Part shown: piece by piece, positions 1 to 64,000 of the stretch | Layout of the letters: every line of letters begins with the position of its first letter | How positions within the stretch are numbered: the first letter of the stretch is position 1 | Source of the DNA: Halorussus vallis | GTDB taxonomy: Archaea; Halobacteriota; Halobacteria; Halobacteriales; Haladaptataceae | NCBI RefSeq assembly: GCF_024138165.1 | Contig: NZ_CP100001.1 | Location: 186,001-250,000, forward strand | Length of the DNA stretch: 64,000 nucleotides | Reading direction: 5' to 3' | Made by a program: the position numbers and the translations under genes | The notes under the pieces: model-generated | Database searches by the model: none | Told to the model about the DNA's origin: nothing | What the model saw: the letters and a program-made list of their open reading frames with translations, nothing else

Positions 1-83
1 ACCTTTCGGCCGTTTGTCGACTATCTATCCCCCGTCGCCCGCGAACACAAGTCGTTTGTTCGCCCCACCCCTAGCCCGGCGCA

Positions 84-2012
84 GTGACCGAGCGAGCAGA
101 AGACACGACCGACGGCGGAGCGGCGACCGACGAGGAACGGCCGGAAGACGGCGAGCGCGCCGGAGACGCCCGACCGAGTTCCGACCCCCTCGACGTGGAG
201 GCGTTCCACGACGCGGTCGAGGAGATGGGACGGCCCGTCGTCACCGCCGAGGAGGTCGCCCGCGCGCTCGACCATTCGCAGTCGGACGCGGCCGAGGCGC
301 TCGCGACGCTGGCCGACGGGGAGGGCGTCGAGCGAGTGGACGTCTCGAACGACCCCGTCGTCTGGTATCCGACCGACTGGGGGGCGCTGGCCGACCGCGA
401 GCGCGTGGTCGTCTTCCCGAAGCGCCGGGAACTGGTCGTCGACCAGCCCAGCCAGTTCACCCGCGCCCAGTTGTCGCAGTTCGCCCACCTGGTCGACACG
501 ACCCGGACGGGCGGCTACCTCTACGAGATTCGCCAGGAAGACGTCTGGAACGCCCCGCACGACGACTTCGAGTCGCTGTTGGGGACGGTCAGAGACGTCC
601 TCCCCGAGCGGTCGCCTCACCTCGAAGAGTGGCTGGAAGGCCAGTGGAAGCGCGCCCACCAGTTCACCCTCCGGACCCACGAGGACGGCTACGTCGTCCT
701 CGAAGCCGCGAGCGAGGACCTGATGGGCAACGTCGCCCGCCAGAAACTCGACGACGGCCAACTGCGGGCGCCCATCTCCGACACCGAAAGCTGGGTCGCC
801 GCCGAGTCGGTGGCGGAGGTCAAGCGAATCCTCTACGAGGCGGGCTACCCCGTCCAGGACGAACGCGACCTCGAAACCGGCGAGGCGCTGGACGTCGAAC
901 TCCGCCTCGAACTGCGGCCCTACCAGCGCGAGTGGGTCGCGGAGTTCGCCGACGTGAAGGCCGGCGTCCTGGTGGGACCGCCGGGCAGCGGCAAGACCGT
1001 CGCCGGGATGGGCGCCATCGAGGCGGTCGGCGGCGAGACGCTCATCCTGGTGCCGAGCCGCGAACTCGCGACCCAGTGGCACGAGGAACTGCTCGCGCAC
1101 ACCAACCTGACCGAAGACCAGGTCGGCGAGTACCACGGCGGCACGAAGGACGTCCGACCGGTGACGATAGCGACCTACCAGACCGCCGGGATGGACCGCC
1201 ACCGCCAACTGTTCGACCAGCGCGAGTGGGGACTCATCGTCTACGACGAGTGCCAGCACATCCCGTCCCGGGTCTTCCGGCGGTCGGCCGACCTGCAAAG
1301 CAAACACCGCCTCGGACTGAGCGCCACGCCGGTCCGCGAGGACGACAAGGAGGAGGACATCTTCACCCTCATCGGCCCGCCCATCGGCACCGACTGGGAC
1401 GCGCTGTTCGAGGCGGGCTACGTCCAGGAACCCGAGGTCCAGATCCGCTACGTCCCCTGGGCGTCCGAGGCCGACCGCGAGGAGTACGGGAGCACGGTGG
1501 GCCACGAGAAGCGACAGGCCGCCGCGAGCAACCCCGCGAAGATTCGGGAGATCCGCCACCTGCTGGCCGAACACCCCCACGCCAAGGCCCTGATATTCGT
1601 CGAGTACCTCGACCAGGGCGAGGCGATAGCCGAGGAACTGAACGTCCCGTTCATCAGCGGCGAGATGCGCCACGCCCGCCGCGAGCACCTCCTCCAGGAG
1701 TTCCGGTCGGGCCAGCGCGACACGCTGGTCGTCTCGCGGGTCGGCGACGAGGGTATCGACCTCCCGGACGCGGGTCTCGCCATCGTGGCGTCGGGCCTCG
1801 GCGGGTCGCGCCGCCAGGGCGCCCAGCGGGCCGGCCGGACGATGCGCCCGACCGGTAACTCCCGGATGTACGTCCTCGCCACGCGCGGGACCCGCGAGGA
1901 GGACGACGCCCGCCGGCGGATGCGCCACCTCTCGGCGAAGGGCGTCCGCGTGACCGAGGCCGACGCCGAGGCGGTCGCGGACGTCCGCGACCGCCTCGGC
2001 GAGCGCGAGTGA
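84..2012 (+). CDS. xpb: XPB/Rad25-family DNA repair helicase
   Basis: A 642-residue superfamily 2 helicase of the archaeal XPB (Rad25/Ssl2) type, expected to unwind DNA 3'-5' in repair or transcription-linked remodelling. Visible motifs are Walker A GPPGSGKT (about residues 298-305), DECQ as motif II (388-391), SATP as motif III (413-416) and QRAGR as motif VI (581-585). The first 40 residues are a low-complexity acidic leader; residues 40-270 are a charged N-terminal region of the kind archaeal XPBs use for DNA recognition. The start is a GTG, and an upstream frame overlapping it is a shadow. No nuclease partner such as Bax1 lies next to it. Family assignment is firm; the exact repair role is inferred from the family. 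Confidence 0.93.
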   Translation: MTERAEDTTDGGAATDEERPEDGERAGDARPSSDPLDVEAFHDAVEEMGRPVVTAEEVARALDHSQSDAAEALATLADGEGVERVDVSNDPVVWYPTDWGALADRERVVVFPKRRELVVDQPSQFTRAQLSQFAHLVDTTRTGGYLYEIRQEDVWNAPHDDFESLLGTVRDVLPERSPHLEEWLEGQWKRAHQFTLRTHEDGYVVLEAASEDLMGNVARQKLDDGQLRAPISDTESWVAAESVAEVKRILYEAGYPVQDERDLETGEALDVELRLELRPYQREWVAEFADVKAGVLVGPPGSGKTVAGMGAIEAVGGETLILVPSRELATQWHEELLAHTNLTEDQVGEYHGGTKDVRPVTIATYQTAGMDRHRQLFDQREWGLIVYDECQHIPSRVFRRSADLQSKHRLGLSATPVREDDKEEDIFTLIGPPIGTDWDALFEAGYVQEPEVQIRYVPWASEADREEYGSTVGHEKRQAAASNPAKIREIRHLLAEHPHAKALIFVEYLDQGEAIAEELNVPFISGEMRHARREHLLQEFRSGQRDTLVVSRVGDEGIDLPDAGLAIVASGLGGSRRQGAQRAGRTMRPTGNSRMYVLATRGTREEDDARRRMRHLSAKGVRVTEADAEAVADVRDRLGERE

Positions 2013-2110
2013 CCGCGGCGGGCGCGCGTCGACACACCGACAGCGAGTAATCCGGATTACGGGCTTTTCCGTGGCGAATACCCTTGTGAACCGGAGTCGT
2101 CACGTCTCGC

Positions 2111-3235
2111 GTGCGCACGAGACTTCCCGAACCCGTCGCGACGGCCGTGGTCGCCATCGTCGTCCTGAGCGCAGCCTTCGGCCCGTCGGTCGCGGCTTTC
2201 GGTGCGTCTCCCGCGGCCTCGCCGGCGGCGAACGCCGCCGGCGAGGCCGCGACCGTATCGACGGCGCCGCGACCCGTCGACTCCTGCCGGGCCATCACCG
2301 AACCCGGCAGATACGCGCTCGTCGCCGACCTCCGGGACGTCTCGGCCGACCGGTGTCTCCGCATCCTGGCGAGCGACGTGACGCTTCTCGGTCGGGGCCA
2401 CCGCATCGACGGTCGCGGCGACTTCGGCACCGCGGGCGTCGCCGTCGGGTCGTGGGGCCGGGGCGTCTCGAACGTCACGGTTCGGAACCTCACCGTCTCG
2501 GAGTTCGACGACGGCGTGCGCCTCACGAACGCCGACGCCGGGTCGCTCGCGGACGTGACCGCCGCCCGCAACCGAATCGGCGTGCTGTTGATGAACGCCA
2601 GCGACAACCGCCTCGCGGGCGTGCGCGCGAGAAACAACGCCGTCCACGGCGTCTCGCTCGCCGACGACAGCGACCGGAACCTGGTCGCGAACGCCACCGC
2701 CGTCGAGAACGCGCTGTTCGGCGTCCACCTCGCGGCCGACGCCTCGGACAACGTCGTCCGGAACGTCTCGGCCCGCCGCAACGAGTACGGCGTCGCGGTC
2801 GTCGGCGCCGACGGGAATCGTATCGCGGGCGGAGCGGCGGTCCGCAACCGAATCGCGGGCGTCTGGCTCTCGGCGGCCGACCGCAACCGGGTCGCCGACC
2901 TGCGCCTCTCGAACAGGTTCTACGGCGTCTGGCTCTCGGACGGCGCGTCGGCCAACGTCGTCGCGTCGAACGTCGCCGCCGACAACGCGGTCGGCGTCCG
3001 CCTGCGGGACGCCGACCGCAACCGAATCGTCGAGAACCGCGTGACCGGGAGTCGCGACGGCGTCCTGCTGATAGCGAGCGACCGAACGCTCGTGGCCGGC
3101 AACCGAATCGCAGAGAACCGGCGCGGAATCTCGGTGCTGGCGTCCGACGGCACGGTGCTCCGGAACAACGTCCTGCGCGACAACCGGCGCGCGGTCGTCG
3201 TCCGACGCGGGAGCGAGAACGTCACGCGCGAGTAG
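2111..3235 (+). CDS. Secreted right-handed beta-helix (NosD-like) repeat protein
   Basis: A 374-residue exported protein. The first 30 residues are a hydrophobic signal peptide after Arg residues, followed by an Ala/Pro-rich linker. From about residue 75 to the end it is built of roughly 22-residue repeats with the pattern N-x-V/I and G-V-x-L, typical of parallel beta-helix (PbH1/NosD) proteins, with several N-glycosylation sequons. There is no C-terminal anchor. Such proteins often bind or cleave polysaccharides or act in surface assembly, but no catalytic residues are recognisable, so the substrate is unknown. It starts with GTG. A 19-bp perfect inverted repeat (2212-2251) lies in the linker-coding part. 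Confidence 0.75.
   Translation: MRTRLPEPVATAVVAIVVLSAAFGPSVAAFGASPAASPAANAAGEAATVSTAPRPVDSCRAITEPGRYALVADLRDVSADRCLRILASDVTLLGRGHRIDGRGDFGTAGVAVGSWGRGVSNVTVRNLTVSEFDDGVRLTNADAGSLADVTAARNRIGVLLMNASDNRLAGVRARNNAVHGVSLADDSDRNLVANATAVENALFGVHLAADASDNVVRNVSARRNEYGVAVVGADGNRIAGGAAVRNRIAGVWLSAADRNRVADLRLSNRFYGVWLSDGASANVVASNVAADNAVGVRLRDADRNRIVENRVTGSRDGVLLIASDRTLVAGNRIAENRRGISVLASDGTVLRNNVLRDNRRAVVVRRGSENVTRE
2212..2251. repeat. Perfect inverted repeat inside a linker (19-bp arms, AA loop)
   Basis: The arms 2212-2230 and 2233-2251 are exactly complementary and separated only by AA. The element codes for the Ala/Pro/Gly linker just after the signal peptide of the beta-helix protein. It belongs to a set of GC-rich palindromes with near-zero loops that recur in linkers of this window (also 16943, 27791, 43244 and 47664). 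Confidence 0.8.
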
Positions 3236-3279
3236 AGAGGCGGCGCGGGAGCCCTCGCCGGGGGACTGCGCCGGCGGTT

Positions 3280-3750
3280 TCACCACGAGGACGGCTGCCG
3301 GCGGAGTTCGTCCCTGTGTCGGTACGGATACCCTCGAATCCGGAGTTGCTCCGTCGCGTTCTCGGCGACTCGGTACGTGACCACGTAGGAGAACCCGCCG
3401 GGTTCGAAGAGTCGGTAGGCGTCGTTGACGTCGCCGCGACACCGGAGCTGAACGCGGAAACCGCCCGCCTCGGTCGGCGCGACCGACGTCGAGGTGCAGG
3501 TGGCTCGTACTTCGTCTCGACGGTCCAGCGTGTGCCCGCGCGCGGAGAGCATGTCGTTGCGGAGACGCATCCGCTCGTAGTCGACGATGTACGCGGCGGC
3601 GGTCGTTCGGTCGAGGGTCGCCGGACGCTCGGGGGCGAACGGAGGCCGTTCGCTGACGACGTTCGAGTCGTACGGCGAGTCGGCCACGACCAGCGTGGTC
3701 GCGCCGAGGAGCGCGACCCCGGCGACGAGGAGGACGGGGAGGGTTCGCAT
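3280..3750 (-). CDS. Small secreted protein of unknown function
   Basis: A 156-residue protein with an N-terminal hydrophobic signal or anchor segment (residues 4-23) and a soluble remainder with two Cys (in the stretches ATCTST and LRCRGD) that could form a disulphide outside the cell. It looks like a haloarchaeal-only conserved protein; I recognise no family. It is convergent with the upstream beta-helix gene. The upstream region at 3780-3830 is locally AT-rich and may hold its promoter. Confidence 0.65.
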   Translation of the reverse strand: MRTLPVLLVAGVALLGATTLVVADSPYDSNVVSERPPFAPERPATLDRTTAAAYIVDYERMRLRNDMLSARGHTLDRRDEVRATCTSTSVAPTEAGGFRVQLRCRGDVNDAYRLFEPGGFSYVVTYRVAENATEQLRIRGYPYRHRDELRRQPSSW

Positions 3751-3855
3751 GGAACTGGCGTTGGCGGTAGTGGGCGGGGCGACCGGATAAGTTCGCGGTA
3801 AACTGAAAATTCGATTTGACGTACCGGCAGACGGCGAAGTTCCGTGGTCCGGTCG

Positions 3856-4251
3856 CTACTCGCTCGCCCGTCGGATGTACCGCAGCAACCCCCGGATGGT
3901 CGCCTGGAGGTCTGCCTTGTCGACCGGTTTCTCCAGCAGGGTGTGGACCCCCCGGCTGAGCGCCTCCTCGCGCATCGCGGGCGGGATGGACGCCGCCAGC
4001 ACCAGCATCGGAATCCCGCGATCGTGGAGCTGTTCGCACCGCTTCCAGACGTCCTCGGTGAAGCCGTCGACGTCGAGGATGGCGAGCGCGATGTCGTCGC
4101 GGGTTTCGACGAGTCCGTCGAACTCGGGCATCGAGGTGGCGATCTCGACCGCGTACTCGCGTTCGCGGAGCATCTGGGCGAGGAGTTCGAGGTTGCGCTT
4201 CTGGCGGCCCAACGCGAGGATGAGCGCCGCTTTGCCCGAATCGTCGGTCAT
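3856..4251 (-). CDS. Stand-alone receiver-like protein lacking the acidic pair
   Basis: A 131-residue single-domain response-regulator fold. The phospho-acceptor position is Asp60 (AILDVDGF) and the conserved Lys is at 108 (LLEKPVDK). The usual pair of acidic residues after strand 1, which binds Mg2+, is replaced by Gly-Arg-Gln (ILALGRQK), so normal phosphotransfer is doubtful; it may be a pseudo-receiver used for protein-protein signalling. Its ATG overlaps the stop of a 42-codon ORF by ATGA, so the two are probably translated together. Confidence 0.75.
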   Translation of the reverse strand: MTDDSGKAALILALGRQKRNLELLAQMLREREYAVEIATSMPEFDGLVETRDDIALAILDVDGFTEDVWKRCEQLHDRGIPMLVLAASIPPAMREEALSRGVHTLLEKPVDKADLQATIRGLLRYIRRASE

Positions 4252-4376
4252 CGGTCACTCCCGTCGGCGTCCGCCGCCGCGGGCGTCCCGCGCAACGCGC
4301 CCCGCAGGTCCCCACCCGGGACTTCGTCCAGTCCGGCGGTCCCGGAGAAACTTCTATCGAGTACTTCGTCCGACAT
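4248..4376 (-). CDS. 42-residue ORF coupled to the receiver protein
   Basis: This short ORF has an ATG at 4376 and a TGA at 4248-4250 that overlaps the receiver gene start (ATGA). It encodes an acidic, Gly/Ala-rich 42-residue peptide with no recognised domain. Support comes from the exact stop-start overlap and from an AT-rich promoter-like tract (ATTTAAAT, 4441-4448) at a suitable distance upstream. It may be a small regulator or only a leader ORF for the receiver. Confidence 0.5.
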   Translation of the reverse strand: MSDEVLDRSFSGTAGLDEVPGGDLRGALRGTPAAADADGSDR

Positions 4377-4440
4377 GGTCGTTTACTGTCCGTTCGTTCT
4401 CACCTTATCACCGTATGCTTAGGCCGGTAATACTAAAGGT

Positions 4441-4448
4441 ATTTAAAT
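4441..4448 (-). promoter_or_regulatory. TATA-like element for the 42-residue ORF / receiver pair
   Basis: ATTTAAAT stands out in GC-rich surroundings 65-70 bases upstream of the ATG at 4376. An archaeal TATA box there would give a short 5' leader of about 40 nt. The block is palindromic, so direction is inferred from the gene order. Confidence 0.4.
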
Positions 4449-4536
4449 GCTCTCCGGACCGGTCAGCCTGACGAGGGGAGCGCCGCGGGAGGCGAGTGAC
4501 GCGGCGTCGCTCCCTCGGAACGAAGTCGGGCGGCCG

Positions 4537-6231
4537 TCACCGTTCCCGTAACGAAACCGACCCGTTCGGCGAGACGAGTCGCGGGTTGGCCTGCGAGAGC
4601 GGGTGGGGCCGGAACCCCTCCACGTGGTCCTTGACGGCGAAACTGTTGTGGAGCGTGTACGCCGGGAGGTGGACGCGGTCCTCCAGAATCGTCGTGATGG
4701 CCTGCTCGTAGGCGCGCTTGCGCTTCTTCCGGTCGGTGGTCCGGCGAGCCTCGTCGATCTTGGCCATCACGTCGTCGTTCTTGTAGAACGTCCCGTTGGT
4801 CAGCCCCTCCATGTCCTCGTGGAACAGCGGGTAGAGGAAGGTGTCGGGGTCGGGGTAGCCCGACCACGACCCGACGTACATGGCGTAATCGGACTCGTCG
4901 CCGCTCATGACCATTTTGCGGAACTGGTCCCAGGGGTACTTCTTGGTCCGGGCCTTCCGGAAGCCGAGTTTCTTCAGGCCGTGGACGATGGACTCGGCCA
5001 GTTTCTCGCGCATCTTGTCACCCGAACTCTTCGTCCCGGGCACCGCGACGAGCGGGTTCCAGGTGCTGACGCCCGCCTCCTCCAGGAGGACCTTCGCCTC
5101 CTCCTCGTTCTTCCGGCGGGGGATGCCCTTCCACTTATCGAGGGGCATGTTCCACCGCTCGGCGAGGCGGTTCGGTAGCGGACTGTGCTGGCGCGCGCCG
5201 GTCGGTCCCACCTGGTCGAATCCCGGCGGCGTGACGATGTGCTTCGCGAAATCGTCCATCGATAGCAGGCAGTCGACCGCCTCCCGGACCTTCGGCGACG
5301 ACATCGGCTTGTCGCTGCAGTTGAAGCCGACGAAGTGGTAGTGGTAGCTCTTCGCGTGAGCGAGGTGGGACCCGCCGAACTGCTTCGTCGCGTCCCAGAG
5401 CTTCGGCTCGACCCGCTCGACGACGTCGTTCTGGCCGGTCTTCATGCTCATCGTGCGGGCGAGGCCGGCGTGGTTCGGCACGAACTTCACCTTCTCGACG
5501 GCGGGGTTCGTCCCCTCCCAGTAGTCCTTCCACGCCGACAGCACGGCGTACTTGCCGGGTTTGAGTATCTCGACCTCGTAGGGGCCCGACCCGATGGGTT
5601 CCTCCTGACCGAACGTCTGCGGACTCTTCCGGCGGACCGACTCCGGGACGATTTCGCGGGTCAGCACGTGGTCGAACGCCGGATATGGGTACTTCAGTTC
5701 GAACTCGACGCTGCGTTTGCCCGTCGCCGTCACCCCCTGCAGCATGTCGACCTGCCAGACCGTCGGCACCCGGCCGCCGCCCTCGTTCTGGCGGACCGGG
5801 ACCTCGTAGGTGTACTTCACGTCCGAGGCGGTGACCTGCGTGCCGTCCTGGAACGTCGCGTCTTTCCGGAGTTCGACGGCGTACTTCTTCCCGCCGGCCT
5901 TCTTCTTCGGTTTCCCCTTCGCGAGGACCGGCACGAGGCTCATCTGTCGGTCGTAGGCGTACAGTCCCTGGAAGACCAGCGAGGCCACCTGGGCCGACCA
6001 CGGGTCGTCGACGACCACCGGGTCGAGCGTTACCGGCGCGAGCACCTGCGCGTAGCGCAGCGTGCTCGCGCCCTGCTTGCCCATCACCTCCGCACAACCC
6101 GACAGCGACGCGCTCGCCGCCGTCGCGCCCGCCGCGCCCGCTCCCCGCAGGAGCGTCCGGCGGCTCAGCGTCTCGCGTGACGATTCGCCCGTCGCGATGT
6201 CGTCTTCGGTCGTCTGCGTGTCGTCGGTCAT
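4537..6231 (-). CDS. Family 5 ABC-type solute-binding lipoprotein, Tat-exported
   Basis: A 564-residue extracytoplasmic substrate-binding protein of the oligopeptide/dipeptide (SBP_bac_5) family. It starts with a Tat signal (SRRTLLRG, residues 23-30) and a lipobox LSGC with the lipidated Cys at 46. Body motifs typical of the family include DGTQVTASDVKYTYE and GSGPYEVEILKPGKYAVL. It binds peptides or similar solutes at the cell surface. It follows an APC permease gene with a 3-base gap, and no ABC permease or ATPase gene is nearby, an unusual pairing. An imperfect GC-rich hairpin at about 4473-4520 may terminate the transcript. Confidence 0.85.
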   Translation of the reverse strand: MTDDTQTTEDDIATGESSRETLSRRTLLRGAGAAGATAASASLSGCAEVMGKQGASTLRYAQVLAPVTLDPVVVDDPWSAQVASLVFQGLYAYDRQMSLVPVLAKGKPKKKAGGKKYAVELRKDATFQDGTQVTASDVKYTYEVPVRQNEGGGRVPTVWQVDMLQGVTATGKRSVEFELKYPYPAFDHVLTREIVPESVRRKSPQTFGQEEPIGSGPYEVEILKPGKYAVLSAWKDYWEGTNPAVEKVKFVPNHAGLARTMSMKTGQNDVVERVEPKLWDATKQFGGSHLAHAKSYHYHFVGFNCSDKPMSSPKVREAVDCLLSMDDFAKHIVTPPGFDQVGPTGARQHSPLPNRLAERWNMPLDKWKGIPRRKNEEEAKVLLEEAGVSTWNPLVAVPGTKSSGDKMREKLAESIVHGLKKLGFRKARTKKYPWDQFRKMVMSGDESDYAMYVGSWSGYPDPDTFLYPLFHEDMEGLTNGTFYKNDDVMAKIDEARRTTDRKKRKRAYEQAITTILEDRVHLPAYTLHNSFAVKDHVEGFRPHPLSQANPRLVSPNGSVSLRER

Positions 6232-6234
6232 GGT

Positions 6235-7542
6235 TCAGTCGTGTTCGAGTCCGGGAACGGCCTGTTCGATCGGCTCGCGCTCGAAGTAGATCAGTTCGGA
6301 GCCGACGACGACGATGCTGATGAGCAATACGAGGTAGAACGTGCCCGGGTCGTTGAGCCAGAGGTTGTAGAGTAACAGCGGGAAGAACAGCCCCGTGCCG
6401 ACCATCCCGACGACCGGCACCGGCGTCAGCAGGTCGTCGATGTCGTCGCGCTCGCGGAACGCGAGGTAGCTCATCGCGCCGAACACCGCGATGAACGCCA
6501 GCGACGCGAACGACGTTATCGACGAGAGGCTCCCGTAGACGGCGAACGCCGCCGACAGCGCGCCGAGGACGATCACGAGCTTCGAGGGGACCTCCTGGTC
6601 GCCGTCGCCCTGGAACTGCTGGGGGAGCAGTCCGCTGTCGATGAGGTCGCGGGAGAACTGCGCGCCGCTGAACAGCGTGGCGTTGACCGCGCTGGCGGTC
6701 GAGAACAGCGCCGACAGTCCGATGATGAACGCGCCCACCCGACCCATGAACGGGAGCGCGGCGTACAGCAGCGAAACCTCCGGAGCGACCGCGATGACCG
6801 ACAGTTCGAGGATGCTGACGGTGGTGAACGCCACGAGGACGTACAGCAGGGTCGCCACCGGAATCGAGAAGTAGATTGCCTTCCGGATGTTCTCCTCGGG
6901 GTTCTCGAACTGGTCCTGGTCGTACATCAGCAGTTGCCAGCCCTGGAACGCGACGAACGACATCGCCGCGCCGATGACGGGCGAGAAGCCCAGCGAGCCG
7001 AAGCCGAAGGTGAGCGTCTCGGCGGTGAAGGCGTACCAGACGCCCCAGACGCCGAAGCCGCCGATGACCACGACCTTGAAGAACGTCAGCACGTCCTCGG
7101 CTTTGCCAGTCTCGGAGGCCCCCATGAGGTTGAGGCCGACGAACGCCGCGATGAGCAGGACCGAGATGGTGTTGGCCACCGGGACGCCCATGAAGTGGAG
7201 TCGGCCGATCATCTCGGAGAAGAACGACGAGAACGCGTAGGCGTACAGCGCCATCGACCCGATGTAGCCGAACAGCAGCGTCCACCCCGTCATCCCGGCG
7301 ATGGTCGAGTTGCCGACGATGTCCTCGAGGTAGGTCGGCGCGCCGCCGTGGTCGTCGGTGAGTTCGTTCAGTTTGACGTAGCTGTACCCCGCGCACATGG
7401 CGATTCCCCCCGCGATGAGAAACGCGAGCCACGCGACCTTCCCGGCGATAGCCACGACGATGCCGAACGCGGAGTAGATGCCCCCGCCGATCATCCCCCC
7501 CAGCGCCATGGCTACGGCTTCCTTCAACCCTAGTTTCCCCAT
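6235..7542 (-). CDS. APC-superfamily amino acid permease
   Basis: A 435-residue integral membrane protein with about 12 hydrophobic segments and the helix-1 signature GGMIGGGIYSAFG (residues 15-27) of amino acid-polyamine-organocation transporters. It should move an amino acid or related solute by secondary transport. I chose the ATG at 7542 because it places helix 1 at the N-terminus; the longer open frame upstream is low-complexity. A TATA-like CTTAAATAG (7595-7603) lies about 55 bases upstream. The family 5 binding protein gene begins 3 bases after its stop, so they should be one transcript. Confidence 0.88.
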   Translation of the reverse strand: MGKLGLKEAVAMALGGMIGGGIYSAFGIVVAIAGKVAWLAFLIAGGIAMCAGYSYVKLNELTDDHGGAPTYLEDIVGNSTIAGMTGWTLLFGYIGSMALYAYAFSSFFSEMIGRLHFMGVPVANTISVLLIAAFVGLNLMGASETGKAEDVLTFFKVVVIGGFGVWGVWYAFTAETLTFGFGSLGFSPVIGAAMSFVAFQGWQLLMYDQDQFENPEENIRKAIYFSIPVATLLYVLVAFTTVSILELSVIAVAPEVSLLYAALPFMGRVGAFIIGLSALFSTASAVNATLFSGAQFSRDLIDSGLLPQQFQGDGDQEVPSKLVIVLGALSAAFAVYGSLSSITSFASLAFIAVFGAMSYLAFRERDDIDDLLTPVPVVGMVGTGLFFPLLLYNLWLNDPGTFYLVLLISIVVVGSELIYFEREPIEQAVPGLEHD

Positions 7543-8092
7543 CGCTAGAATGGACACCACTTTCGCCCGTGAATCTAACGGCAGACGGGGCAAGCTATTT
7601 AAGTGAGGAGATTGCAAACGCCTAGCTTCGTGTGAACGCCTCGACCGGCGGACGTCTCCTCGGTTCACGGCCGGGCGTCGGTCGGCCGCGTCGCCGGCTT
7701 TCGTTACTCCTCGCACTTTCATTACTTCCCATGCGCGCGGTGCCCGCGTTGCGGCGTGGGCGCTGCGCGCTAACTCACTCGATACGGCGCTCCGTATCGG
7801 TACGGTGTTCCGCGGCCTACATGGCGTCACACTCGCCGACGACCGCGGAGGAACCGACCGGGACCGCCGGCGAACCGAAACCGTCCCGCGGCCGACGCCC
7901 CCGGGACGGCGATGCGTGCCGAGCGCGAGCGAGGCGTGCATCGCGTAAGCGGAGCCTGACAGGTCCGAAATACGAGTACGATAGTCCTACATGAATTCAT
8001 CCGTCGCCTGACTGGACCCGTGAAAACCGCGGAAACCCGACAAACGGTGCATAACAAAGGGAAATACCGGAATACGATGGTCCACGAGTGCG
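7543..8092. other. 550-bp intergenic region between divergent transcription units
   Basis: No convincing gene. The open frames across it are Arg/Ala-rich and lack family features. It holds the permease promoter and a small inverted repeat (7780-7787 with 7792-7799, loop CGCT). Several further short GC-rich stems lie between 7720 and 7950, so a structured RNA cannot be excluded. The downstream part (7990-8090) is more AT-rich and should contain the promoter of the surface protein gene. Confidence 0.5.
7595..7603 (-). promoter_or_regulatory. TATA box for the permease / binding-protein operon
   Basis: Read on the minus strand this is CTTAAATAG, a good haloarchaeal TATA box 53 bases upstream of the permease ATG, implying a leader of about 25 nt. 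Confidence 0.5.
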
Positions 8093-11000
8093 ATGAATGT
8101 AAACAGAGCAACGATTGCGAGCGTCGCGCTGACGCTGCTGGTCGTCGTGTCCGCGATTCCGACCGGACTCGTCGGACTCACCGGGACCGCGAGGGCGGAC
8201 AACCCCGGCGGCGACTGGTACACCATCCGTCAGAGCGGCGAATGTATGGAAGTGCGGGCGTTCCCCGCCGACCATCCGAAGATGGTCCCCGAGGTCGTCG
8301 TTCGGGGGACGAACACGGTCGGCGACGTGACCGGCCCGTACAAGGACGAGGACTGGAACGGTCCCGAAACCATCGAGTCCATCATGGACTACCGCTACCG
8401 AGACGGCGACCAGGGCCAGACCAGTTACTACGCGCCGTACCTCAACAACCAGTACCGCTACGAGCCGTGGGAGTACGGCACCTACGGGCTGTACAACTGG
8501 TCGGCCAACGGCGAAAGCCACATGTTCTTCTACGAGAACGCCGACGGCGACGTGAGCATGGTCCTCCGCCACGACCGGATCTACGAGGAAACCGGAATCG
8601 CCTCTCACCGGAAGTACAACGGCGTCTACGGTAACGTCTCGGGCGACGGCTTCTTCGAGGAGTCGCCCGGCGGCGGTCGGGCCGACTTCACGTTCGACGG
8701 CCTCCCGAGCGGTGAGTGGGCGTACATCGACGATATGTACCGGCGCGCGGACATGGACGACGTCTACAACGACACCTCAGGGACCCGCTACGGCCACCGC
8801 GAGGCCAACTACACCTCCGAACCGCTCCGCGCGTACGATCCGACCGAGGACGGGGACACCTTCGACGTGCACTGGGAGTGGGGCCACGGCGGCACAGACG
8901 GTGGCGCCTACCGCGGTATGCAGAACCTCAACGGCGAAGCGCTCACCATCGACCCCGGATTCAGCAACGTCAATTCGTGGAAGGTCCGGACCAACGACGG
9001 CTCCGAGAACGGCGAGATGAAGACGCTTCAGATGGACCAGTCCCTCACCATCGAGGAGGGACGCAACTGCCTCGACTCGGACCTGAGCGCCGAACCGAGC
9101 GACACCGAGGCGGGCGGCGAGGTCACCTTCACCGCGTCGGGCGGCGGCGACGAGTACGCGTGGGACTTCGACGGTGACGGTGAGGTCGACGCGAACTCCA
9201 CGTCGAACCAGATCACCCACACGTACAACGCGAGCGGAACCGTTACCGCCGGGGTCACCATCACCGCCGACGGGGAGACGATAACCGCGTCCACGGAGGT
9301 GACGGTCGGGCCGAGCGAACCACCCTCGGCGAGCATCGGCGTGAGCGAAGGCGACGGCGAGAACGTGCCCGAACACCACGCCGTGGGCGAGCAACTCGTC
9401 TTCCAGGCCAACGCCTCCGACGAGGGTAGCGGCGTCACCAGCGACTACGTCTGGCGGGTCGACGGGGGCGAGAACCGGACCGGCGGCGACACCTTCACCC
9501 ACGCCTTCAGCGAGGCCGGCACGCACACCGTCAGCGTGACCGTCACCGACGGCGTCGGCAACCAGCGGACCGTCTCGACGGAGGTCGAGGTCGACGAACC
9601 CGACGGGACGAACCCCGAGGCTCGCGCCACGGCGACCCCGACGCGCCTGGAGGCGGGCGCGCCCGTCACCTTCAACGCCAGCGAGAGCACCGACAACTGG
9701 GGCGTCGCCTCCTACCGCTGGGAGTTCGAGGACGGCGCCACCGCGAACGGCGTGAACGCCACCCACGACTTCGACACGTCGGGCACTCACAACGCCACGG
9801 TGACAGTCGAGGACTACTACGGCAACACCGACACCGCGAACGTCTCCGTCGACGTGTTCGCGGCCGACACGCCCAGCATCGACCACGAGAACACGACCTT
9901 CCCGCGCAACGCGACCGAAGCCGGCACTCGGCTGACGTTCGAAGCGGTCGCGAGCGACAACGGGACGCTCACCTACGAGTGGCAGTTCCCCGGCGACGAA
10001 ACCAAGATGGGCAAGCAGGTCACCCACGAGTTCGCGGAACCCGGCGAGAAGTCGGTGCTGCTGGTGGTGCGCGACGCCGCCGGCCGCGAGGATAGAAAGG
10101 AGATGAGCGTCGAGGTGAACGCCGCGCCGGTCGCCAACCTCACGGCGTCACCCGAGATCGTCAACGCCAGCGAGACGGTCACGTTCGACGCCAGCGGGTC
10201 GAGCGCCCCCGACGGCGGGGAGATCTCGAAGTACGAGTGGGACCTCGACGGCGACGGAACGTACGACGAGGAGACGAGCGCGGAGAACACCTCCCTGTCC
10301 CACGCGTACCAGAACGGCGGCACGTTCACCGCGAAGGTCCGAGTCCACACGGAGAGCGGACTCAGCGACACCGACACCGCGCAGGTCGTCGTGAAGGAGA
10401 AGGAGGCCATCACGGACCCCGGCGGCGGTAACGGCGGGTCCGGCGGCTTCGTCGGCGGCGGTGGCGGCGGTGGCGGCACCGCCGAACCGCCGTCGGTCGT
10501 CTCGGACGTCCAGAAGCAGGGGGCGAACGCCGCGGTCGTCGACGTGCGGAACGCCCGCGCGGGCAAGACGGTCGGCGGGTCGCTCCCCGCATCGGCGGTC
10601 GCCGCCGAGACGGGCGTCTCCTTCGACCGGCTCGCGGTCACCTTCGGCGACGACGACAGTCACGCGGCGTTCCCGACGAAGGTCACCGCCGACGCGCCGA
10701 CGGGCGCGGCGGCGCTCTCGGACGCCGAGGCGCTGGCGTACCTCGAGGTCGACTCGAAGTACCTCGACGCGAGCCTCGACCGCGCGCGAGTCGAGTTCTC
10801 GGTGAACGAGAGCCGACTCGCCGGTCTGGCGAGCACCGAGGACGCGTCGCTGTACCGCTACGCCGACGGGTCGTGGGAGCGGTTGAACACCACCGTCGTC
10901 GAGCGGTCGGGCGACACCGCGCGACTGAAGGCGAGCGCCGACGGCGTCGGCACCTTCGCGGTCGGCGCGACGACCGCGCTCTCGGTCGCCGACGCGGAAC

Positions 11001-11638
11001 TCTCGCGGACGACCGTCGCGAAGGGCGGCACGGTCGAGGCGACCGTGGCGGTCGAGAACGCCGCCGACGCCGAGCGGTCGGCGACCCTCGACCTGACGCT
11101 CGGCGGCGAGCGCGTCGCGAGCGAGCAGGTGACGGTGGCCGCGGGCGAGACGAAGAACGTTACCCTGTCGGCCGACGCGCCTGCGACCGGAAGTTACGAG
11201 GTCGCGGTTTCGGGCACCGACCTCGGGTCGCTCACGGTCCAGAAGCGCCCGCCCGCAGACGCGGCGGGCGTGACCGACCTCTCGCTGAACGCCTCGACCA
11301 TCTCGGCGGGCGACTCGGTGGCCATCACCGCGACCGTCGAGAACACCGCCACCGTCGAGGTCACGAAGACCGTGACGCTGACGCTGTTCGGCGAGCAGTT
11401 GGCGACGAAGAACGTCACCGTCCCCGCGGGCGAAACCGAGCAGGTCCGGTTCGTCCAGCAGGTGGCCTCGTCGGGTGAGTACACGGTCGACGTCAACGGC
11501 GAGCGACGGAGCCTCTCGGTCCAGAGCGACCAGGAGAGCGACGGCCCCGTGGCGCCGGGAGTCCCCGGATTCGGCGTCGGCGTGACGCTGGTCGCGCTGG
11601 TCGCGGCCGCGCTCCTCGCGCGGTACCGGAGCGACTGA
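8093..11638 (+). CDS. PKD-domain surface protein with PGF-pre-PGF domain and PGF-CTERM anchor
   Basis: An 1181-residue exported protein. The order is: signal peptide (1-35); a haloarchaeal N-terminal domain of unknown fold (36-325) rich in Tyr, Trp and Asp; about five PKD-type Ig-like domains (roughly 330-770) with YAWDFDGDG, YRWEFEDG and YEWDLDGDG signatures; a Gly-rich hinge (773-800); a PGF-pre-PGF domain (about 800-965); two CARDB-like domains (966-1150); and a PGF motif (1158-1160), hydrophobic helix and basic tail. The C-terminus is the PGF-CTERM signal recognised by archaeosortase A, which replaces it with a lipid anchor. It carries many N-glycosylation sequons. It is probably an S-layer-associated adhesion or matrix protein. 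Confidence 0.88.
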   Translation: MNVNRATIASVALTLLVVVSAIPTGLVGLTGTARADNPGGDWYTIRQSGECMEVRAFPADHPKMVPEVVVRGTNTVGDVTGPYKDEDWNGPETIESIMDYRYRDGDQGQTSYYAPYLNNQYRYEPWEYGTYGLYNWSANGESHMFFYENADGDVSMVLRHDRIYEETGIASHRKYNGVYGNVSGDGFFEESPGGGRADFTFDGLPSGEWAYIDDMYRRADMDDVYNDTSGTRYGHREANYTSEPLRAYDPTEDGDTFDVHWEWGHGGTDGGAYRGMQNLNGEALTIDPGFSNVNSWKVRTNDGSENGEMKTLQMDQSLTIEEGRNCLDSDLSAEPSDTEAGGEVTFTASGGGDEYAWDFDGDGEVDANSTSNQITHTYNASGTVTAGVTITADGETITASTEVTVGPSEPPSASIGVSEGDGENVPEHHAVGEQLVFQANASDEGSGVTSDYVWRVDGGENRTGGDTFTHAFSEAGTHTVSVTVTDGVGNQRTVSTEVEVDEPDGTNPEARATATPTRLEAGAPVTFNASESTDNWGVASYRWEFEDGATANGVNATHDFDTSGTHNATVTVEDYYGNTDTANVSVDVFAADTPSIDHENTTFPRNATEAGTRLTFEAVASDNGTLTYEWQFPGDETKMGKQVTHEFAEPGEKSVLLVVRDAAGREDRKEMSVEVNAAPVANLTASPEIVNASETVTFDASGSSAPDGGEISKYEWDLDGDGTYDEETSAENTSLSHAYQNGGTFTAKVRVHTESGLSDTDTAQVVVKEKEAITDPGGGNGGSGGFVGGGGGGGGTAEPPSVVSDVQKQGANAAVVDVRNARAGKTVGGSLPASAVAAETGVSFDRLAVTFGDDDSHAAFPTKVTADAPTGAAALSDAEALAYLEVDSKYLDASLDRARVEFSVNESRLAGLASTEDASLYRYADGSWERLNTTVVERSGDTARLKASADGVGTFAVGATTALSVADAELSRTTVAKGGTVEATVAVENAADAERSATLDLTLGGERVASEQVTVAAGETKNVTLSADAPATGSYEVAVSGTDLGSLTVQKRPPADAAGVTDLSLNASTISAGDSVAITATVENTATVEVTKTVTLTLFGEQLATKNVTVPAGETEQVRFVQQVASSGEYTVDVNGERRSLSVQSDQESDGPVAPGVPGFGVGVTLVALVAAALLARYRSD

Positions 11639-11722
11639 GGCGGCGATTCGCCCGTCGCGCCCGCTCCGGAACCGGGCCTTCGACGTACTTTTTTCCGTTT
11701 CACCCCCGTACGACTGTCGAGA

Positions 11723-12772
11723 ATGACCGGAAGCGATCTGACCCGCGAGAGCGGTTCGCGGGTCGACGACGACCGGGCGGACGCGTCCCCGCCGGCGGTC
11801 GGCCTCGCCGGGTCGTCGGGCGGAGCGGCGGAGCGGGTCACGAAGTGGGTCCTTCTCGACGGAAACCGCCTCGCCGTCACGGGCGCGGTGCTCGCGGCGG
11901 TGGCGACGTTCTTCTTCGCGGCGGAGTGGTTCCAGTGGTTTCCGCTGGAGCGCAGTACCCCGACGTTCTACGTGTTCAGTTCGCTCGTCAGCGGGAACCT
12001 GACGCTCATCACCGTCGTCGTCTCCATCAACCAGCTCCTGCTCGGTCGAGAACTGAAGTCGCCGGGCGAACTCCAATCGCAGATAGAGAACGTCATCGAC
12101 TACCGGGAGGAGGTCGAGGAATCGACCGGCGAGATCGCGCCGGTGAAGCCGCTGGGATTCCTTCGCCTCGTCTTCGAGGGGACTCGACAGGAGGCCCAGC
12201 GGGCCGGCGGCCTCGTCACCTACGTCCGCGAGGGCGACGCCGAGGTCCAGTCGTCCGTCGAGGACCTGGTGACGGAGTTGACCGACCACTTCGACGACCT
12301 GCTCGAACTCCTCGAAGGCGAGGACGCGAGCACGTTCGAGGTGCTGTCGGTGACGCTGAACACCAACTACGCCGAGACGATACACCGCATCCGCCGGATT
12401 CGCGCGGTCTACGGCGGCGACCTCTCCGAGGAGACGACGGACGCGCTGTCAGACCTCATCGAGAGCATCCAGCGGATCGACGTGGCCCGCCAGTACTTCA
12501 AGTCGCTGTACCTGCAGGACGAACTCTCGTCGCTGTCGCGGGTCCTGCTCTACGCCGGGATTCCCGCCGAAGTCGTCGCGGTGTCGATGCTGTTCGCGAT
12601 GACCGGCACTGCGAGCGAGATTCCGTACGACCGCGTCGCGCTCCCGCTGGCCGTGACCGTCGGCTTTCTGCCGCTGGCGTTGCTGTTCGCGTTCATCGTC
12701 CGGACCGCGACCGTCACCCAGCGGACCGCCGCGACGATTCCGTTTACGACCCCGGAACAGGAAGAGCAGTGA
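11723..12772 (+). CDS. Four-helix membrane protein of unknown function
   Basis: A 349-residue protein with two transmembrane segments near residues 50-70 and 87-107, a cytosolic acidic helical region (about 110-270, with DLVTELTDHFDDLLELLEG) and two more segments near 275-295 and 305-325. I recognise no family motif. It stands alone, in the same direction as the flanking genes and about 80 bases from each. Confidence 0.7.
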   Translation: MTGSDLTRESGSRVDDDRADASPPAVGLAGSSGGAAERVTKWVLLDGNRLAVTGAVLAAVATFFFAAEWFQWFPLERSTPTFYVFSSLVSGNLTLITVVVSINQLLLGRELKSPGELQSQIENVIDYREEVEESTGEIAPVKPLGFLRLVFEGTRQEAQRAGGLVTYVREGDAEVQSSVEDLVTELTDHFDDLLELLEGEDASTFEVLSVTLNTNYAETIHRIRRIRAVYGGDLSEETTDALSDLIESIQRIDVARQYFKSLYLQDELSSLSRVLLYAGIPAEVVAVSMLFAMTGTASEIPYDRVALPLAVTVGFLPLALLFAFIVRTATVTQRTAATIPFTTPEQEEQ

Positions 12773-12851
12773 CGGGCGGCGACGTGGTACAGACTCGGGA
12801 CGTTCGACGCCGATAATAAAGGCTATTAACTCAGCCGGCCTGTTTTAATAC

Positions 12852-13280
12852 GTGACCGTCGTCAGTATCTCGATGCCCGACGAACTGCTGGAGCGCGTGG
12901 ACGACTTCGCCGGCGAACACGGCTACACCGGCCGGAGCGAGGTGTTCCGGGAGGCCGCGCGCAACCTCCTCGGGGAGTTCGAGGACAAGAAACTGGAGGA
13001 CCGCAAACTGATGGGCGTGGTGACGGTGCTGTTCGACTACGAGAGCACCGGCGTCGAAGAGCGGATGATGCACCTGCGACACGACCACGACGAACTCGTC
13101 ACCTCCAACATCCACAACCACGTCGGCGACCACTACTGCATGGAACTGTTCATCCTCGAAGGGACGCTGGCCGACATCTCGACGTTCGTCGGCAAGATAC
13201 GGGCGACCAAGGACACGCTCACGGTCGACTACTCGGTGACGCCAGTCGACGGGTTCGGTCCGATGACGACCGTCGAGTAG
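12852..13280 (+). CDS. nikR: NikR nickel-responsive regulator
   Basis: A 142-residue ribbon-helix-helix repressor with the NikR ligand-binding domain. The N-terminal [16 protein letters not shown] and [13 protein letters not shown] form the RHH DNA-binding unit. The nickel ligands match E. coli NikR spacing exactly: His77, His88, His90 and Cys96 (H-x10-H-x-H-x5-C). It should repress nickel uptake genes when nickel is bound; none are in this window. The start is GTG, with a TTTTAATA tract immediately before it. Confidence 0.93.
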
Positions 13281-13310
13281 GTCCGGTCGTGAGTCGGTCC
13301 GGCGGCGCAT

Positions 13311-13661
13311 CTACTGATTCTGTGATTGGCCAGGCGCTACGAGCAAGGAGTACAGCAGGAGGCACAGACCGACGATCTCGCTGATTCTACTGATCAGCGG
13401 AAGGTAGAACGCGTAGACTTGGGGTCGGAAACCGACGTCCTGGCCGAGCGAGTTCACGCCGATCGAGAGGGCCATCGGGACGACGGTGATAAGGCAGAGC
13501 CCACTTGCGAGATACAGCATTCGGATGCTGTCGTTCCGTCGGTATCCCGAATAGGCGTGAAAGACGATGAACAGCGCTAGCCCGGTCGCAACGAGTGTCA
13601 CCGAGAGCAGTAGCAGATACTCGGACTGAGACTGGACGCTACCCATCTGCATCGCGGTCAT
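13311..13661 (-). CDS. Small membrane protein paired with a winged-helix regulator
   Basis: A 116-residue protein with three hydrophobic segments. Its ATG shares one base with the TGA of the upstream HTH gene (TGATG), so I chose the start at 13661 rather than one five codons upstream. The arrangement helix, YxxxxSxRMLYLASG, helix, helix resembles the protein at 26926-27204, so both belong to one haloarchaeal family. Such genes often sit next to an ArsR-like HTH gene, as here; the role is unknown. Confidence 0.7.
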   Translation of the reverse strand: MTAMQMGSVQSQSEYLLLLSVTLVATGLALFIVFHAYSGYRRNDSIRMLYLASGLCLITVVPMALSIGVNSLGQDVGFRPQVYAFYLPLISRISEIVGLCLLLYSLLVAPGQSQNQ

Positions 13662-14008
13662 CAGAGACCCTCCCACATCTCGGTGAAGCGATCAGCGAGG
13701 TGTCCAGTCGCCCTCTCGGAGATCGTCACCTCGAACCCGTCACCGGTGAGTTTTACGGTGAGTTCGTCCAATCGCGCTTCGTACATACTGTAATAATTGC
13801 CATCGGGCTGTGGAATCCGTCGTTCCGCGAGGAGTCCACAGTCGACGAGACGTTCGACACGGCGATACACCGTGGAAATCGAGACGTCGCAATCCTCGCT
13901 GAGTTCCTTTGCGGACATCGCCGTGTTCCTCGTCCGTCGAAGAATCTCCTTGGAGTAACTGTCATCGAGGAGAGCCAGTATCTCGTCGGTATCTGGTTCA
14001 TCGGTCAC
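13661..14008 (-). CDS. ArsR-like winged-helix transcriptional regulator
   Basis: A 115-residue cytosolic protein with an ArsR/wHTH domain: LLDDSYSKEILRRT, then AMSAKELSEDCDVSISTVYRRVERLVDCGLL as the helix-turn-helix and a wing. The GTG at 14008 puts the conserved domain at the N-terminus; the open frame extends about 26 codons further upstream to an ATG at 14086. It is co-transcribed with the small membrane protein. Base composition here is more AT-rich than the surroundings. Confidence 0.75.
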   Translation of the reverse strand: MTDEPDTDEILALLDDSYSKEILRRTRNTAMSAKELSEDCDVSISTVYRRVERLVDCGLLAERRIPQPDGNYYSMYEARLDELTVKLTGDGFEVTISERATGHLADRFTEMWEGL

Positions 14009-14129
14009 GAGTATCTTCCCCCGTGCGAAGCGACCTGGTAGCCGTTCGCGGCGAACGACCGGGTGGGACGTCGCGGATAGATTCATGTTGGGGACTCCAG
14101 GAACGTATCATTCGTCCATTGCTGTACGT

Positions 14130-14525
14130 TCACGAGTTTCGATAGACACGCGCGAACACTGCGGCGATTCCGTATTGAATGATCACGGTCACGAGGAACG
14201 CAATTCCCCCGTCGTATCGGACCGAGACGTAGGTGTGGGCGAGTTGGTAGGCCCCGATGAAGATTCCCATCGTGATGAGTGCCGCCGAGACGGTCCAGAC
14301 GACGGCAGCGCCACCGGAGTACGTGATCGGCCAGTAGTGCTCGTACGCGTACGGGATGAACACCGCGATCGCGAGCAAGAATCCGCCGGTTTCCGGCACT
14401 GAAAGTTCGATTCTAAACAGCGAGAGGAGGGCGAGAAGGGCCATCAGAACAGCGACGAGACTAACCGTAAAACTCTCTGTTAGGTCTTCTTTGAGGCGGG
14501 CACTCAGGGAGGTGTCGTGAGACAT
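14130..14525 (-). CDS. Four-helix membrane protein of unknown function
   Basis: A 131-residue hydrophobic protein with four predicted transmembrane helices and a short basic N-terminus. No family is recognised. It lies upstream of the HTH/membrane pair on the same strand, about 45 bases from the longest possible HTH start, within a slightly AT-richer block (13.3-14.9 kb) that may have been acquired separately. Confidence 0.6.
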   Translation of the reverse strand: MSHDTSLSARLKEDLTESFTVSLVAVLMALLALLSLFRIELSVPETGGFLLAIAVFIPYAYEHYWPITYSGGAAVVWTVSAALITMGIFIGAYQLAHTYVSVRYDGGIAFLVTVIIQYGIAAVFARVYRNS

Positions 14526-14575
14526 ATTCCGACCTACACACCCATATTAAATGAGTCCTACGCGAATTCGCTGGG

Positions 14576-14812
14576 TCAGCGAATCTCCTCTCGGCCTGCA
14601 GTGTGGTGACCGGCGAGCGTACTGTCTAATCGGTAGAGGACTCGGTAGAGATGGTGGCCGAGGTACGCGAGGATGAGTTCACGAACTGTTTCCGCCAGTA
14701 GCGTGACCGTACGAGCGCACCGTATCTCCACTCGAGCGAAGAAATCGATTCTCGACGAATCGGAGCAACCGTGACTTCGGGGAAGACTGCATTCGGGCGT
14801 ATTACTGGCCAA
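14576..14812 (-). CDS. Doubtful 78-residue ORF
   Basis: The open frame encodes a basic, Leu/His-rich 78-residue product with no recognised domain. Its composition is not typically haloarchaeal, and it may be a gene remnant or chance. It occupies most of the 435-bp gap between the membrane protein and the kinase; the rest (14813-14961) is AT-rich and holds AATAATAAAC (about 14910), a likely promoter element for the kinase. Confidence 0.22.
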   Translation of the reverse strand: MASNTPECSLPRSHGCSDSSRIDFFARVEIRCARTVTLLAETVRELILAYLGHHLYRVLYRLDSTLAGHHTAGREEIR

Positions 14813-14961
14813 AATTGTGACTCATCAGAAATCACGGTAAGTCCACGCCAGTCACTCTCGGAGGACTTGCCCGAAGCGCCGAACGACGGTGTTTGCGGCC
14901 AGTTCTCAGGAATAATAAACGGCAGAATGTTATTGTATCCACCCGTCATGAAGGACTGGTA

Positions 14962-16992
14962 ATGGGCGACATCCGGGTGTTGTTGGTGGACGACCGGCCG
15001 TCCGTCGCCGACCTCACCGCGACCTACCTCCGGCGGACCGGCGAGGGCATCGACGTCGTGACCGCCGGCGACGCCGAAACCGGAATCGAACGGCTCGGGA
15101 GCAAGTCCATCGACTGCGTGGTCAGCGATTACGACATGCCGGGAACCGACGGCCTCGAGTTCCTCGACGCGGTGTGGGACGTCGAACCCGACCTCCCGTT
15201 CGTACTGTTCACCGGCAAGGGTAGCGAGGAGATCGCCAGCGAGGCTATCTCCGCCGGCGTCACCGACTACCTCCAGAAGGGCATCGGAACCGACCAGTAC
15301 GAGGTGCTCGCGAACCGCATCGAGAACGCGGTCGCGCAACACCGCGCCGAGCGCCGCGCCGCCGAGGCCAACCGACAGATGCGCCGGATGTACCGCCGCA
15401 TCACCGACGCCTTCTACGCGCTCGACGACGAGTGGCGGTTCACCTACGTCAACGAGCAGGCCGCCGAGTTCCTCGACCGGTCGGCCGAGGAACTGGTCGG
15501 CGAGGACATCCGCGAGGCGTTCCCCGAGGGCGTCGGCGAGCGGTTCCACGACGCCTACGTCGAGGCCGTCGAGACGCAGGAACCCGTGACGCTGACGGCC
15601 GCGTCGGTGTTCCAACCGGGCCGGTGGGTCGAAGAGCAGGTCTTCCCCGCCGAGGACGGACTGTCGGTGTACTTCCGGGACGTGACCGAGCGCCGGCGGC
15701 GCGACCAGACGCTGAACGCGCTCCACGACGTGACCCGCGACCTCATGCAGGCCGAAACCGACCGGGAGATAGCCGACATCGTCTGCGAGGTCGCCGACAC
15801 GGTGCTCGACTTCCCGGGGACCGGCGTCCGACTGTACGACGCCGACCGCGCCGCCCTGGTCAACGTCGCACTCGGCGGCGAGTACGTCCGCGACGTCGAC
15901 TCGCGACCCACGTTCGGCGTCGAGGACTCCCCGCACGGCCGGGCGTACCGCGAGGGCGAGACGGTGACCCACGAAGTGGGTGCCGATTCGTCGTGGGGAC
16001 TCGAAGCGTTCGAGCGGACGATGTACGTCCCGATGGGCGACCACGGAGTCCTCAGCGTCGCGAAGGACGACGGCGAACCGTTCGACGATGCCGAGGTGCG
16101 ATTCGCCGAGATTCTGACCGAGAACGCCCGCGCGGCGCTCGACCGGGCCGAGCGCGAAGGCGAACTCCGCGAGCGCGAGGAGGCGCTCGAACGCCAGAAC
16201 GAACGGCTGGAGGAGTTCGCCAGCGTGGTATCCCACGACCTGCGCAACCCGTTGAACGTCGCGCGCGGCCACCTCGAACTCGCCCGCGAGACGGGCCGTG
16301 ACGAGAGCTTCGAGGTGGTCGCCGACGCCCACGACCGGATGGAGGCGCTGGTGAACGACCTGCTCGAACTCGCCCAGCAGGGCCAGACGGTCGGTGCGAC
16401 CGAGGAGGTGTCGCTGGCTGCGGTCGCCGAGCGGGCGTGGGCGAACGTGGCGACGGAGGGCGCGACCCTGAACCTGCGCGACCCTGGCACCGTCGAGGCC
16501 GACGAGGCTCGGCTCTGCAACCTCTTCGAGAACCTGTTTCGGAACAGCGTGGAGCACGGCTCCACGGACAGTCCGACCTCGTCCGACGACGCCGGCGTGA
16601 CCGTCACCGTCGCCGCAACCGAGTCAGGATTCGTCGTGACCGACGACGGGCCGGGGATTCCGGCCAACGAGCGCGAGCACGTCTTCGAGTACGGCTACTC
16701 GACCGAGGAGGACGGCATTGGCCTCGGCCTCTCCATCGTCAAGGGCATCGCCGACGCCCACGGCTGGGACCTGTCGGTGAGCGGCGAGGACGACGAACCC
16801 GGCGGGCCGGCCGCCGGCCGGCCTGCCGGGTTCGAAGGGTCGGGCGGCGTCTCCGGGGGCGACCGGCCGTCGACCGACTCGGGCGCGGCGACGTACGAGC
16901 GACCGGAGCGGGCGGAACCCGACGCCGAGGACGGGAGCGGCGACGCGAAGCGCGCGCCGACCGGCGCGCGCTTCGCGTTCGACGTTCGGTGA
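14962..16992 (+). CDS. Hybrid sensor histidine kinase: receiver-PAS-GAF-HisKA-HATPase
   Basis: A 676-residue soluble kinase of the haloarchaeal receiver-first type. Residues 1-125 are a receiver with acidic pair DD (10-11) and phospho-acceptor Asp56 in VSDYDMPG. A PAS domain follows (about 135-245, FYALDDEWRFTYVN), then GAF (about 250-400), HisKA with SHDLRNPLN (His425) and HATPase_c with DDGPGIP and GLGLSIVKG. There are no membrane helices, so it senses a cytosolic signal. The C-terminal 60 residues are a low-complexity tail containing a 16-bp inverted repeat at DNA level. I chose the ATG at 14962 because it starts exactly at the receiver. Confidence 0.88.
   Translation: MGDIRVLLVDDRPSVADLTATYLRRTGEGIDVVTAGDAETGIERLGSKSIDCVVSDYDMPGTDGLEFLDAVWDVEPDLPFVLFTGKGSEEIASEAISAGVTDYLQKGIGTDQYEVLANRIENAVAQHRAERRAAEANRQMRRMYRRITDAFYALDDEWRFTYVNEQAAEFLDRSAEELVGEDIREAFPEGVGERFHDAYVEAVETQEPVTLTAASVFQPGRWVEEQVFPAEDGLSVYFRDVTERRRRDQTLNALHDVTRDLMQAETDREIADIVCEVADTVLDFPGTGVRLYDADRAALVNVALGGEYVRDVDSRPTFGVEDSPHGRAYREGETVTHEVGADSSWGLEAFERTMYVPMGDHGVLSVAKDDGEPFDDAEVRFAEILTENARAALDRAEREGELREREEALERQNERLEEFASVVSHDLRNPLNVARGHLELARETGRDESFEVVADAHDRMEALVNDLLELAQQGQTVGATEEVSLAAVAERAWANVATEGATLNLRDPGTVEADEARLCNLFENLFRNSVEHGSTDSPTSSDDAGVTVTVAATESGFVVTDDGPGIPANEREHVFEYGYSTEEDGIGLGLSIVKGIADAHGWDLSVSGEDDEPGGPAAGRPAGFEGSGGVSGGDRPSTDSGAATYERPERAEPDAEDGSGDAKRAPTGARFAFDVR
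16943..16978. repeat. Perfect inverted repeat in the kinase tail (16-bp arms, GACC loop)
   Basis: The arms 16943-16958 and 16963-16978 are exactly complementary. The repeat lies 14 bases before the stop codon and could form a terminator-like RNA hairpin. It is similar in build to the ACC-loop palindromes at 27791 and 43244. Confidence 0.7.
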
Positions 16993-17039
16993 ACGCCCCG
17001 AAACGAGACGGCTACCCAGGAGGGACCGGTCGAGTGGCG

Positions 17040-18839
17040 TCAGTCGTCCGTCGACGGATCGTCCGACTCGCCGCCGTCGGACCTCCGGTCCGACGAGTCC
17101 CGACTCGCTTCGCTCGGCTCACCGCCGTCGGTGGTGATGGCGGTTTCGCGCTTGCTCTCGAACCACTCCCACTCCCTGGTGAGCAGGCCGTCGTCTTCGA
17201 GGTCCCAGGGGTCGTGACTCTCGACGCGCGGACCTTCGAGCCACGAGGTCACGATGTTCCAGACGAAGACGAGTTGGCCGAACGCGATGATGAACGTCCC
17301 GATACCCGCGATGACGTGGAGGTCCTGGAACTGCGGAAGGTAGGTGGCGTACCGCCGGGGCATCCCGCCGTAGCCCAGCAGCAGCAGGTCGAAGAACACC
17401 AAGTTCGTCCCTATCATGGTGGTCCAGAAGTGCCAGTGGGCGAGGCGCTTCTGGTACATCCGACCCGTGAACATGGGAAACCAGTAGTAGATGCCGGCGA
17501 AGCCGGCGACCGCGATGGCGCCCATCACGATGAAGTGGAAGTGTCCGACCACGTAGTAGGTGTCGTGCAGGACGAGGTCGACCGGAATCGACGCGAGGAA
17601 CACACCGGTCACCCCGCCGACGATGAAGTTCTGGACGAATCCGATGCAGAACAGCATCGGCGCGGCGAGGCGCAAGCGACCGTTCCACATGGTGGTAATC
17701 CAGTTGAAGACTTTGACGGCGCTGGGGATGGCGATGGCGAGCGACACCGTCATGAATGACGCCCTGATTCGCGGGTCGATGCCGGTCGCGAACATGTGAT
17801 GCGCCCAGACGCCGAAGCTCAATACGCCGATGGCCAGCGTCGAGTAGACGACGAACTTGAACCCGAACAGCTTCCGGCCCGCGAACCGCGGCAGTATCAG
17901 GCTCACCAGCCCCATCGGGGGTAAGACGATGATGTAGACCTCGGGGTGGCCGAAGAACCAGAAGAGGTGCTGCCAGAGGATGGGACCGCCGCCCTCCGTG
18001 GTGAAGAACGTCGTCCCGAAGTTGCGGTCAAGAATGAGCATCACGAGGGCGCTTCCCAGGAGGGGGAACGAGAAGAGGATGAGTCCGGACTGCGTTATCA
18101 TCGTCCAGGAGAAGATGTCGAGGCGCTCCCAGCCGACCTCCTCGCCGCGCTCGGTGAAGACGGTCGCGATGAAATTGATCGCGCCCATCGTCGCCGACAC
18201 ACCCGAGAGATGCAGACCCAGCAGCATCAGGTCGACGCCCGGATTGGCCTGTTCGGCCGACAGCGGCGTGTACATCGTCCACGCCGTCTGGGACGGCTGG
18301 ATGCCGAGTCCGAACGGGGCGAAGAAGAACCCGGCCCAGATGAGGATGGCCGCGGGCGGGAGCAACCAGAAGGCGATGGCGTTGATGCGGGGGAACGCCA
18401 TGTCGTCGGCGCCGATGAGCAACGGGATGAAGTAGTTGCCGAACGCCGACAGGATAGGGGTGGCGAACAGGAACAGCATCGTCAGCCCGTGGCTCGTCAG
18501 CAGCGAGTTGTAGAAGTTCGCCCCGATGACGACCGACTCCGGCGTCATCAACTCCGAGCGCATGAGGATGATGTTGACGCCGCCCCAGGCGAACGCCGTG
18601 AGCGCGAAGAGACCGTACAGCATCCCGATGTCCTTGTGGTCGACGGTCGTCAGCCAGCGTATCAGCCCGCCCGGTTTCTCCTCGTGGCCCACCTCCGCCT
18701 GCTCGCCGAACGCGCCACCGCCGCCGCTGGTCAGCGGCGTGTAGGACCGCCAGTCCTCGAAGCGCGCGATGAACGCGGCGACGGCTAACAGGAGGATGCC
18801 CATCACGGCGGCGAGTACTATCTGCCCTGCTTCGACCAT
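17040..18839 (-). CDS. Haem-copper oxidase subunit I (cytochrome c / quinol oxidase)
   Basis: A 599-residue protein with at least 12 transmembrane helices. The catalytic ligands are visible: TSHG (low-spin haem His), FFGHPEVY (CuB His, cross-linked Tyr and the D-channel Glu), WAHHMF (two CuB His) and HFHF (haem ligands). The K-channel Lys is present in IPSAVKVFNW and the D-channel Asp in GADDMAFPR, as in type A oxidases. It reduces O2 to water with proton pumping. No subunit II gene or assembly factor is adjacent, so the partner subunits must be encoded elsewhere. The C-terminal 60 residues are a hydrophilic, acidic, Ser-rich tail. Confidence 0.92.
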   Translation of the reverse strand: MVEAGQIVLAAVMGILLLAVAAFIARFEDWRSYTPLTSGGGGAFGEQAEVGHEEKPGGLIRWLTTVDHKDIGMLYGLFALTAFAWGGVNIILMRSELMTPESVVIGANFYNSLLTSHGLTMLFLFATPILSAFGNYFIPLLIGADDMAFPRINAIAFWLLPPAAILIWAGFFFAPFGLGIQPSQTAWTMYTPLSAEQANPGVDLMLLGLHLSGVSATMGAINFIATVFTERGEEVGWERLDIFSWTMITQSGLILFSFPLLGSALVMLILDRNFGTTFFTTEGGGPILWQHLFWFFGHPEVYIIVLPPMGLVSLILPRFAGRKLFGFKFVVYSTLAIGVLSFGVWAHHMFATGIDPRIRASFMTVSLAIAIPSAVKVFNWITTMWNGRLRLAAPMLFCIGFVQNFIVGGVTGVFLASIPVDLVLHDTYYVVGHFHFIVMGAIAVAGFAGIYYWFPMFTGRMYQKRLAHWHFWTTMIGTNLVFFDLLLLGYGGMPRRYATYLPQFQDLHVIAGIGTFIIAFGQLVFVWNIVTSWLEGPRVESHDPWDLEDDGLLTREWEWFESKRETAITTDGGEPSEASRDSSDRRSDGGESDDPSTDD

Positions 18840-19042
18840 GGGGGGACTGAAGGTGGAAACCCACGTGGGCTCTGGGTTGGCGTGCGCCGAACGGTGTTGG
18901 TCGCGGGACCGTTTCGCGGACGTCGGCCCGCCCGCGGTCGGTTTTCGACCGGCGATTCGGCGACCGATTTAGTCTCCGAGGCGTTCGCTGCGGGAATCAG
19001 TCCGGCCGCGCACCCTAAGTCGGCGTGCGCCAAATCGGGGGT

Positions 19043-19762
19043 ATGCGCGTGTTCGCGTTCGGCCTGGAGTACGACGAGGACGCCGACCCCGTCGCGGACG
19101 CGTTCCGCCGCCACCGCGACCTCTACGGCCGCTCGCTGGCGGTCGTCGTCACACCCGACCACCTCTGGCGCGTCGACCACCTCGCCGGCCCGACCGAGGC
19201 GGTCATCGACGCCGAGGACGCGTTCGCCGACCACGGTCACGCCGCCGACTGCCTCGCGTCGGGCGGGTGCGGGCGCGACCACCGGTTCGAGGTCCTCCAC
19301 CGCGACCCGACGAGTCGCATCCTCTACACCAAGTGGGCGAGGACCGGCGAGTGTCGCTCCGTTCCGCATCTGGCGCTGATGCACCTCGGGCCGGGCGTGC
19401 TGTTCTCCACCGAACGGTACGGCGACCGCTACGAGTGGCGCATCCTGATGCCGAGCGACGCCAAACTCGGCCTGCTGTACGACGCGATTCAGGCCGGCCG
19501 CGACGAGGGCGTCGGCTTCGACCTCGAGCAGGTCACCGACGAGACGGCGTGGACCGCCGCCTACAGCGGCCGGCCCGCGATTCCGTACGCCCAGTACGAG
19601 GCGATGCGCGCCGCCGTCGAACGCGGCTACTACGAGACGCCCCGGGAGGTGACGGTCGAGGAACTCGCCGACGAACTGGACGTTGCACGCTCGACGCTGT
19701 CGTACCGACTCCGGCGCGCGGAGGCGGAACTGGCGACCAGTTTCGTGCGAGCGGAGGGGTGA
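19043..19762 (+). CDS. Bat-like HTH-10 transcriptional regulator
   Basis: A 239-residue regulator of the haloarchaeal bacterio-opsin-activator family. Residues 200-235 are the HTH-10 domain (VTVEELADELDVARSTLSYRL). The N-terminal 190 residues are a family-specific sensor region with clustered Cys/His (CLASGGCGRDH), suggesting a metal or redox cue; that is inference. The ATG at 19043 is preferred over one six codons upstream. A 12-bp hairpin follows the stop. Its target is not apparent; it lies divergent from the oxidase gene. Confidence 0.8.
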   Translation: MRVFAFGLEYDEDADPVADAFRRHRDLYGRSLAVVVTPDHLWRVDHLAGPTEAVIDAEDAFADHGHAADCLASGGCGRDHRFEVLHRDPTSRILYTKWARTGECRSVPHLALMHLGPGVLFSTERYGDRYEWRILMPSDAKLGLLYDAIQAGRDEGVGFDLEQVTDETAWTAAYSGRPAIPYAQYEAMRAAVERGYYETPREVTVEELADELDVARSTLSYRLRRAEAELATSFVRAEG

Positions 19763-19770
19763 CCTGCGCG

Positions 19771-19796
19771 GGCCGGACCGCGAACGCGGTCCGGCC
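19771..19796 (+). terminator. GC-rich hairpin after the Bat-like gene
   Basis: The 12-bp arms 19771-19782 and 19785-19796 are exactly complementary around AA, 9 bases after the stop codon at 19762. There is no T-tract. It could separate this gene from the next. Confidence 0.45.
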
Positions 19797-19844
19797 TGCC
19801 GGGGCCGTGAATCTTTACGGACTCACGACCCAAGTCAGGACACC

Positions 19845-20858
19845 ATGAACATGCTCGTCGACGGGGAGTGGCGGACCGACGCCTACGAGTCGACCAACGA
19901 GGAGGGGGAGTTCGAGCGTCAGGAAACCGCCTTCCGGGACCGAGTCGAGGCCAATCCCGACGCCGAGTTCCCCGCGAAGGCCGGCCGGTACCACCTCTAC
20001 GTCTCCTACGCCTGCCCGTGGGCCCACCGGGCGCTGATAACCCGCCGACTGCTCGGCCTCGAAGACGCGATTTCCGTCTCAGTGGTCGACCCCTACCGCG
20101 AGAACGACGGCTGGGAGTTCAGCCCCGAGAAGGACGGCTGTACCGAAGACCGGGTCAACGGCTTCGACTACCTCCGGGAGGTGTACACCGCCGCCGACCC
20201 CGACTTCACGGGGCGGGTGACGGTGCCGGTCCTCTGGGACACCGAGCGCGAAACCGTCGTGAACAACGAGTCGAAGGAGATCATGCGGATGTTCGACACC
20301 GCGTTCCAGGACGGCGAGGCGCTTCGCGCCTCGAACGCGAGCGGTGAAACCGCGAACACCGACGACGACCGCACCCTCTACCCGGAGGGCTACCGCGAGG
20401 AGATAGATGAAACCATCGAGGACATCTACGAACCCATCAACAACGGCGTCTACCGCGCGGGGTTCGCCGAGACGCAGGAGGCCTACGAGCGGGCCGTCGG
20501 CGAACTGTTCGACGCGCTGGACCGCTACGACGAACTGCTCGAACACCGCCGGTACCTCTGCGGCGACCGCCTCACCGAGGCCGACGTGGCGATGTTCACC
20601 ACGCTCGTGCGCTTCGACCCGGTGTACTACGTCCACTTCAAGTGCAACGTCCACCGCATCGCCGACTACGACAACCTCGCGCCGTACCTCCGGGACGTCT
20701 ACCAGACCGACGGCGTGGCCGAGACGGTCCACGTCGACCACATCAAGGAGCACTACTACCGGAGCCACACCGACCTGAACCCCAGGCAAATCGTGCCCCA
20801 AGGACCCGAACTCGACTACGACGCGACCCACGACCGCGAACGACTCTCCGAGGACTGA
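19845..20858 (+). CDS. Glutathionyl-hydroquinone reductase-like GST (YqjG/ECM4 family)
   Basis: A 337-residue omega-type glutathione-transferase fold. The catalytic motif Cys57-Pro-Trp-Ala lies in the thioredoxin-like domain (YVSYACPWAHRALI), followed by the all-helical domain with EADVAMFTTLVRFD. Family members reduce glutathionyl- or chloro-hydroquinones using a thiol. Haloarchaea are known to use gamma-glutamylcysteine rather than glutathione, so that is the likely co-substrate (inference). I chose the ATG at 19845, which matches the family N-terminus; the longer upstream frame overlaps the previous gene. Confidence 0.87.
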   Translation: MNMLVDGEWRTDAYESTNEEGEFERQETAFRDRVEANPDAEFPAKAGRYHLYVSYACPWAHRALITRRLLGLEDAISVSVVDPYRENDGWEFSPEKDGCTEDRVNGFDYLREVYTAADPDFTGRVTVPVLWDTERETVVNNESKEIMRMFDTAFQDGEALRASNASGETANTDDDRTLYPEGYREEIDETIEDIYEPINNGVYRAGFAETQEAYERAVGELFDALDRYDELLEHRRYLCGDRLTEADVAMFTTLVRFDPVYYVHFKCNVHRIADYDNLAPYLRDVYQTDGVAETVHVDHIKEHYYRSHTDLNPRQIVPQGPELDYDATHDRERLSED

Positions 20859-20885
20859 CGGCCCCGACTCGACCGGTCCCCGCGG

Positions 20886-21479
20886 TCACTCCTCGTCGTT
20901 GCGCACCGAACCCCCGTCGTCCCGCACCGCGTCGAACGCGAACGCGCCGGGGAAATCGTCGTCCACGACGTGTCGCTTCCCGCTCCAGCGTTCGATGTCG
21001 AGGCGGTAGACGCTGGTCCGGTCGACCGACGCGGGACTCATCGGTTCGTAGTCCTGCCCCGCTTCGAGGTGCGGCGCGAACTTCTCCATGAACCGTTCTA
21101 GCGCGCGGCGCTTCGACTCGGCGTCTTCGAGGAGTCAGATTCGCCCGAAGGCGACGACGCTCTCGTACTCGACGTCGAAGTTCACGGGCTTCTCGGCCGG
21201 CAAGAGACGACCCATCTCGTTGACGGTGAACGAGGCCCGGTCGGACCGCTCGACGATTCGCTTCGTCTTACCCTCGTTCGCGCCGTGGAAGAAGACGGCG
21301 TGTTCGTCCTCGTCGTACGCGAACAACTGCGTGACCACGTACGGCGCCCCGTCGTCGACGAGTCCCAGCACGCCCGCTGGCCGGCGACGCAGAAACGCAG
21401 ACGTCCACTCCTCGTCGTCGACCGCCCTGGGTGCGTACCGAACGTCGTCCGAGACGGAGTCCGGCGCGTCGTCGCTCAT
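20886..21479 (-). pseudogene. FMN-binding split-barrel (pyridoxamine-phosphate-oxidase-like) protein, interrupted by in-frame TGA
   Basis: Reading from the ATG at 21479, 114 codons encode the N-terminal part of a flavin-reductase-like split barrel ending at AFGRI. Then a TGA occurs at 21137-21135. The same frame continues without shift for 83 further codons (LLEDAESKRRALERFMEKF, later RLDIERWSGKRH) to the stop at 20886, matching the usual C-terminal half of this family. The total of 198 codons is normal family length. CGA (Arg) to TGA is the simplest mutation. It could be a recent pseudogene, a sequencing error or readthrough; the protein would bind FMN or F420 if intact. Confidence 0.8.
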
Positions 21480-21623
21480 AGGTTTCGTGGGCGACAGGAG
21501 GAGTAATAGGTTCCGCCGGACGCGGGGTCACAGTGACGTCTCGGTCGTCCCGAACGCGCGCTCGAAACGCCGTTTCCCGGAGAGTACCAACCTTCATTTC
21601 GCCCGCGGCCCTACAGTTCTCGC

Positions 21624-22187
21624 ATGGTGATGAGAGAGTCCGAGCGGAAACTCGAACGCGACGACCCGGTTCCGAACTTCGAGATGCGGGGCACCGACGG
21701 ACGGACCCACACGCTCGCGGACTTCGCCGACTACGACGCCGTGTTGCTGGTGTTCACGTGCAACCACTGCCCGTACGCTCAGGCGAAGTTCGACCTGCTC
21801 GGCGACGTCGCCGACGAGTACGACGACGTCGCGGTGGTCGGCGTGAACTCCAACGACGCCGAGGAGTATCCGGAGGACTCCTACGAGAAGATGGTCGAGT
21901 TCGTCGAGGAGGGCCGGGTCGGCTACGACGCCTACCTCCACGACGACACCCAGGAGGTCGCGCAGGCCTACGGCGCGACCTGCACGCCGGACCCGTTCCT
22001 CCTGCGAAACCGGGGCGACACCTTCACGCTGGCGTACCACGGCCGCCTCGACGACGCGCTCAACCCCGACGACGAGGCCGAGGAGGTGTACGTCTACGAC
22101 GCCATCGACGCGGTGCTCGCGGGCGAGGACGTGGACCTGGAGTTCATGCCCTCTCGCGGGTGTTCCATCAAGTGGAAGGACGAGTAG
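21624..22187 (+). CDS. Thioredoxin-fold peroxiredoxin-like protein
   Basis: A 187-residue cytosolic redoxin of the AhpC/TSA-thioredoxin superfamily. The active site is Cys46-Asn-His-Cys49 (FTCNHCPYA) after the first strand, and a cis-Pro motif is in CTPDPF. It ends in a conserved Cys-containing SRGCSIKWK. It should catalyse thiol-disulphide or peroxide reduction with an unknown partner. Start ATG-GTG-ATG is ambiguous by one or two codons. It converges on the antiporter gene, with a perfect hairpin between the stop codons. Confidence 0.82.
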   Translation: MVMRESERKLERDDPVPNFEMRGTDGRTHTLADFADYDAVLLVFTCNHCPYAQAKFDLLGDVADEYDDVAVVGVNSNDAEEYPEDSYEKMVEFVEEGRVGYDAYLHDDTQEVAQAYGATCTPDPFLLRNRGDTFTLAYHGRLDDALNPDDEAEEVYVYDAIDAVLAGEDVDLEFMPSRGCSIKWKDE

Positions 22188-22282
22188 GCGAACCGGGGTC
22201 GCAGGCGCGAGAGATGCTTCGAAGCCGCGACCGGACTCTTCGAAACCGCGACCGAATGCTTCGGGTCCACGCCCGGATTCCC

Positions 22283-22314
22283 CGTTTGCGATTTCGCTAA
22301 CGAAATCGCAAACG
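22283..22314. repeat. CG-hexad array forming a perfect hairpin (14-bp arms, CTAA loop)
   Basis: CG occurs at 22283, 22289, 22295, 22301, 22307 and 22313, exactly every 6 bp, with TTTG, ATTT, CTAA, AAAT and CAAA between. The arms 22283-22296 and 22301-22314 are perfect inverted repeats. It sits between two converging genes, ending 2 bases before the antiporter stop, so it may act as a bidirectional terminator, yet it follows the same 6-bp rule as the arrays near parA. Confidence 0.85.
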
Positions 22315-22315
22315 C

Positions 22316-23512
22316 CTATTCTTCGAGCGAGAATCCGCCTTTGTAGGCGGTCAGCGAGTCGGCGTATCCCATCAACAGCGACCCGAGGATGCTCATCGCG
22401 AGCACGTAGCCGACCGCGAACGCGGGGACGACCTCGGCCAGCGCGCCCGTCCCGACGCTGGTAGCCAGCGCGGCGATGACCAGCGAGAACTCCCCGCGGG
22501 GGACGAGGCCGACGCCGACCCGGAGCGAGCGGCGGCGGTCGAGGCCGTAGATGCGACCCCCGACGAACCCGCTGGCCAGTTGGACGACGAGGGTCAGGAC
22601 GACCGCCGCGACGAGCAGGTCGGCGACGCCCGCGATTACTGTCACGTCGGTCGACAGGCCGATGGCGAAGAAGAAGAACGCCGCGAAGAGGTCTCGCGCC
22701 GGGGCGACGACCGTCTCGATGCGGTGGGCGTGGTCGGTGGCGCTGAACGCGGTGCCGACGAAGAACGCCGCGACCGCCTCGCTCACGCCCGCGGTCAGCG
22801 CCGCGCCGGCGACCAGCGTGGTCACGCCGAGCACCGACAGCAGGAACAGTTCGTCCGAGTCGACCGCGAACGCCCGGTCAACGTAGTCGGTGCCGTACCA
22901 CGCCAGCAGGACGAGCGCGCCGAGGAAGGCGAACGCGACGCCGACCGACGTCGCGGCGTCGTCCAGGCCGCCGCCGAGGACCAGCGCCGACAGGAGCGCG
23001 AGGTAGACCGCCACGAGGATGTCCTCGAACACGAGCGTCCCGAGGATGGCCTCGCTCTCGGGGTTGGCGATCCACCCGCGCTCGATGAGCGACTTGGTGA
23101 CGACCGCGCTCGAAGAGACGTAGACGATGCCGGCGACGAACAGCGTCTCTATCGGCCCGAATCCGAAGGCGAACCCGAGCGCCGCGCCGAGGCCGAAGTT
23201 GGCCGCGAAGTCGACGGCGCCGATGCCGACAAGTCGGTCCCACCCCGTCACGAAGCGTTCGAGGTTGAACTCCAGTCCGAGGAAGAACAGGAGGAAGACC
23301 ACGCCGAGTTCCGCCAGCACGTCGACGAACTCGTGGTTCGAAACCAGGGTCAGCGGGATCGGCCCGATCGAGGTGGGTTCGTTCGGTCCGACGACGATGC
23401 CCGCGACGATGTACATCGGGATGACCGACTGGTCGGCCCGGACCGCGAGCGCGCCCCCGAGCGCGAGCGCGGTGAGCGCGATGCCCACCTCCACCAGGAG
23501 TTCTCCGGCCAT
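22316..23512 (-). CDS. CPA2-family K+(Na+)/H+ antiporter membrane subunit (KhtU/KefB-like)
   Basis: A 398-residue membrane protein with about 12-13 helices of the monovalent cation:proton antiporter-2 family. Characteristic segments are GIVVGPNEP near the N-terminus, FFLGLEFN and VSSSAVVTKSL. It has no C-terminal nucleotide-binding domain; that role is carried by the adjacent TrkA-C gene, as in the KhtTU systems. It exports K+ or Na+ in exchange for protons, which suits a high-potassium cytoplasm. Its ATG directly abuts the upstream gene's stop. Confidence 0.88.
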   Translation of the reverse strand: MAGELLVEVGIALTALALGGALAVRADQSVIPMYIVAGIVVGPNEPTSIGPIPLTLVSNHEFVDVLAELGVVFLLFFLGLEFNLERFVTGWDRLVGIGAVDFAANFGLGAALGFAFGFGPIETLFVAGIVYVSSSAVVTKSLIERGWIANPESEAILGTLVFEDILVAVYLALLSALVLGGGLDDAATSVGVAFAFLGALVLLAWYGTDYVDRAFAVDSDELFLLSVLGVTTLVAGAALTAGVSEAVAAFFVGTAFSATDHAHRIETVVAPARDLFAAFFFFAIGLSTDVTVIAGVADLLVAAVVLTLVVQLASGFVGGRIYGLDRRRSLRVGVGLVPRGEFSLVIAALATSVGTGALAEVVPAFAVGYVLAMSILGSLLMGYADSLTAYKGGFSLEE

Positions 23513-23992
23513 CTACTCGCAGACGAGGTCGGCGAGCGCCTGCTGCTCCTCGCGCGTGCCGAGCGTGACGAGGATGTCCCCGCCCCGGAGTTCGAACTCG
23601 GGCCGGGGGTTGGCGACCGTCTCGTCGCCGCGCTGTATCGCGATGACCGACGCGCCGGTCCGGTGGCGGAGTTCGGCGTCGGCAAGCGTCTCGCCCGCGA
23701 AGGGCGAGTCGTCGGGGAGGTCGGTCCACTCGATGACGGCCTCGCCCAGCGGCACCTCGACGCGTTCGAGGTCGACGGGTTGGAAGTACGCCCCCTCCAG
23801 AATCGTCCCGAACTCCCGGGCCTGCCGGTCGGAGAGTTCGAACAGTTTCGTCCCGTCGGCGTCGGCCGAGGGACGGCGGAACACCTCCCGCCTGCCGTCG
23901 TGGTGGATGAGCACCACGAGGCGGTCGTCGCCGTCGAGTTCGTACTCGAACTTCCGGCCGACGCCGGGGACGTCGGTTTCGTACACCGTCAT
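23513..23992 (-). CDS. KhtT-like regulatory subunit with TrkA-C domain
   Basis: A 159-residue cytosolic protein. Residues 1-75 form the N-terminal KhtT-type domain (MTVYETDVPGVGRKFEYEL) and residues 85-159 a TrkA-C ligand-binding domain (TGASVIAIQRGDE, GGDILVTLGT). It should gate the antiporter encoded next, binding a nucleotide such as cyclic di-AMP or sensing pH (family knowledge). The stop and the antiporter ATG are contiguous, which implies a two-gene operon. Confidence 0.88.
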   Translation of the reverse strand: MTVYETDVPGVGRKFEYELDGDDRLVVLIHHDGRREVFRRPSADADGTKLFELSDRQAREFGTILEGAYFQPVDLERVEVPLGEAVIEWTDLPDDSPFAGETLADAELRHRTGASVIAIQRGDETVANPRPEFELRGGDILVTLGTREEQQALADLVCE

Positions 23993-24076
23993 GCCATCAC
24001 AGACGGCGAACGGCGCCTTAAGCGTGGGGCGGCGGAACCGCCACCCGTCCGGGGGTTCGTAGACGACGCTCGTTCG

Positions 24077-24142
24077 CGCAAACGTTTTCGTTTGCGATTA
24101 CGGAAACGCAGACGGTCGTTTACGATTGCGAAAACGTAGACG
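24077..24142. repeat. CG-hexad array (12 hexads, one 4-bp phase shift)
   Basis: CG falls at 24077, 24083, 24089, 24095, 24101, 24107 and 24113, then after a 4-bp step at 24117, 24123, 24129, 24135 and 24141. The spacers are AT-rich (TTTT, TTTG, ATTA, GAAA, TTTA, ATTG, AAAA). It lies in the 417-bp gap between the KhtT-like gene and the OYE-family gene. No gene is apparent in the gap. Confidence 0.88.
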
Positions 24143-24185
24143 GCGTCCGAGAACGTCGTCACTACTCTGAGACGCCATCTCCGTT

Positions 24186-24231
24186 CGAAAACGTAAGCGT
24201 AGGCGCTCGGCCGCCGCGACGCGGCGGCCGA
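24186..24231. repeat. Short CG-hexad array next to an 11-bp inverted repeat
   Basis: CG at 24186, 24192, 24198 and 24204 keeps the 6-bp period. It runs into a perfect GC-rich inverted repeat (24207-24217 with 24221-24231, loop GAC). The remaining intergenic DNA to 24409 holds a TATA-like TTTATAAG at 24295-24302. Confidence 0.65.
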
Positions 24232-24294
24232 CCAACCACCGAGCGTAGATAGGGACGAACGGACGGTCAGAGTGGCGTATTCGTGGTGAGAGCA

Positions 24295-24302
24295 TTTATA
24301 AG
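24295..24302 (+). promoter_or_regulatory. TATA box, probable promoter of the OYE-family gene
   Basis: TTTATAAG in GC-rich DNA. The start codon at 24410 would then have a leader of about 80 nt, long for a haloarchaeon. Confidence 0.4.
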
Positions 24303-24409
24303 CGCCACGACGTGCGGGAGCGTCGGCCGCAGACGGGCCGGCGCGCATCGTCTCGGCGGTGCGCGCCGGCCCAACGGTTTAGGCGCCCGGCGTCGTACGT
24401 CTCGACGAA

Positions 24410-25726
24410 TTGCCAACTCTCGAAGACTCCCTCGAAATCGGCGGCCTCGAACTACCCAACCGGCTCTACCGCGCGCCGCTCCTGGAGTGCGCGGGGGAGG
24501 GACCTGATGCGGTCGACGCGCTGGTCGACGAACTCGAACCCGCCGCCGCGGCCGGGGCCGGACTCGTCTTCCAGGGGGCGGCGCCGGTCCGCGAGGAGGG
24601 CGGCCGGGTCGCGCCCTCGATGACCGCGCTGGCCGACCCCGAGTTCACCCCCCGGCTCTCGGGACTCACCGACGCGATTCACGCCCACGGCGGCACCGTC
24701 TTCGTCCAACTCGACCACGGCGGCCTCCGGACGCTGGAGACGTGGCACGCCGAGTACCGCCGGGCCAACCCGGACCTAACCCAACTCGCCGTCTCCGACC
24801 CGCCGTGGCCGCTCGCCGCGCTCGACCGCCTGGGCTTTCTGAAGTACGACGCTCGCGTCCTCTCGACCGACGAGGTGTACGAACTCGCCGCGGACTTCGG
24901 CCGGTGCGCCGCCCGCGCCGCCGACGCCGGCTACGACGGAATTCACCTCGCGGGGGCGAACATGGGCATCCTCCAGCAGTTCCTCTCGCCGTTCTACAAC
25001 CGCCGGGACGACGAGTTCGCCGACGGCGTCCGGTTCTTCGAGGCGGTCCACGACGAGATTCGGGCGCGGGCCGGCGACCTCCCGCTCGTCGCAAAGGTGC
25101 CCGCCGAAACCGAGGCCCCGCCGTTCGTCCGTCGCCGCTTCGGGGCCGACGACGCGGTGGCGACCTGCGAGCGCCTCGCCGCCGTCGGGTACGACGCCGT
25201 CGTCCCGGTCCGGGTGTCGACCTTCTGGGACATGAGCATCGTCCGCGGGGAGTTCCCCGGGGCGGCCTGGCGCGACGACCGCTTCCGCGAGGGGTACGCC
25301 GCCGCGTTCGGAAGTCGGTGGCGCGCGGCGCTGGTCGCGGCGCTGAACCGAATCGAGGCCGTCGAGTACGACTTCGAACCCGGGTGGAACGCCGACCTCG
25401 CGCGCCGGGTCCGCGAGCGCGTCGAGATTCCGGTCCTGCTGGAGGGCGGAATCCGGGACCGCGAGCAGATAGACGCGTTGCTCGGCGACGCCTGCGACGC
25501 GGTGGGGATGGGCCGGCCCTTCTACGCCGAACCGAGACTTCCGGCGCGCCTCCTCCGAAGCGAGGAAGACACCCGCAGGGACGAGGACGGTGCGAGCGTC
25601 GTCTGCGAGAACTGCAACAACTGCACAGTCCCGCAGGTCACCGGCGCACGCGGAGTCTGCCGGACCCCCGAGGTGCTGGCCGAGAAGGGACGACTGGCGC
25701 GAGAGGGCGCGTACGACCGGGAGTGA
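24410..25726 (+). CDS. OYE-family NADH:flavin oxidoreductase
   Basis: A 438-residue TIM-barrel flavoprotein of the old-yellow-enzyme / 2,4-dienoyl-CoA-reductase barrel type. The start is TTG, chosen because the family N-terminus (LEIGGLELPNRLYRAPL) follows at once. Other marks are VQLDHGG, the phosphate-binding EGGIRDREQ and a late GMGRPFYAEP. A C-terminal Cys cluster CENCNNC plus a further Cys 12 residues on resembles the 4Fe-4S or zinc-binding segment of the larger family members. It would reduce an activated C=C bond with NAD(P)H; the substrate is unknown. Confidence 0.8.
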   Translation: MPTLEDSLEIGGLELPNRLYRAPLLECAGEGPDAVDALVDELEPAAAAGAGLVFQGAAPVREEGGRVAPSMTALADPEFTPRLSGLTDAIHAHGGTVFVQLDHGGLRTLETWHAEYRRANPDLTQLAVSDPPWPLAALDRLGFLKYDARVLSTDEVYELAADFGRCAARAADAGYDGIHLAGANMGILQQFLSPFYNRRDDEFADGVRFFEAVHDEIRARAGDLPLVAKVPAETEAPPFVRRRFGADDAVATCERLAAVGYDAVVPVRVSTFWDMSIVRGEFPGAAWRDDRFREGYAAAFGSRWRAALVAALNRIEAVEYDFEPGWNADLARRVRERVEIPVLLEGGIRDREQIDALLGDACDAVGMGRPFYAEPRLPARLLRSEEDTRRDEDGASVVCENCNNCTVPQVTGARGVCRTPEVLAEKGRLAREGAYDRE

Positions 25727-25791
25727 ACGCGAGGCCCCCGACGAACGAGAACGAGCGAGAGGACTTTTGCCTCGGGCGGCCTACCGTCGCC

Positions 25792-26037
25792 ATGGCCCGC
25801 GAAGTCACCCACACCGCGACCGGCCCGCTAAGGCTGGACGAGGAGGACCTGGACGACGAGAAGGGCGACGTCGCCGTCTGCCTCTGCGGCCTCGCCGACA
25901 GCTACCCCTTCTGCGACGGGTCCCACCGCGCCGCAGAGGACGAGAAGGAGGGCGTCCGCTACAAGTACGACAGCGACAGCGCCGACGGCGAACGCCGGGA
26001 GATAGCGGAGTTCATCTTCGCCGAGGAGTCGGAGTGA
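25792..26037 (+). CDS. CDGSH iron-sulfur domain protein
   Basis: An 81-residue protein with one CDGSH motif, C-x-C-x2-A-x3-P-x-C-D-G-S-H (CLCGLADSYPFCDGSH, about residues 30-45), which binds a 2Fe-2S cluster through three Cys and one His. The rest is highly acidic. It may transfer electrons or clusters. It starts about 65 bases after the OYE-family gene on the same strand. Confidence 0.9.
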   Translation: MAREVTHTATGPLRLDEEDLDDEKGDVAVCLCGLADSYPFCDGSHRAAEDEKEGVRYKYDSDSADGERREIAEFIFAEESE

Positions 26038-26074
26038 GGACCGGCGGTCGGGGAGAGAGGACGTTCCCGATTCG

Positions 26075-26848
26075 TCACTCCATCGCGTCGTCGTAGGCCC
26101 GCCGCGCGCGCTCGGCCCCTGCCGCGAGGTAGCCGGCGTCGACGCCGACGATCTGGAAGTCGTAGCCCCAGTCGGCCCAGCGTTCGATTTCGTCGGCGTC
26201 GGTCGCCAGCGTCCCGACCGGCGTGTCGGCCGCTCCTGTCGCGGCGAGCACGTCGTCGACCGCCTCGACGAAGGGGTCGGCGTCGAACTCGCCGAAGACG
26301 CCGAGCGACCCCGAGAGGTCGGCGGGCCCGACCAACAGCGCGTCGACGCCCTCGACCGCCGCGACGTCGGCGGCGTTTTCGACCGCCGTCTCGCTCTCGA
26401 CCTGAACGACGGTCACGAGGTCCTCGCCCGCACGCTCGACCGCTCGGTCGAGCGTGCGGCCGTAGCCGTTCGCGCGCGACCCGGCGATACCGCGGACGCC
26501 TTCGGGCGGATAGCGCACCGCTTCGACCGCCGCGCGCGCCTGTTCGGCGGTTTCGACCATCGGAACTAGGACACCGGAAACGCCGGTGTCCAGGACGCGC
26601 TTGATCCGAACCGGGTCGTTCCACGCGACCCGGGCCAGCGCCGCGGTCTCGCCCTCGGCGGCCTCGACCGCGCGGACGACGTTCGCGAGCGATTCGAGTC
26701 CGGTCGGCGCGTGTTCGGTGTCGGCGACCACGAAGTCCGAACCGGGGGCGACGCACTCGGCGACCGCCGGGTGGCCGACGGAGAGCCAGTGGCCCGCCAC
26801 CGGTTCGCCGGCGCGGAGTCGGCGCTTGAAATCGGAGTCGGTCGGCAT
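26075..26848 (-). CDS. HpcH/HpaI aldolase-citrate lyase family protein
   Basis: A 257-residue TIM-barrel class II aldolase. Diagnostic segments are GHWLSVGHPAVAE, FVVADTEHAPTG, VLVPMVETAEQA, VQVESETAVENA (Glu metal ligand) and LVGPADLSGSLG (Asp metal ligand). It cleaves 2-keto-3-deoxy-sugar acids or 4-hydroxy-2-oxo acids to pyruvate or related products. The ATG at 26848 fits the family N-terminus; the frame upstream runs into the next gene. No pathway partners are adjacent. Confidence 0.88.
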   Translation of the reverse strand: MPTDSDFKRRLRAGEPVAGHWLSVGHPAVAECVAPGSDFVVADTEHAPTGLESLANVVRAVEAAEGETAALARVAWNDPVRIKRVLDTGVSGVLVPMVETAEQARAAVEAVRYPPEGVRGIAGSRANGYGRTLDRAVERAGEDLVTVVQVESETAVENAADVAAVEGVDALLVGPADLSGSLGVFGEFDADPFVEAVDDVLAATGAADTPVGTLATDADEIERWADWGYDFQIVGVDAGYLAAGAERARRAYDDAME

Positions 26849-26925
26849 GCGGAAACCGTCGGGGTCCCGGGGCAAGTAGGTTTCCGAGGCGGCGAACCGC
26901 GAGAGAAGGAGCGACCACCCGACGC

Positions 26926-27204
26926 TCAGTCGCCCCGGACGCTGAGCACGATGAACGCGTAGCCGACCGTCGTGACGGCGTAGTTGACCGTCAGCAGCAG
27001 GCGACTCCGGGTGAAGTCGGTGAGGAACGCGCTGAACGTCGTGGCCACCGCGGCGGCGACGACGAACGAGAACCCGACCGACAGCAGCAGCATCGACCGC
27101 CGGTCGGTCTGGATGTACGCCCGGGCCGACAGCCCCACCAGCGCGAGGCCGACGACGACGAGCGAGATGCTGAGGATGACGTAGATCGCTTCCATCGGAT
27201 GCAT
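26926..27204 (-). CDS. Small three-helix membrane protein
   Basis: A 92-residue protein with three hydrophobic segments and a short basic loop (AYIQTDRRSMLLLSVG) after the first. It resembles the protein at 13311-13661 in length and layout, so the two seem to be paralogues, but here no HTH gene is adjacent. Function unknown. Confidence 0.65.
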   Translation of the reverse strand: MHPMEAIYVILSISLVVVGLALVGLSARAYIQTDRRSMLLLSVGFSFVVAAAVATTFSAFLTDFTRSRLLLTVNYAVTTVGYAFIVLSVRGD

Positions 27205-27322
27205 TCGCTACCGGGGCAATCACGTCGAGACGAGTTAAACCTATGGCTCGCGTTATCAGAAAGGAGAATCGGCGTGTTCGGCGGGGTCCTGCCGAGGGCT
27301 CGCGCGACCGTTTTCCGCGGCG

Positions 27323-30300
27323 TCAGCGAGCGAGCGCCTCGGCCAACTTCTCGACGGGATGGGTCGGCCGCTCGGCGTCCAACTGCGACCGGCAGGACGC
27401 GCCGGGCGCGACCACGGCGTCCGGGTCGGCGTCGGATATCTGTCCCCGGAGGATGTCGCCGATGGCCTGCGAGAGGTCGTAGTGCTCGGCGTGGTAGCCG
27501 AAACTCCCGGCCATCCCGCAACAGCCCGAATCGAGCGCGTCGACTTCGTAGCCCGCCCGCGAGAGGACGGCGGCGGCGTGGCCGTCGGTGCCTAGCGCCT
27601 TTGCGTTGCAGTGGCCGTGGTAGGCCAGGCGCTCTCCGGGCGCGTCGAAGTCGATGCGGTCGTCGAGGCGGTGGCGGTCGAAGAACTCGCAGACCCCGTA
27701 GGCGTTGGCCGCCAGCAGTTCGGCGTCGTCCGCGGCCCCGCCGTCGGTGGCCGCGGGTTCCGCGTCGGTGCCGGCGACCCCGTCTCCCGAGCGAGTCGGC
27801 GAGCGCACCGCGCTCGCCGACTCGCCGGTTCGGTTCGGGGGGCGACTCGGTTTCCGAAGCAAGTCAAGGTACTCGTCTTGGACCATCGCCGCGTCGGAGG
27901 GTTCGACGTAGACCACCGACCGGCCCTCCCGGACCTTCGGCGCGAACTGCGCGACGTTCGACGCGGCGCGCTCGCGGGCCAGGTCGAGGAAGCCCTCGGA
28001 GTAGGCGGGCCGACCGCTCGGGGCGGCGTCGGGCACTTCGACCCGGACGCCCGCCGCCTCCAGCACCTGGACGGCGGCGCGTCCCGCCGCCGGGTAGACG
28101 TAGTTCGTGTAGGTGTCGGGCACCAGCAGGACGCGTTCGGTCGCGTCTCGTTCGGCGATTCGCGGTCCACCGCGCGCCTCGAACCACGCGGCGAACGACC
28201 GGTCGGCGAACGTCGGCGGGTCGCGCTCGCAGGCGACACCCAGCGCCTTCTCGGCGAGCAGGCCCGCGCCGGGCAGGTCGGCGAGGCGGTTCGAGACGGG
28301 TGCGAGCGCGCTCCCGACCGCCGCGACGCGGTCGATGTTGGCGAACAGGCGCTCACGCAGGCCCGACCCCTCCCGCTCGTGGTAGCGGTGTTTGACCTCG
28401 GCCTTGAGTTTGGCGAGGTCGACCCCGGTCGGGCAGTCGCTCTGACAGCCCTTGCACCCGAGACAGAGGTCCAGCACCTCCTTCTGGAACCGCTCGGTGT
28501 ACATCTCTTCCTCGGGGAGTTCGCCGCTGATGGCCGCCCGGAGCATGTTCGCCCGGCCCCGGGTGGTCGCCATCTCCTCTTCCATCCCTCGATAGGACGG
28601 ACACATCACGTCCGAGTCGGTCTGCCGGCAGGTGCCACAGCCGTTGCAGAGTTCGACCAGGTGCGAGAAGCCGCCTTCCTCGGAGAAGTCCTGCTCGGTG
28701 GTCGGTTCGAGCGACGAGTAAGCGGGGCCGTACCGCAGGTGCTCGCGCATGTCGGCCCCGACGCCGCGGTTCGGGTCGGCGTCGGGGCCGGACGGCCCGA
28801 CGTCGTCGGGACCGTCCCGGAAGACGACCTTCCCGGGGTTCATCCGCCAGTCGGGGTCGAAGGCGGTCTTGAGTTCCTTGAAGGCGGCCCACAGCTCCGG
28901 GCCGTACATCTTGGGGTTGAACTGGGTGCGGGCGAGGCCGTCGCCGTGCTCGCCCGAGAAGGACCCGCGGTGGTCGAGGACCAGCGACGTCACGTCCTCG
29001 GCGATTGGCAGCATCTTCTCGACGCCCTCGCTCTCCTTGAGGTTCAACACCGGCCGGATGTGGAGGGTGCCGCTGCCGGCGTGGGCGAAGTACGCCGCCT
29101 CGGTGTCGTGGGCCTCCAGGACGCCCATGAACCCCTGGACGTACTCGGCCAGTTCCTCGGGCGGCACCGACGCGTCCTCGATGAAGGGGTAGGGCTTGGG
29201 GTCGCCCTCCATGCTCATCAGTAGCGGAATGGCCGCCTTCCGGAGCTTCCAGAGCTTCGCCTGTTCGGCGTCGTCGTAGGCCTCCAGCACGTCGAACGCT
29301 GCGCCCGCGTGGACGAAGTGGGCGCTCGCCTCCGCGATAGGCGCCTCCAGGTCGTCGTGGAGGTCCGAGTCGAACTCCAGCATCAGCGCCGCGGCCGCGT
29401 CGTCGGGAATCGGCTCGGCGTACTCGGCGTACTCCGCCGAGTCGCGGGCGAGGCGGAACACCTCCTCGTCCATGAGTTCGACCGCGCTCGGGTCGAACTC
29501 CAGGGCCTCGGGCACCGCCTCCATCGCGTCGACGAGGTCCGAGAAGCAGAAGAGCGCGAGCGCGGTTGCCTCCGGCGTCTCGACCAGCGAGAGCGTCGCC
29601 TCGGTGACGGTGCCGAGGGTCCCCTCGGCGCCGACGAACAGTTTGGCGAGGTTGACGCATTCGTTTCCGTTTGCGTTTTCGTAAACGCATTCGTGGAGGT
29701 TGTAGCCGCTGACCGACCGCTTGAGGTCGGGGTATCGGGCCTCGATCTCATCGGCGTTGTCCGCGACGAGGTCCCGGACGGTGCGGTAGAGTTCGGCTTC
29801 CCTCCCTCCCTCGGCGAGGATCTCCTCCCACTCCGGGCCGCCGACCTTGACCTCACGCGCGCGGACGCGAGTGCCGTCGGCCAGCACGGCCTCGCACTCC
29901 TCGACGTAGGCGTCGGTGATGCCGTACCGAACCGAGTGGGCGCCCGTCGAGTTGTTCCCGATGCCGCCGCCGACGGTGGCGCGGTTCGAGGAGGCGGGGT
30001 CGGGCGCGAACTTCAGGCCCCACTCTTCGAGCCGGGCGTCGAGGTGGTCCTGGACCACGCCGGGTTGGACCGTCGCGCGCTTCGCATCGGGGTCGACGTC
30101 CAGAATCGCGTCCATGTGCCGCGAGCAGTCGAGGACGACGCAGCCCGGCCCGACCGACTGGCCGGCCAGCGACGACCCGGCGCCGCGGGGGAGCACCGGC
30201 GCGTCGTGGGCGGCCGCGACGCGCATCGCGGCCGCCACGTCGTCGGCGTCGGTCGGGAAGACCACGCCCGCCGGGCGGGCCTGGTAGATGCTCCCGTCGG

Positions 30301-30478
30301 TGGCGTAGAGGACCTGGCTGTACTCGTCGAAGCGGACCGCGCCCTCGCAGGCCAACCGGAGGTCGGCCGCGAGGGCGGCGTGTTCGGGGTCGTCCGGCGC
30401 GTCGAGGTCGAGCGACGCCCGGTAGCTCTCGAAATCGGGGCGGTCGGCCGGCGGAGACGACATGGGTGAGGATGGCAC
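27323..30478 (-). CDS. FAD-linked D-lactate dehydrogenase-like oxidoreductase fused to Fe-S/CCG domains
   Basis: A 1051-residue enzyme joining a GlcD-type flavoprotein to a GlpC/LutA-type Fe-S protein. Residues 50-230 bind FAD (PRGAGSSLAGQS), 300-545 are the FAD-oxidase C domain (HAGSGTLHIRP, SGEHGDGLAR), 620-705 hold two 4Fe-4S motifs (CNGCGTC, CLGCKGCQSDCP), and about 770-1050 carry CCG-domain segments (YHGHCNAKALG, SGCCGMAGSFGYH). It should oxidise D-lactate or glycolate and pass electrons to the respiratory chain. Two oddities: a CG-hexad array encodes about residues 262-275 inside the FAD domain, and a low-complexity linker near residue 890 contains a 16-bp palindrome. The second Met, five codons in, is an equally good start. 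Confidence 0.9.
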   Translation of the reverse strand: MPSSPMSSPPADRPDFESYRASLDLDAPDDPEHAALAADLRLACEGAVRFDEYSQVLYATDGSIYQARPAGVVFPTDADDVAAAMRVAAAHDAPVLPRGAGSSLAGQSVGPGCVVLDCSRHMDAILDVDPDAKRATVQPGVVQDHLDARLEEWGLKFAPDPASSNRATVGGGIGNNSTGAHSVRYGITDAYVEECEAVLADGTRVRAREVKVGGPEWEEILAEGGREAELYRTVRDLVADNADEIEARYPDLKRSVSGYNLHECVYENANGNECVNLAKLFVGAEGTLGTVTEATLSLVETPEATALALFCFSDLVDAMEAVPEALEFDPSAVELMDEEVFRLARDSAEYAEYAEPIPDDAAAALMLEFDSDLHDDLEAPIAEASAHFVHAGAAFDVLEAYDDAEQAKLWKLRKAAIPLLMSMEGDPKPYPFIEDASVPPEELAEYVQGFMGVLEAHDTEAAYFAHAGSGTLHIRPVLNLKESEGVEKMLPIAEDVTSLVLDHRGSFSGEHGDGLARTQFNPKMYGPELWAAFKELKTAFDPDWRMNPGKVVFRDGPDDVGPSGPDADPNRGVGADMREHLRYGPAYSSLEPTTEQDFSEEGGFSHLVELCNGCGTCRQTDSDVMCPSYRGMEEEMATTRGRANMLRAAISGELPEEEMYTERFQKEVLDLCLGCKGCQSDCPTGVDLAKLKAEVKHRYHEREGSGLRERLFANIDRVAAVGSALAPVSNRLADLPGAGLLAEKALGVACERDPPTFADRSFAAWFEARGGPRIAERDATERVLLVPDTYTNYVYPAAGRAAVQVLEAAGVRVEVPDAAPSGRPAYSEGFLDLARERAASNVAQFAPKVREGRSVVYVEPSDAAMVQDEYLDLLRKPSRPPNRTGESASAVRSPTRSGDGVAGTDAEPAATDGGAADDAELLAANAYGVCEFFDRHRLDDRIDFDAPGERLAYHGHCNAKALGTDGHAAAVLSRAGYEVDALDSGCCGMAGSFGYHAEHYDLSQAIGDILRGQISDADPDAVVAPGASCRSQLDAERPTHPVEKLAEALAR
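27791..27825. repeat. Perfect inverted repeat in the D-lactate dehydrogenase linker (16-bp arms, ACC loop)
   Basis: The arms 27791-27806 and 27810-27825 are exactly complementary. The outer half GCGAGTCGG is shared with the palindrome at 43244-43278, which has the same ACC loop and lies in a linker of the related Lut protein. Confidence 0.75.
29656..29693. repeat. CG-hexad array inside a coding sequence
   Basis: CG falls at 29656, 29662, 29668, 29674, 29680, 29686 and 29692. Spacers are CATT, TTTC, TTTG, TTTT, TAAA and CATT, as in the intergenic arrays. It is translated in frame as part of HECVYENANGNECVN within the FAD domain of the D-lactate dehydrogenase, where relatives normally have a shorter loop between SGYNL and the FNLARL-type strand. 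Confidence 0.85.
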
Positions 30479-30540
30479 GCACAGAGGCTTTAATTTCGGG
30501 GTCGGTGGAGGGTGACTTCGGAGTCGGAAAAGGGCAATTA

Positions 30541-30568
30541 CGGTCGGCGTCGGCGTCGACGCCGACCG
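30541..30568. repeat. Inverted repeat (11-bp arms, 6-nt loop)
   Basis: The arms 30541-30551 and 30558-30568 are complementary. The element lies 60-90 bases upstream of the D-lactate dehydrogenase start, so it may be an operator rather than a terminator. Nothing else but the hexad array at 30745 was seen in the 415-bp gap to the next gene. Confidence 0.4.
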
Positions 30569-30744
30569 CGGGCGACCTCCGCTCCGCGCGACCGCTGACC
30601 GTGGTCGCGGCGGGCCGCCGAGGAAATCGTCGAGTCTCAGAAATCACGCACTCACGGACGTTTATCGGCGAGTTCGTCGCGCTAGTGGCGCTTTTCGCCC
30701 GCGGTCGACGTCCGCCGAGGAGGCGAACGGGTCGCTTCCCCGAA

Positions 30745-30788
30745 CGTACGCGTTTCCGTAAACGTGCTCGCAAACGCAAGCGTAAACG
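30745..30788. repeat. CG-hexad array (8 hexads)
   Basis: CG at 30745, 30751, 30757, 30763, 30769, 30775, 30781 and 30787 with spacers TACG, TTTC, TAAA, TGCT, CAAA, CAAG and TAAA. It lies about 105 bases upstream of the MCM-like gene. The Arg/Lys-rich ORFs predicted across it are by-products of the 6-bp repeat. Confidence 0.87.
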
Positions 30789-30893
30789 GCGTGGAAACCG
30801 CGACACTGCGTCGCCTCGCTAGGAGTACACTAAAGCACCCGGGGCGGCGACAGGAGGCTCGTAACAAAGACGGACCGCCGAGACTGGCCGTGC

Positions 30894-31628
30894 ATGACCG
30901 TCCGTCCGAGCGACCTGACCGAAAAGTGGTACGAGTACGTGTACCGCGAGCGGGCAGAGCGCGTGCGACGATTCGTCGAAACCTACCCCGACGAGCGCTC
31001 GCTATCGGTCAGTTACGACCGGTTCGGCCACGACTACCAGTTCTCCCGACCGCTGCTGTCGAATCCCGACGAGGTGTTCCGAGCGGGCAGGGCGGCCCTC
31101 GGGCGCTTCCTTCAGGGTTCAGACGACGGAGGCCTCGACGCGGTCTACCTCCGCGTGAACGACCTGCCCGAGCGTAGCGAGGTGTCGCTCGCCGACCTCC
31201 GGGCCGAACACCTGAACGAACTCCACACCGCGCGCTGTCGGGTCACCGGCGTCGACGAGGTCCGGCCGAAGGTCGTCGTCGCGGCGTTCCGGTGCGCCAA
31301 GTGCGAGCAGGTGACCAGGCGCGTCCCCCAGCAGGGCCGGTCGTTCCGCGAGCACGCCAAGTGTCCTCGGTGCAGTTCGGTCGGCTACCTCTCGTTCGCC
31401 CCCGAGGAGAGCGAGTACGTCGACGCTCAGACGGTCGAACTCCGGGACTTGCGGGCCGAGACGAGCGACGACCGCATCGTCGCCTTCCTCGAACACGACC
31501 TCGCGGGGACGGTCCAATCGGACGACGAGGTGCGGACGGTCGTCATCCCGCGCGCGAAGCGAACCGGCGACTCGACGGTCACCGAGCGCTGGGTCGAAAC
31601 CGTGAGTATGGAGCACTTAACTCCCTGA
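30894..31628 (+). CDS. Stand-alone MCM N-terminal-like (OB-fold, zinc-binding) protein
   Basis: A 244-residue protein resembling only the N-terminal half of the replicative helicase MCM. It has the helical bundle (residues 1-75), the strand VYLRVNDLP, the block SLADLRAEHLNELHTARCRVTGVDEVRPKV typical of the MCM OB-fold entry, and a zinc site C134-x2-C137 and C157-x2-C160. The AAA+ ATPase domain is absent, and the gene ends normally with ordinary codon use. It probably binds single-stranded DNA or modulates MCM or plasmid-type replication (inference). Confidence 0.72.
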   Translation: MTVRPSDLTEKWYEYVYRERAERVRRFVETYPDERSLSVSYDRFGHDYQFSRPLLSNPDEVFRAGRAALGRFLQGSDDGGLDAVYLRVNDLPERSEVSLADLRAEHLNELHTARCRVTGVDEVRPKVVVAAFRCAKCEQVTRRVPQQGRSFREHAKCPRCSSVGYLSFAPEESEYVDAQTVELRDLRAETSDDRIVAFLEHDLAGTVQSDDEVRTVVIPRAKRTGDSTVTERWVETVSMEHLTP

Positions 31629-31739
31629 ACCGACCGACAGCGGGCGGTTTCCACCTCGCCGGTCGCTGATACGTACTCGGCGTGTGAGCGGCCATCATGC
31701 TTTTGTCTATCGGATGACTTTGTTATTCCAGGGGAAACG

Positions 31740-32036
31740 ATGTACGACTTGACTGGTTTCCAGCGCGACCTGCTGTACGTCATCGCGGGGTTGGACGAAC
31801 CGCACGGACTCGCCATCAAAGACGAACTGGAATCGTACTACGAGAAAGAAATCCACCACGGCCGTCTGTATCCGAACCTCGACACACTCGTCGACAAGGG
31901 GTTCGTCGAGAAGGGCCAGCGCGACCGCCGGACCAACTACTACACGCTGACCCGGCGAGGCACGCGCGAAATCGAGGCCCGCCGCGAGTGGGAGGCACAG
32001 TACGTCGACCACGAGTCCGAGCAACTCACCGCGTGA
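31740..32036 (+). CDS. PadR-family transcriptional regulator
   Basis: A 98-residue winged-helix protein consisting of just the PadR domain: FQRDLLYVIAG, DEPHGLAIKDELESYY, GRLYPNLDTLVDKGFVEKG and the Tyr/Thr-rich wing TNYYTLTRRG. It has the short C-terminal helix of small haloarchaeal PadRs. Likely a repressor; no target is evident. The region upstream (31700-31735) is AT-rich and promoter-like. Confidence 0.88.
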   Translation: MYDLTGFQRDLLYVIAGLDEPHGLAIKDELESYYEKEIHHGRLYPNLDTLVDKGFVEKGQRDRRTNYYTLTRRGTREIEARREWEAQYVDHESEQLTA

Positions 32037-32043
32037 CGTCGAC

Positions 32044-32718
32044 TCAGGGGTGGGACGAGGAGAGCGCCGCGCCGACCACGGCCGCGTCGAGCGACTGCGC
32101 CCAACGATAGACTGGACTCTGAGCGGCGAGGACGTACTCGTCGCCGTCCTCTTCTAACACTGAGAGTTCGACCAGCCGTTCGACGTGGACCCACACCGCC
32201 TTCCGGGAGACGCCGGTCATCCGGTGGAAGTCCTCCTGGGTGAACGTCCGGCCGGCGTCGGCGGTTATTAGCGCGTCGAGCAACAGTCGCACGGATTCTA
32301 AGCGGGCGAGGTAGTGCAGTCCGGTTTCGTCGTCGGGCGCGCCGGTCGCCTCGACGGCGGCCCCGAGTTCGTTCGCGGCGTGGCGGACGCCGCTGTACTC
32401 GTTGACGCGGTACGCGCCCTCGTCGGCGACGAGCACGCCGAGCGCGATGAGCGTGTCGGCGGCGTCCTCGACCGCGTCGGCGTCGAGGTCGGCCATCGAC
32501 GCGAGGTTCTCGGTGCCGTAGCGCGCACCGGCGTCGGCGTCGCGGAGCGCGTCCACGAGCGCGCGAGTCGGGCCTTCACTGGCCAGCAGGAGCCAGCCGC
32601 TGGGGTAGGAGAGCCGCGCTTCCTTGATGCCGCTCTCGTCGGCGAGTTCGAGCATCTCGGACTCGGACTCGGCCGTCCGGAGTTGGAAGTCGTCGGTCTC
32701 GGTCGTCGGAACGGTCAT
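32044..32718 (-). CDS. Winged-helix regulator-like protein
   Basis: A 224-residue acidic cytosolic protein. The C-terminal 75 residues contain a wHTH (RTFTQEDFHRMTGVSRKAVWVHVERLVELSVLE), and an earlier HTH-like unit appears around residues 60-105. The N-terminal part (GWLLLASEGPTRALVDAL) may be a sensor. The ATG at 32718 is chosen because a promoter-like AGCTTTTTGTTCCA lies 20 bases upstream. It is convergent with the PadR gene, 7 bases apart. Confidence 0.68.
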   Translation of the reverse strand: MTVPTTETDDFQLRTAESESEMLELADESGIKEARLSYPSGWLLLASEGPTRALVDALRDADAGARYGTENLASMADLDADAVEDAADTLIALGVLVADEGAYRVNEYSGVRHAANELGAAVEATGAPDDETGLHYLARLESVRLLLDALITADAGRTFTQEDFHRMTGVSRKAVWVHVERLVELSVLEEDGDEYVLAAQSPVYRWAQSLDAAVVGAALSSSHP

Positions 32719-32738
32719 TACGGTGGGGATTTCGGGGA

Positions 32739-32752
32739 TGGAACAAAAAGCT
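32739..32752 (-). promoter_or_regulatory. 14-bp promoter motif shared with 34559-34572
   Basis: On the minus strand AGCTTTTTGTTCCA lies 20 bases before the ATG at 32718. The identical 14 bases lie 21 bases before the ATG at 34537. The T-run falls at about -29, the TATA position of a leaderless haloarchaeal promoter. Confidence 0.5.
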
Positions 32753-32833
32753 ACCGTGCGGGCGGGGCGAGCGCGTTGGAGAAGAGCGGCGCGGCGAACC
32801 GCCGCGGGTGTGACACGAATCCGACCCGAATCC

Positions 32834-32873
32834 ACGGCGAGTCCGACGCGACTCGTCGCGTCGGACTCGCCGT
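32834..32873 (-). terminator. Long perfect hairpin (18-bp arms, CTCG loop)
   Basis: The arms 32834-32851 and 32856-32873 are exactly complementary. The hairpin is 7 bases past the stop of the gene at 32881-33270 and upstream of the 32044-32718 gene, so it may end the first transcript. It has no T-tract. Confidence 0.55.
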
Positions 32874-32880
32874 ACCGCGG

Positions 32881-33270
32881 TCAGTCGGGGGTGGTCGTCT
32901 CGCAGTCGACGTTCCACGCGCAGTCGCTCGCATCGCAGATGCGCCGGTACATCCCCCGGAGCGCGGCCGACGCCGTCTCCGGGAGGACGTGGAACTCGAC
33001 GTTCCCGTAGCGGACGACGATCCGGAAGACGGTCCGGCGGCGCTCGTCGTGGACGAGGTAGACCGGCGCGGGGAGGTCGAACCAGTCGCCGTAGGTGTAG
33101 CCGTCACCGTCGAGGATGCGCTCGACGAGCGCCGCCAGTTCCCCGTCGGACGACGCCGGGTCCGGCACGAGGCGGAAGACGGTGCCGCCCTCGTACTCCA
33201 CGCCGCTGTCTCGGGGGTAGGTGCGCTCGGGTCGACGCGGGATGTCGAAGGTCGGCGCGCGGTCGGTCAT
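32881..33270 (-). CDS. Conserved hypothetical acidic protein
   Basis: A 129-residue soluble protein without a recognised domain, with many aromatic residues (YTYGDWFDLPAPVYLVHDE) and four Cys/His near the C-terminus (RRICDASDCAWNVDC) that could bind a metal. The ATG at 33270 is preferred over one 9 codons upstream. Its promoter should lie in 33271-33318. Confidence 0.6.
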   Translation of the reverse strand: MTDRAPTFDIPRRPERTYPRDSGVEYEGGTVFRLVPDPASSDGELAALVERILDGDGYTYGDWFDLPAPVYLVHDERRRTVFRIVVRYGNVEFHVLPETASAALRGMYRRICDASDCAWNVDCETTTPD

Positions 33271-33318
33271 GCGGAACGCTCGCAGGTACGGCGTCATTAC
33301 TTATCAATCTCTACCTCC

Positions 33319-33486
33319 TCAGAACGCCAATGAAGCGAGCAAGGCAAGAAACGTTAGCGTGTAGAGTCCACGGACGCCCGAACCGACGAGTAATAGCGAC
33401 CTGACCACCAGCGCGTTCGCTCGCGTCCGGTCGTCCGCATCCTCGGCGTCGTCGGCGCGTCGCCGGGAAGTGGCCGGGGTCTGCAT
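33319..33486 (-). CDS. 55-residue single-pass membrane protein
   Basis: This short ORF has an ATG at 33486 and TGA at 33319. It encodes a charged N-terminal half (RADDAEDADDRTRANALVV) and a hydrophobic C-terminal segment (LYTLTFLALLASLAF). The acidic-then-hydrophobic pattern is typical of small haloarchaeal membrane proteins. No family is recognised. Confidence 0.42.
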   Translation of the reverse strand: MQTPATSRRRADDAEDADDRTRANALVVRSLLLVGSGVRGLYTLTFLALLASLAF

Positions 33487-33541
33487 CGTCGTCACGGCGA
33501 GTCCGAGCGGTGATAGAGGTTTTCATTCGACGGCAGAAATG

Positions 33542-33585
33542 CGCTAACGTTTCCGCAAACGTATCCGTAAACGATTCCGCAGACG
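33542..33585. repeat. CG-hexad array (8 hexads)
   Basis: CG at 33542, 33548, 33554, 33560, 33566, 33572, 33578 and 33584, with spacers CTAA, TTTC, CAAA, TATC, TAAA, ATTC and CAGA. Forward (TTTN) and reverse (NAAA) hexads alternate. It is followed by about 100 bp of purine-rich DNA. Confidence 0.87.
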
Positions 33586-33783
33586 GATTCCGAAGCGTTG
33601 CGAGGAGTTCGGAAACGACGAGAGACGAAAGCGAAGCGCGAGGAGAGACAGGTCAGGAGGGAGAACGACGAGTCGAGCGACGCGAGATGCGTGTAGGGTG
33701 AGGGGATCGGCGAAGGTGAGAAGAGACGACGACAGTAACAGTCGCTGGAACGACCAGCGTGAGCGCTCTAGGGACGGGACTCG

Positions 33784-33809
33784 CGCTATCGAAACCGACG
33801 CCGCAAACG
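33784..33809. repeat. Degenerate CG-hexad array
   Basis: CG at 33784, 33790, 33796, 33802 and 33808; a further pair at 33813 and 33819 keeps the period after a 5-bp step. Only some spacers are of the AAA type, so this is a weaker member. Confidence 0.5.
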
Positions 33810-33919
33810 CCTCGCTATCGGAGTGGCTTCGAAAGAAAGTACCTCGTGTACCCCTACCCGAGGTATTTTGGGCGTCACACCCATCATATAAATGCTTTCT
33901 GTTTAGGAGCGGGCGACCG

Positions 33920-34537
33920 TCACCCGGACGACTCCGCGGAGGGCGCCGAACCGTTGAACCGCAGTTGCGTTCCCGGACCGACGCCCGTGCGGTTCGCGAA
34001 CCCGCGCGGGAGTTCGACCACGTACTTGGCGTCGCCTTCACTGCTGTAGCGGTCGAGTTCGGACGTCGACGCGTTGAGTTGCGTGTCGGCGTGTTCGACG
34101 TTCAGGACGGTGCCGTTCGGCGCGACGAAGACCATGTCCAGCGGGACGTAGGTATTCTTCATCCAGAACGTCCGGTGTTCGGCGTCGGGGTAGACGAACA
34201 CCATCCCGTGATTGCGCGGCAGCGACGTCACGAACATCAGCCCCTGCCGTCGCTCCTCGGCGGAGTTGGCGACCGCCATCGAGACGGTCACGTTCGAGCC
34301 GTCGTCGACCACGAACGTCGCGTTCTGGGTGACGTTCAGGCGTTCGTTGTGCCCCTCGGCCTCACGGACTAGCGCCGGCTGCGAGCCGTCGGCGGTCGTC
34401 CCGGGCACGGTCGACGTCGCGGTGGACGCGTTCGGCGCGGCGGTGGTCGTCTCGGCTTGCGAATCCAGGGACGCGCCCCCGAGACAGCCCCCGAGCACCA
34501 CCAGCGCGACGAGTAGAACTGCGGCGTGCGCTCTCAT
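33920..34537 (-). CDS. DUF192-domain lipoprotein
   Basis: A 205-residue exported lipoprotein: signal peptide with lipobox GGC (Cys18), a Thr/Ala/Ser-rich linker and a C-terminal DUF192 domain (about residues 85-190; EERRQGLMFVTSLPRNHGMVFVYP, FWMKNTYVPLDMVFV). DUF192 proteins are small extracytoplasmic domains of uncertain role. Several N-glycosylation sequons are present. The promoter motif at 34559-34572 lies 21 bases upstream. Confidence 0.88.
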   Translation of the reverse strand: MRAHAAVLLVALVVLGGCLGGASLDSQAETTTAAPNASTATSTVPGTTADGSQPALVREAEGHNERLNVTQNATFVVDDGSNVTVSMAVANSAEERRQGLMFVTSLPRNHGMVFVYPDAEHRTFWMKNTYVPLDMVFVAPNGTVLNVEHADTQLNASTSELDRYSSEGDAKYVVELPRGFANRTGVGPGTQLRFNGSAPSAESSG

Positions 34538-34558
34538 ACCGAAGGTACTACTCCGCGG

Positions 34559-34572
34559 TGGAACAAAAAGCT
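34559..34572 (-). promoter_or_regulatory. 14-bp promoter motif shared with 32739-32752
   Basis: AGCTTTTTGTTCCA on the minus strand, 21 bases before the DUF192 gene ATG and just after the stop of the DUF456 gene. It is identical to the motif before the gene at 32044-32718. Confidence 0.5.
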
Positions 34573-34576
34573 CTGC

Positions 34577-35053
34577 CTACGCGGCGACGAACGCGAGGCC
34601 GACGAGCATCGAGAGCGTGACGAGCAACTGGACCACGGCCGAACCGAGCACGCCGAGCGCCGCGAAGACCGCCGCGCGCGCTCCGCCGCGAGCGTCCCGC
34701 GTTCGGTAGAACTCGGCGGCGAAGACGACGCCCATCACGCCGACGAGCAGGCCGACCGGACCGGCGACGAACAGCAGGGCGATGCCGGCGAGGCTGGCGA
34801 GCACGGTGGTCAGGAGGGACGCGCCGCCGGCCCGCGCGGCCATCGCGCCGCCGAAGTGGTCGGCGACGACCGCGAAGAGGCCGACGACCGTGAACGCCGC
34901 GAGCGCGAGCAGGCCGGGGCTCGCGAAGCCCGACTGCCACCAGTAGAGGTAGACACCCGCGAGCGACAGCGCCGCCCCGGGAACCAGCGGCACGACGCTT
35001 CCGATAACGCCGACCACCAGCAGCGCAAACGCGGCGACGACCAGCAGATCCAT
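34577..35053 (-). CDS. DUF456 family membrane protein
   Basis: A 158-residue protein with five to six hydrophobic segments, rich in Gly and Ala, including GVIGSVVPLVPGAALSLAGV at the N-terminus and VGLLVGVMGVVFAAEF later, characteristic of DUF456. Function unknown. It is divergent from the parA operon, with 275 bp of non-coding DNA between them that carries the longest hexad array. Confidence 0.85.
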   Translation of the reverse strand: MDLLVVAAFALLVVGVIGSVVPLVPGAALSLAGVYLYWWQSGFASPGLLALAAFTVVGLFAVVADHFGGAMAARAGGASLLTTVLASLAGIALLFVAGPVGLLVGVMGVVFAAEFYRTRDARGGARAAVFAALGVLGSAVVQLLVTLSMLVGLAFVAA

Positions 35054-35163
35054 GGCGAGTAATAGGCGGCCGCGTCCCTTCCCGATTCCGGCCGGGGTTC
35101 GGGACGGTGGCCGTGAGTTCGGAGCCGAGTGCAGAGAATCGACTGGTTAGCGCCGTAGGAGGG

Positions 35164-35261
35164 CGTTTGCGTGGCCATAGACGCCTACGTTTCCCAGAGC
35201 GTTTTCGCACCCGCTTTCGGTTCGGGAATCGTTTACGAAAACGTTTCCGTTATCGTAAACG
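35164..35261. repeat. Longest CG-hexad array, upstream of parA
   Basis: Sixteen steps of 6 bp separate 35164 and 35260, and CG is present at 14 of the 17 positions (missing at 35176, 35194 and 35224). The right part (35230-35261) has TTTA, AAAA, TTTC, TTAT and TAAA spacers. It ends 31 bases before the TATA box of parA and lies between the divergent DUF456 and parA genes, where it could act as a centromere-like site and also affect transcription. Confidence 0.9.
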
Positions 35262-35292
35262 GACGTTTTTCGCGGCCGCGTCTGACGAAGGA

Positions 35293-35300
35293 CTAAATAG
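35293..35300 (+). promoter_or_regulatory. TATA box of the parA operon
   Basis: CTAAATAG centred 32 bases before the parA ATG, consistent with a leaderless or nearly leaderless transcript. The 22-bp palindrome occupies the space between this box and the start codon. Confidence 0.55.
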
Positions 35301-35304
35301 GGTG

Positions 35305-35326
35305 TTTGCGTTTGCGCAAACGCAAA
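35305..35326. promoter_or_regulatory. 22-bp perfect palindrome between TATA box and parA start (candidate operator)
   Basis: The half-site TTTGCGTTTGC (35305-35315) is followed immediately by its exact complement (35316-35326). It consists of CG-hexads (CG at 35309, 35315 and 35321), so it is the same sequence family as the arrays. Its place over the transcription start, ending 2 bases before the ATG, is where an archaeal autorepressor would bind. Confidence 0.7.
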
Positions 35327-35328
35327 TC

Positions 35329-36216
35329 ATGAGCGGGTCCATTCGCGCCTGCACCTTCCTCGACAAGGGCGGCACCGGAAAAACGACGACGGCGGCCCAC
35401 CTCGGCGTGGCGCTCGCCGAACGAGGCGACGACGTGTTGCTCATCGACCTCGCGGGCAAACAGGGCGACCTGGTCAAGCACTTCGGACAGTGGGAGACCG
35501 TCGAGCGCCAGATCGCCGAGGACGACGACTGGCCGAACATCTCGACGGTGTTCCAGGACCAGTGGGACGCCATCGCCGAGAAGTTGGGCGACGCGGCGGT
35601 CGAAGACCTCGTCATCGAAACCGACGAGAACGTCGACCTCATCCCGGCCCACCCGGGGCTGGACAGCCTCGACGCCGAACTCGGCAACATCGACGACGCC
35701 CACGACCGCTACTCGCGACTCGATTCCTTCCTCGACGAGTACATCGAACCGCTGGGCTACGACGCGGTCCTCATCGACCTCCCCGGCCTGACGAACAACG
35801 TCAGCTACAACGGCCTCTGGGCGGCGCGAAACGTCATCGCGCCGGTCGAGATGGGGCCGTTCGAGTCCGAACAGGCCGAGGCGCTCCGGGCCGACCTCGA
35901 CAAGATCGCCGAGAACTTCGACGTGGACGTCGAACTAGCGATGGTACTGCCCAACAAGGTCGACACCCGAACCACGCTCGCCGAGGAGTACCTCGACGCC
36001 TTCCGGTCGGCCTACCCCAAGGCGTTCGCGCCCGCCCACGTCCCGGTGAGCCAGGACATCCGCAACGCCGCCGAGCAGGGCCGAACCGCCTTCGCGCTGG
36101 AAGAGCCGTCCCGGACGGCGATGCGCGCACGCGAGTCGTTCCTGGAGAACGCCGAGGCGCTGGCCGATCGCCTGCGGTCGGCCAAGCCGGTGACGACCGG
36201 AGGTGAGACGGCGTGA
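35329..36216 (+). CDS. parA: ParA-family partition ATPase
   Basis: A 295-residue P-loop ATPase of the ParA/MinD/Soj class. The deviant Walker A KGGTGKT (residues 13-19) includes the signature Lys13, Walker A' is VLLIDLAGKQG (36-46) and Walker B DAVLIDLPG (145-153). There is no N-terminal HTH, so it is of the short type Ib-like group. ParA proteins bind DNA non-specifically with ATP and move cargo bound by a centromere-binding partner. The ATG at 35329 is set by the motif position and promoter; the open frame further upstream translates the hexad repeats. It overlaps the next gene by GTGA. Confidence 0.93.
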   Translation: MSGSIRACTFLDKGGTGKTTTAAHLGVALAERGDDVLLIDLAGKQGDLVKHFGQWETVERQIAEDDDWPNISTVFQDQWDAIAEKLGDAAVEDLVIETDENVDLIPAHPGLDSLDAELGNIDDAHDRYSRLDSFLDEYIEPLGYDAVLIDLPGLTNNVSYNGLWAARNVIAPVEMGPFESEQAEALRADLDKIAENFDVDVELAMVLPNKVDTRTTLAEEYLDAFRSAYPKAFAPAHVPVSQDIRNAAEQGRTAFALEEPSRTAMRARESFLENAEALADRLRSAKPVTTGGETA

Positions 36217-36608
36217 GCGACCCGGATCTCGAGGAACTCCGCCAGCAGACCCAGCGGACCGACCGCCTGGCCGAACCGGCCGCCCCGAGCGACGACGGGG
36301 GCGACGACCTGGTGGAGGAACTGGTCGACGCGCTGGCGGCCATCGACTCGGGCGAGCAAGCCAAGACGTTCGCCGCCCGTGACGCCTCGGTCACCGCGCT
36401 GTTGACGACGCTCGCCGACCGCGAGGACGACCGCCACGAGGTCGGGACCGCCCTGCAGGAGGCGCTGGGCCGGGACGCCGCGCCGTCGGAACTCGACCGT
36501 AGCGAGATCGTTCGGCTCGCGGTCCGCCTCGGACTCCGCGAAGCCGCCCCCGAGTACCTCGACGCGCTCGCCGACGCATCCGGCGAGTACGCCCGCCGAA
36601 ACGTCTGA
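36213..36608 (+). CDS. Small acidic partner of ParA, candidate centromere-binding protein
   Basis: A 131-residue protein whose GTG start overlaps the parA stop (GTGA), so translation is coupled. The N-terminal 45 residues are acidic and probably flexible. After that AKTFAARDASVTALLTTL and later LDRSEIVRLAVRLGLREAAPEYL could form strand-helix-helix elements like a ribbon-helix-helix DNA-binding unit; this is inference from pattern only. It is not a ParB/Spo0J or SegB by any motif I can see. Its position matches that of ParG, ParR or omega-type adaptors in type Ib partition operons. Confidence 0.78.
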   Translation: MSDPDLEELRQQTQRTDRLAEPAAPSDDGGDDLVEELVDALAAIDSGEQAKTFAARDASVTALLTTLADREDDRHEVGTALQEALGRDAAPSELDRSEIVRLAVRLGLREAAPEYLDALADASGEYARRNV

Positions 36609-36615
36609 CCAGGCC

Positions 36616-36672
36616 CGTTTACGATTTCGTTTCTGGATTCGTTTGCGCCACCGTTTCCCGGTTCCGTTTACG
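36616..36672. repeat. CG-hexad array 1 downstream of parA
   Basis: CG at 36616, 36622, 36628, 36640, 36646 and 36652 (36634 missing), then after a 7-bp step at 36659, 36665 and 36671. It begins 8 bases after the partner gene stop. Confidence 0.87.
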
Positions 36673-36736
36673 GAATAGCAGCTCGTCTATCGGCAGTCGC
36701 ATCGCTCGATGACGAAGAACGGGCGGTCAGCGGTGC

Positions 36737-36768
36737 CGTTTCCGAGATCGTTTGCGTATACGTTTACG
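36737..36768. repeat. CG-hexad array 2 downstream of parA
   Basis: CG at 36737, 36743, 36749, 36755, 36761 and 36767 with TTTC, AGAT, TTTG, TATA and TTTA spacers. Confidence 0.85.
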
Positions 36769-36870
36769 ATGGACGACGGTTCGGTCGACTTCGTCGCCGA
36801 AGCCAGGAGAACCGCGCGCGCATGAGTCGACGGACCAACTTCGCGGCCGGGTCCACACCGTCAGCAAATC

Positions 36871-36908
36871 CGGCACCGTTAGCGCAAACGTTTACGCGTT
36901 CGTTTACG
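36871..36908. repeat. CG-hexad array 3 downstream of parA
   Basis: CG at 36871, 36877, 36883, 36889, 36895, 36901 and 36907; the central hexads are TTAG, CAAA, TTTA, CGTT and TTTA. Confidence 0.85.
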
Positions 36909-37032
36909 GCATCCGCTTCGGAATCGACGGAATGGACCTCGATATCATCTTCGGGGAGGCCGGACGGTCGAAGCATCGGTCGGCCAATCCGGGTGATGTC
37001 GCGGACGTACGTGCAACGGCTGAAGAAAGCCA

Positions 37033-37070
37033 CGAATGCGTTTGCGTTAACGTTAACGGAGTCGTAAACG
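37033..37070. repeat. CG-hexad array 4 downstream of parA
   Basis: CG at 37033, 37039, 37045, 37051, 37057, 37063 and 37069; spacers AATG, TTTG, TTAA, TTAA, GAGT and TAAA. Confidence 0.85.
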
Positions 37071-37164
37071 CGAGGGTCGGGAACTCCGCGCTCGTCTCGA
37101 CGGTCCGGACTCCCGAGCGACCACGGGCCGGTCGCGAACCGACGCGGCTCCGGCGAAAGCGAGA

Positions 37165-37197
37165 CGCATCCGTTTCCGTGTCCGGTAAACGGATTCG
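37165..37197. repeat. CG-hexad array 5 downstream of parA
   Basis: CG at 37165, 37171, 37177 and 37183, then after a 7-bp step at 37190 and 37196. Shorter than its neighbours. Confidence 0.7.
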
Positions 37198-37262
37198 ACG
37201 GACGAGCGGGTCCGGCGGTCGGAGGGAGAATCGTCGCGCGGAGCGACGACACGTTGCCGTCG

Positions 37263-37324
37263 CGCAATCGAGTCCGTTTCCGATTACGTTTTCGCAATCG
37301 CATACGATTTCGTTTACGCGCACG
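37263..37324. repeat. CG-hexad array 6 downstream of parA (11 uninterrupted hexads)
   Basis: CG at 37263 and every 6 bp to 37323 without a miss. Spacers include TTTC, ATTA, TTTT, CAAT, CATA, ATTT and TTTA. It is the longest uninterrupted run in the window. Confidence 0.9.
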
Positions 37325-37418
37325 TTGGCCGGAACGACGGCGACGGCAACGGGGTCTTGGGCGGCGAGAACGATAGGCGCGTATTATACCGCTTCCGGTC
37401 GTCCAGTACTGGAGAGCC

Positions 37419-37670
37419 ATGACTTGGAGGAACACCGAGTACGCGATGTACGGCCCGCCACAGCACGAGGTCGGAGCGCTCGTCGACCTCCACTTCCGAT
37501 ACGGCGAACCCAACCACGACCCCGAACCGAGCGACCCGCAGGCCGCCGAGCGACTCGGCTACGAGGACGACGAACCGTGGGACGACGGCGACGGTGCGGG
37601 CGGGCATCCGAGCGCGGACGGCGGAGTGCGCGACGGTGACCGAACCGGGTCGCCGAAACTGCTCGCCTGA
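37419..37670 (+). CDS. Small acidic hypothetical protein
   Basis: An 83-residue protein with an ordered N-terminal third (WRNTEYAMYGPPQHEVGALVDLHFRYGEP) and an acidic, Gly/Asp-rich tail. ATTATA at 37383-37388 lies about 33 bases upstream, a good TATA position. No family recognised. The 200 bases after it (37671-37869) show no gene. Confidence 0.5.
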   Translation: MTWRNTEYAMYGPPQHEVGALVDLHFRYGEPNHDPEPSDPQAAERLGYEDDEPWDDGDGAGGHPSADGGVRDGDRTGSPKLLA

Positions 37671-37869
37671 CCTCCGGGTTTTTCAGCGCTTGCGACAGTT
37701 CGTCGCGGCGTCGCTGCTCCAGTTGGCGGTGCTGTACGGCCCGGCGAATCGCTACTTCGACGCTATCTTGTCGAATTCGACCGGCTGGATCTGGAACGGC
37801 ACGGCGTTCGCCAAATTCGTCGTGTGCTTGACCGTGGCGATTTGCATCTCGTCACGTGTTCGCACCGCG

Positions 37870-38868
37870 TTACGCGGTGGTCGTTCCCGAGAGCGGGACG
37901 GTCGCCGTCCCCGAGACGCAGCCGTCGACCGTCGCGGTCGTCTCGCCGTTCGACGAGGCGGCGTACTTCGCGTCGACGGTCGTCGACCACTCGACGCGGC
38001 CGTTCGCGGGAACTCGCTCGCGAACGAGGTGACTCTCGTCGTCGTCAGCTATCGCCGTCGGCCAGTAGACCGCGGCGAGGAACCGCCCGCCGACGTCGGC
38101 GACGTTCTCGACCGAGAGCGACAGTTCGACCGATTCGGCGTCGAGGGACTCCGCCGCGAACGACCGGAGTTCGAACGACGGCGGGCGTCGGGCCAGCGTC
38201 GCGGCGACGTTCCGGGGGAGTCGCCAGCGCGCAGCCTCGCCCTCGTACCGACACCGAATTGCGAGCGACGACGCGGCGAGCGGCGAAGGGAGTTCGAAGG
38301 CGACCCAGCCGACGCGGTCCTCGGACGGTCGCGCGTAGGGTTCGTCGTACTTGACGTCGCCTCGTCCCGCGAGCGACGTGGTGAACGCACCGCGGGTTCG
38401 CTTCTCGATCGCGACGGCCGGGTACGCGTCGCCGTCGACGACGAGGTCGAAGGCGTCGTACGGTGGCGGTCCCGCAGCGTCGGCGGCCGAGTCGGTCACG
38501 CTCTGAACGGCCGCAACGACGAACTGTCGGTCCTGTCGTGCGAGCACGCCGCCCGACCCCATGATGGAGTCGTACGCGACCGCCTTTCGCGCGACCGGGT
38601 CGGTCACGCCGACCCGGTGGCCGGCGACGGTCTTCACCGACGACTCGGAAACCGAGAGCGAGGCGTCCTCGCCCGCCGGTGTCGGCGAGGGGGACGTCTC
38701 GGAGTCGGACGCAACAGTCGTCACCGACGAGGTCGGCGAGCGGGACATCTCGGCCGTCGGTGAAGATGCGGTTCCGCTCGACTCGCGACCGCCGAGACAA
38801 CCGGCCAATCCGGCGGCCGAGAGGACGACGGTCGTCCGGAGGAACTCGCGTCTCACTGAGGAGGGCAT
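37870..38868 (-). CDS. Tat-type secreted lipoprotein of unknown function
   Basis: A 332-residue exported protein: VRREFLRTTVV resembles a Tat motif, followed by lipobox AGC (Cys24), a Ser/Thr/Pro-rich linker to about residue 68 and two beta-rich domains with no recognised family. The last domain (VELSLSVENVADVGGRFLAAV) has the look of an Ig-like or CARDB-type fold. Confidence 0.7.
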   Translation of the reverse strand: MPSSVRREFLRTTVVLSAAGLAGCLGGRESSGTASSPTAEMSRSPTSSVTTVASDSETSPSPTPAGEDASLSVSESSVKTVAGHRVGVTDPVARKAVAYDSIMGSGGVLARQDRQFVVAAVQSVTDSAADAAGPPPYDAFDLVVDGDAYPAVAIEKRTRGAFTTSLAGRGDVKYDEPYARPSEDRVGWVAFELPSPLAASSLAIRCRYEGEAARWRLPRNVAATLARRPPSFELRSFAAESLDAESVELSLSVENVADVGGRFLAAVYWPTAIADDDESHLVRERVPANGRVEWSTTVDAKYAASSNGETTATVDGCVSGTATVPLSGTTTA

Positions 38869-39018
38869 CGCCGGCGACTACTCGGAACGGCTACAAGTGC
38901 TTTCTGCCGACAGTAACCGGCATCGAAACCTCGGGCGGGGAGTCGCGGACATCGTCGAGGTCGGCGTCGTAGCACCGGATACGGCAAACCCAAGTCGCCG
39001 GCCTGCGCAGGCCGGGCC

Positions 39019-39669
39019 ATGACGCTACTCCTGACCGGCTACGAACCGTTCGGCGACCGCGAACGGAACCCGACCGCCGAGGTGGCGCGAGAACTCGACG
39101 GCGAGACGGTTGCAGACCGGGACGTCGTCGGGCGCGTCCTGCCGGTCGAGTTCGACCGGGCGGGCGGGGAGATGCGCGAGTTGATCGAGGAGTACGACCC
39201 CGACGCGATAGTGGCGACCGGACTCGCGGCGGGCCGGACTGCGGTGAGCATCGAGCGCGTCGGCGTCAACGTCGCCGACTGCGCGGGCGTGCCGGACAAC
39301 GACGGCGTGGAGCCGAGAGACGAGCGAATCCGTCCTGGCGACGGCGAACCGGCGGCGTACTTCTCGACGCTCCCGGTGGTCGAAGTCGTCGAGTCGTTGC
39401 TCGGAGCGGGGATCCCGGCACGGATTTCGAACACCGCCGGGACCCACCTCTGCAACGACCTGCTGTACCGGACGCGAGCCCATCTCGAACGAGAGTCGCG
39501 GGACGTGCCGATGGGGTTCGTCCACCTGCCGCTCACTCCCGAGATGGCCGCGGCGGAGGCCCACGAGGCCGAGGCGACGGCGGGCGGCGAAGTCCAGCCG
39601 AGTCTCCCGTTGGAGACGCAGGTCGCGGCGGTTGTACGGACGTTCGAGACGGCGGTACGCGATAAATAA
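39019..39669 (+). CDS. pcp: Pyroglutamyl-peptidase I
   Basis: A 216-residue cysteine peptidase of family C15 that removes N-terminal pyroglutamate from peptides in the cytosol. The catalytic triad is visible as Glu in SIERVGVNVAD, Cys in SNTAGTHLCNDLLY and His in GFVHLPLTPE. The N-terminal LLLTGYEPFGDRERNPT is the family signature, and length is normal. A 9-bp hairpin overlaps its stop codon. Confidence 0.93.
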   Translation: MTLLLTGYEPFGDRERNPTAEVARELDGETVADRDVVGRVLPVEFDRAGGEMRELIEEYDPDAIVATGLAAGRTAVSIERVGVNVADCAGVPDNDGVEPRDERIRPGDGEPAAYFSTLPVVEVVESLLGAGIPARISNTAGTHLCNDLLYRTRAHLERESRDVPMGFVHLPLTPEMAAAEAHEAEATAGGEVQPSLPLETQVAAVVRTFETAVRDK

Positions 39670-39691
39670 ATCGTATTTCGCTATACGATTT
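39668..39691 (+). terminator. AT-rich hairpin at the pcp stop codon
   Basis: The arms AAATCGTAT (39668-39676) and ATACGATTT (39683-39691) are perfectly complementary with a 6-nt loop. It begins within the TAA stop of pcp. Confidence 0.5.
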
Positions 39692-39709
39692 GTCCGCCGG
39701 GCGACTGCG

Positions 39710-39770
39710 GTCGAGAACGCTGGACGGGCGGCCGGGTCGAGAACGCTGGACGGGCGGCCGGGTCGAGAAC
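39710..39770. repeat. 26-bp tandem repeat, two full copies plus 9 bases
   Basis: Units at 39710-39735 and 39736-39761 are identical, and a third begins at 39762 and breaks off after GTCGAGAAC. It lies between pcp and the propeller lipoprotein gene, about 65 bases before the latter's start. Confidence 0.85.
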
Positions 39771-39833
39771 CGAATATCCGAGAAGTCGGGGAGTCGAGAA
39801 AACTTATCCCGGCAGCGCGACAGCACTCGGTCG

Positions 39834-41141
39834 ATGCCCTCCAGACGACGGTTCCTGGCCGCCTGCGGCGCATCCGTCGCGCTCGCCGGGTGCGTCTCGT
39901 TCGGAACCCCCGACACGGACGGCGGGTGGCCCCGACGGGCAGCGGACGTAGAGCACACCGCCGCTTCGCCGACGACCGGGCCGACCCGGGCGCTCTACGA
40001 GGTGTGGCACCGCGACCGTCCCGACCGGGGCGGGTCCACCGTCTCGCCGGTCGTCGGCGGCGACCGACTCTACCTCGCGTACTCCCGGGAGGCGCGAGAC
40101 CGGAAGGGCGGCACGTGGCTGGAGGCGTTCGACGCCGCGACCGGCGAAACCGAGTGGACGACCGAACTCTGGCGGACCGACGAGTTCCACTACTTCTACC
40201 ACTCCGATTCGCTCGTCCTCGACGGCGACCGCGTCTTCGTCCAGACGAAAGCCGGGTTAAAGGCCGTCGGAGCCGACGGCACGCCCCGGTGGACGTTCGA
40301 CAACCTCGGGCGGCCGCAACCGCGGCCCAACGTGGTGCCGCCCGCCGTGACCGACGGCGTCGCGGTGACGGGGACGTACGGTTCGGTCGGCGAGACGAGC
40401 GATGGCGAGACGAAACCCGAGGTCGTCTTCGGAGTCGACCCCGCCACCGGGCGCGAGCGCTGGCGGCTCGAATTTCCGGACCTGTTCGGAATGTGGCAGT
40501 TGTCGGCGGCCGGCGGGGTCGTCTACGTCCCCTTCTTCGCCGACGACGGCGGCCTCGTCGCGCTCGACGTTCGAACCGGCGAGGAACTGTGGCGGCGGCC
40601 CGCGCGAGCGAACGGTCCGCCGAGCGTCGCGGGCGGTCGGCTGTTCCTGCCGCTCGAAGGTGCGAACGGCGAGGCGAATTTCCTCGCCGCCTTCGACGCC
40701 GAGACGGGCGAACGACTGTGGCGGCGGGCGACCGGCCCGAAGCGCGCCGACAACGGACTCGCGGTGGCGAACGGCCTCGTCTACCTCGTGGCGGACTTCG
40801 GCCTGGAGGCGCGGCGGGTCGAAACCGGCGAGCGCGTCTGGCGGTTCGACGGCCGGAACGAGAACGCGACGGTGGTCGAGGGCGGGACCACGCCCGCCGT
40901 CGCCGGCGACGCCGTCTACGTCAACGGCGCGAAGGTGACCGACGACACGTACGGGCGACTGTTCGTCCTCGACGCCGCGACGGGCGCCGAGCGCGCCCGG
41001 TTCGCCCTGGGCGAGAACCGGGACGCCAGAAGCGCCCCCGCGGTCGTGGAGGGACTCGCGTTCGTGAACACCAACCAGGGTCGGCTGGTCGCCGTCGGCG
41101 AGTGCGAGACGGAAGCGCTGGGTCGGTGTCTCGTGGGGTGA
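39834..41141 (+). CDS. PQQ-like beta-propeller lipoprotein
   Basis: A 435-residue exported protein: Tat-like SRRRFLAA and lipobox AGC (Cys20), then repeated blades of the PQQ-enzyme type (ALDVRTGEELWRRP, AFDAETGERLWRRA, RVETGERVWRFDG, VLDAATGAERARF). No catalytic dehydrogenase residues are evident, so it is likely a scaffold or assembly factor of BamB-like type. The ATG at 39834 fits the signal peptide; the longer frame runs into the tandem repeats. Confidence 0.82.
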   Translation: MPSRRRFLAACGASVALAGCVSFGTPDTDGGWPRRAADVEHTAASPTTGPTRALYEVWHRDRPDRGGSTVSPVVGGDRLYLAYSREARDRKGGTWLEAFDAATGETEWTTELWRTDEFHYFYHSDSLVLDGDRVFVQTKAGLKAVGADGTPRWTFDNLGRPQPRPNVVPPAVTDGVAVTGTYGSVGETSDGETKPEVVFGVDPATGRERWRLEFPDLFGMWQLSAAGGVVYVPFFADDGGLVALDVRTGEELWRRPARANGPPSVAGGRLFLPLEGANGEANFLAAFDAETGERLWRRATGPKRADNGLAVANGLVYLVADFGLEARRVETGERVWRFDGRNENATVVEGGTTPAVAGDAVYVNGAKVTDDTYGRLFVLDAATGAERARFALGENRDARSAPAVVEGLAFVNTNQGRLVAVGECETEALGRCLVG

Positions 41142-41223
41142 GACGGCCGCGTCGTCGAACCCCTTCGGCGACCTCGCCGAACTCACCCACACCATTACGT
41201 CCCGGGACCACCACGTGGTACCC

Positions 41224-41730
41224 ATGACCACGACCGACCTCGTCCGGCGGTTCGAGCGCGAGGCGACCGACGCGGGGTGCGAGGTGCGACGCACCTCGGC
41301 TGAGAACTTCCGGCACGTCGTCTCGGAACTCCTCGAACCGCCAGCCGTCGGCGCGCCGCTCCCCTTCGACGGCGTCTCACTCCCCGAATCGGTCGAGACG
41401 AATCCGACCGCCGCCGACCTCGAAGCCGCCGCGACGGGCGTCACCCCCGTCCGGTTCGCGGTGGCCGATTACGGCTCCGTGGCGGTCGAGTCGACGGCCG
41501 CGGGCGAGGAGGCCGCGAGCCTCTTTCCGGCCCGCCACGTCGCGGTGCTCGCGGCCGGCGACGTGGTGGCCGACATGCCCGCCGGAATCGAGCGACTGGG
41601 CGACGTCGTTCGGGCGGGCGGCGACGCCGTGCTCGCGACCGGCCCGAGCGCGACCGCCGACATGGGCGAACTCGTGCTGGGCGCTCACGGCCCGCGCGAG
41701 GTGTGCGTCGTGGTGCTGGAGGACCGATGA
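41224..41730 (+). CDS. lutC: LutC-like LUD-domain protein
   Basis: A 168-residue protein with the LUD (LutC/YkgG) domain: VRFAVADYGSVAVES, FPARHVAVLAAGDVVADMP and ATGPSATADMGELVLGAHGPREV, the last being the family signature. It is part of the L-lactate oxidation complex. Its stop overlaps the ATG of the following LutB/LutA-type gene (ATGA), so they are translationally coupled. The ATG at 41224 is preferred over the one three codons earlier. Confidence 0.85.
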   Translation: MTTTDLVRRFEREATDAGCEVRRTSAENFRHVVSELLEPPAVGAPLPFDGVSLPESVETNPTAADLEAAATGVTPVRFAVADYGSVAVESTAAGEEAASLFPARHVAVLAAGDVVADMPAGIERLGDVVRAGGDAVLATGPSATADMGELVLGAHGPREVCVVVLEDR

Positions 41731-44066
41731 GCGGGAAATCCGCGAGCAGGGAGGAGAAGGCCGCCCGCATTCGACGACTCCTCGCGACCGAGGGCGAGAG
41801 CGTCGAGCGAAACACCCAGGGGTTCAACCGCGGGCGCTACGAGGCGGTCGCGGAACTGTCGGACTACGAGGGGTTGAAGGACGAGGCCCGCGCCATCAAG
41901 GAGGACGCGATAGAGCGACTGCCGGAGTTGATAGAGCGGGTGCGCGAGTCGGTCGAGGCCAACGGCGGCACCGTCTACCTCGCGGAGGACGCCGCCGACG
42001 CCAACCGGTACGTCCGGGAGGTGGTCCGGGACGCCGACGCCGAGACGGTGGTCAAGAGCAAGTCGATGACCACCGAGGAACTGGAGGTCAACGACGCGCT
42101 CGCCGAGGCCGGCGCGGAGGTGTGGGAAACTGACCTCGGGGAATTCGTCCTCCAGGTCGCCGACGAGGCGCCGAGCCACATCGTCGCGCCCGCCATCCAC
42201 CGGTCGGAGGCCGACATCGCGACGCTGTTCGAGGAGGTCTTCGGCCCCGAGGAACCGCTCGAAACCGCCGACGACCTGACCCGGTTCGCCCGCGAGTTCC
42301 TCGCCGAGAAGATCCGGGAGGCCGACGTGGGGATGACCGGCGCGAACTTCGTCGCGGCCGACACCGGGACGCTGACATTGGTGACCAGCGAGGGCAACGC
42401 CCGCAAGAGCGTCGCGGCGACCGACACCCACGTCGCAGTGGCGGGCGTGGAGAAACTGCTCCCGACGTTCGAGGACGTGGCGCCGTTCGTCGAACTCATC
42501 GGCCGGTCGGGGACCGGCCAGTCCATCACCTCCTACGTGACCTTCCTGACACCGCCCGGCGACGCGCCGACGATGGAGTTTGAGGGCGAGGAAACCGAAG
42601 CGGCGAGCGAGGTCGGAGGCGAGAACGACCGCGAGTTCCACCTCGTGCTGGTCGACAACGGGCGGACGGCGATGCGCGAAGACGACCAGTTGCGCGAGAC
42701 GCTCTACTGCATCCGGTGTTCGGCCTGCCTGAACTCGTGTGCGAACTTCCAGCACGTCGGCGGCCACGGCTTCGGCGGCGAGACGTACTCGGGCGGCATC
42801 GCCACCGGGTGGGAGGCGGGCGTCCACGGCCTTGACTCGGCGGCCGAGTTCAACGACTTCTGTACGGGGTGTACCCGCTGCGTCAACCAGTGTCCGGTGA
42901 AGATAGACGTTCCGTGGATAAACACGGTGGTCCGGGACCGACTGAACCGCGGCGCGGAGGGGAACTTCGACTTTCTCGTGGAGGGGTTGACGCCCGACGA
43001 AGAATCCGGCGGCCTCGACCTCCAGAAGCGACTGTTCGGTAACTTCCCGACGCTGGCGAAACTCGGGAGCGCGACCGCGCCGGTTTCGAACTGGCTCGCC
43101 CGCGCGCCCGGCGTGCGGGCGCTCGCCGAGCGAACGCTCGGCGTCGACGCCCGCCGGGAGTTGCCCGAGTTCCGCAGGGAGACGTTACGGAAGTGGTTCG
43201 AGAATTGGGAGTCGCGCGGTGGACGAACGCGCGGAAGAGGCGAGCGAGTCGGCCGCGCCACCGGCGCGGCCGACTCGCGGGCGGGTGTCGGGACGGGCGA
43301 CGCGCGGACGGGCGCGGAGACGGGCGAATCCGACCGCGAGGCCGTCCTCTACCCCGACCCCTACACGAACCACGTCGCGGTCGAGCGCGGGAAGGCGGCG
43401 GTCCGCACCCTCGAAGCCCTCGGCGTGTCGGTGCGCGTCCCCGACCTCCCGGCTTCGGGACGCGCACCGCTCTCCCAGGGGATGGTCGCCACCGCCGAGG
43501 CGCGCGCCTCGGCGGTGGCGGACGCGCTGGCGCCCCACCTCGACGCGGGACGGGACGTGGTGGTCGTCGAACCGAGCGACCTGGCGATGTTCCGGGCCGA
43601 CTACCGCAACCTCCTGCCAGAGTCGACCGCCGACCGCGTCGCCGAGGCGAGTTACGAACTGTTCGAGTACGTCTACGGTCTGCTGGAGAACGGCGCCGAC
43701 CCCGGCGCGCTCCGGAGCGCCGACCCCGACGCGTCCCGCGGAGCGGGCGACGCGTCCTCCAACCGCGTCGCCTACCACGCCCACTGCCAGCAACGCACGC
43801 TGGGGCTGGAGCGGTACACGACCGCGGTCCTCGAACGCCTGAGCTACGACGTGGTCACCTCCGACGTGGAGTGTTGCGGGATGGCCGGAAGCTTCGGCTA
43901 CAAGCTCGAGTACTACGAACTCAGCCTCGACGTCGGCGAGGACCTCCGCGAGGGGTTCGCCGGGGAGGAGACGGTGCTGGCGAGCGGCACGTCGTGTTGC
44001 GAGCAGTTGACGGCGCTGCGCGACGACGAAACTCGCCATCCGGTCGAGTTCGTCGCGCCGCGGTGA
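41727..44066 (+). CDS. LutB-LutA fusion: LUD, two 4Fe-4S clusters and CCG domains (L-lactate utilisation)
   Basis: A 779-residue protein. Residues 40-300 are the LUD domain (VVKSKSMTTEELEVN, VGMTGANFVAADTGTLTLVTSEGNAR). Residues 325-390 hold two ferredoxin-type motifs (CIRCSACLNSC, CTGCTRCVNQCP). Residues 545-779 contain the CCG-type segments (HCQQRTLG, ECCGMAGSFGYK, SGTSCCEQL) that in bacteria form the separate LutA. With LutC it should oxidise L-lactate to pyruvate. The central linker (about 495-540) is low-complexity and contains a 16-bp palindrome. The start is fixed by the ATGA overlap. Confidence 0.88.
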   Translation: MSGKSASREEKAARIRRLLATEGESVERNTQGFNRGRYEAVAELSDYEGLKDEARAIKEDAIERLPELIERVRESVEANGGTVYLAEDAADANRYVREVVRDADAETVVKSKSMTTEELEVNDALAEAGAEVWETDLGEFVLQVADEAPSHIVAPAIHRSEADIATLFEEVFGPEEPLETADDLTRFAREFLAEKIREADVGMTGANFVAADTGTLTLVTSEGNARKSVAATDTHVAVAGVEKLLPTFEDVAPFVELIGRSGTGQSITSYVTFLTPPGDAPTMEFEGEETEAASEVGGENDREFHLVLVDNGRTAMREDDQLRETLYCIRCSACLNSCANFQHVGGHGFGGETYSGGIATGWEAGVHGLDSAAEFNDFCTGCTRCVNQCPVKIDVPWINTVVRDRLNRGAEGNFDFLVEGLTPDEESGGLDLQKRLFGNFPTLAKLGSATAPVSNWLARAPGVRALAERTLGVDARRELPEFRRETLRKWFENWESRGGRTRGRGERVGRATGAADSRAGVGTGDARTGAETGESDREAVLYPDPYTNHVAVERGKAAVRTLEALGVSVRVPDLPASGRAPLSQGMVATAEARASAVADALAPHLDAGRDVVVVEPSDLAMFRADYRNLLPESTADRVAEASYELFEYVYGLLENGADPGALRSADPDASRGAGDASSNRVAYHAHCQQRTLGLERYTTAVLERLSYDVVTSDVECCGMAGSFGYKLEYYELSLDVGEDLREGFAGEETVLASGTSCCEQLTALRDDETRHPVEFVAPR
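43244..43278. repeat. Perfect inverted repeat in the LutB-LutA linker (16-bp arms, ACC loop)
   Basis: The arms 43244-43259 and 43263-43278 are exactly complementary. Same loop and same outer GCGAGTCGG as the element at 27791-27825, in the corresponding linker between Fe-S and CCG domains of a related enzyme. Confidence 0.75.
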
Positions 44067-44091
44067 GAAAACGGTCGGGGTCGCGCCCCAC

Positions 44092-44661
44092 TCAGTTCGA
44101 GAGGTCTCGGAACGCGCCCACGAAGTCGTCGTGGTCGGACAGTTCGTCGCGGGTCGTATCGACTTCGGACTTCACCTCGTCCAACTCGGCGCGCAACTGG
44201 GAGTACTCCTCGCTGCCGGCGAGCGCGTCGTCGCCCTTCTCGGATTCGAGGACGGCCTTCTTCGAGACGAGCGAGAAGTAGTCCTGGAGTTGGGCGTCGT
44301 AGTCGACCCGGGTGAGCATCTGCTGGACGACGTCGTCGAGTTCGTCCTTCGAGACGGGCTTGACGAGGTAGTCGTCGAAGCCCATCTCGACGATGTCGAA
44401 GTCGGGCTTGACCGCCGTGACCATCACGACGCGGCAGTCGACGCCGCGGGCGCGGATCTCCTCGAGCGCTTCGTCGCCCGACCGGCCGGGCATCCGACGG
44501 TCGAGCAGGACGACGTCGACCGAGTCGTCGAGTTTCGAGAGGGCGTCCTCGCCGCCGTAGGCACTCCGAACGCGGTAGTCGTCCTCCAACCACATCGCGT
44601 AGAGGTCTGCAACGTCTTGCTCGTCGTCGACGACGAGGACGGTCGATTGGTCGTGGGCCAT
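44092..44661 (-). CDS. HalX-type response regulator
   Basis: A 189-residue receiver plus HalX domain. The acidic pair is Asp12-Asp13, the phospho-acceptor Asp54 (VLLDRRMPG), and the conserved Lys is in YLVKPVSKDEL. Residues 120-189 form the HalX helical domain (YFSLVSKKAVLESEK), seen only in haloarchaea and probably an output coiled coil. No cognate kinase is adjacent. The promoter region at 44700-44770 is strikingly AT-rich. Confidence 0.9.
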   Translation of the reverse strand: MAHDQSTVLVVDDEQDVADLYAMWLEDDYRVRSAYGGEDALSKLDDSVDVVLLDRRMPGRSGDEALEEIRARGVDCRVVMVTAVKPDFDIVEMGFDDYLVKPVSKDELDDVVQQMLTRVDYDAQLQDYFSLVSKKAVLESEKGDDALAGSEEYSQLRAELDEVKSEVDTTRDELSDHDDFVGAFRDLSN

Positions 44662-44871
44662 GGTCGGTCACTTGTCCGCAGTTCCGGTCAGTGACTGAAT
44701 CATGATACAAGACGGTATTATATCTTGTGGTTACCCCGGAGGAAAGAATATATCCGTCATATAATTTGTCGTAAATTAGTTATGTTTTGGGAAGTCGACC
44801 CGGCGCCGTAGTGGGATTTCCTTACGCGGCGTTTTCTCCGGATAGTTTACCGCAACAACTAACTACCGGCA

Positions 44872-45204
44872 ATGTGTAGTCGAGCGTGGCTATGTCGAAG
44901 ACCAGTGATCGTTTTTGTCACGGGCAGTGAAACGGAGACCACTCCGGAGCAGCGATTCGAGCGACTTCTCGACCTTCCGCCGAGCGCGAAACTCGTCTAC
45001 AGAGTGTTAGCCGACGGCGACCCGCTGACCCAGCGCCAGATACGCGAGCGGGCGCTCCTGCCCTCCCGGACGACCCGCGACGCACTCGGCAAACTCAAAG
45101 ACCAGGGGCTGGTCGAAGAGCGGTTGTACGTCCAGGATGCCCGGAAACGGATCTACGAACCGCTGTCGGTCGCCAGACCCGAGGACGCGGAGGTGACCGC
45201 GTAG
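44872..45204 (+). CDS. MarR/TrmB-like winged-helix regulator
   Basis: A cytosolic HTH protein of up to 110 residues. The domain begins at TPEQRFERLLDLPPSAKLVYRVLADGD and includes the recognition helix LPSRTTRDALGKLKDQGLVEERLY. The true start is uncertain: the ATG at 44872 gives an odd Cys/Trp-containing leader, and a GTG at 44905 is 11 codons in. It is probably a small DNA-binding repressor, as many similar haloarchaeal proteins are. Confidence 0.72.
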   Translation: MCSRAWLCRRPVIVFVTGSETETTPEQRFERLLDLPPSAKLVYRVLADGDPLTQRQIRERALLPSRTTRDALGKLKDQGLVEERLYVQDARKRIYEPLSVARPEDAEVTA

Positions 45205-45439
45205 CGGCGGTTCGCTACGCGCTCGCGTTACGCTATCGCCCGTCCCGTTCGACTACCGACCGACTTTTCCCCGACGCCGACGCCGCACGAACTTCGTATC
45301 GCTGACCGGTAGCGTCGGATACGTCTACGGAATTCGGTCGGTGTGCGACGCCTACCGACCGAATCCTGCGATTCGCCGCGACTACCTCGTGTCTTCGAGC
45401 GACGCCGAGCGAAAGCGAGGCGTCGCTCGTCGCTCCGGA

Positions 45440-46726
45440 CTACTGGAACGCCCGACTGATGCCCTGGTAGGTCCGGTCGACGTTCCAGTTCGAGTTGAAC
45501 GACGCGAAGGCACCTTCCAGATTCGTCAGCGTCTCCGGCGGCACCGCGAGGCCGTGTGCGGTCGACGGCGGTTGGCCGTTCGACTGCTTGAAGTCGTCCA
45601 TCTGACTCCGCAGGAACGGACCAAAGGCGTCCTTGGGCACGTCGCTCCGCGGCGGAATCGACCCCTTCTTCGGGTTGAACCGGCGCTGGCCGTCGACGCT
45701 CCCGACGTACTGCAGGAACTTCGTCGTGGCGTCGGGCGACGGGTTGTTCTTCGGGAACGGGAACGAGTCGATGACCTGCGAGTAGAGGCCGTTCGTCCCC
45801 GGGTAGGTCACCTGATTCCACTGTTTCTCGTAGGCGAACCCCTGCTGGCCGCGATACATGCCCGCGGCCCAGTCGCCCTGGTGGATGAACGCCGCCTCGC
45901 CGTTGATGATCTTGTTGTTCGCCTGCGTCCAGTCGACCGACCCCGCGTCGTCGTTGAAGTACTGGCGGTACTGCTTGACCCCGCGGAGGGCGTCCTTGAT
46001 CTGGCTCTGGACCTGCCCGACGTTCCCGTTGTAGAACTGCCGGTAGACCTTCGGCCCGTGCCGGGCCAGGAGTTCCGTCTCCCAGAGTTGGAGCGTCGAC
46101 CACGGCGACTTGGTCTGGTGGGCCATCCCGGCCGCGTTCGTCTCCGACTCGACGGTCTTCAGCGCGGCCAGGAGGTCGCTCGGCGACGAGAACGAGGTCG
46201 GGTCGACGCCCGCCTGTTCGACCACCTCGACGTTGTAGAAGAGGTTGTTGAGTCGGTGGATGTTCAGCGGCACCGTCACGAAGTTCCCCGCCGGCTGGGC
46301 GACCTGCTTCGGCCCGGCGAGATAGGCGTCCTTCATCCCGTTCTTCGACCAGACCGACTGCTCGATGTCTTTCAACACCCCCGCGTCGGTGTACGGTTTG
46401 AGGTTCTGGCCGGGCCAGTCCTGCCAGGTGCTCGGCGGGTTGTTGTTCAGTACGCGCTTCTTGATGACGGTGTGAAGATTCTGTCCCGCACCGCCCGAAA
46501 CCGGATTCTCGTTGACCTTGACGTCGGGATACTTCTGCTTGAACCCCTCGAACAGCGCCGAGATGGCCCGGCCGCCGTCGCCGCCGGTCCACCAGTGCTG
46601 GACCTCCAGCGGCGCCGACCCCTGTTCGAGCAGCCCCGACAGTCCGCCGAGTCCGACCGCGCCGGCGGCGCCGGTCGTCTTCAGGTACGTTCTTCTCGAA
46701 AGTCTCGCGTCGTCGTCGGTTCCCAT
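45440..46726 (-). CDS. Tat-exported ABC sugar-binding protein (family 1), orphan
   Basis: A 428-residue extracytoplasmic binding protein of the carbohydrate (SBP_bac_1/CUT1) type. It has the Tat motif SRRTYLK at residues 10-16 but no evident lipobox Cys. The core starts LEVQHWWTGGDGGRAISAL and includes PVSGGAGQNL, FNPKKGSIPPRSDV and AAFIHQGDWAAGMY, similar to glucose/mannose-type binding proteins. No permease or ATPase genes are adjacent on either side. The 235 bases downstream to 45205 show no gene. Confidence 0.85.
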   Translation of the reverse strand: MGTDDDARLSRRTYLKTTGAAGAVGLGGLSGLLEQGSAPLEVQHWWTGGDGGRAISALFEGFKQKYPDVKVNENPVSGGAGQNLHTVIKKRVLNNNPPSTWQDWPGQNLKPYTDAGVLKDIEQSVWSKNGMKDAYLAGPKQVAQPAGNFVTVPLNIHRLNNLFYNVEVVEQAGVDPTSFSSPSDLLAALKTVESETNAAGMAHQTKSPWSTLQLWETELLARHGPKVYRQFYNGNVGQVQSQIKDALRGVKQYRQYFNDDAGSVDWTQANNKIINGEAAFIHQGDWAAGMYRGQQGFAYEKQWNQVTYPGTNGLYSQVIDSFPFPKNNPSPDATTKFLQYVGSVDGQRRFNPKKGSIPPRSDVPKDAFGPFLRSQMDDFKQSNGQPPSTAHGLAVPPETLTNLEGAFASFNSNWNVDRTYQGISRAFQ

Positions 46727-46934
46727 GTTCGAAACCCCCGGCGACGTGAAACACCTCCCGACACTTAATAACTATCCGAATTAACAATTGCGTTTAGGGT
46801 TGCCGGCTCCACGAACCTCGCGCGGCGATTCAGTTAACCGACAGGTAGGCGAAAGGAAACGAACGGAGAGAGGCGCGACGACCCGATGACGCCACGACGC
46901 GACGACCGCCGAGCGGCAAGCAACAGGCGACGAC

Positions 46935-47723
46935 CTACCTCGCGACCGACAGTCCCTCGACGTTCTGCTGGAGGCGAATCGTCGCGGTGAGGAAGAATCC
47001 GGCGACGAGGACGACGAACACGCTCTCGAACGCCTCGACGACCAGCGACTCGACGCCGACGTAGACGCCGAGGTCGGCCAGACCGAGCACGCCCAGACAG
47101 ACCAGCACCGGCATGAGGTGTCGCCGTAGCGTGTCGAGGGTCGTCCCGCGACCCATCGCTTCGAGTTTCTCGCCGAACAGCACGCCGTAGGAGGCGAACG
47201 CGACGCTTCCCAGCCCCTTGACGAGGAGCGCCACCCCGACCTGGTCGATGAGCAGGACGACCAGCCACTCGACGACGATGACGACGACGAACGCCGCCTC
47301 GACCCGCCGGAGGGTGGCCAGCGGGACTCCCTCGTCGGCGGGCGGGGCCAGTGCGGAGTTGTAGTACACCTCCCGCATCGAGAAGGCCAGAAAGACGATG
47401 CAGAACAGTAGCGCACCGTGACCGAACGCGGTCAGCGCGCGCGAGCGGACGACGACCGCCGCCGCGCCGAGCAGTCCGTAGACCGCGGCGGCCGTCCCGG
47501 CGAGCGCGAGGTAGCGCCAGAACGGCTCCTGGGATTCGAGTCGGCTGAGCCGCAGGTTCCAGAGCGCGTAGTAGCCGAAGACGACGGCCGAGGTCGCGAC
47601 CAGAACCGACCCGAGGAACGCCACGACCGCGGCGCTCGGGTCGGCGGCGGGCGCGACGAGGGACGCGGGCGAGGGCGCGCTGGCCAGCGCGCCCTCGCCC
47701 GCGCCGAGTGACGTCGGTCGCAT
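46935..47723 (-). CDS. Multi-spanning membrane protein of unknown function
   Basis: A 262-residue protein with about seven hydrophobic segments between residues 33 and 252, and an Ala/Pro/Ser-rich N-terminus. No charged signature motif or family is recognised. The N-terminal coding region contains a 40-bp perfect palindrome (47664-47703). Confidence 0.68.
   Translation of the reverse strand: MRPTSLGAGEGALASAPSPASLVAPAADPSAAVVAFLGSVLVATSAVVFGYYALWNLRLSRLESQEPFWRYLALAGTAAAVYGLLGAAAVVVRSRALTAFGHGALLFCIVFLAFSMREVYYNSALAPPADEGVPLATLRRVEAAFVVVIVVEWLVVLLIDQVGVALLVKGLGSVAFASYGVLFGEKLEAMGRGTTLDTLRRHLMPVLVCLGVLGLADLGVYVGVESLVVEAFESVFVVLVAGFFLTATIRLQQNVEGLSVAR
47664..47703. repeat. 40-bp perfect palindrome within a membrane protein gene
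   Basis: Twenty bases (47664-47683) are followed without a spacer by their exact complement (47684-47703). It encodes part of the low-complexity Gly/Ala/Ser N-terminus and is the longest uninterrupted palindrome I found in the window. Confidence 0.8.
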
Positions 47724-47930
47724 GTCTCTTTTCCGAGAGATGGTACCCGACGTACTTAAATGGAGGCGGACGCCGGCGGTCCCGCCGCGGGACTCGACCG
47801 TCGGTCGTCGGTCGCCGAACGGAGAGCGCTGAAGACGGAACGTCGACGGTCAGTACGGCGGATTCCCGGCGAAACCGTTAGCGTTCACAGCCGACAGTGT
47901 GAAACGTCTCGCTCCCCGATACTCGTTCAC

Positions 47931-48182
47931 ATGCACTCGCGCGCACCCGACGCGGGCGACGACGACGCCTGCCCCGTCTGCGGCCGACCGTACGACCAGC
48001 GAATCGTCGTCGAGCGCGGCGACCGCTGGGAGGACATCTACGGCGGCCAGCCCCTGTCGTTCTTCAAGAAGTACCGGCGTCGGTGTTCCTCCCACCAGGA
48101 CGTCGAGCGCGAAACCACCTGCGGCGAAGGCGAGCGCGTCGTCTACTTCCACGACGACGGCGGGCCCGCGGGCCGGCGGTAA
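47931..48182 (+). CDS. Small zinc-ribbon-like protein
   Basis: An 83-residue protein with CPVCGRPYDQR near the N-terminus and Cys in RRRCSSHQ and TTCGEGER, suggesting a four-Cys metal site. No family is recognised. The ATG at 47931 is chosen over an in-frame ATG 57 codons upstream because the intervening part is Arg/Ser-rich and unstructured. Confidence 0.6.
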   Translation: MHSRAPDAGDDDACPVCGRPYDQRIVVERGDRWEDIYGGQPLSFFKKYRRRCSSHQDVERETTCGEGERVVYFHDDGGPAGRR

Positions 48183-48194
48183 GCCGAACCCACC

Positions 48195-49799
48195 TCACCA
48201 CCACACCGGCGCGCGCTCGTCGAGCACCACTTCGAGCGCGCGCCGGAAATCCTCGACCGTCTCGTACCGGGCCTGTTTCTCCTTCGCGAGCGCCCGCGCC
48301 AGCAGGTCGTCCAGTCCGTCGGGCACCTCGCCCGCGAGCGCGCTGGCCGGCGCAGGTTCACGCTCGCGGACGCGCCGCACCACCTCGCTCGCATCGCCGA
48401 CGAAAGGCGGCCGACCGGCGAACAACGCGTAGCAGACCGCGCCGAGTTGGTAGACGTCGGTCGAGTGGTCCGGGCGACCGAACGCCGCGGGCGCGAGGTG
48501 CTCCGGCGCGGCGAACGCCGGCGGACCCGGCGGGCCATCTGCCGCCACCTCGCCGAACCCCCAGTCGCCGACCTTCGGGACCGGCCACGCGCCGAGCGTC
48601 CGCGACAGGCCGACCGCGCCCGGCCGGAGCGCACCGTGGACGACCCCGCGAGCGTGGGCGTAACAGACGACCCGCGTCAGGCAGTGGGCGTACCAGAGCG
48701 CGCGTTCGAGGCCGATCCGACCGACGGCGTCCCGTAGCGACCCGCCGTCCATGAACTCGGTCGCGGCCCAGGGTCGAGGCGTCTCCCCGCGGGCGACCAC
48801 CGGCACGGCGTGGTCGTGGTCGGCGACGCTCGCCCACGTCCGGAACGCCCGCGCCAGCGCGGCCGGGTCGACGTCGGCGTCGGTCCGGGCCGTCCGGAGC
48901 GTCACCACGACGTGCCGGCCGCCGTCGGCCGGCGTTCGCGCCTTCGCGGCCGCGGTGAATCGACCCCGGCCGAGGTCGGCGAGGCGCTCGAACGACCCGA
49001 AGTCGGCCGAAACCGCCGGCGGTTCGGGAATCAGTTCCGGCGGGCCGCGTTCGTCGTCTTCGTCTTCCTCGTCTGCCGTCTCGTCGCCGCCTCCACTCGG
49101 TCCTGCGTCGCCGATATTCGGGCGTCGGACTCGAACCGTCCCGCGGTCGTCGGGGTCGTCGGACACCTCCACCACGCCGGCGTCGCCCGGCAGTACGTCG
49201 GCGAGGTCCGGACCGGCCGCGATGGTCCGCGGGAAGCCGTCCTCGTCGAGGCGCACAACCAGATTCCGGAGCGCATCGGCGGCGTACCGCCGGGCCAGGT
49301 CGTCCTCGTCGTCGGTGAGTTCCGCGAGTCGAGACAGCGCGGGTTCGACGGCGAGCGGGTACTCCGCGCCGACGCCCGCGAGCGCGAGGACGCCATTCTC
49401 CCGAACCAGCGGGTCGTCGTCATCGAGCGACTCGGCGATCTCCGCGACGACCGGCCGGGCGTAGTGGGGGTTCGACTCGGCGGCGACCGCCAGCGCCCAC
49501 GACGCGCCGCGCCTGACCCACCGGTGGTCGTCTTCGAGCAGGGCGGCGAGTTCCGTCCGGGCCGGCAGGCGGTCGGGGTCCTCGGTCGCCAGTTCGGCCA
49601 GCGCCCACGCCGCTCCGGCGCGCTCCTCGGGGTCGGCGGCGTCGAGTCGGTCGGCCAGCGCGTCGGCGTCGTCGCCGTACCGGCGTCGGACCGTCTCGCG
49701 CAACCGCCGGGCGCGTTCGCGCTCGGACGACGCAGGCGCATCGTCCGAGCGCGAGGAGGGTGCGTCTCCGCCGCTCTCCGGGCGTTCCCGTCCTCCCAT
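48195..49799 (-). CDS. HEAT-repeat protein with degenerate protein kinase domain (pseudokinase)
   Basis: A 534-residue soluble protein. Residues 40-185 are HEAT-like repeats (ERAGAAWALAELATEDPDRL, DDHRWVRRGASWALAVAAES), 186-260 an acidic linker and 265-534 a Hanks-type kinase fold. The fold is clear from LGRGRFTAAAKA (276-287), PPAFAAPEHLAP, and STDVYQLGAVCYALFAGRPPF with Asp448. Catalysis looks lost: the catalytic loop reads HGALRPGA (388-395) in place of HRDLKPEN, the strand-3 Lys is absent (VVVTLRT, 297-303) and DFG is DWG (411-414). It probably scaffolds or senses rather than phosphorylates. Confidence 0.8.
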   Translation of the reverse strand: MGGRERPESGGDAPSSRSDDAPASSERERARRLRETVRRRYGDDADALADRLDAADPEERAGAAWALAELATEDPDRLPARTELAALLEDDHRWVRRGASWALAVAAESNPHYARPVVAEIAESLDDDDPLVRENGVLALAGVGAEYPLAVEPALSRLAELTDDEDDLARRYAADALRNLVVRLDEDGFPRTIAAGPDLADVLPGDAGVVEVSDDPDDRGTVRVRRPNIGDAGPSGGGDETADEEDEDDERGPPELIPEPPAVSADFGSFERLADLGRGRFTAAAKARTPADGGRHVVVTLRTARTDADVDPAALARAFRTWASVADHDHAVPVVARGETPRPWAATEFMDGGSLRDAVGRIGLERALWYAHCLTRVVCYAHARGVVHGALRPGAVGLSRTLGAWPVPKVGDWGFGEVAADGPPGPPAFAAPEHLAPAAFGRPDHSTDVYQLGAVCYALFAGRPPFVGDASEVVRRVREREPAPASALAGEVPDGLDDLLARALAKEKQARYETVEDFRRALEVVLDERAPVWW

Positions 49800-49946
49800 C
49801 TGTACGACAGTGCGGAGACTCGCCGGACGTATAAGTGTTCCTTCGGCCGTCTACCGGCGTTCCGCGGCGGTCGGCCGAACCTCCGCCGTCGGACAGGTCG
49901 CAACACCTAACACCCCCTAGTTCGTGGTCCCACGCGAACCACACAG

Positions 49947-50159
49947 ATGCGACTGGGGCCGAGCCGATGGAAGTGTCAGGATTGCGGACGAAAACACGAG
50001 CGGAACCGGAAGCAGTGCGTCAACTGCGGCTACGTAGTGCTGGCCCCGGTCGACGAGGAGCGACGGCTGGACGAACTCACCAGCATCGGCCTGGCGCTAC
50101 TGCCGGCCATCATGTCGATTCTCACGATGGGACTGCTCGCGTGGGTGCTGTTCTTCTGA
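49947..50159 (+). CDS. Zinc-ribbon membrane protein
   Basis: A 70-residue protein: an N-terminal four-Cys zinc ribbon (C-x2-C-x10-C-x2-C in KCQDCGRKHERNRKQCVNC) and a C-terminal transmembrane helix (LLPAIMSILTMGLLAWVLFF). This is a common haloarchaeal type of unknown role. Confidence 0.72.
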   Translation: MRLGPSRWKCQDCGRKHERNRKQCVNCGYVVLAPVDEERRLDELTSIGLALLPAIMSILTMGLLAWVLFF

Positions 50160-50285
50160 GCGGGTGAGACGGGCGGGTGCGAGGGCGAGTCGATTCCGGC
50201 ACGGCCTCGGGGACGGTGTAGACCGCTCGCCCAGTTCGACTCGCTACCTCTCGTTCGGCAGACGGCCGTGATTCGAAGCACTCGC

Positions 50286-50411
50286 CTACGTCCGATTCGA
50301 ACCGATTTTCGGAAGTCCAGCGAATTCCGCGAGGACCAGTACGAGGAGGGTGACGGCACCGGCGGTGACCACGGACCCGTCGACGCTCAACAGCGTGTAC
50401 ACCGCAGTCAT
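50286..50411 (-). CDS. 41-residue hydrophobic ORF
   Basis: ATG at 50411, TAG at 50286-50288. The product has one or two hydrophobic segments (TAGAVTLLVLVLAEFAGLP). TATAGTATA at 50437-50445 lies about 30 bases upstream of this ATG, a leaderless promoter geometry, and an in-frame ATG also exists at 50429. It fills part of the 320-bp gap between the zinc-ribbon and MutS genes. Confidence 0.38.
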   Translation of the reverse strand: MTAVYTLLSVDGSVVTAGAVTLLVLVLAEFAGLPKIGSNRT

Positions 50412-50480
50412 ATCGATAATCACGTGCATCGCGATGATATAGTATAGCGATACTTGGTTTATTGCGCGCTCGATTCGTTC

Positions 50481-52259
50481 TCAGTCGTCGGCGCTGGCTT
50501 CGGGCGACCAATCGTCTAACGTGCGCTGGACGGCCTCCTCGCCGACCGCGCGGGCCAGCGTCTCGAAGCCGGCCCGTTCGGCGCGGTCGTCGGCGCCCGC
50601 GAGCAGGCGCGAGACGATGAACTCCGGCGTCGACTTGCCGACCGTGCCGAACCGGGGCTGGTAGTCGACTTCGAGTTCGAGGTTCTCGTCGAGGCCCTCG
50701 GCGAAGATGCCGTCCTTGCGGGCCTTCTCCGGCAGGGGCTTGAGGTCGTCGGCGAGGTGAGTGACGAACACGCCGAGCGCGCCGCGGTCGACCGTGAGTC
50801 GCACGAGGCCGTGGAGGAGATTGGCGGCGCTGCCGGGTTCGGTGATGGCCTCGAACTCGTCGACCAGCATCAGGGTGTCCTCGCCGTCGGTCAGCGGCGG
50901 GACGATGCTCCGGAGCGTCGATTCGAGCACGCCGGCGTTGAAACTGGCGTGGCGGCGGTGGAAGACGATGTCCTCCGAGATGGAAACCTGCGCGCGCTCG
51001 GCGGGTACCGGCAGGCCCATCTGGGCGAGCAGCGCGACCTGGCACATCGTCTCCAGCAGCGTGGTCTTCCCACCCGAGTTCGCGCCGGTCAGGACCGCCA
51101 CGCGGTCGCCGGTCGGGGGTGCGGGGTCGCTCGCGGAGTCGGCGTCGCCGAGTCCGTGGTCGCCGACCGCGTAGGTCACCGGCTGGACGTCGTCGTCCAC
51201 CGCGGTCGCCAGCGAGACGTTGCGCGCGCCGGTGACCGCGAAGCCGTTGTCCGCGAACTCCGGGCGCGAGCAGTCGAACGCCTCGGCGAAGCGGGCCAAC
51301 GAGAGGTAGAAGGCCAGGTCGCCGACCGCCGCGTCGGCGGCGTCGATTGCTTCGCGGCTCTCGGCGATACGGCCCCGAAGCCGACGGGCGACGCTGCGCT
51401 CGCGCTCCTCGACCGACTCCCGGAGGTCGGCGGTCAGGCCGCGCAGCGTCGCGCCCACGAAGTCGGCGGCGTCGACGGCGTCGTCGGGCACGGCGTCGCG
51501 GACCCGACTGTAGCCGGCGCCGGTTTCGCTCGCCACGTGGTCGACGACGACTTCGCTGAACTCCGCGCCGGCGCGGGCCTCCTCGCGGACAGTCTCGACC
51601 GCGTCGAGCGCGTCGCGCGAGAGCGCCTCGGCCGAGTCGAGCGCCTCCCGCAGGTCATCGAGTTCGTCGTCGACCCCCTCGGCGACGTCGCCGCCGTCGA
51701 GGTCGGCCAGGGCGTTCGCCGCCGCTTCGAGGGCGGCGCGGTCGATGTCGGCCACGCGGTCGAACGCACCTCCCTCGACGCCGGCGTCCTGCAACGCGAG
51801 CGCGGTTCGCACCGCGGCCTGCTCGTCGTCGCGCAGGTCCGACTCGGCGTGAGCGTCGAAGGCGTCCAGGACGGCCCGGCGGGTTTCGCCGTCGAGCGCG
51901 CGCCACGAGTCGGCGGCGTCGGTCACCCGGTCAAGTCGCTCCTCGGCCGCCTCGCGGGAGAGCAGCGGCGTCAGCACCTTGATTCGGTCGGCCGCCGACG
52001 CCGTGACGGCGTAGGCGCTCGCGGCGTCGAGCAGTTCCTTGTACACCGATCGGGTGTCGCGGGTCGCCAGCACCGACATCCCCTCGCCGCCGTTGGCTCG
52101 TCGGAGGATGCGGGTGGCCCGTCCGCGGGGCAGGCCCGACTCGACCAGCGCCCGGACTTCGCCGGACTCGATGGCCTCGACCGCCCGTTCGACTCCGAGC
52201 GCGTCCTTGAGACGGTCGCTCGTCTTGGGTCCGACCCCCCAGTACTCCTCCAGTCGCAT
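50481..52259 (-). CDS. MutS-family ATPase lacking the mismatch-recognition domain
   Basis: A 592-residue protein. Residues 1-55 are a helix-hairpin-helix-like segment (YWGVGPKTSDRLKDALG). The middle (60-340) is helical and very acidic, in the position of the MutS core and clamp. The C-terminal third is the MutS ABC ATPase with Walker A GANSGGKTT (about 390-398), SISEDIVFHRRHASFN and Walker B TLMLVDEFE (about 459-468). The mismatch-binding domain I of MutS1 and the Smr domain of MutS2 are both absent, so it is one of the archaeal MutS-like lineages whose role is not mismatch repair in the classic sense, perhaps recombination control. Confidence 0.86.
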   Translation of the reverse strand: MRLEEYWGVGPKTSDRLKDALGVERAVEAIESGEVRALVESGLPRGRATRILRRANGGEGMSVLATRDTRSVYKELLDAASAYAVTASAADRIKVLTPLLSREAAEERLDRVTDAADSWRALDGETRRAVLDAFDAHAESDLRDDEQAAVRTALALQDAGVEGGAFDRVADIDRAALEAAANALADLDGGDVAEGVDDELDDLREALDSAEALSRDALDAVETVREEARAGAEFSEVVVDHVASETGAGYSRVRDAVPDDAVDAADFVGATLRGLTADLRESVEERERSVARRLRGRIAESREAIDAADAAVGDLAFYLSLARFAEAFDCSRPEFADNGFAVTGARNVSLATAVDDDVQPVTYAVGDHGLGDADSASDPAPPTGDRVAVLTGANSGGKTTLLETMCQVALLAQMGLPVPAERAQVSISEDIVFHRRHASFNAGVLESTLRSIVPPLTDGEDTLMLVDEFEAITEPGSAANLLHGLVRLTVDRGALGVFVTHLADDLKPLPEKARKDGIFAEGLDENLELEVDYQPRFGTVGKSTPEFIVSRLLAGADDRAERAGFETLARAVGEEAVQRTLDDWSPEASADD

Positions 52260-52754
52260 ACGCGAGTCCTGACACCCGCGGCTCTTAACTATTCTTCAAC
52301 AGGTCGGCGCGGCTAGACGGGAGCGTCGGGGTTCGTAGTCCGTCCATTGAGGCGTTTCGTGGACCGACCAGCCTAACCGGCGCGTGCGGTCGTGGTACGA
52401 TTTTCCACTCGAATCGTGCGCGCGGCGGTCTGCGGTACGGTAGGGTCACGGAGGACGGGCGGACGCGGCCGTTGTGAAGTAGCAGGCTTGCGGAGCAGCG
52501 GGCGCATTCGCGGTTCCGATTACCGGAGACGGACACGTTCACGGTCGACGTCCGCGAAAAACGACGACCTTGGAACCGATACTGCCGGGGCGCGCCCGAG
52601 CAGTCGAGAGTTTCCCGAGCGCACCCGACGGTGTCCCGTTCGAAACCCGCGCCGTCCGGAGAACAACGAATCGACTCCCCGCCACCACCTCGGGTTACGA
52701 ACCCTGCCAGAGACGAAACGCTAACAATGACTCGCTGTCTTGTGAGTCCAAGTG
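52260..52754. other. 495-bp intergenic region without a recognised gene
   Basis: Separates divergent genes. The frames crossing it are Arg-rich and unconvincing. A weak run of four CG at 6-bp spacing (52524-52543) occurs. The regulator's promoter should lie near 52700-52740. Confidence 0.45.
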
Positions 52755-55700
52755 ATGCTAGAGCAGCCGGGGGAGCCTGCATCAAGGGGAAACGAGGCGT
52801 TACGCATCGTATACGTCGGTGCGGAGCGGGGGGCGGCGTCGCTGGCCGAGCGACTCACCGACGCGCGCATCGCCAGCGAACGTAGCGGTGCGGGGGCACT
52901 CACCTATCTTGAATCGAACGCGGTCGACTGCGTCGTCGTGGAGTCGGACCTGCCGGACGCCCGCGGGGAGGAACTGCTGTCGGCGGTCGGAGAGTTGTAT
53001 CCGGACGCCGCGCGACTGCTCGTCGGCGAGTCGGTCCACGAGGCGCCGGCCGACGTGACGTTCGTCTCGGCGGCCCCCGCCGAGAGCCTGCCGGACCGAC
53101 TCGCGCGCCGAATCGAACGGACGGTCGACCGCCACCGGGCCGAGCGCGAGTACGAGCACTTCGCCGAGCGGTTCTCGGCGCTGGTCGACGGGTCGCCCGA
53201 CGCCATCCTCACCATCGACGAGAACTGCGACGTGGTGTTCGCCAACGCCGCGACGACCCGCGTGTTCGGCTACGAACCGTCGTCGCTGGTCGGTAAGTCG
53301 GTCACCGAACTACTCCCCGAGCGGCGACGCGAGTCGTTCGAGCGCAAGATTCGCGAACTGCGGGCCGAACCCGGCGAGATACGACGCGACTACGTCGAAC
53401 TGCTCGGCCGCCACCGGAACGGCCGCGAGATGCCCCTGGCCATCTCGTTCCGCGAAACCGAGTACGACGGCGACCAGTACTTCTCGGGCATCGTCCGGGA
53501 CATCGGTCGCCGCAAGCGACTGGAGGCCAGACTCGCCGCCGAGAAGCGTAAGACGGCCGAACTCCACGAGGTCGCGGTCATGCTGGAGGAGTGCGAGACC
53601 GCCGAGGAGGTCTACCGGCTGACGGTCGAAACCGCCCAGCAACTCCTGGAGTTCGACCTCGCGGCGGCCGACGCCGTAGTCGACGGCGAACTCGTCCCCC
53701 AGGCCGTCTCGAAGGGCGTGCCGACCGACGGCTACTACACCACCACCTCGCTCGACGCCGACGACAAACTCGCCGCCCGGGCGTTCCGGCGCGGCGAGTC
53801 CATCACCACCGACGACCTCCGCTCGGAGAACGTGGTGCCCGCAGAGAGCGGCTACCGGTCGGCGCTCACCGTCCCCATCGGCGAGGTGGGCGTCCTCCAG
53901 GCCGTCTCGAAGGAGGTCGGCGCGTTCGACCAGAGCGACCGCGAACTCGCCGAACTGCTGGTGGCCCACGTCGCCCAGGCGCTCGAACGCATCCGGTCGG
54001 AGGAGGCCCTGCAGGCCGAGCGCGACCGGTTCGCCGCGCTGTTCGAGAACGTCCCCGAACCCACCGTCGACTACGAGATTCGGAACGGTGAGCCGATAGT
54101 GAGGACCGTCAACGAGGCCTTCGAGGAGGTGTTCGGCTACGACGCCGCCGAGGCGGTCGGCGCGAACCTCGACGACCTCATCGTCTCCGATTCCCACCGC
54201 GAGGACGCCGAGGGTCTGAACGAACGGGTCCAGCGCGGCGAGCGCGTCGACGCCGAGGTCCACCGGGAGGCGGCCGACGGCGAGAGGGTCTTCCTCCTGC
54301 GCAACGCCGAGGTGCCCGGCGATGCCGGCAACTACGTCATCTACACCGACATCACCGAGCGTAAGGAGAGCGAGGAGCGCCACCGGACGATGACCGAGGA
54401 CGTGCTCGACAACACCGACGTCGGCATCTTCATCCTCGACGACGCGTTCGACGTGGCGTGGGTCAACAGCACGGTCGAGGAGTACTTCGGACTCGAACGC
54501 GAGTCGGTCCTCGACCGGGACAAGCGGGCGCTCATCGAGGAGCGAATCCGACGCGGCGTCGAGGACCCCGAGACGTTCGTCGACACCATCACGGCCACCT
54601 ACGACGACAACACCTACGCCGAGGAGTTCGTCTGTCACGTCCTCGAAGGTGACGGGCGCGAGGAGCGCTACCTCCAGCACGTCAGCCAACCCATCGAGTC
54701 GGGACTGTATGAGGGCGGGCGGGTCGAACTCTACTACGACGTGACCGAGCAGGTCCAGCGCGAGGAGATGCTCGACGCGCTCCACGGCGCGACCCGCGAC
54801 CTGATGGTCGCCGAGAGCGAGGAGGAGATAAGCGAGACGGTCATCGAAACCGCCCGGGACGTGCTCGACATGCCGCTCGCGTCGGTGTTCCGCTGGGACG
54901 ACGACGAGGAACACCTCTCCAACTTCGTCACGACCGACACCGACCCGCGGACCGTCGAGAAGGTGCCGACCTTCGAACGGGGGAAGGGGGTCGTCGGCAC
55001 CGCCTTCGACCGCGGCGAGGACGTCGTCCTCGCCGACGCCCAGGAGTCGCCCGACAAACACCCGGAGGGGTCGGACGTGATTCGGGGGTTCTGCGTCTTC
55101 CCGCTCGGCGACTGGGGCGCCATCGCCGTCTCCTCGCTGGAGGCCGACGCGTTCGACGAGTACGAGGTCGACCTCATGCGGGTGCTGGCGGCCAACACCG
55201 AGGTCGCGCTCGAACGCGCCGCCCGCGAGGCCGAACTCGCCGACCAGCGCGAGCGACTCGCCGAACTCGACCGCATCAATGCGGTCATCCGCGACATCGA
55301 CCAGTTGCTCGTCCGGGCCGCGACCCGCGAGGAGATAGAGCAGGCGGTCTGTGAGCGCCTCGCCGACTCCGAACACTACCGGTTCGCCTGGACCGGCGCG
55401 AGTCGCTCGGGGTCGACCGACCTCCAGCGGACCGCCTCGGCCGGGTTCGAGGACGGCTACCTCGACGCCGCCGACGAGCGCTACGACCGGAGTTCGCCGT
55501 CGCCGCCGGCCAAAGCGGTCGAAACCGGCGAGGTGCAGGTCGTCGAGAACTTCTGCGAGGACCCCACCGTCGAGGGGTGGCGCGACGAGGCCTTAGAGCG
55601 GGGCTACCGCTCCGAGGTCGCCATCCCGCTGCGCTACCGCAAGACCGTCTACGGCGCCCTGTCGGTCTACGCCGACCGGCAGGGTGCGTTCGACGACCGC

Positions 55701-56441
55701 GAGACGGCGGTGCTGGCCGAACTCGGCGAAACCATCGGCCACGCCATCAACGCCGTCGAGAACAAGAAGGCGCTCCTGTCGGACGGCGTGGTCGAAGTCG
55801 AGTTCGAGGCCGACCGCGGCGAGGGCTTCTTCGTCCGGGTTCCTCAGGAGGAGGGCGCGACGTTCACGCTGGAGGGGGTCACCATCGGGTCGAGCGAGTC
55901 GTTCATCTACTTCGTGACCGTCGAGGGACTCGACCCCGAACGCGTCGAGGAACTCGCCGCCGACGACCCCGACGTCGAGCGCGCCCGACTGGTCAACGAA
56001 CACGACGACGGCGACCTCTTCGAGTTCGTCTACACCGGGCCGTCGCCGCTGTCGGCGCTGGCCGACCACGGCGGGACGCTCCGGGAGGCCACGTTCGACG
56101 AGAACGGCGCACGGAGCGTCGGCGAGGTCCCACGGAACGTCGACGTCCGGACGGTCGTCGAGGCGGTCCAGGACACCTACCCGACCGTGGAGGTCGTCGC
56201 CCAGCGCGAGCGCGAGCGGCCCGCCAAGACGGTTCAGGAGTTCCGGGCGGGCCTCGAAGACGACCTGACCGAGCGCCAGCGGTCGGCGCTGGAGACCGCC
56301 TACTACGCCGGTTTCTTCGAGTGGCCCCGCGAGTCCAGCGGCGAGGAGGTCGCCGACACGCTCGGCGTGTCGGCACCGACGTTCCACCAGCACCTCCGGG
56401 TCGGCGAGCGCAAGTTGCTGACCGCGTTCCTCGACGACTGA
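52755..56441 (+). CDS. Large multi-PAS/GAF sensor-regulator with Bat and HTH-10 domains
   Basis: A 1228-residue cytosolic one-component regulator. In order: a receiver-like N-terminal domain (1-120) with VVVESDLPDARGEEL; PAS (about 135-260, SPDAILTIDENCDVVFANAA); GAF (275-415); PAS (425-545); PAS (555-680); GAF (690-840); GAF (860-1000); a Bat-type domain (about 1005-1160); and HTH-10 at the end (LTERQRSALETAYYAGFFEWPRESSGEEVADTLGV, split here only for description). It integrates several small-molecule, light or redox inputs to control transcription. An in-frame GTG three bases upstream is an alternative start. A 36-bp palindrome follows the stop. Confidence 0.87.
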   Translation: MLEQPGEPASRGNEALRIVYVGAERGAASLAERLTDARIASERSGAGALTYLESNAVDCVVVESDLPDARGEELLSAVGELYPDAARLLVGESVHEAPADVTFVSAAPAESLPDRLARRIERTVDRHRAEREYEHFAERFSALVDGSPDAILTIDENCDVVFANAATTRVFGYEPSSLVGKSVTELLPERRRESFERKIRELRAEPGEIRRDYVELLGRHRNGREMPLAISFRETEYDGDQYFSGIVRDIGRRKRLEARLAAEKRKTAELHEVAVMLEECETAEEVYRLTVETAQQLLEFDLAAADAVVDGELVPQAVSKGVPTDGYYTTTSLDADDKLAARAFRRGESITTDDLRSENVVPAESGYRSALTVPIGEVGVLQAVSKEVGAFDQSDRELAELLVAHVAQALERIRSEEALQAERDRFAALFENVPEPTVDYEIRNGEPIVRTVNEAFEEVFGYDAAEAVGANLDDLIVSDSHREDAEGLNERVQRGERVDAEVHREAADGERVFLLRNAEVPGDAGNYVIYTDITERKESEERHRTMTEDVLDNTDVGIFILDDAFDVAWVNSTVEEYFGLERESVLDRDKRALIEERIRRGVEDPETFVDTITATYDDNTYAEEFVCHVLEGDGREERYLQHVSQPIESGLYEGGRVELYYDVTEQVQREEMLDALHGATRDLMVAESEEEISETVIETARDVLDMPLASVFRWDDDEEHLSNFVTTDTDPRTVEKVPTFERGKGVVGTAFDRGEDVVLADAQESPDKHPEGSDVIRGFCVFPLGDWGAIAVSSLEADAFDEYEVDLMRVLAANTEVALERAAREAELADQRERLAELDRINAVIRDIDQLLVRAATREEIEQAVCERLADSEHYRFAWTGASRSGSTDLQRTASAGFEDGYLDAADERYDRSSPSPPAKAVETGEVQVVENFCEDPTVEGWRDEALERGYRSEVAIPLRYRKTVYGALSVYADRQGAFDDRETAVLAELGETIGHAINAVENKKALLSDGVVEVEFEADRGEGFFVRVPQEEGATFTLEGVTIGSSESFIYFVTVEGLDPERVEELAADDPDVERARLVNEHDDGDLFEFVYTGPSPLSALADHGGTLREATFDENGARSVGEVPRNVDVRTVVEAVQDTYPTVEVVAQRERERPAKTVQEFRAGLEDDLTERQRSALETAYYAGFFEWPRESSGEEVADTLGVSAPTFHQHLRVGERKLLTAFLDD

Positions 56442-56442
56442 C

Positions 56443-56522
56443 GCGTTCGGGCACCGCCCGCGGGCGGTGCCCGAACGCCGGCCGAGCGCGGCCGACGTAC
56501 GGTCGGCGCGTTCGGCCGGCGC
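56443..56522. terminator. Double GC-rich hairpin between convergent genes
   Basis: 56443-56478 is a perfect 36-bp palindrome with no loop, starting 2 bases after the stop at 56441. A second, imperfect hairpin follows at about 56477-56522 around GTAC. Together they fill the 87-bp gap before the minus-strand gene ending at 56529 and could terminate both. Confidence 0.6.
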
Positions 56523-56528
56523 GGGCGA

Positions 56529-57626
56529 TCAGAACGTGTAGCCGTGGCGCTCGGTGATCCGGTACGCGCCGGTCCCCCAGACGTAGTTCTCGCCCGGCCA
56601 CCACGTCCGGGCGTTGTTGAAACCGCCGACGAGGACGCCCCGGTCGGGGTTCTCGGGGTCGGCGTGGTAGTTGACGCTCCCGCTGTCGCCGTCGGTGAAG
56701 TCCGACTCGCTCCCCCACTTGAGTTGGCCCCGCTTGCAGATGGCGCCGTAGGCGCAGGTGATGCCGTCGACCGCCTGTATCTTGCCCTTGGTGTGGCCCG
56801 ACCGGACGCCGATCTTCTCCAGGGGTTCGCCCGCCGCCTTCAGACTGGCGAGGCCGTCCCTGGTGAACTGGCCGACGACGCGCCGGGACGAGTCGGCGTG
56901 AATGCGGTGGACCGGGCGAAAGCCGGCCTTCGGTCGGACGCACACGAAGTCCTCCTTCGGGTAGCTCTCCCGGACCGCCCCGATCTCGGTCTTGCCGTCG
57001 TCGACCAGGAACAGCGGGCGACCGCCGTTGTTCCGGCCGCCGAAGACGTGGTTCGCCGTGGCGAAGTACGCCGACCCGTCCGAGGGGTCGCGCATCGCTG
57101 GTGCGAGCGTCCCGTAGAGGTCCTCGCTGGCGATTCCGACACCGCCGGGCACCCCCGTCCGGACCGAAACCGATCCGCCCGGCGCGGCCGACTCGGGCGG
57201 AGTCGCGTCGGCCGGGCCGACGTGCGTGACGTCGACCGGTACGCGGTCTATCGCCTCCGGAAGCACCCCCCGAGCGTTCTCGTCGGTTATCTGGACCTGA
57301 ATCCGCGAGTTCCGGCCGCCGAACTCCCCGGGCGCGACCGCCGAACTGGCGACGCCGTCCCGTCCGGTCACGTCGAGGCGCCTGTGGGCGGCGACCGCCG
57401 ACCGGAAGTCGTCGTACCAGTCGGCCGGGACGGTCTGCCGGCGCGGCCGGAGCGCCCCGGCGTCCCCGGCCGTCCCGCCGTCACCCGCTCCGTCGCGCGT
57501 CAACCCGTACACTATCGGCACTTGGTCCGGGCCCGCCGCGGCCACGTCCTCGGCCGTGAGCAGGCCCGCCGCCAGCGCGCCGAACCCCAGGTTTTTCAGC
57601 GTATCCATGAATCGCCGCCGCCCCAT
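56529..57626 (-). CDS. Tat-exported trypsin-like serine protease-like protein
   Basis: A 365-residue secreted protein with the Tat motif RRRFMDTL at the N-terminus. The C-terminal half shows a chymotrypsin-like layout: YFATANHVFGG with the candidate catalytic His, a middle region with KEDFVCVRP as a possible Asp, and TDGDSGSVNY with the GDSGS serine motif. It may process surface proteins. The start is uncertain: the ATG at 57626 puts the twin Arg next to the N-terminus, but in-frame ATGs at 57681 and further upstream exist. Confidence 0.68.
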   Translation of the reverse strand: MGRRRFMDTLKNLGFGALAAGLLTAEDVAAAGPDQVPIVYGLTRDGAGDGGTAGDAGALRPRRQTVPADWYDDFRSAVAAHRRLDVTGRDGVASSAVAPGEFGGRNSRIQVQITDENARGVLPEAIDRVPVDVTHVGPADATPPESAAPGGSVSVRTGVPGGVGIASEDLYGTLAPAMRDPSDGSAYFATANHVFGGRNNGGRPLFLVDDGKTEIGAVRESYPKEDFVCVRPKAGFRPVHRIHADSSRRVVGQFTRDGLASLKAAGEPLEKIGVRSGHTKGKIQAVDGITCAYGAICKRGQLKWGSESDFTDGDSGSVNYHADPENPDRGVLVGGFNNARTWWPGENYVWGTGAYRITERHGYTF

Positions 57627-57865
57627 CGTCTCCACGGGTTCGTCGTGTACGGCCCCCGTGCGTGGCTCGTTTCCTGCGTGCATCCCCCGTTGTCCCCCCG
57701 GCCGAGTACACCCCGCTTTCACTTCAAGTTGCTTGCCCGACAGCACCCCGACCGGCCGAAAACGAACGAAATTCGGCTGGGACCGACGGACGCGACCGGA
57801 GCCGAGAGCGTCGGGTGGCCGACACGAACGGAAGAGCTATACCGCGTCGCGTCCCGGTCCGGACG

Positions 57866-58606
57866 ATGCCCTCCAGACGCAGCTTTCTCCGCCGTGCCGG
57901 CACGGTCGCCGGCCTGGGCGTAGTCGCGGCGACCGCCGACCGCCTCGGCGACGGGGTCGTCCGCACCAAGGCCGGCGGCACTTCCGACGAGAGTATCGAC
58001 CTCGAATCGCCGGACTCCGAGACGTTCGTCCCGCCGGCCGACGTCGCCGCGTACGTAAGTCGGACGCGCGAACGATACGGAGACGCCGGCGTCCCGTGGA
58101 CGGACCCCGGGTCGCTCGCCGGCGAGTTCGTGGGCGCGTACGCCCGGAGGGAGGACGTCGTCCCGAGCGAACGGTACGCGGTGCAGGACGCCGCCGTCCT
58201 CGTCCATCACCTCGGCGACGCCCGTTATCGGCTTCGACTCTGGAGCGCCGGGCGACTTCTCGACGAGGCGTACGAGGTCGACCCCTGGGGCTACTACCGC
58301 GAGGACCCGGCGTTCACGTGGCTCGAACACGCGGTAGCGACCGACCGCGACGAGCAACTGTCCGCGAACCGCTCGCTGTCGACCGGCGGCGGGCGCGTCG
58401 ACGTCGCCGGCGGGTCGGTGTCGGTTCCGGACGGCTCCTACCGGACGGGCCTCGACGGCGACGCCCGCTACCGGTCGCGCTGGGAGGGGTTCCACGCCGG
58501 CGCGGTTCCCCTCCTCGGGGCCTGCGAGGTCCGGTTCGGCGACGGGGACGACCACCGCCTCGACTGGACGCGCTCGACCGGCGTCGGTGTTCGGACGCCG
58601 TTCTGA
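57866..58606 (+). CDS. Tat-exported protein of unknown function
   Basis: A 246-residue protein with an N-terminal Tat signal (SRRSFLRRAGTVAGLGVVAA, about residues 3-22). The mature part has aromatic-rich strands (YRLRLWSAGRLLDEAYEV) and no recognised domain. There is no lipobox. The ATG at 57866 is chosen because it directly precedes the twin-Arg motif. The 215 bases after it hold no gene. Confidence 0.68.
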   Translation: MPSRRSFLRRAGTVAGLGVVAATADRLGDGVVRTKAGGTSDESIDLESPDSETFVPPADVAAYVSRTRERYGDAGVPWTDPGSLAGEFVGAYARREDVVPSERYAVQDAAVLVHHLGDARYRLRLWSAGRLLDEAYEVDPWGYYREDPAFTWLEHAVATDRDEQLSANRSLSTGGGRVDVAGGSVSVPDGSYRTGLDGDARYRSRWEGFHAGAVPLLGACEVRFGDGDDHRLDWTRSTGVGVRTPF

Positions 58607-58821
58607 GCCGGTTCGCGGACGGACGTCCGCCCGTCACAGCCTCCTGTGTTCGCGCATCGCTGTGGTCGGCGGTGACGAGACGCCGTCGAGTTATGTCAGT
58701 TCCGGCGCATCACACCGACGGACCGCACGAACGGTGGCGTCTCACGGAACCTGCAACGATTGGCGTCCTCGAGGTCTGGGCCTTCGGCGCGGCGCATCGA
58801 CGCGGAAACCGCGCCGGTCAA

Positions 58822-59982
58822 TCAGAGCGGTTCCCACCCGCGGGGCGAGTCGTTGAGACGCTCGCACCCGTCGTTGGTGACGACCACGAGGTCCTCGATG
58901 CGGACGCCGAACTCGCCGGGGAGGTAGACGCCGGGTTCGACGCTGAAGACCATGCCGGGTTCGAGTTTTAGGTCGTTTCCGTCGACGATGTAGGGGTCCT
59001 CGTGGACGTCGAGGCCGACGCCGTGGCCGGTGCGGTGGACGAACTCCTCGCCGTAGCCCGCGGCCTCGATGACATCGCGGGCCGCGCGGTCGACCGCCTC
59101 GGCCGCGACGCCGGGTTCTACCGCGTCGACCGCGGCCTGCTGGGCCTCGGCGACGACCTCGTGGACCTCGGGGTACTCGGCGGGCGGGTCGCCGGCGAAG
59201 ACGACCGTCCGGGTCTGGTCGCCGGGGTAGCCGTCGACGTACGCTCCGAAGTCGAGGACGACGGGGTCGCCGCGCTCGATCTCCCGGTCGCCGTGGCGGT
59301 GGTGGGGTTTCGCGCCGTTCGGCCCCGACCCAGCGATGGTGCCGAACGCGACGTCGTCGCCGCCGCGTTCGCCGAGTAGACGCTCGATTTCGGCCGCGAG
59401 TTCGGATTCGGTCATTCCCACGGCCTCCTCACCGAGCGCCCGAATCTCGACGCTCACCTCGTCGGCGAGCGCGCCGGCCCGCCGGAGCGCCGCTATCTCG
59501 GCGTCGTCCTTCCGAATTCGGAGGTCGTCCAACACCTCGCTGGCGAGGCCGAACGTCGCGTCCGGGAGCGTCTCGCGGAGGTCCTGGGTGAACAGCGCCC
59601 ACATCGTGTCGTCGACGAGCAGGTGGCCCTCGCGCAGGCCCATCTCGTCGGCGAGATCGGCCAGCAGTTCGGTGGGGTCCTCGCCGTCGGCCCACAGGCG
59701 CAGGTCCATCACCCACGACTCGTCGCGAATCTGGTCGGCGTACATCTCCGGCGCGAGGAACGCGGGGTCGCCGTCGGCCGCTCGCGGGGTGTCCTCGCTC
59801 GCGTCGTCCGCGGAGCCGCGCTCCGCGCTCGGAACCAGCAGGAAGAGGTGTCGCTCGGCTGGTTCCTCGCGGAATCCCGAGAGGTAGAAGAGGTTCGTGC
59901 TCGGGAACAGGACCGCCGCGTCGGCGCCCGCCTCGGCGAGTCGGCGCTGGCACCGCCGGGTCCGCTCTTCGAATTCGCTCAT
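58822..59982 (-). CDS. pepQ: M24 family Xaa-Pro peptidase
   Basis: A 386-residue creatinase-fold metallopeptidase. The dinuclear metal ligands are visible: Asp in VVLDFGAYVDGYPGDQTR (two), His in HRTGHGVGLD, and two Glu in FSVEPGVYLP and VRIEDLVVV. The N-terminal domain (1-165) is the usual creatinase-type cap with an acidic insertion near residue 60. It releases an N-terminal residue before proline, or cleaves Xaa-Pro dipeptides, in the cytosol. Confidence 0.9.
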   Translation of the reverse strand: MSEFEERTRRCQRRLAEAGADAAVLFPSTNLFYLSGFREEPAERHLFLLVPSAERGSADDASEDTPRAADGDPAFLAPEMYADQIRDESWVMDLRLWADGEDPTELLADLADEMGLREGHLLVDDTMWALFTQDLRETLPDATFGLASEVLDDLRIRKDDAEIAALRRAGALADEVSVEIRALGEEAVGMTESELAAEIERLLGERGGDDVAFGTIAGSGPNGAKPHHRHGDREIERGDPVVLDFGAYVDGYPGDQTRTVVFAGDPPAEYPEVHEVVAEAQQAAVDAVEPGVAAEAVDRAARDVIEAAGYGEEFVHRTGHGVGLDVHEDPYIVDGNDLKLEPGMVFSVEPGVYLPGEFGVRIEDLVVVTNDGCERLNDSPRGWEPL

Positions 59983-60194
59983 GGCGTTCGATTCTGTGCA
60001 ATCGAATTTAAAGGTACGTACGGGAGGCGGCCCTTCGGCCTCGTCGCGACCGTCGTCGACCGGCGGAACGGACCGCGAACGATGCGGAGCGTGTCGACCA
60101 AATGTCGCACTCGGACGGGAAGTGAAACGGCGGCGACTTTTCGCGGAGGCGGTAGTACTATGCGTAGTGGTATCATGGTTCTAATGGCATCGAC

Positions 60195-60464
60195 ATGAAA
60201 TCGTGCCAGAACTGTCAGGCGGTCATCGACGAGTACATCTTGGACAAACAACTCGAACCCCTGCGCGAACTCACGGTCGACGACTTCAACCTCTGCGTCG
60301 ACTGCACGACCATCGTCGCCGATGCGTGCGTGGAGTGTGGCGGCGGCGTCTACGTTCCTCGGAACGTCACCGCCACGCCCGACTACTGCCCGGCGTGCCG
60401 CTCCGACCACATCGAACGCACGGGCCACGACCCCGGGTGGAATCTCGACACCACGTCCTCCTGA
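60195..60464 (+). CDS. Small double zinc-finger protein
   Basis: An 89-residue protein with four CxxC pairs: CQNC at residues 4-7, CVDC, CVEC and CPAC, enough for two zinc sites. This is a common haloarchaeal type, possibly nucleic-acid binding. It is preceded by a region with tracts like GGTAGTACTATG, and ATG 60195 is clear. Confidence 0.72.
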   Translation: MKSCQNCQAVIDEYILDKQLEPLRELTVDDFNLCVDCTTIVADACVECGGGVYVPRNVTATPDYCPACRSDHIERTGHDPGWNLDTTSS

Positions 60465-60732
60465 AGGGTGCGTCCGTTCGCGGCCGCGAATCCGGTCGCC
60501 TTTTCCTCGCGGTCGCCGCCCTCTGCGGAGATAGCCGTACCCGAAACTGCTCGCACGTCGACGAACGAGCCGACGGGGGCGAATCGCCGATTCGTACCGC
60601 ACACCGCCGTCGCAGGCGCCGATGGAGCCGAGGCTTTCGGGCGTAATCGGTTCGCCGACGCCCGCGAGACGGCCGACGAACGCCGCCCACTCCGCCACCG
60701 CTACCTAAGTACGACGCCGTGGTACGCCGTCT

Positions 60733-61878
60733 GTGACCCGCGAACGAGTGGCCGAGTTCTCGGTCGAGTACGTGCAGGCACTGGACGAGTCCGGCGAGGT
60801 CGACTCAGCGGAGGCGCCCGACCTCGACGACGAGGAACTGCTGGAACTCTACCGACTGATGCGACTCTCGCGGCGGATGGACGAGCGGGCGGTCGCGCTC
60901 CAGCGCCGGGGCGAACTCGGAACCTACGCCCCCGGCGTCGGCCAGGAGGCCGCCCAAGTCGGGTCGGCGACCGCGCTGGCGCCCGAGGAGTGGATGGTGC
61001 CGTCGTTCCGCGAGGGCGCGGCGTTCCTCGCCCGGGGTGCGCCGATTCACCGCATCCTCTGGTACGCGATGGGGATGGAGGAGGGCGCGGAGGTCGCCGG
61101 ACCGAACTTCCCGCCGTCGATTCCGGTCGGCTCGCAGGCGCTCCACGCCGCCGGCATCGGGTGGGGCAAGGAGATAGCCGGCGAGGAGGAGGCCGCGCTG
61201 GTCTACTTCGGCGACGGCGCCACGTCGGAGGGCGACGTCTACGAGGCGATGAACGTGGCGGGCGCGCTCGACGCCCACGTCGTCTTCGTCTGTCAGAACA
61301 ACCAATGGGCCATCTCGACCCCGCGCGAGAGCCAGACCCGCGCTGAAACCATCGCCCAGAAGGCCGTGGCGGCGGGCATCGAGGGCGTGCAGGTCGACGG
61401 CAACGACGTGCTGGGTACCCGCGCGGTCACCCGCGACGCCCTCGAATCCGCCAGACAGGGCGACCCCGTGCTAATCGAGGCGCTGACCTACCGGCGGTCG
61501 ATGCACACCACCAGCGACGACCCCAGAGTCTACCGGACCGAAGAGGAGGAGACGGGGTGGGACGCTCGCGACCCCATCGTCCGGTTCGAGCAGTACCTCG
61601 AAGCCGAGAGCATCCTCGACGAGGAACGGGCGGCAGACATCGCCGAGGACATCGAGGCGCTGATCGCCGACGAGATAGACCGGGCCAAGGAAGGGCAAAA
61701 GCGGGTCGTCCCCGCCGAGATGTTCGACTACGTCTTCGCCGAACCGACGCCCGAACTCCGGCGCCAGAAGGCCGAGTTCGAGCGCGAGGAGGGCGACGGC
61801 GAGGTGGCGACCCCCGAGGAAGGGATGAGCGGCGAGGAGCGCGCCGGCGGCGGGGAGGTGTCGGGCCGTGGCGAATGA
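60733..61878 (+). CDS. 2-oxoacid dehydrogenase E1 component, alpha subunit
   Basis: A 381-residue thiamine-diphosphate enzyme subunit. The TPP/Mg2+ motif GDGATSEGDVYEAMNVAG with NNQWAIST is complete; the phosphorylation-loop-like SMHTTSDDPRVYRT is present. With the beta subunit it decarboxylates pyruvate or a branched-chain 2-oxoacid and transfers the acyl group to E2. The start is GTG. Its 3' end overlaps the E1 beta start by 11 bases. E2 and E3 are not in the window. The C-terminal tail is acidic and Gly-rich. Confidence 0.92.
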   Translation: MTRERVAEFSVEYVQALDESGEVDSAEAPDLDDEELLELYRLMRLSRRMDERAVALQRRGELGTYAPGVGQEAAQVGSATALAPEEWMVPSFREGAAFLARGAPIHRILWYAMGMEEGAEVAGPNFPPSIPVGSQALHAAGIGWGKEIAGEEEAALVYFGDGATSEGDVYEAMNVAGALDAHVVFVCQNNQWAISTPRESQTRAETIAQKAVAAGIEGVQVDGNDVLGTRAVTRDALESARQGDPVLIEALTYRRSMHTTSDDPRVYRTEEEETGWDARDPIVRFEQYLEAESILDEERAADIAEDIEALIADEIDRAKEGQKRVVPAEMFDYVFAEPTPELRRQKAEFEREEGDGEVATPEEGMSGEERAGGGEVSGRGE

Positions 61879-62842
61879 GATTCGACTGGTGGAGGCGATC
61901 CGTCAGGCGCTCGACGAGGAGATGGGCCGCGACGACTCCGTCCTCGTCTACGGCGAGGACGTGGGGGTCAGCGGCGGCGTCTTCCGGGCGACCAAGGAAC
62001 TCCGCGACGAACACCCCGACCGGGTGTACGACGCACCGCTGGCGGAAGCGGCCATCCTGGGGCTGGGTGTCGGCCTCGGGGCGACCGGGTTCAGGCCTGT
62101 CGCCGAGATACAGTTCGCCAGTTTCGTCTACCAGGGGTTCCACCAGTTACAGCAACACGCCGCCCGCCTGCGGAGTCGGACCCGCGGGACGCTCGGGGTC
62201 CCGATGACGATTCGCATGCCCTACGGCGGCGGCATCCGGGCGCTCGAACTCCACTCCGAGAGCTTCGAGGCGGGGTACGCCCACCTGCCGGGGCTGAAGA
62301 CGGTGGTACCCTCGAACCCCGCCGACGCCAAGGGGCTGTTGACGTCGGCGGTCCGGGACCCCGACCCGGTGGTGTTCCTCGAACCGACGAGTCGCTACCG
62401 GGCCTCCCGGGAATCCGTCCCGGAAGGCGAACACACCGTCCCGCTCGGCGAGGCGAACGTCGTCCGCGAGGGCGAGGACGTGACGGTGGTCGCGTGGGGT
62501 GCGATGCTCGCCGAAGCGCTGAGCGCGGTCGACGACGGCGACCTCGACGCCGACGCCGAGGTCGTCGACCTGCGGACCGTCTCGCCGATGGACTCGAAGA
62601 CGATACTCAACTCGGTCCGGAAGACGGGACGGTGCGTCGTGGTCCACGAGGCGCCCCGGACCGCGGGGCTGGCCGCCGAGATAATCGCCCGCATCAACGA
62701 CGACGCGCTCTACTACCTCGAAGCGCCGGTCGAGCGCGTCACGGGATACGATGTGCCGTTCCCGCTGTTCGCCCGCGAGGAGGCATACCGGCCCGACGCC
62801 GAGCGCATCCGGCGGGGTATCGAACGCGCGCTGTCGAGGTGA
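61868..62842 (+). CDS. 2-oxoacid dehydrogenase E1 component, beta subunit
   Basis: A 324-residue transketolase-like beta subunit with VYGEDVGVSGGVFRATKELRD (split of the conserved Glu site), QFASFVYQGFHQL, RMPYGGGIRALELHSES and the C-terminal transketolase domain (VVAWGAMLAEAL, VVDLRTVSPMD, VVHEAPRTAGL). It starts with GTG inside the end of the alpha gene, so the two are translationally coupled. Similarity to the branched-chain/pyruvate class does not settle the substrate. Confidence 0.92.
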   Translation: MANEIRLVEAIRQALDEEMGRDDSVLVYGEDVGVSGGVFRATKELRDEHPDRVYDAPLAEAAILGLGVGLGATGFRPVAEIQFASFVYQGFHQLQQHAARLRSRTRGTLGVPMTIRMPYGGGIRALELHSESFEAGYAHLPGLKTVVPSNPADAKGLLTSAVRDPDPVVFLEPTSRYRASRESVPEGEHTVPLGEANVVREGEDVTVVAWGAMLAEALSAVDDGDLDADAEVVDLRTVSPMDSKTILNSVRKTGRCVVVHEAPRTAGLAAEIIARINDDALYYLEAPVERVTGYDVPFPLFAREEAYRPDAERIRRGIERALSR

Positions 62843-62924
62843 CGGCGGTTCCGCGAAACGGGACTCACCGCCGGACGAAGGGCGGCGCCAACGGTCTCGT
62901 CGCGGCGGGGCGTTCGCCGAGTAG

Positions 62925-63824
62925 TCAGACGTAGTCGCCTTCGCTCTCGTAGACCGTCGGGTCGTCCTGATACTTGCGGGCGATATCCTCCAGGGTCGTG
63001 AACTCGGCGTTCTCGTGGCCCTTCACGTACTGGATGAACTCCTCCAGGTGCGAGATCATGTGCGGGAGTCCGTGGAGGTCGGGGTGGATGGTGAAGGTGT
63101 AGACGCCCGCCCCGCGCCGATTGTAGAGGAAGTCGAACTGGCGCTTGTAGTACTGCTCGTACATCATCTCCGGGTCCTTGTAGCCGGCGTGGTAGAGCGG
63201 CTGTTTGATGAACAGCATCGGCGGGATGTCGTCGCGGTACCAGCTGATGGGTATCTCGACGACGTCGGTTTCCTCGCCGTACTCGTAGGGCTCCATCCAC
63301 GACTGGGCATCCTGGTCGTAGTCGATGGGCGCCCACTCGTCGCCCTTGCGCATCCACCCAGGCTCGAACTCCCGCTCCATCAGACTGCTGTCGTAGAGGA
63401 AGTCGTGTTTCTCGACGAGTTCGGGCGTGTTCTCGCTGAACTCCCACCAACTCGCCCGGTGGCCGACCGGGCGCTCGCCCGAGACTTCCTCGATCAGGTC
63501 GATGGACACCTCCAGAATCTCGTCCTCTTGTCCGCGCGAGAGGTCGGTCGGGTTCTCGTGGGAGTAGCCGTGGACGCCGAGTTCGTGGCCGGCGGCCGCG
63601 ACGTCCTCGATTTCGTCGCGGAACGTGTCTATCGTGTGGCCCGGGACGTACCACGACGTCCGGACGTCCTCGTCCTCGAACAGTTGCAGGAGCCGCGGAA
63701 TCCCCTCGTTGCCGGCCGACAGCCCGCGCGAGAGGTCGGCCGGAGAGTCCGCACCGCCGTACGAGCCGAGCCAGCCGGCCACGCAGTCCGCGTCCACGCC
63801 GATTGCGACGTCGATGTCCCCCAT
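62925..63824 (-). CDS. Polysaccharide deacetylase family protein (NodB/PuuE-like)
   Basis: A 299-residue protein of carbohydrate esterase family 4 type. The metal-binding pattern is seen as VDADC near residue 10, HELGVHGYSHENP (His-x-x-x-His region) and later TFTIHPDLHGLPHM. It is of the PuuE (allantoinase-like) branch, so the substrate may be a cyclic amide or N-acetyl sugar. No signal peptide, hence cytosolic. I chose the ATG at 63824; the frame extends 8 codons further up. Confidence 0.82.
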   Translation of the reverse strand: MGDIDVAIGVDADCVAGWLGSYGGADSPADLSRGLSAGNEGIPRLLQLFEDEDVRTSWYVPGHTIDTFRDEIEDVAAAGHELGVHGYSHENPTDLSRGQEDEILEVSIDLIEEVSGERPVGHRASWWEFSENTPELVEKHDFLYDSSLMEREFEPGWMRKGDEWAPIDYDQDAQSWMEPYEYGEETDVVEIPISWYRDDIPPMLFIKQPLYHAGYKDPEMMYEQYYKRQFDFLYNRRGAGVYTFTIHPDLHGLPHMISHLEEFIQYVKGHENAEFTTLEDIARKYQDDPTVYESEGDYV

Positions 63825-63967
63825 GGTGGCGCCACCTCCGACGCGCATCGGGGAAGTAGTTGTGGCCTGCCCTGCGAGCGACAGAGCGAGCGGTCGGTTC
63901 CGACGCCGGGACGAAACCCGGTCGCCGAGGGAGAATATTCATAACGAGCCTTTGAGAGGAACCGAAC

Positions 63968-64000
63968 ATGGACCAGTCGACGGCGACGAAGCAGTGCGAG
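63968..64000 (+). CDS. Start of a gene cut by the window end
   Basis: An ATG at 63968 opens a frame (MDQSTATKQCE) to the end of the window, and AATATTCATAA at 63933-63943 lies about 28 bases upstream as a plausible TATA element. Too little sequence to identify it. Confidence 0.4.
   Translation, partial: MDQSTATKQCE

Follow-up and report, generated by a model that had tools for sequence, protein, structure and literature searches.

A conserved APC permease and solute-binding protein gene pair in haloarchaea suggests a two-part nutrient importer

An APC-family permease gene and the family 5 solute-binding protein (SBP) gene next to it recur as a unit in haloarchaea, and we propose that they encode a two-component, ATP-independent importer in which the SBP would donate its ligand to the permease. 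We put the probability of this reading at about two in three. Judged from sequence, the pair most likely forms a binding-protein-dependent secondary transporter whose membrane part is a LeuT-fold (APC) permease.

The locus and its conservation

We analysed a stretch of 64,000 nucleotides from Halorussus vallis, here called the window. A preliminary description of it had reported a permease gene followed after 3 bases by a family 5 binding protein gene, with no ABC genes nearby. Both observations held: the two reading frames lie on the minus strand, and no ABC permease or ATPase genes adjoin them. The features of the locus are as follows.

6235–7542, minus strand: APC-family (AA_permease_2) amino acid permease, 435 aa (open reading frame and Pfam; nearest solved relative MjApcT)
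4537–6231, minus strand: family 5 SBP, 564 aa (open reading frame and Pfam; twin-arginine signal, lipobox Cys46)
6232–6234, minus strand: gap of 3 bases separating the permease and SBP frames
7594–7603, minus strand: CTTAAATAGC, which we take to be TATA-like by its resemblance to the consensus; possible promoter for both genes, some 60 bases before the start of the permease gene
7075–7077, minus strand: codon of permease Lys156 (TM5), aligned with the MjApcT lysine that is Ala in the 3gi8 chain
6753–6768, minus strand: permease EL4/TM8 stretch with L259, Y260 and L263

In Pfam, the permease scored 108.7 bits against PF13520 (AA_permease_2; cut-off 27) and the SBP 193.8 bits against PF00496 (SBP_bac_5; cut-off 32.4). 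The permease matched the NCBIfam model TIGR00909 (2A0306) with 140.2 bits, below the curated cut-off of 556.8. All its profile matches were to APC-type models; none was to the DctQM- or TctAB-type models of TRAP and TTT systems. Its best solved match was MjApcT (MJ0609; E = 7.7e-43), homologous over nearly the whole length, and by this homology the membrane partner is a secondary transporter. The SBP begins with RRTLLRGAGAAGATAASASLSGC, which holds a Tat motif and a lipobox; together with the SBP_bac_5 domain, these signals fit the exported SBP that binding-protein-dependent secondary transport calls for. A structure prediction for the SBP from a 15-row alignment gave a poor model (pLDDT 58.5, pTM 0.48). 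The gap of 3 bases leaves no intergenic room for a separate SBP promoter; the two genes are probably co-transcribed and translationally coupled.

We searched for both proteins in 146 relatives and then in 392 genomes of the order, and compared the gene places. Among the 150 SBP places and 145 permease places listed, there were 31 same-strand SBP/permease neighbours in 30 genomes, with the permease first in 11 and the SBP first in 20. One extra pair (G244/L245) was found on reading the neighbours. The pair with an intact SBP occurs at 29 further loci in other genomes, and two additional pairs carry a partial or broken SBP (G065/L071 and G140/L072). No fusion of the two proteins was seen among the loci read. 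The pair spans several haloarchaeal families in both gene orders; its confinement to this genome, which the preliminary description had named as refuting its proposal, is thereby excluded. Among 13 bacterial loci, an APC match was seen in none and Dpp genes in four.

Two of the 11 permease-first neighbours, G203 (L097) and G383 (L107), were rejected as pairs and counted as ABC-linked, since a complete SBP-DppBCDF cluster follows the APC gene at a distance of about 300 bases. These APC genes (L097, 7799–9148; L107, 6839–8440) are of the unpaired type. They could be a step towards the SBP-APC association, or an independent case of it.

The pairs fall into two clades. Clade A, with the permease first, comprises G000 (the genome of the window), G017, G020, G021, G022, G026 (two copies), G069 and G131. 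Clade B, with the SBP first, comprises G055, G081, G213, G224, G228, G239, G244, G248, G254, G287, G323, G325, G331, G334, G335, G337, G340, G352, G370, G376 and G391. A scan of named genomes found pairs of either clade in 10 records, among them Haladaptatus halobius (two pairs), Haladaptatus salinisoli, Halegenticoccus soli and Haloferax massiliensis for clade A, and Halalkalicoccus, Haloterrigena, Natrialba and Natrinema records for clade B. The linkage is conserved at close range, with frames 2 to 18 bases apart or overlapping by 4. Both arrangements occur in clade A (loci with clear starts); in clade B the 4-bp overlap was seen in 10 of 20 loci, with start codons set mechanically. A regular expression for the Tat-lipobox matched 27 of 28 SBPs of the pairs.

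The genes that flank the pair vary between loci, and its adjacency persists in both orders. No gene family was present across most pair loci besides the pair itself and its antisense ORFs. One partner is broken in some lineages (G020, G325, G224 and G140): the permease of G020 is shortened, and the permease matches of G325 and G224 contain stops. In one metagenome-assembled genome (L160), only the C-terminal piece of a clade-A-like SBP is present, and no permease was matched within 12 kb.

Several other genes lie near the pair. In the window, a response-regulator receiver protein gene (3856–4251) lies downstream. In the syntenic locus of G017 (L039, 10678–12595), the SBP gene is followed on its strand by a KaiC-like ATPase gene and a response-regulator gene, in that order; the window lacks the KaiC-like gene and has the regulator only. 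Divergent from the permease gene is a large surface protein (8093–11638), which matches PKD five times and PGF-CTERM weakly, and a similarly large ORF stands at the equivalent place in L039. A NikR-type regulator (12852–13280; NikR_C and RHH_1) is encoded about 5 kb from the pair; similar proteins are also encoded in L039, close to the pair, and in L080, close to an unpaired permease.

A single lineage of binding proteins

In a tree of 61 SBPs, clades A and B each formed a clade and jointly formed one, with a support of 100. In a FastTree of 137 SBPs, the 30 APC-linked SBPs again formed a clade of their own (support 100), which held no further tip. The remaining 107 comprised 87 beside DppB/DppC and 20 beside neither ABC nor APC genes; this survey of partners covered all but about a dozen of the 150 listed SBP places. 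Twenty further loci with weaker SBP relatives, three of them (G505, G573 and G614) from outside the order, were all ABC-linked. Together, the trees and these ABC-linked relatives make the APC linkage a property of one SBP lineage, and on the SBP side the sequences speak for a single origin of the pairing. None of the 30 APC-linked SBPs had a same-strand DppBC-type neighbour, and no ABC permease or ATPase gene adjoined them.

The nearest relatives of the paired SBPs are the SBPs of DppBCDF systems. This would be expected under the main rival reading: that the orphan SBP supplies a DppBCDF-type ABC importer whose genes lie elsewhere, and that it shares no more than a transcript with the permease, which would take up related amino acids. 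Haloarchaeal family 5 SBPs without local ABC genes do exist (20 of 137). However, the paired clade always has an APC neighbour, whereas none of the 20 orphans has one; on reading the neighbourhoods, no hidden transporter partner was evident near them either.

The residues also set the paired SBPs apart from the orphans. We chose 16 positions whose residue is fixed in 90% or more of the ABC-linked SBPs and retained in no more than 10% of those in clades A and B; the orphans were not used in the choice. The orphans nevertheless keep 270 of 320 cells (0.84) at these ABC-type positions, which the paired SBPs have lost. A second set of 15 positions, chosen against ABC-linked plus orphan SBPs, was kept in 7/135 cells of clade A, 4/315 of clade B, 1243/1305 of the ABC-linked SBPs and 284/300 of the orphans, the low values in A and B following from the choice. 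Outside the paired lineage, no clade of 3 to 60 tips had lost more than 7 of the 15. The paired SBPs have drifted more overall as well: at 113 positions fixed in ABC-linked SBPs, 0.72 were kept in A, 0.69 in B and 0.92 in the orphans.

Each of the ten top-scoring BPD permease genes of G000 lies near its own family 5 SBP, so that no Dpp system of this genome is evidently short of one. No BPD_transp_1 gene was seen on the replicon of the window (G000:C2) among the matches listed (down to E ≈ 7.6e-15, the best 96 of which were used in the comparison). That G000 has no Dpp system evidently in need of an SBP weakens the rival, as does the residue evidence, and we consider it unlikely.

The orphans themselves are L191–L196, L200–L203, L208, L218, L221, L223, L225, L227, L246, L251, L254 and L126, with no same-strand ABC or APC genes nearby. 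A clade of 12 orphan SBPs, mostly of genus code g7, sits amid one small recurring set of neighbour ORFs, and L223, L246, L251 and L254 adjoin genes resembling S9-type peptidases, as read from sequence. Another type of orphan family 5 SBP, of about 600–620 aa, occurs at G000:C1:3085772-3086989 (L005, L175), G000:C2:506046-507278 (L007, L176), L177 (G017) and L178 (G131). Both copies in G000 open with a twin-arginine motif, but their first 60 residues contain no lipobox cysteine. In the stretches examined around this type, neither Dpp nor APC genes were matched.

Seven of the 16 lost positions fall at 431–455, just ahead of the conserved DPD motif (461–463). We take this region to line the ligand site in OppA/DppA, and the losses suggest that the ligand of the paired SBPs may have changed. 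The core domain and the DPD motif are retained, so that the paired SBP still looks like a ligand binder.

This retention bears on a second rival, no more probable than the first: like SLC3 with SLC7, or BasB/CosB with a transducer, the SBP could be a permanent accessory or sensing subunit. It would then have a gating, stabilising or ligand-reporting role and would donate no substrate. APC permeases with such partners are known. SLC3 is an accessory partner of the APC-type SLC7. LysP-CadC pairs an APC permease with a sensory partner (PMC12764776), and haloarchaeal SBPs co-purify with transducers (PMC3579733). Against this reading stand the ligand-binder look of the SBP and the neighbourhoods of the pairs, in which no transducer gene was recognised. 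The preliminary description had likewise left a choice between a hybrid uptake system and a signalling use of the SBP. Hybrid uptake is the option best supported by the sequences, given a conserved pair and a single SBP clade without ABC partners; signalling gained no positive evidence, and no third gene family common to clades A and B was recognised besides a regulator-like ORF family at 5 of 30 loci.

The permease and its energy coupling

Unpaired relatives of the permease are about 44–56% identical to that of the window and adjoin other genes; no SBP or Dpp match was found in their stretches, G203 and G383 excepted. A tree of 46 permeases placed clades A and B together. They were apart in a tree of 66 rows, where a tree constrained to A+B was not rejected (p-AU 0.604) and had the higher likelihood. 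From the permease sequences, the pairing could have arisen once, with a change of gene order, or twice, independently.

Fifteen residues are common to the A and B permeases and rare in unpaired ones, as compared with 2 to 11 in five control groupings. They include L259, Y260 and L263 in EL4/TM8; the corresponding LLYxxL pattern is missing from the unpaired haloarchaeal relatives examined. With TM borders set by hydropathy and by hand, the identity of the extracellular loops at a TM identity of 0.6–0.7 was 0.61 in clade A (7 comparisons), 0.58 in clade B (15) and 0.44 in unpaired permeases (159), the comparisons being non-independent. At a TM identity of 0.8–0.9, clade B showed no excess (extracellular loops 0.76 versus cytoplasmic loops 0.78, again from non-independent comparisons).

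In the alignments of the permease with MjApcT, a single TM5 residue distinguishes the chains 3gi9 (K) and 3gi8 (A). We take the Ala of 3gi8 to be the K158A variant of the proton-coupling lysine of ApcT, presumably Lys158. The equivalent position, Lys156 in the window permease, is K in 9/9 permeases of clade A and 37/37 unpaired permeases, and Q in 20/20 of clade B. Clade A thus keeps the TM5 lysine of ApcT-like proton-coupled transporters, whereas clade B lacks it. On these residues, clade A is expected to be proton-coupled and clade B to be coupled otherwise.

Distances between SBPs and between permeases within the pairs were correlated (r = 0.94, 406 comparisons, no species-tree control). 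That the two are independent proteins kept together for joint regulation only is the least probable of the alternatives: no biochemical link between them is known and one partner is broken in some lineages, but they stay adjacent in both gene orders despite differing flanks, every member of the SBP clade in the tree has a permease gene beside it, and the second G026 pair groups with the G020 pair in both the SBP and the permease trees.

Proposed mechanism and significance

In the importer that we propose, the Tat-exported, lipid-anchored family 5 SBP would capture a small organic solute outside the cell (an amino acid, a short peptide or a relative of these). The liganded SBP would dock on the external face of the neighbouring APC permease and pass the ligand over, and the permease would carry it inward by the alternating-access cycle of the LeuT fold. 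The driving force would probably be protons in clade A (TM5 Lys) and something else in clade B (Gln). We infer the docking, the hand-over, the ligand and the coupling ion from the features described above.

Each half of the pair resembles a known system. The SBP is homologous to the DppA, OppA and NikA types and close to haloarchaeal DppBCDF-linked SBPs. Unlike in DppABCDF and other peptide ABC importers, which share the family 5 SBP, it has no ABC permeases and ATPases to accompany it: adjoining same-strand ABC genes are absent from all 30 paired loci, and 15 to 16 ABC-type positions are lost. The permease is homologous to ApcT (MJ0609) over nearly its full length and keeps the TM5 lysine in clade A, but differs from ApcT in the Gln of clade B; LLYxxL at EL4/TM8 sets it apart from the unpaired haloarchaeal relatives examined. 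To our knowledge, no single-component APC transporter uses an SBP. APC permeases have the LeuT fold and are not elevators.

As in TRAP and TTT systems, an SBP would serve an ion-driven membrane part; here, however, that part is unrelated and matches the AA_permease families. The preliminary description had named these two as precedents; its list was incomplete. According to PMC12344293, TRAP and TT were the only SBP-dependent secondary transporters known before TAXI-GltS of Bordetella pertussis (BP0403-BP0402), which that paper described in 2025 with measured ligand binding. All three kinds are elevators or thought to be so. The Discussion of the paper asks why other secondary transporters have no SBPs, raises an elevator mechanism as a possible requirement, and regards new classes as a test. 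In TAXI-GltS, a borrowed type of SBP is genetically linked and, in the paper's words, translationally coupled to a usually solitary secondary transporter (PMC12344293); our pair is alike in its linkage and probably in its coupling. It differs in that an ABC-type family 5 SBP is joined to a LeuT-fold APC permease, whereas there a TAXI SBP is joined to GltS, thought to be an elevator. No report of an SBP-APC permease system was found in the open-licence literature.

Some haloarchaea are genetically modifiable, which makes the system tractable. By the fold of its permease, the pair is a direct test of the elevator requirement: an SBP-dependent LeuT-fold APC permease, if true, would contradict the proposed need for an elevator mechanism in SBP-dependent transport. 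An SBP of this kind is easily taken for an ABC component, and our reading of the pair would change the annotation of such loci. The sequences suggest that the conserved APC-SBP unit is a new kind of two-part nutrient importer.

Follow-up and report, generated by a model that had tools for sequence, protein, structure and literature searches.

A candidate plasmid partition locus of Halorussus vallis, built of a parA gene, a small partner gene and six-base-pair repeat arrays, and its haloarchaeal relatives

Does a parA gene of Halorussus vallis, together with the small gene that overlaps it and the short repeats that surround it, make up a plasmid partition locus, and which DNA would then serve as its centromere? 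Haloarchaea have many large replicons. The literature on haloarchaeal plasmid partition and centromeres that we searched, in which subscription journals were thinly covered, describes neither a plasmid centromere for these organisms nor the gene pair and arrays reported here. The window (i.e., the whole 64,000-nucleotide stretch that was analyzed) spans positions 186001-250000 of NZ_CP100001.1 and lies on replicon C2, which comprises 557,511 bp of a 5.05-Mb assembly. Plasmids orthologous to C2, with sizes of 303-434 kb, were identified in Halorussus limi, H. aquaticus, H. caseinilyticus, H. pelagicus, and H. salilacus.

The parA gene encodes a deviant-Walker ParA ATPase of 295 residues (Pfam AAA_31, E = 4.2e-20) with the signature FLDKGGTGKTTT / DLAGKQGDL in the clade alignment, where the clade as a whole is marked by FLDKGG[TV]GKTT and DLAGKQ[GA]D. 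The protein is short, with Walker A beginning at about residue 13 and without an N-terminal HTH; only ParA/MinD-type domains were matched, and the nearest solved structures are those of Soj/ParA. As had been predicted from the sequence, the gene shares GTGA with a 131-residue gene of no known family. This partner gene lies directly downstream, overlapping parA by 4 bp, and the arrangement is repeated in relatives. Searches with the partner returned no Pfam family above the cut-off and no ParB match in Pfam or NCBIfam (CTPase and HTH domains were absent), and its public annotation on plasmids is 'hypothetical protein'. A Pfam match to Ubiq_DUF_assoc (E = 0.09) was dismissed as noise.

Upstream of parA, a block at 27323-33297 codes for an FAD/Fe-S protein, an MCM OB-domain protein, a PadR regulator, and two hypothetical proteins. 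In H. aquaticus this block follows the partner gene, whereas here it is inverted, which points to a local rearrangement.

The arrays around the pair are composed of CG every 6 bp with A/T-rich interiors, in the form CGTTTN or its complement form CGNAAA (Table 1). The original prediction had named a 17-step array upstream of parA and six arrays in the 810-bp gene-free gap after the partner, and all of these are present. The cluster is nevertheless larger than was described, with five more arrays up to 22283 and three satellites elsewhere. Likewise, the 6-bp register of the predicted units held up but their strict contiguity did not, as strong sites are often 12 bp apart.

Table 1. Features of the parA-partner locus and its repeat arrays (positions in the window).
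Feature	Position	Strand	Remark
Further array, palindromic	22283-22314		Sequence pattern
Further double array	24071-24142		Sequence pattern
Further array	29656-29693		Sequence pattern; in coding sequence 27323-30478(-)
Further array	30733-30788		Sequence pattern
Further array	33542-33603		Sequence pattern; 1.6 kb upstream of the 35164 array
Hexad array upstream of parA	35164-35261		17 six-bp steps, CG at 14 of 17
GTCTGACG element	35280-35287	+	Conserved among parA-clade loci, 5' of the TATA-like box
TATA-like box ctaaata	35293-35299	+	Sequence and aligned position in relatives; putative function
Perfect 22-bp hexad palindrome TTTGCGTTTGCGCAAACGCAAA	35305-35326		Candidate operator at presumed parA transcription start
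parA	35329-36216	+	Deviant-Walker ParA ATPase
Partner	36213-36608	+	Candidate centromere-binding protein
Downstream array 1	36616-36673		Sequence pattern
Downstream array 2	36731-36768		Sequence pattern
Downstream array 3	36871-36908		Sequence pattern
Downstream array 4	37033-37070		Sequence pattern
Downstream array 5, weak	37165-37190		Sequence pattern
Downstream array 6	37263-37324		11 CG steps

Matches to CGTTTNCGNNNNCGNNNNCG numbered 31 against 0.56 expected, a count reached by 0 of 100 shuffles. Within the window, 48 of the 52 CGTTTNCG sites fall between 22283 and 37324 (15 kb; binomial p ~6e-26), and their density in this cluster (3.2/kb) is 16-fold that on the rest of the 557-kb replicon (0.20/kb). 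Genome-wide, where our statements on arrays are based on pattern searches and on three fully read C2 replicons, CGTTTNCGNWWNCG has 52 matches, 29 of them in the 15-kb cluster and 8 in three short clusters on C2; the same pattern read backwards yielded 4. The distribution is thereby uneven and linked to parA, with the arrays clustering at the parA-partner pair. It is very unlikely that the repeats are bound by some other protein (histone-like or nucleoid) or are functionless low-complexity DNA. CG is frequent in this genome and a codon-driven 3-bp periodicity exists, but low-GC control DNA of C2 gave only a 1.6-1.7-fold signal at lags 6/12, as compared to 5.4-5.9 at the arrays; moreover, members of the genus that lack the partner have few matches, and the repeat changes along with the partner, as detailed below.

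The array inside the gene of the FAD/Fe-S protein encodes part of the peptide YENANGNECVN, and its sequence recurs, over 44 bp, at 35256-35299 of a related replicon (G006). This DNA seems, from its sequence, to be both code and site.

The 22-bp palindrome made of the same hexads, predicted upstream of parA, proved to be perfect and is identical in 13 of 14 Halorussus loci. It starts 5 bp after the TATA-like box and ends 2 bp before the ATG, and thus would cover the presumed start of a near-leaderless transcript, which makes it a plausible repressor site. The motif GTCTGAC, usually 5-6 bp before the TATA-like box, was detected in 54 of 70 related loci (0.37 expected). GTCTGAC is also kept at loci with a swapped partner, so its connection may be with ParA or the promoter and not with the partner.

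Strong arrays in the three fully read replicons form one cluster within ~20 kb of parA, at 208-223 kb in the present genome (G000), 25-45 kb in G006, and 21-34 kb in G005, plus a few satellites. The isolated satellites on C2 (63184, 317616, and 435015) are 100-185 kb apart around the replicon and sit at places related to those of the satellites in G005 and G006. Specifically, one satellite is near a beta-eliminating-lyase gene in all three (G005:116236, G006:256064, and G000:63184), and the G005:242273 satellite is situated between regulator and Zn-dehydrogenase genes, which are separated in G006 and G000 and have two arrays near them. Because reversed sequence reaches scores of 28, satellites that score below 30 (such as G000:63184 and 317616) are believable mainly by their place.

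These positions bear on the possibility that the arrays are operators. The partner would then repress a regulon to which its own operon belongs, with ParA acting as no more than its co-regulator or positioning something other than the plasmid. One array does overlap the parA start, some metabolic genes (lyase, aldo-keto reductase) have a satellite near their start codon, and the archaeal ribbon-helix-helix (RHH) proteins CdrS and aCcr1 are regulators (PMC12284271). However, most arrays are found behind the operon, in DNA without genes, or within a gene, the neighbors of the satellites are unrelated metabolic genes, and many unrelated plasmids carry the two genes as a unit; we consider this explanation unlikely. 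An origin of replication with iterons, beside which parA would lie by chance, is an extremely improbable source of arrays that are dispersed over 15 kb plus satellites and whose type tracks the partner. Plasmid origins do often have clustered short repeats beside par genes, but the plasmids inspected show no annotated replication initiator beside the pair, and the replicon's own Cdc6/Orc gene (at 402,980) is ~180 kb from the pair. We count this last distance against partition as well. With this point included, the locus is very probably a ParA-driven, type-Ib-like plasmid partition locus.

Homologs of the partner were present in 13 of 17 congeners, and all 13 orthologous parA-partner pairs are accompanied by adjoining arrays, with 9-21 CGTTTNCG sites within 3.4 kb. 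Arrays and partner co-occur in the genus, as the original prediction implied: matches to the array pattern numbered 23-58 in congeners with the partner, versus 7, 15, and 18 in three near-complete genomes without it. The fourth congener without the partner, with a genome that is 62% complete, had 16 matches.

A profile search of 391 Halobacteria genomes recovered the partner in 85, representing 33 of 86 genera and mostly on small contigs of plasmid size. A ParA-based scan of named genomes revealed ~40 more loci, among them one in the nanohaloarchaeal metagenome-assembled genome Candidatus Nanosalinarum J07AB56, and 56 further loci (L203-L258) were added after the first set. In nearly every locus with long enough flanks, the gene before the partner encodes a ParA of the same clade. 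Short-repeat arrays span the parA start and follow the partner stop at nearly all loci. All 30 PLSDB plasmids with the partner are haloarchaeal, and among 345 sampled genomes of the phylum it was found only in Halobacteriales. By label, the outliers are the Nanosalinarum locus (L085) and a contig assigned to Candidatus Nealsonbacteria (L104, PUMP01000007.1), which carries the pair with CGTATN arrays and represents either a mis-binned haloarchaeal plasmid or a real transfer. These observations support the reading of the locus as a new segregation locus, but as one of a haloarchaeal plasmid family and not as a single locus. A viral origin was rejected, as IMG/VR contained one distant ParA match (21% identity) and phage records contained none for ParA or the partner.

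Outside Halorussus, the same positions are occupied by CTATAG, CGTATN, CTGTAT/GTATCTG, GTAACC, and rarer repeats. Among non-redundant loci of the three main classes, neighboring sites are spaced by multiples of 6 bp in 178 of 185 cases for CGTTTN (96%), 44 of 49 for CTATAG (90%), and 58 of 60 for CGTAT (97%). For CTATAG the usual distances are 12, 24, or 36 bp and a distance of 6 bp never occurs, which makes this class a hexad followed by a 6-bp spacer. Autocorrelation of 3-mers peaks only at multiples of 6, except in a subfamily with the partner residues N-x-[TN]-x-R, in which the peaks are at 13 and 26 with sub-steps of 6+7. The 13-bp period was observed at loci L221, L223, L225, L228, L235, L237, L238, L242, and L250-L252. 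Two systems of different repeat class share a contig in Halorubrum halophilum (L077) and in Candidatus Nanosalinarum J07AB56 (L085), each with its own repeat, as would be expected if the classes are mutually compatible.

The alternate partner residues 52-54-56 sort the loci by repeat class. T-A-R was associated with CGTTTN in 23 of 23 loci, T-S-W with CTATAG in 25 of 30 (the others comprising two with CCATATATGG and three with no repeat), T-S-R with CGTAT(N) in 11 of 13, N-T-R with CTGTAT in 12 of 13, N-N-R with GTAACC in 3 of 3, and T-T-Y with CTATAG in 3 of 3. Classes A-C had already been set when loci L203-L258 were added, whereas the loci described by classes D, F, and G also served to define them. 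Loci without the expected repeat thus amount to 5 of 30 for T-S-W and 2 of 13 for T-S-R. The i, i+2, i+4 spacing of the three residues is that of one face of a strand. Repeat classes are strongly clustered on the ParA tree, and most of the residue and repeat counts therefore reflect shared descent. The aromatic/arginine residue is switched in three supported independent pairs; the repeat changes in the same direction in two to three of these and in the opposite direction in none, although three independent branches are too few for significance. The association between partner and repeat is accordingly suggestive and not statistically independent.

Little array signal was detected at loci with an acidic or serine residue 56 or with a swapped partner, both of which are small sets. 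At L080, L083, and L107, a ParA of the same clade is followed by a second gene that combines the N-terminal LxxLKxxT..DR motif (two copies) with a Cys-rich domain; the DNA-binding strand is absent and there is no clear array. This suggests that the DNA-binding part of the partner may be swapped as a module.

On balance, we favor the view that these loci form an undescribed, haloarchaea-wide centromere family in which three alternate strand residues of the adaptor specify the repeat and its step (6/12 or 13 bp). If true, such a readable code would allow several of these plasmids to share one cell without interference.

The partner has an N-terminal LEELRQQT..DR motif and a predicted DNA-contacting strand (A50-K-T52-F-A54-A-R56-D57) followed by helices. 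In an AlphaFold2 model (pLDDT 86.8), segment 50-57 directly precedes a helix and is extended yet unpaired in the monomer (block-mean pLDDT > 90), as would be expected of a ribbon strand whose pairing requires the dimer. Across Pfam and NCBIfam, the two families with matches in the largest number of members are both of RHH type, and all matches are weak: RHH_1 in 5 of 37 members (best E 0.022) and the RHH regulator family aCcr1 in 6 of 37 (best E 0.0013). Foldseek and VIA-align searches with the full and C-terminal monomer models yielded no clear match (best E 2.6 and 3.1; best Z 3.4 and 3.3). Since an isolated monomer has no second ribbon strand, this is no evidence against an RHH fold. A PDB sequence search with the partner family returned chance matches only, with no omega and no SegB chain among them. 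Weak profile matches and topology together make an RHH fold probable.

These features can be combined in a model of how the locus might operate. ParA and the partner would be made from one operon, and partner dimers, probably of RHH type, would insert a two-stranded ribbon into the major groove at the short repeats, aligned along the arrays in a fixed register and in either of the two orientations. The flanking arrays and the few satellites elsewhere on the replicon would together act as the centromere. The N-terminal LEELRxxT..DR segment of the partner may contact ParA and trigger its ATPase, so that nucleoid-bound ParA would pull sister plasmids apart, while partner bound to the palindrome over the parA start would repress its own operon.

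For culturable, plasmid-bearing organisms, the locus offers named genes with exactly placed sites and a recognition code open to falsification. Natural variation provides ready swaps, and matched and mismatched pairs of adaptor and array predict plasmid compatibility. Stable-maintenance modules for haloarchaeal vectors are a further prospect.

All hallmarks of type Ib partition that we compared, namely a short ParA, a small downstream partner in the operon, and repeats over the promoter, are matched here. ParF/ParG of TP228, also of type Ib, comprises a ParA and a small RHH partner that acts with degenerate short boxes; compared by description, the present system resembles it in its ParA, small partner, and short boxes, but differs from it in that ParF/ParG has tetramer boxes with spacers. 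In contrast to type Ia systems and ParB-CTPases, the partner is only 131 residues long and lacks ParB domains. AspA-ParB-ParA of pNOB8 is likewise an archaeal plasmid partition system with a ParA, but it is made up of three genes, ordered aspA-parB-parA, and its AspA is a winged-HTH protein (PMC5120986), whereas here there are two genes with parA first. SegAB of the Sulfolobales shares an archaeal ParA-like ATPase and a small RHH partner (RHH being only probable here), and its sites, too, are found both in front of the operon and dispersed at other places; each site bound by SegB is, however, a single 13-bp palindrome (TCTAGASTCTAGA) and not an array (PMC12284271). The SegB site is not enriched in the window, with 1 match at 3 mismatches against 6.8 expected.

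The delta/omega system of pSM19035 (type Ib) likewise pairs a small ParA with a small RHH partner, a fold that is only probable for the haloarchaeal protein. Its short repeats are unspaced, occur in either orientation, and overlap promoters so that they are both centromere and operator; six sites hold 7-10 unspaced heptads each, and ParA activation requires four contiguous repeats (PMC9499535). Several arrays per plasmid and their overlap with promoters are a further likeness (PMC9499535). The units differ, however, as delta/omega uses a 7-bp WATCACW, of which no double heptad was found in the 64-kb window, as opposed to 6-bp hexads with frequent 12- or 13-bp steps. The present family also differs in having several co-varying repeat classes, and in PLSDB its partner matches are haloarchaeal and none is bacterial. 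The combination of a ParA, a small adaptor, and a repeat array is already known, whereas the adaptor family and its co-varying centromere repeats are undescribed in the literature searched. Delta/omega is the closest working analogue, with an adaptor whose origin, as far as sequence tells, is different.
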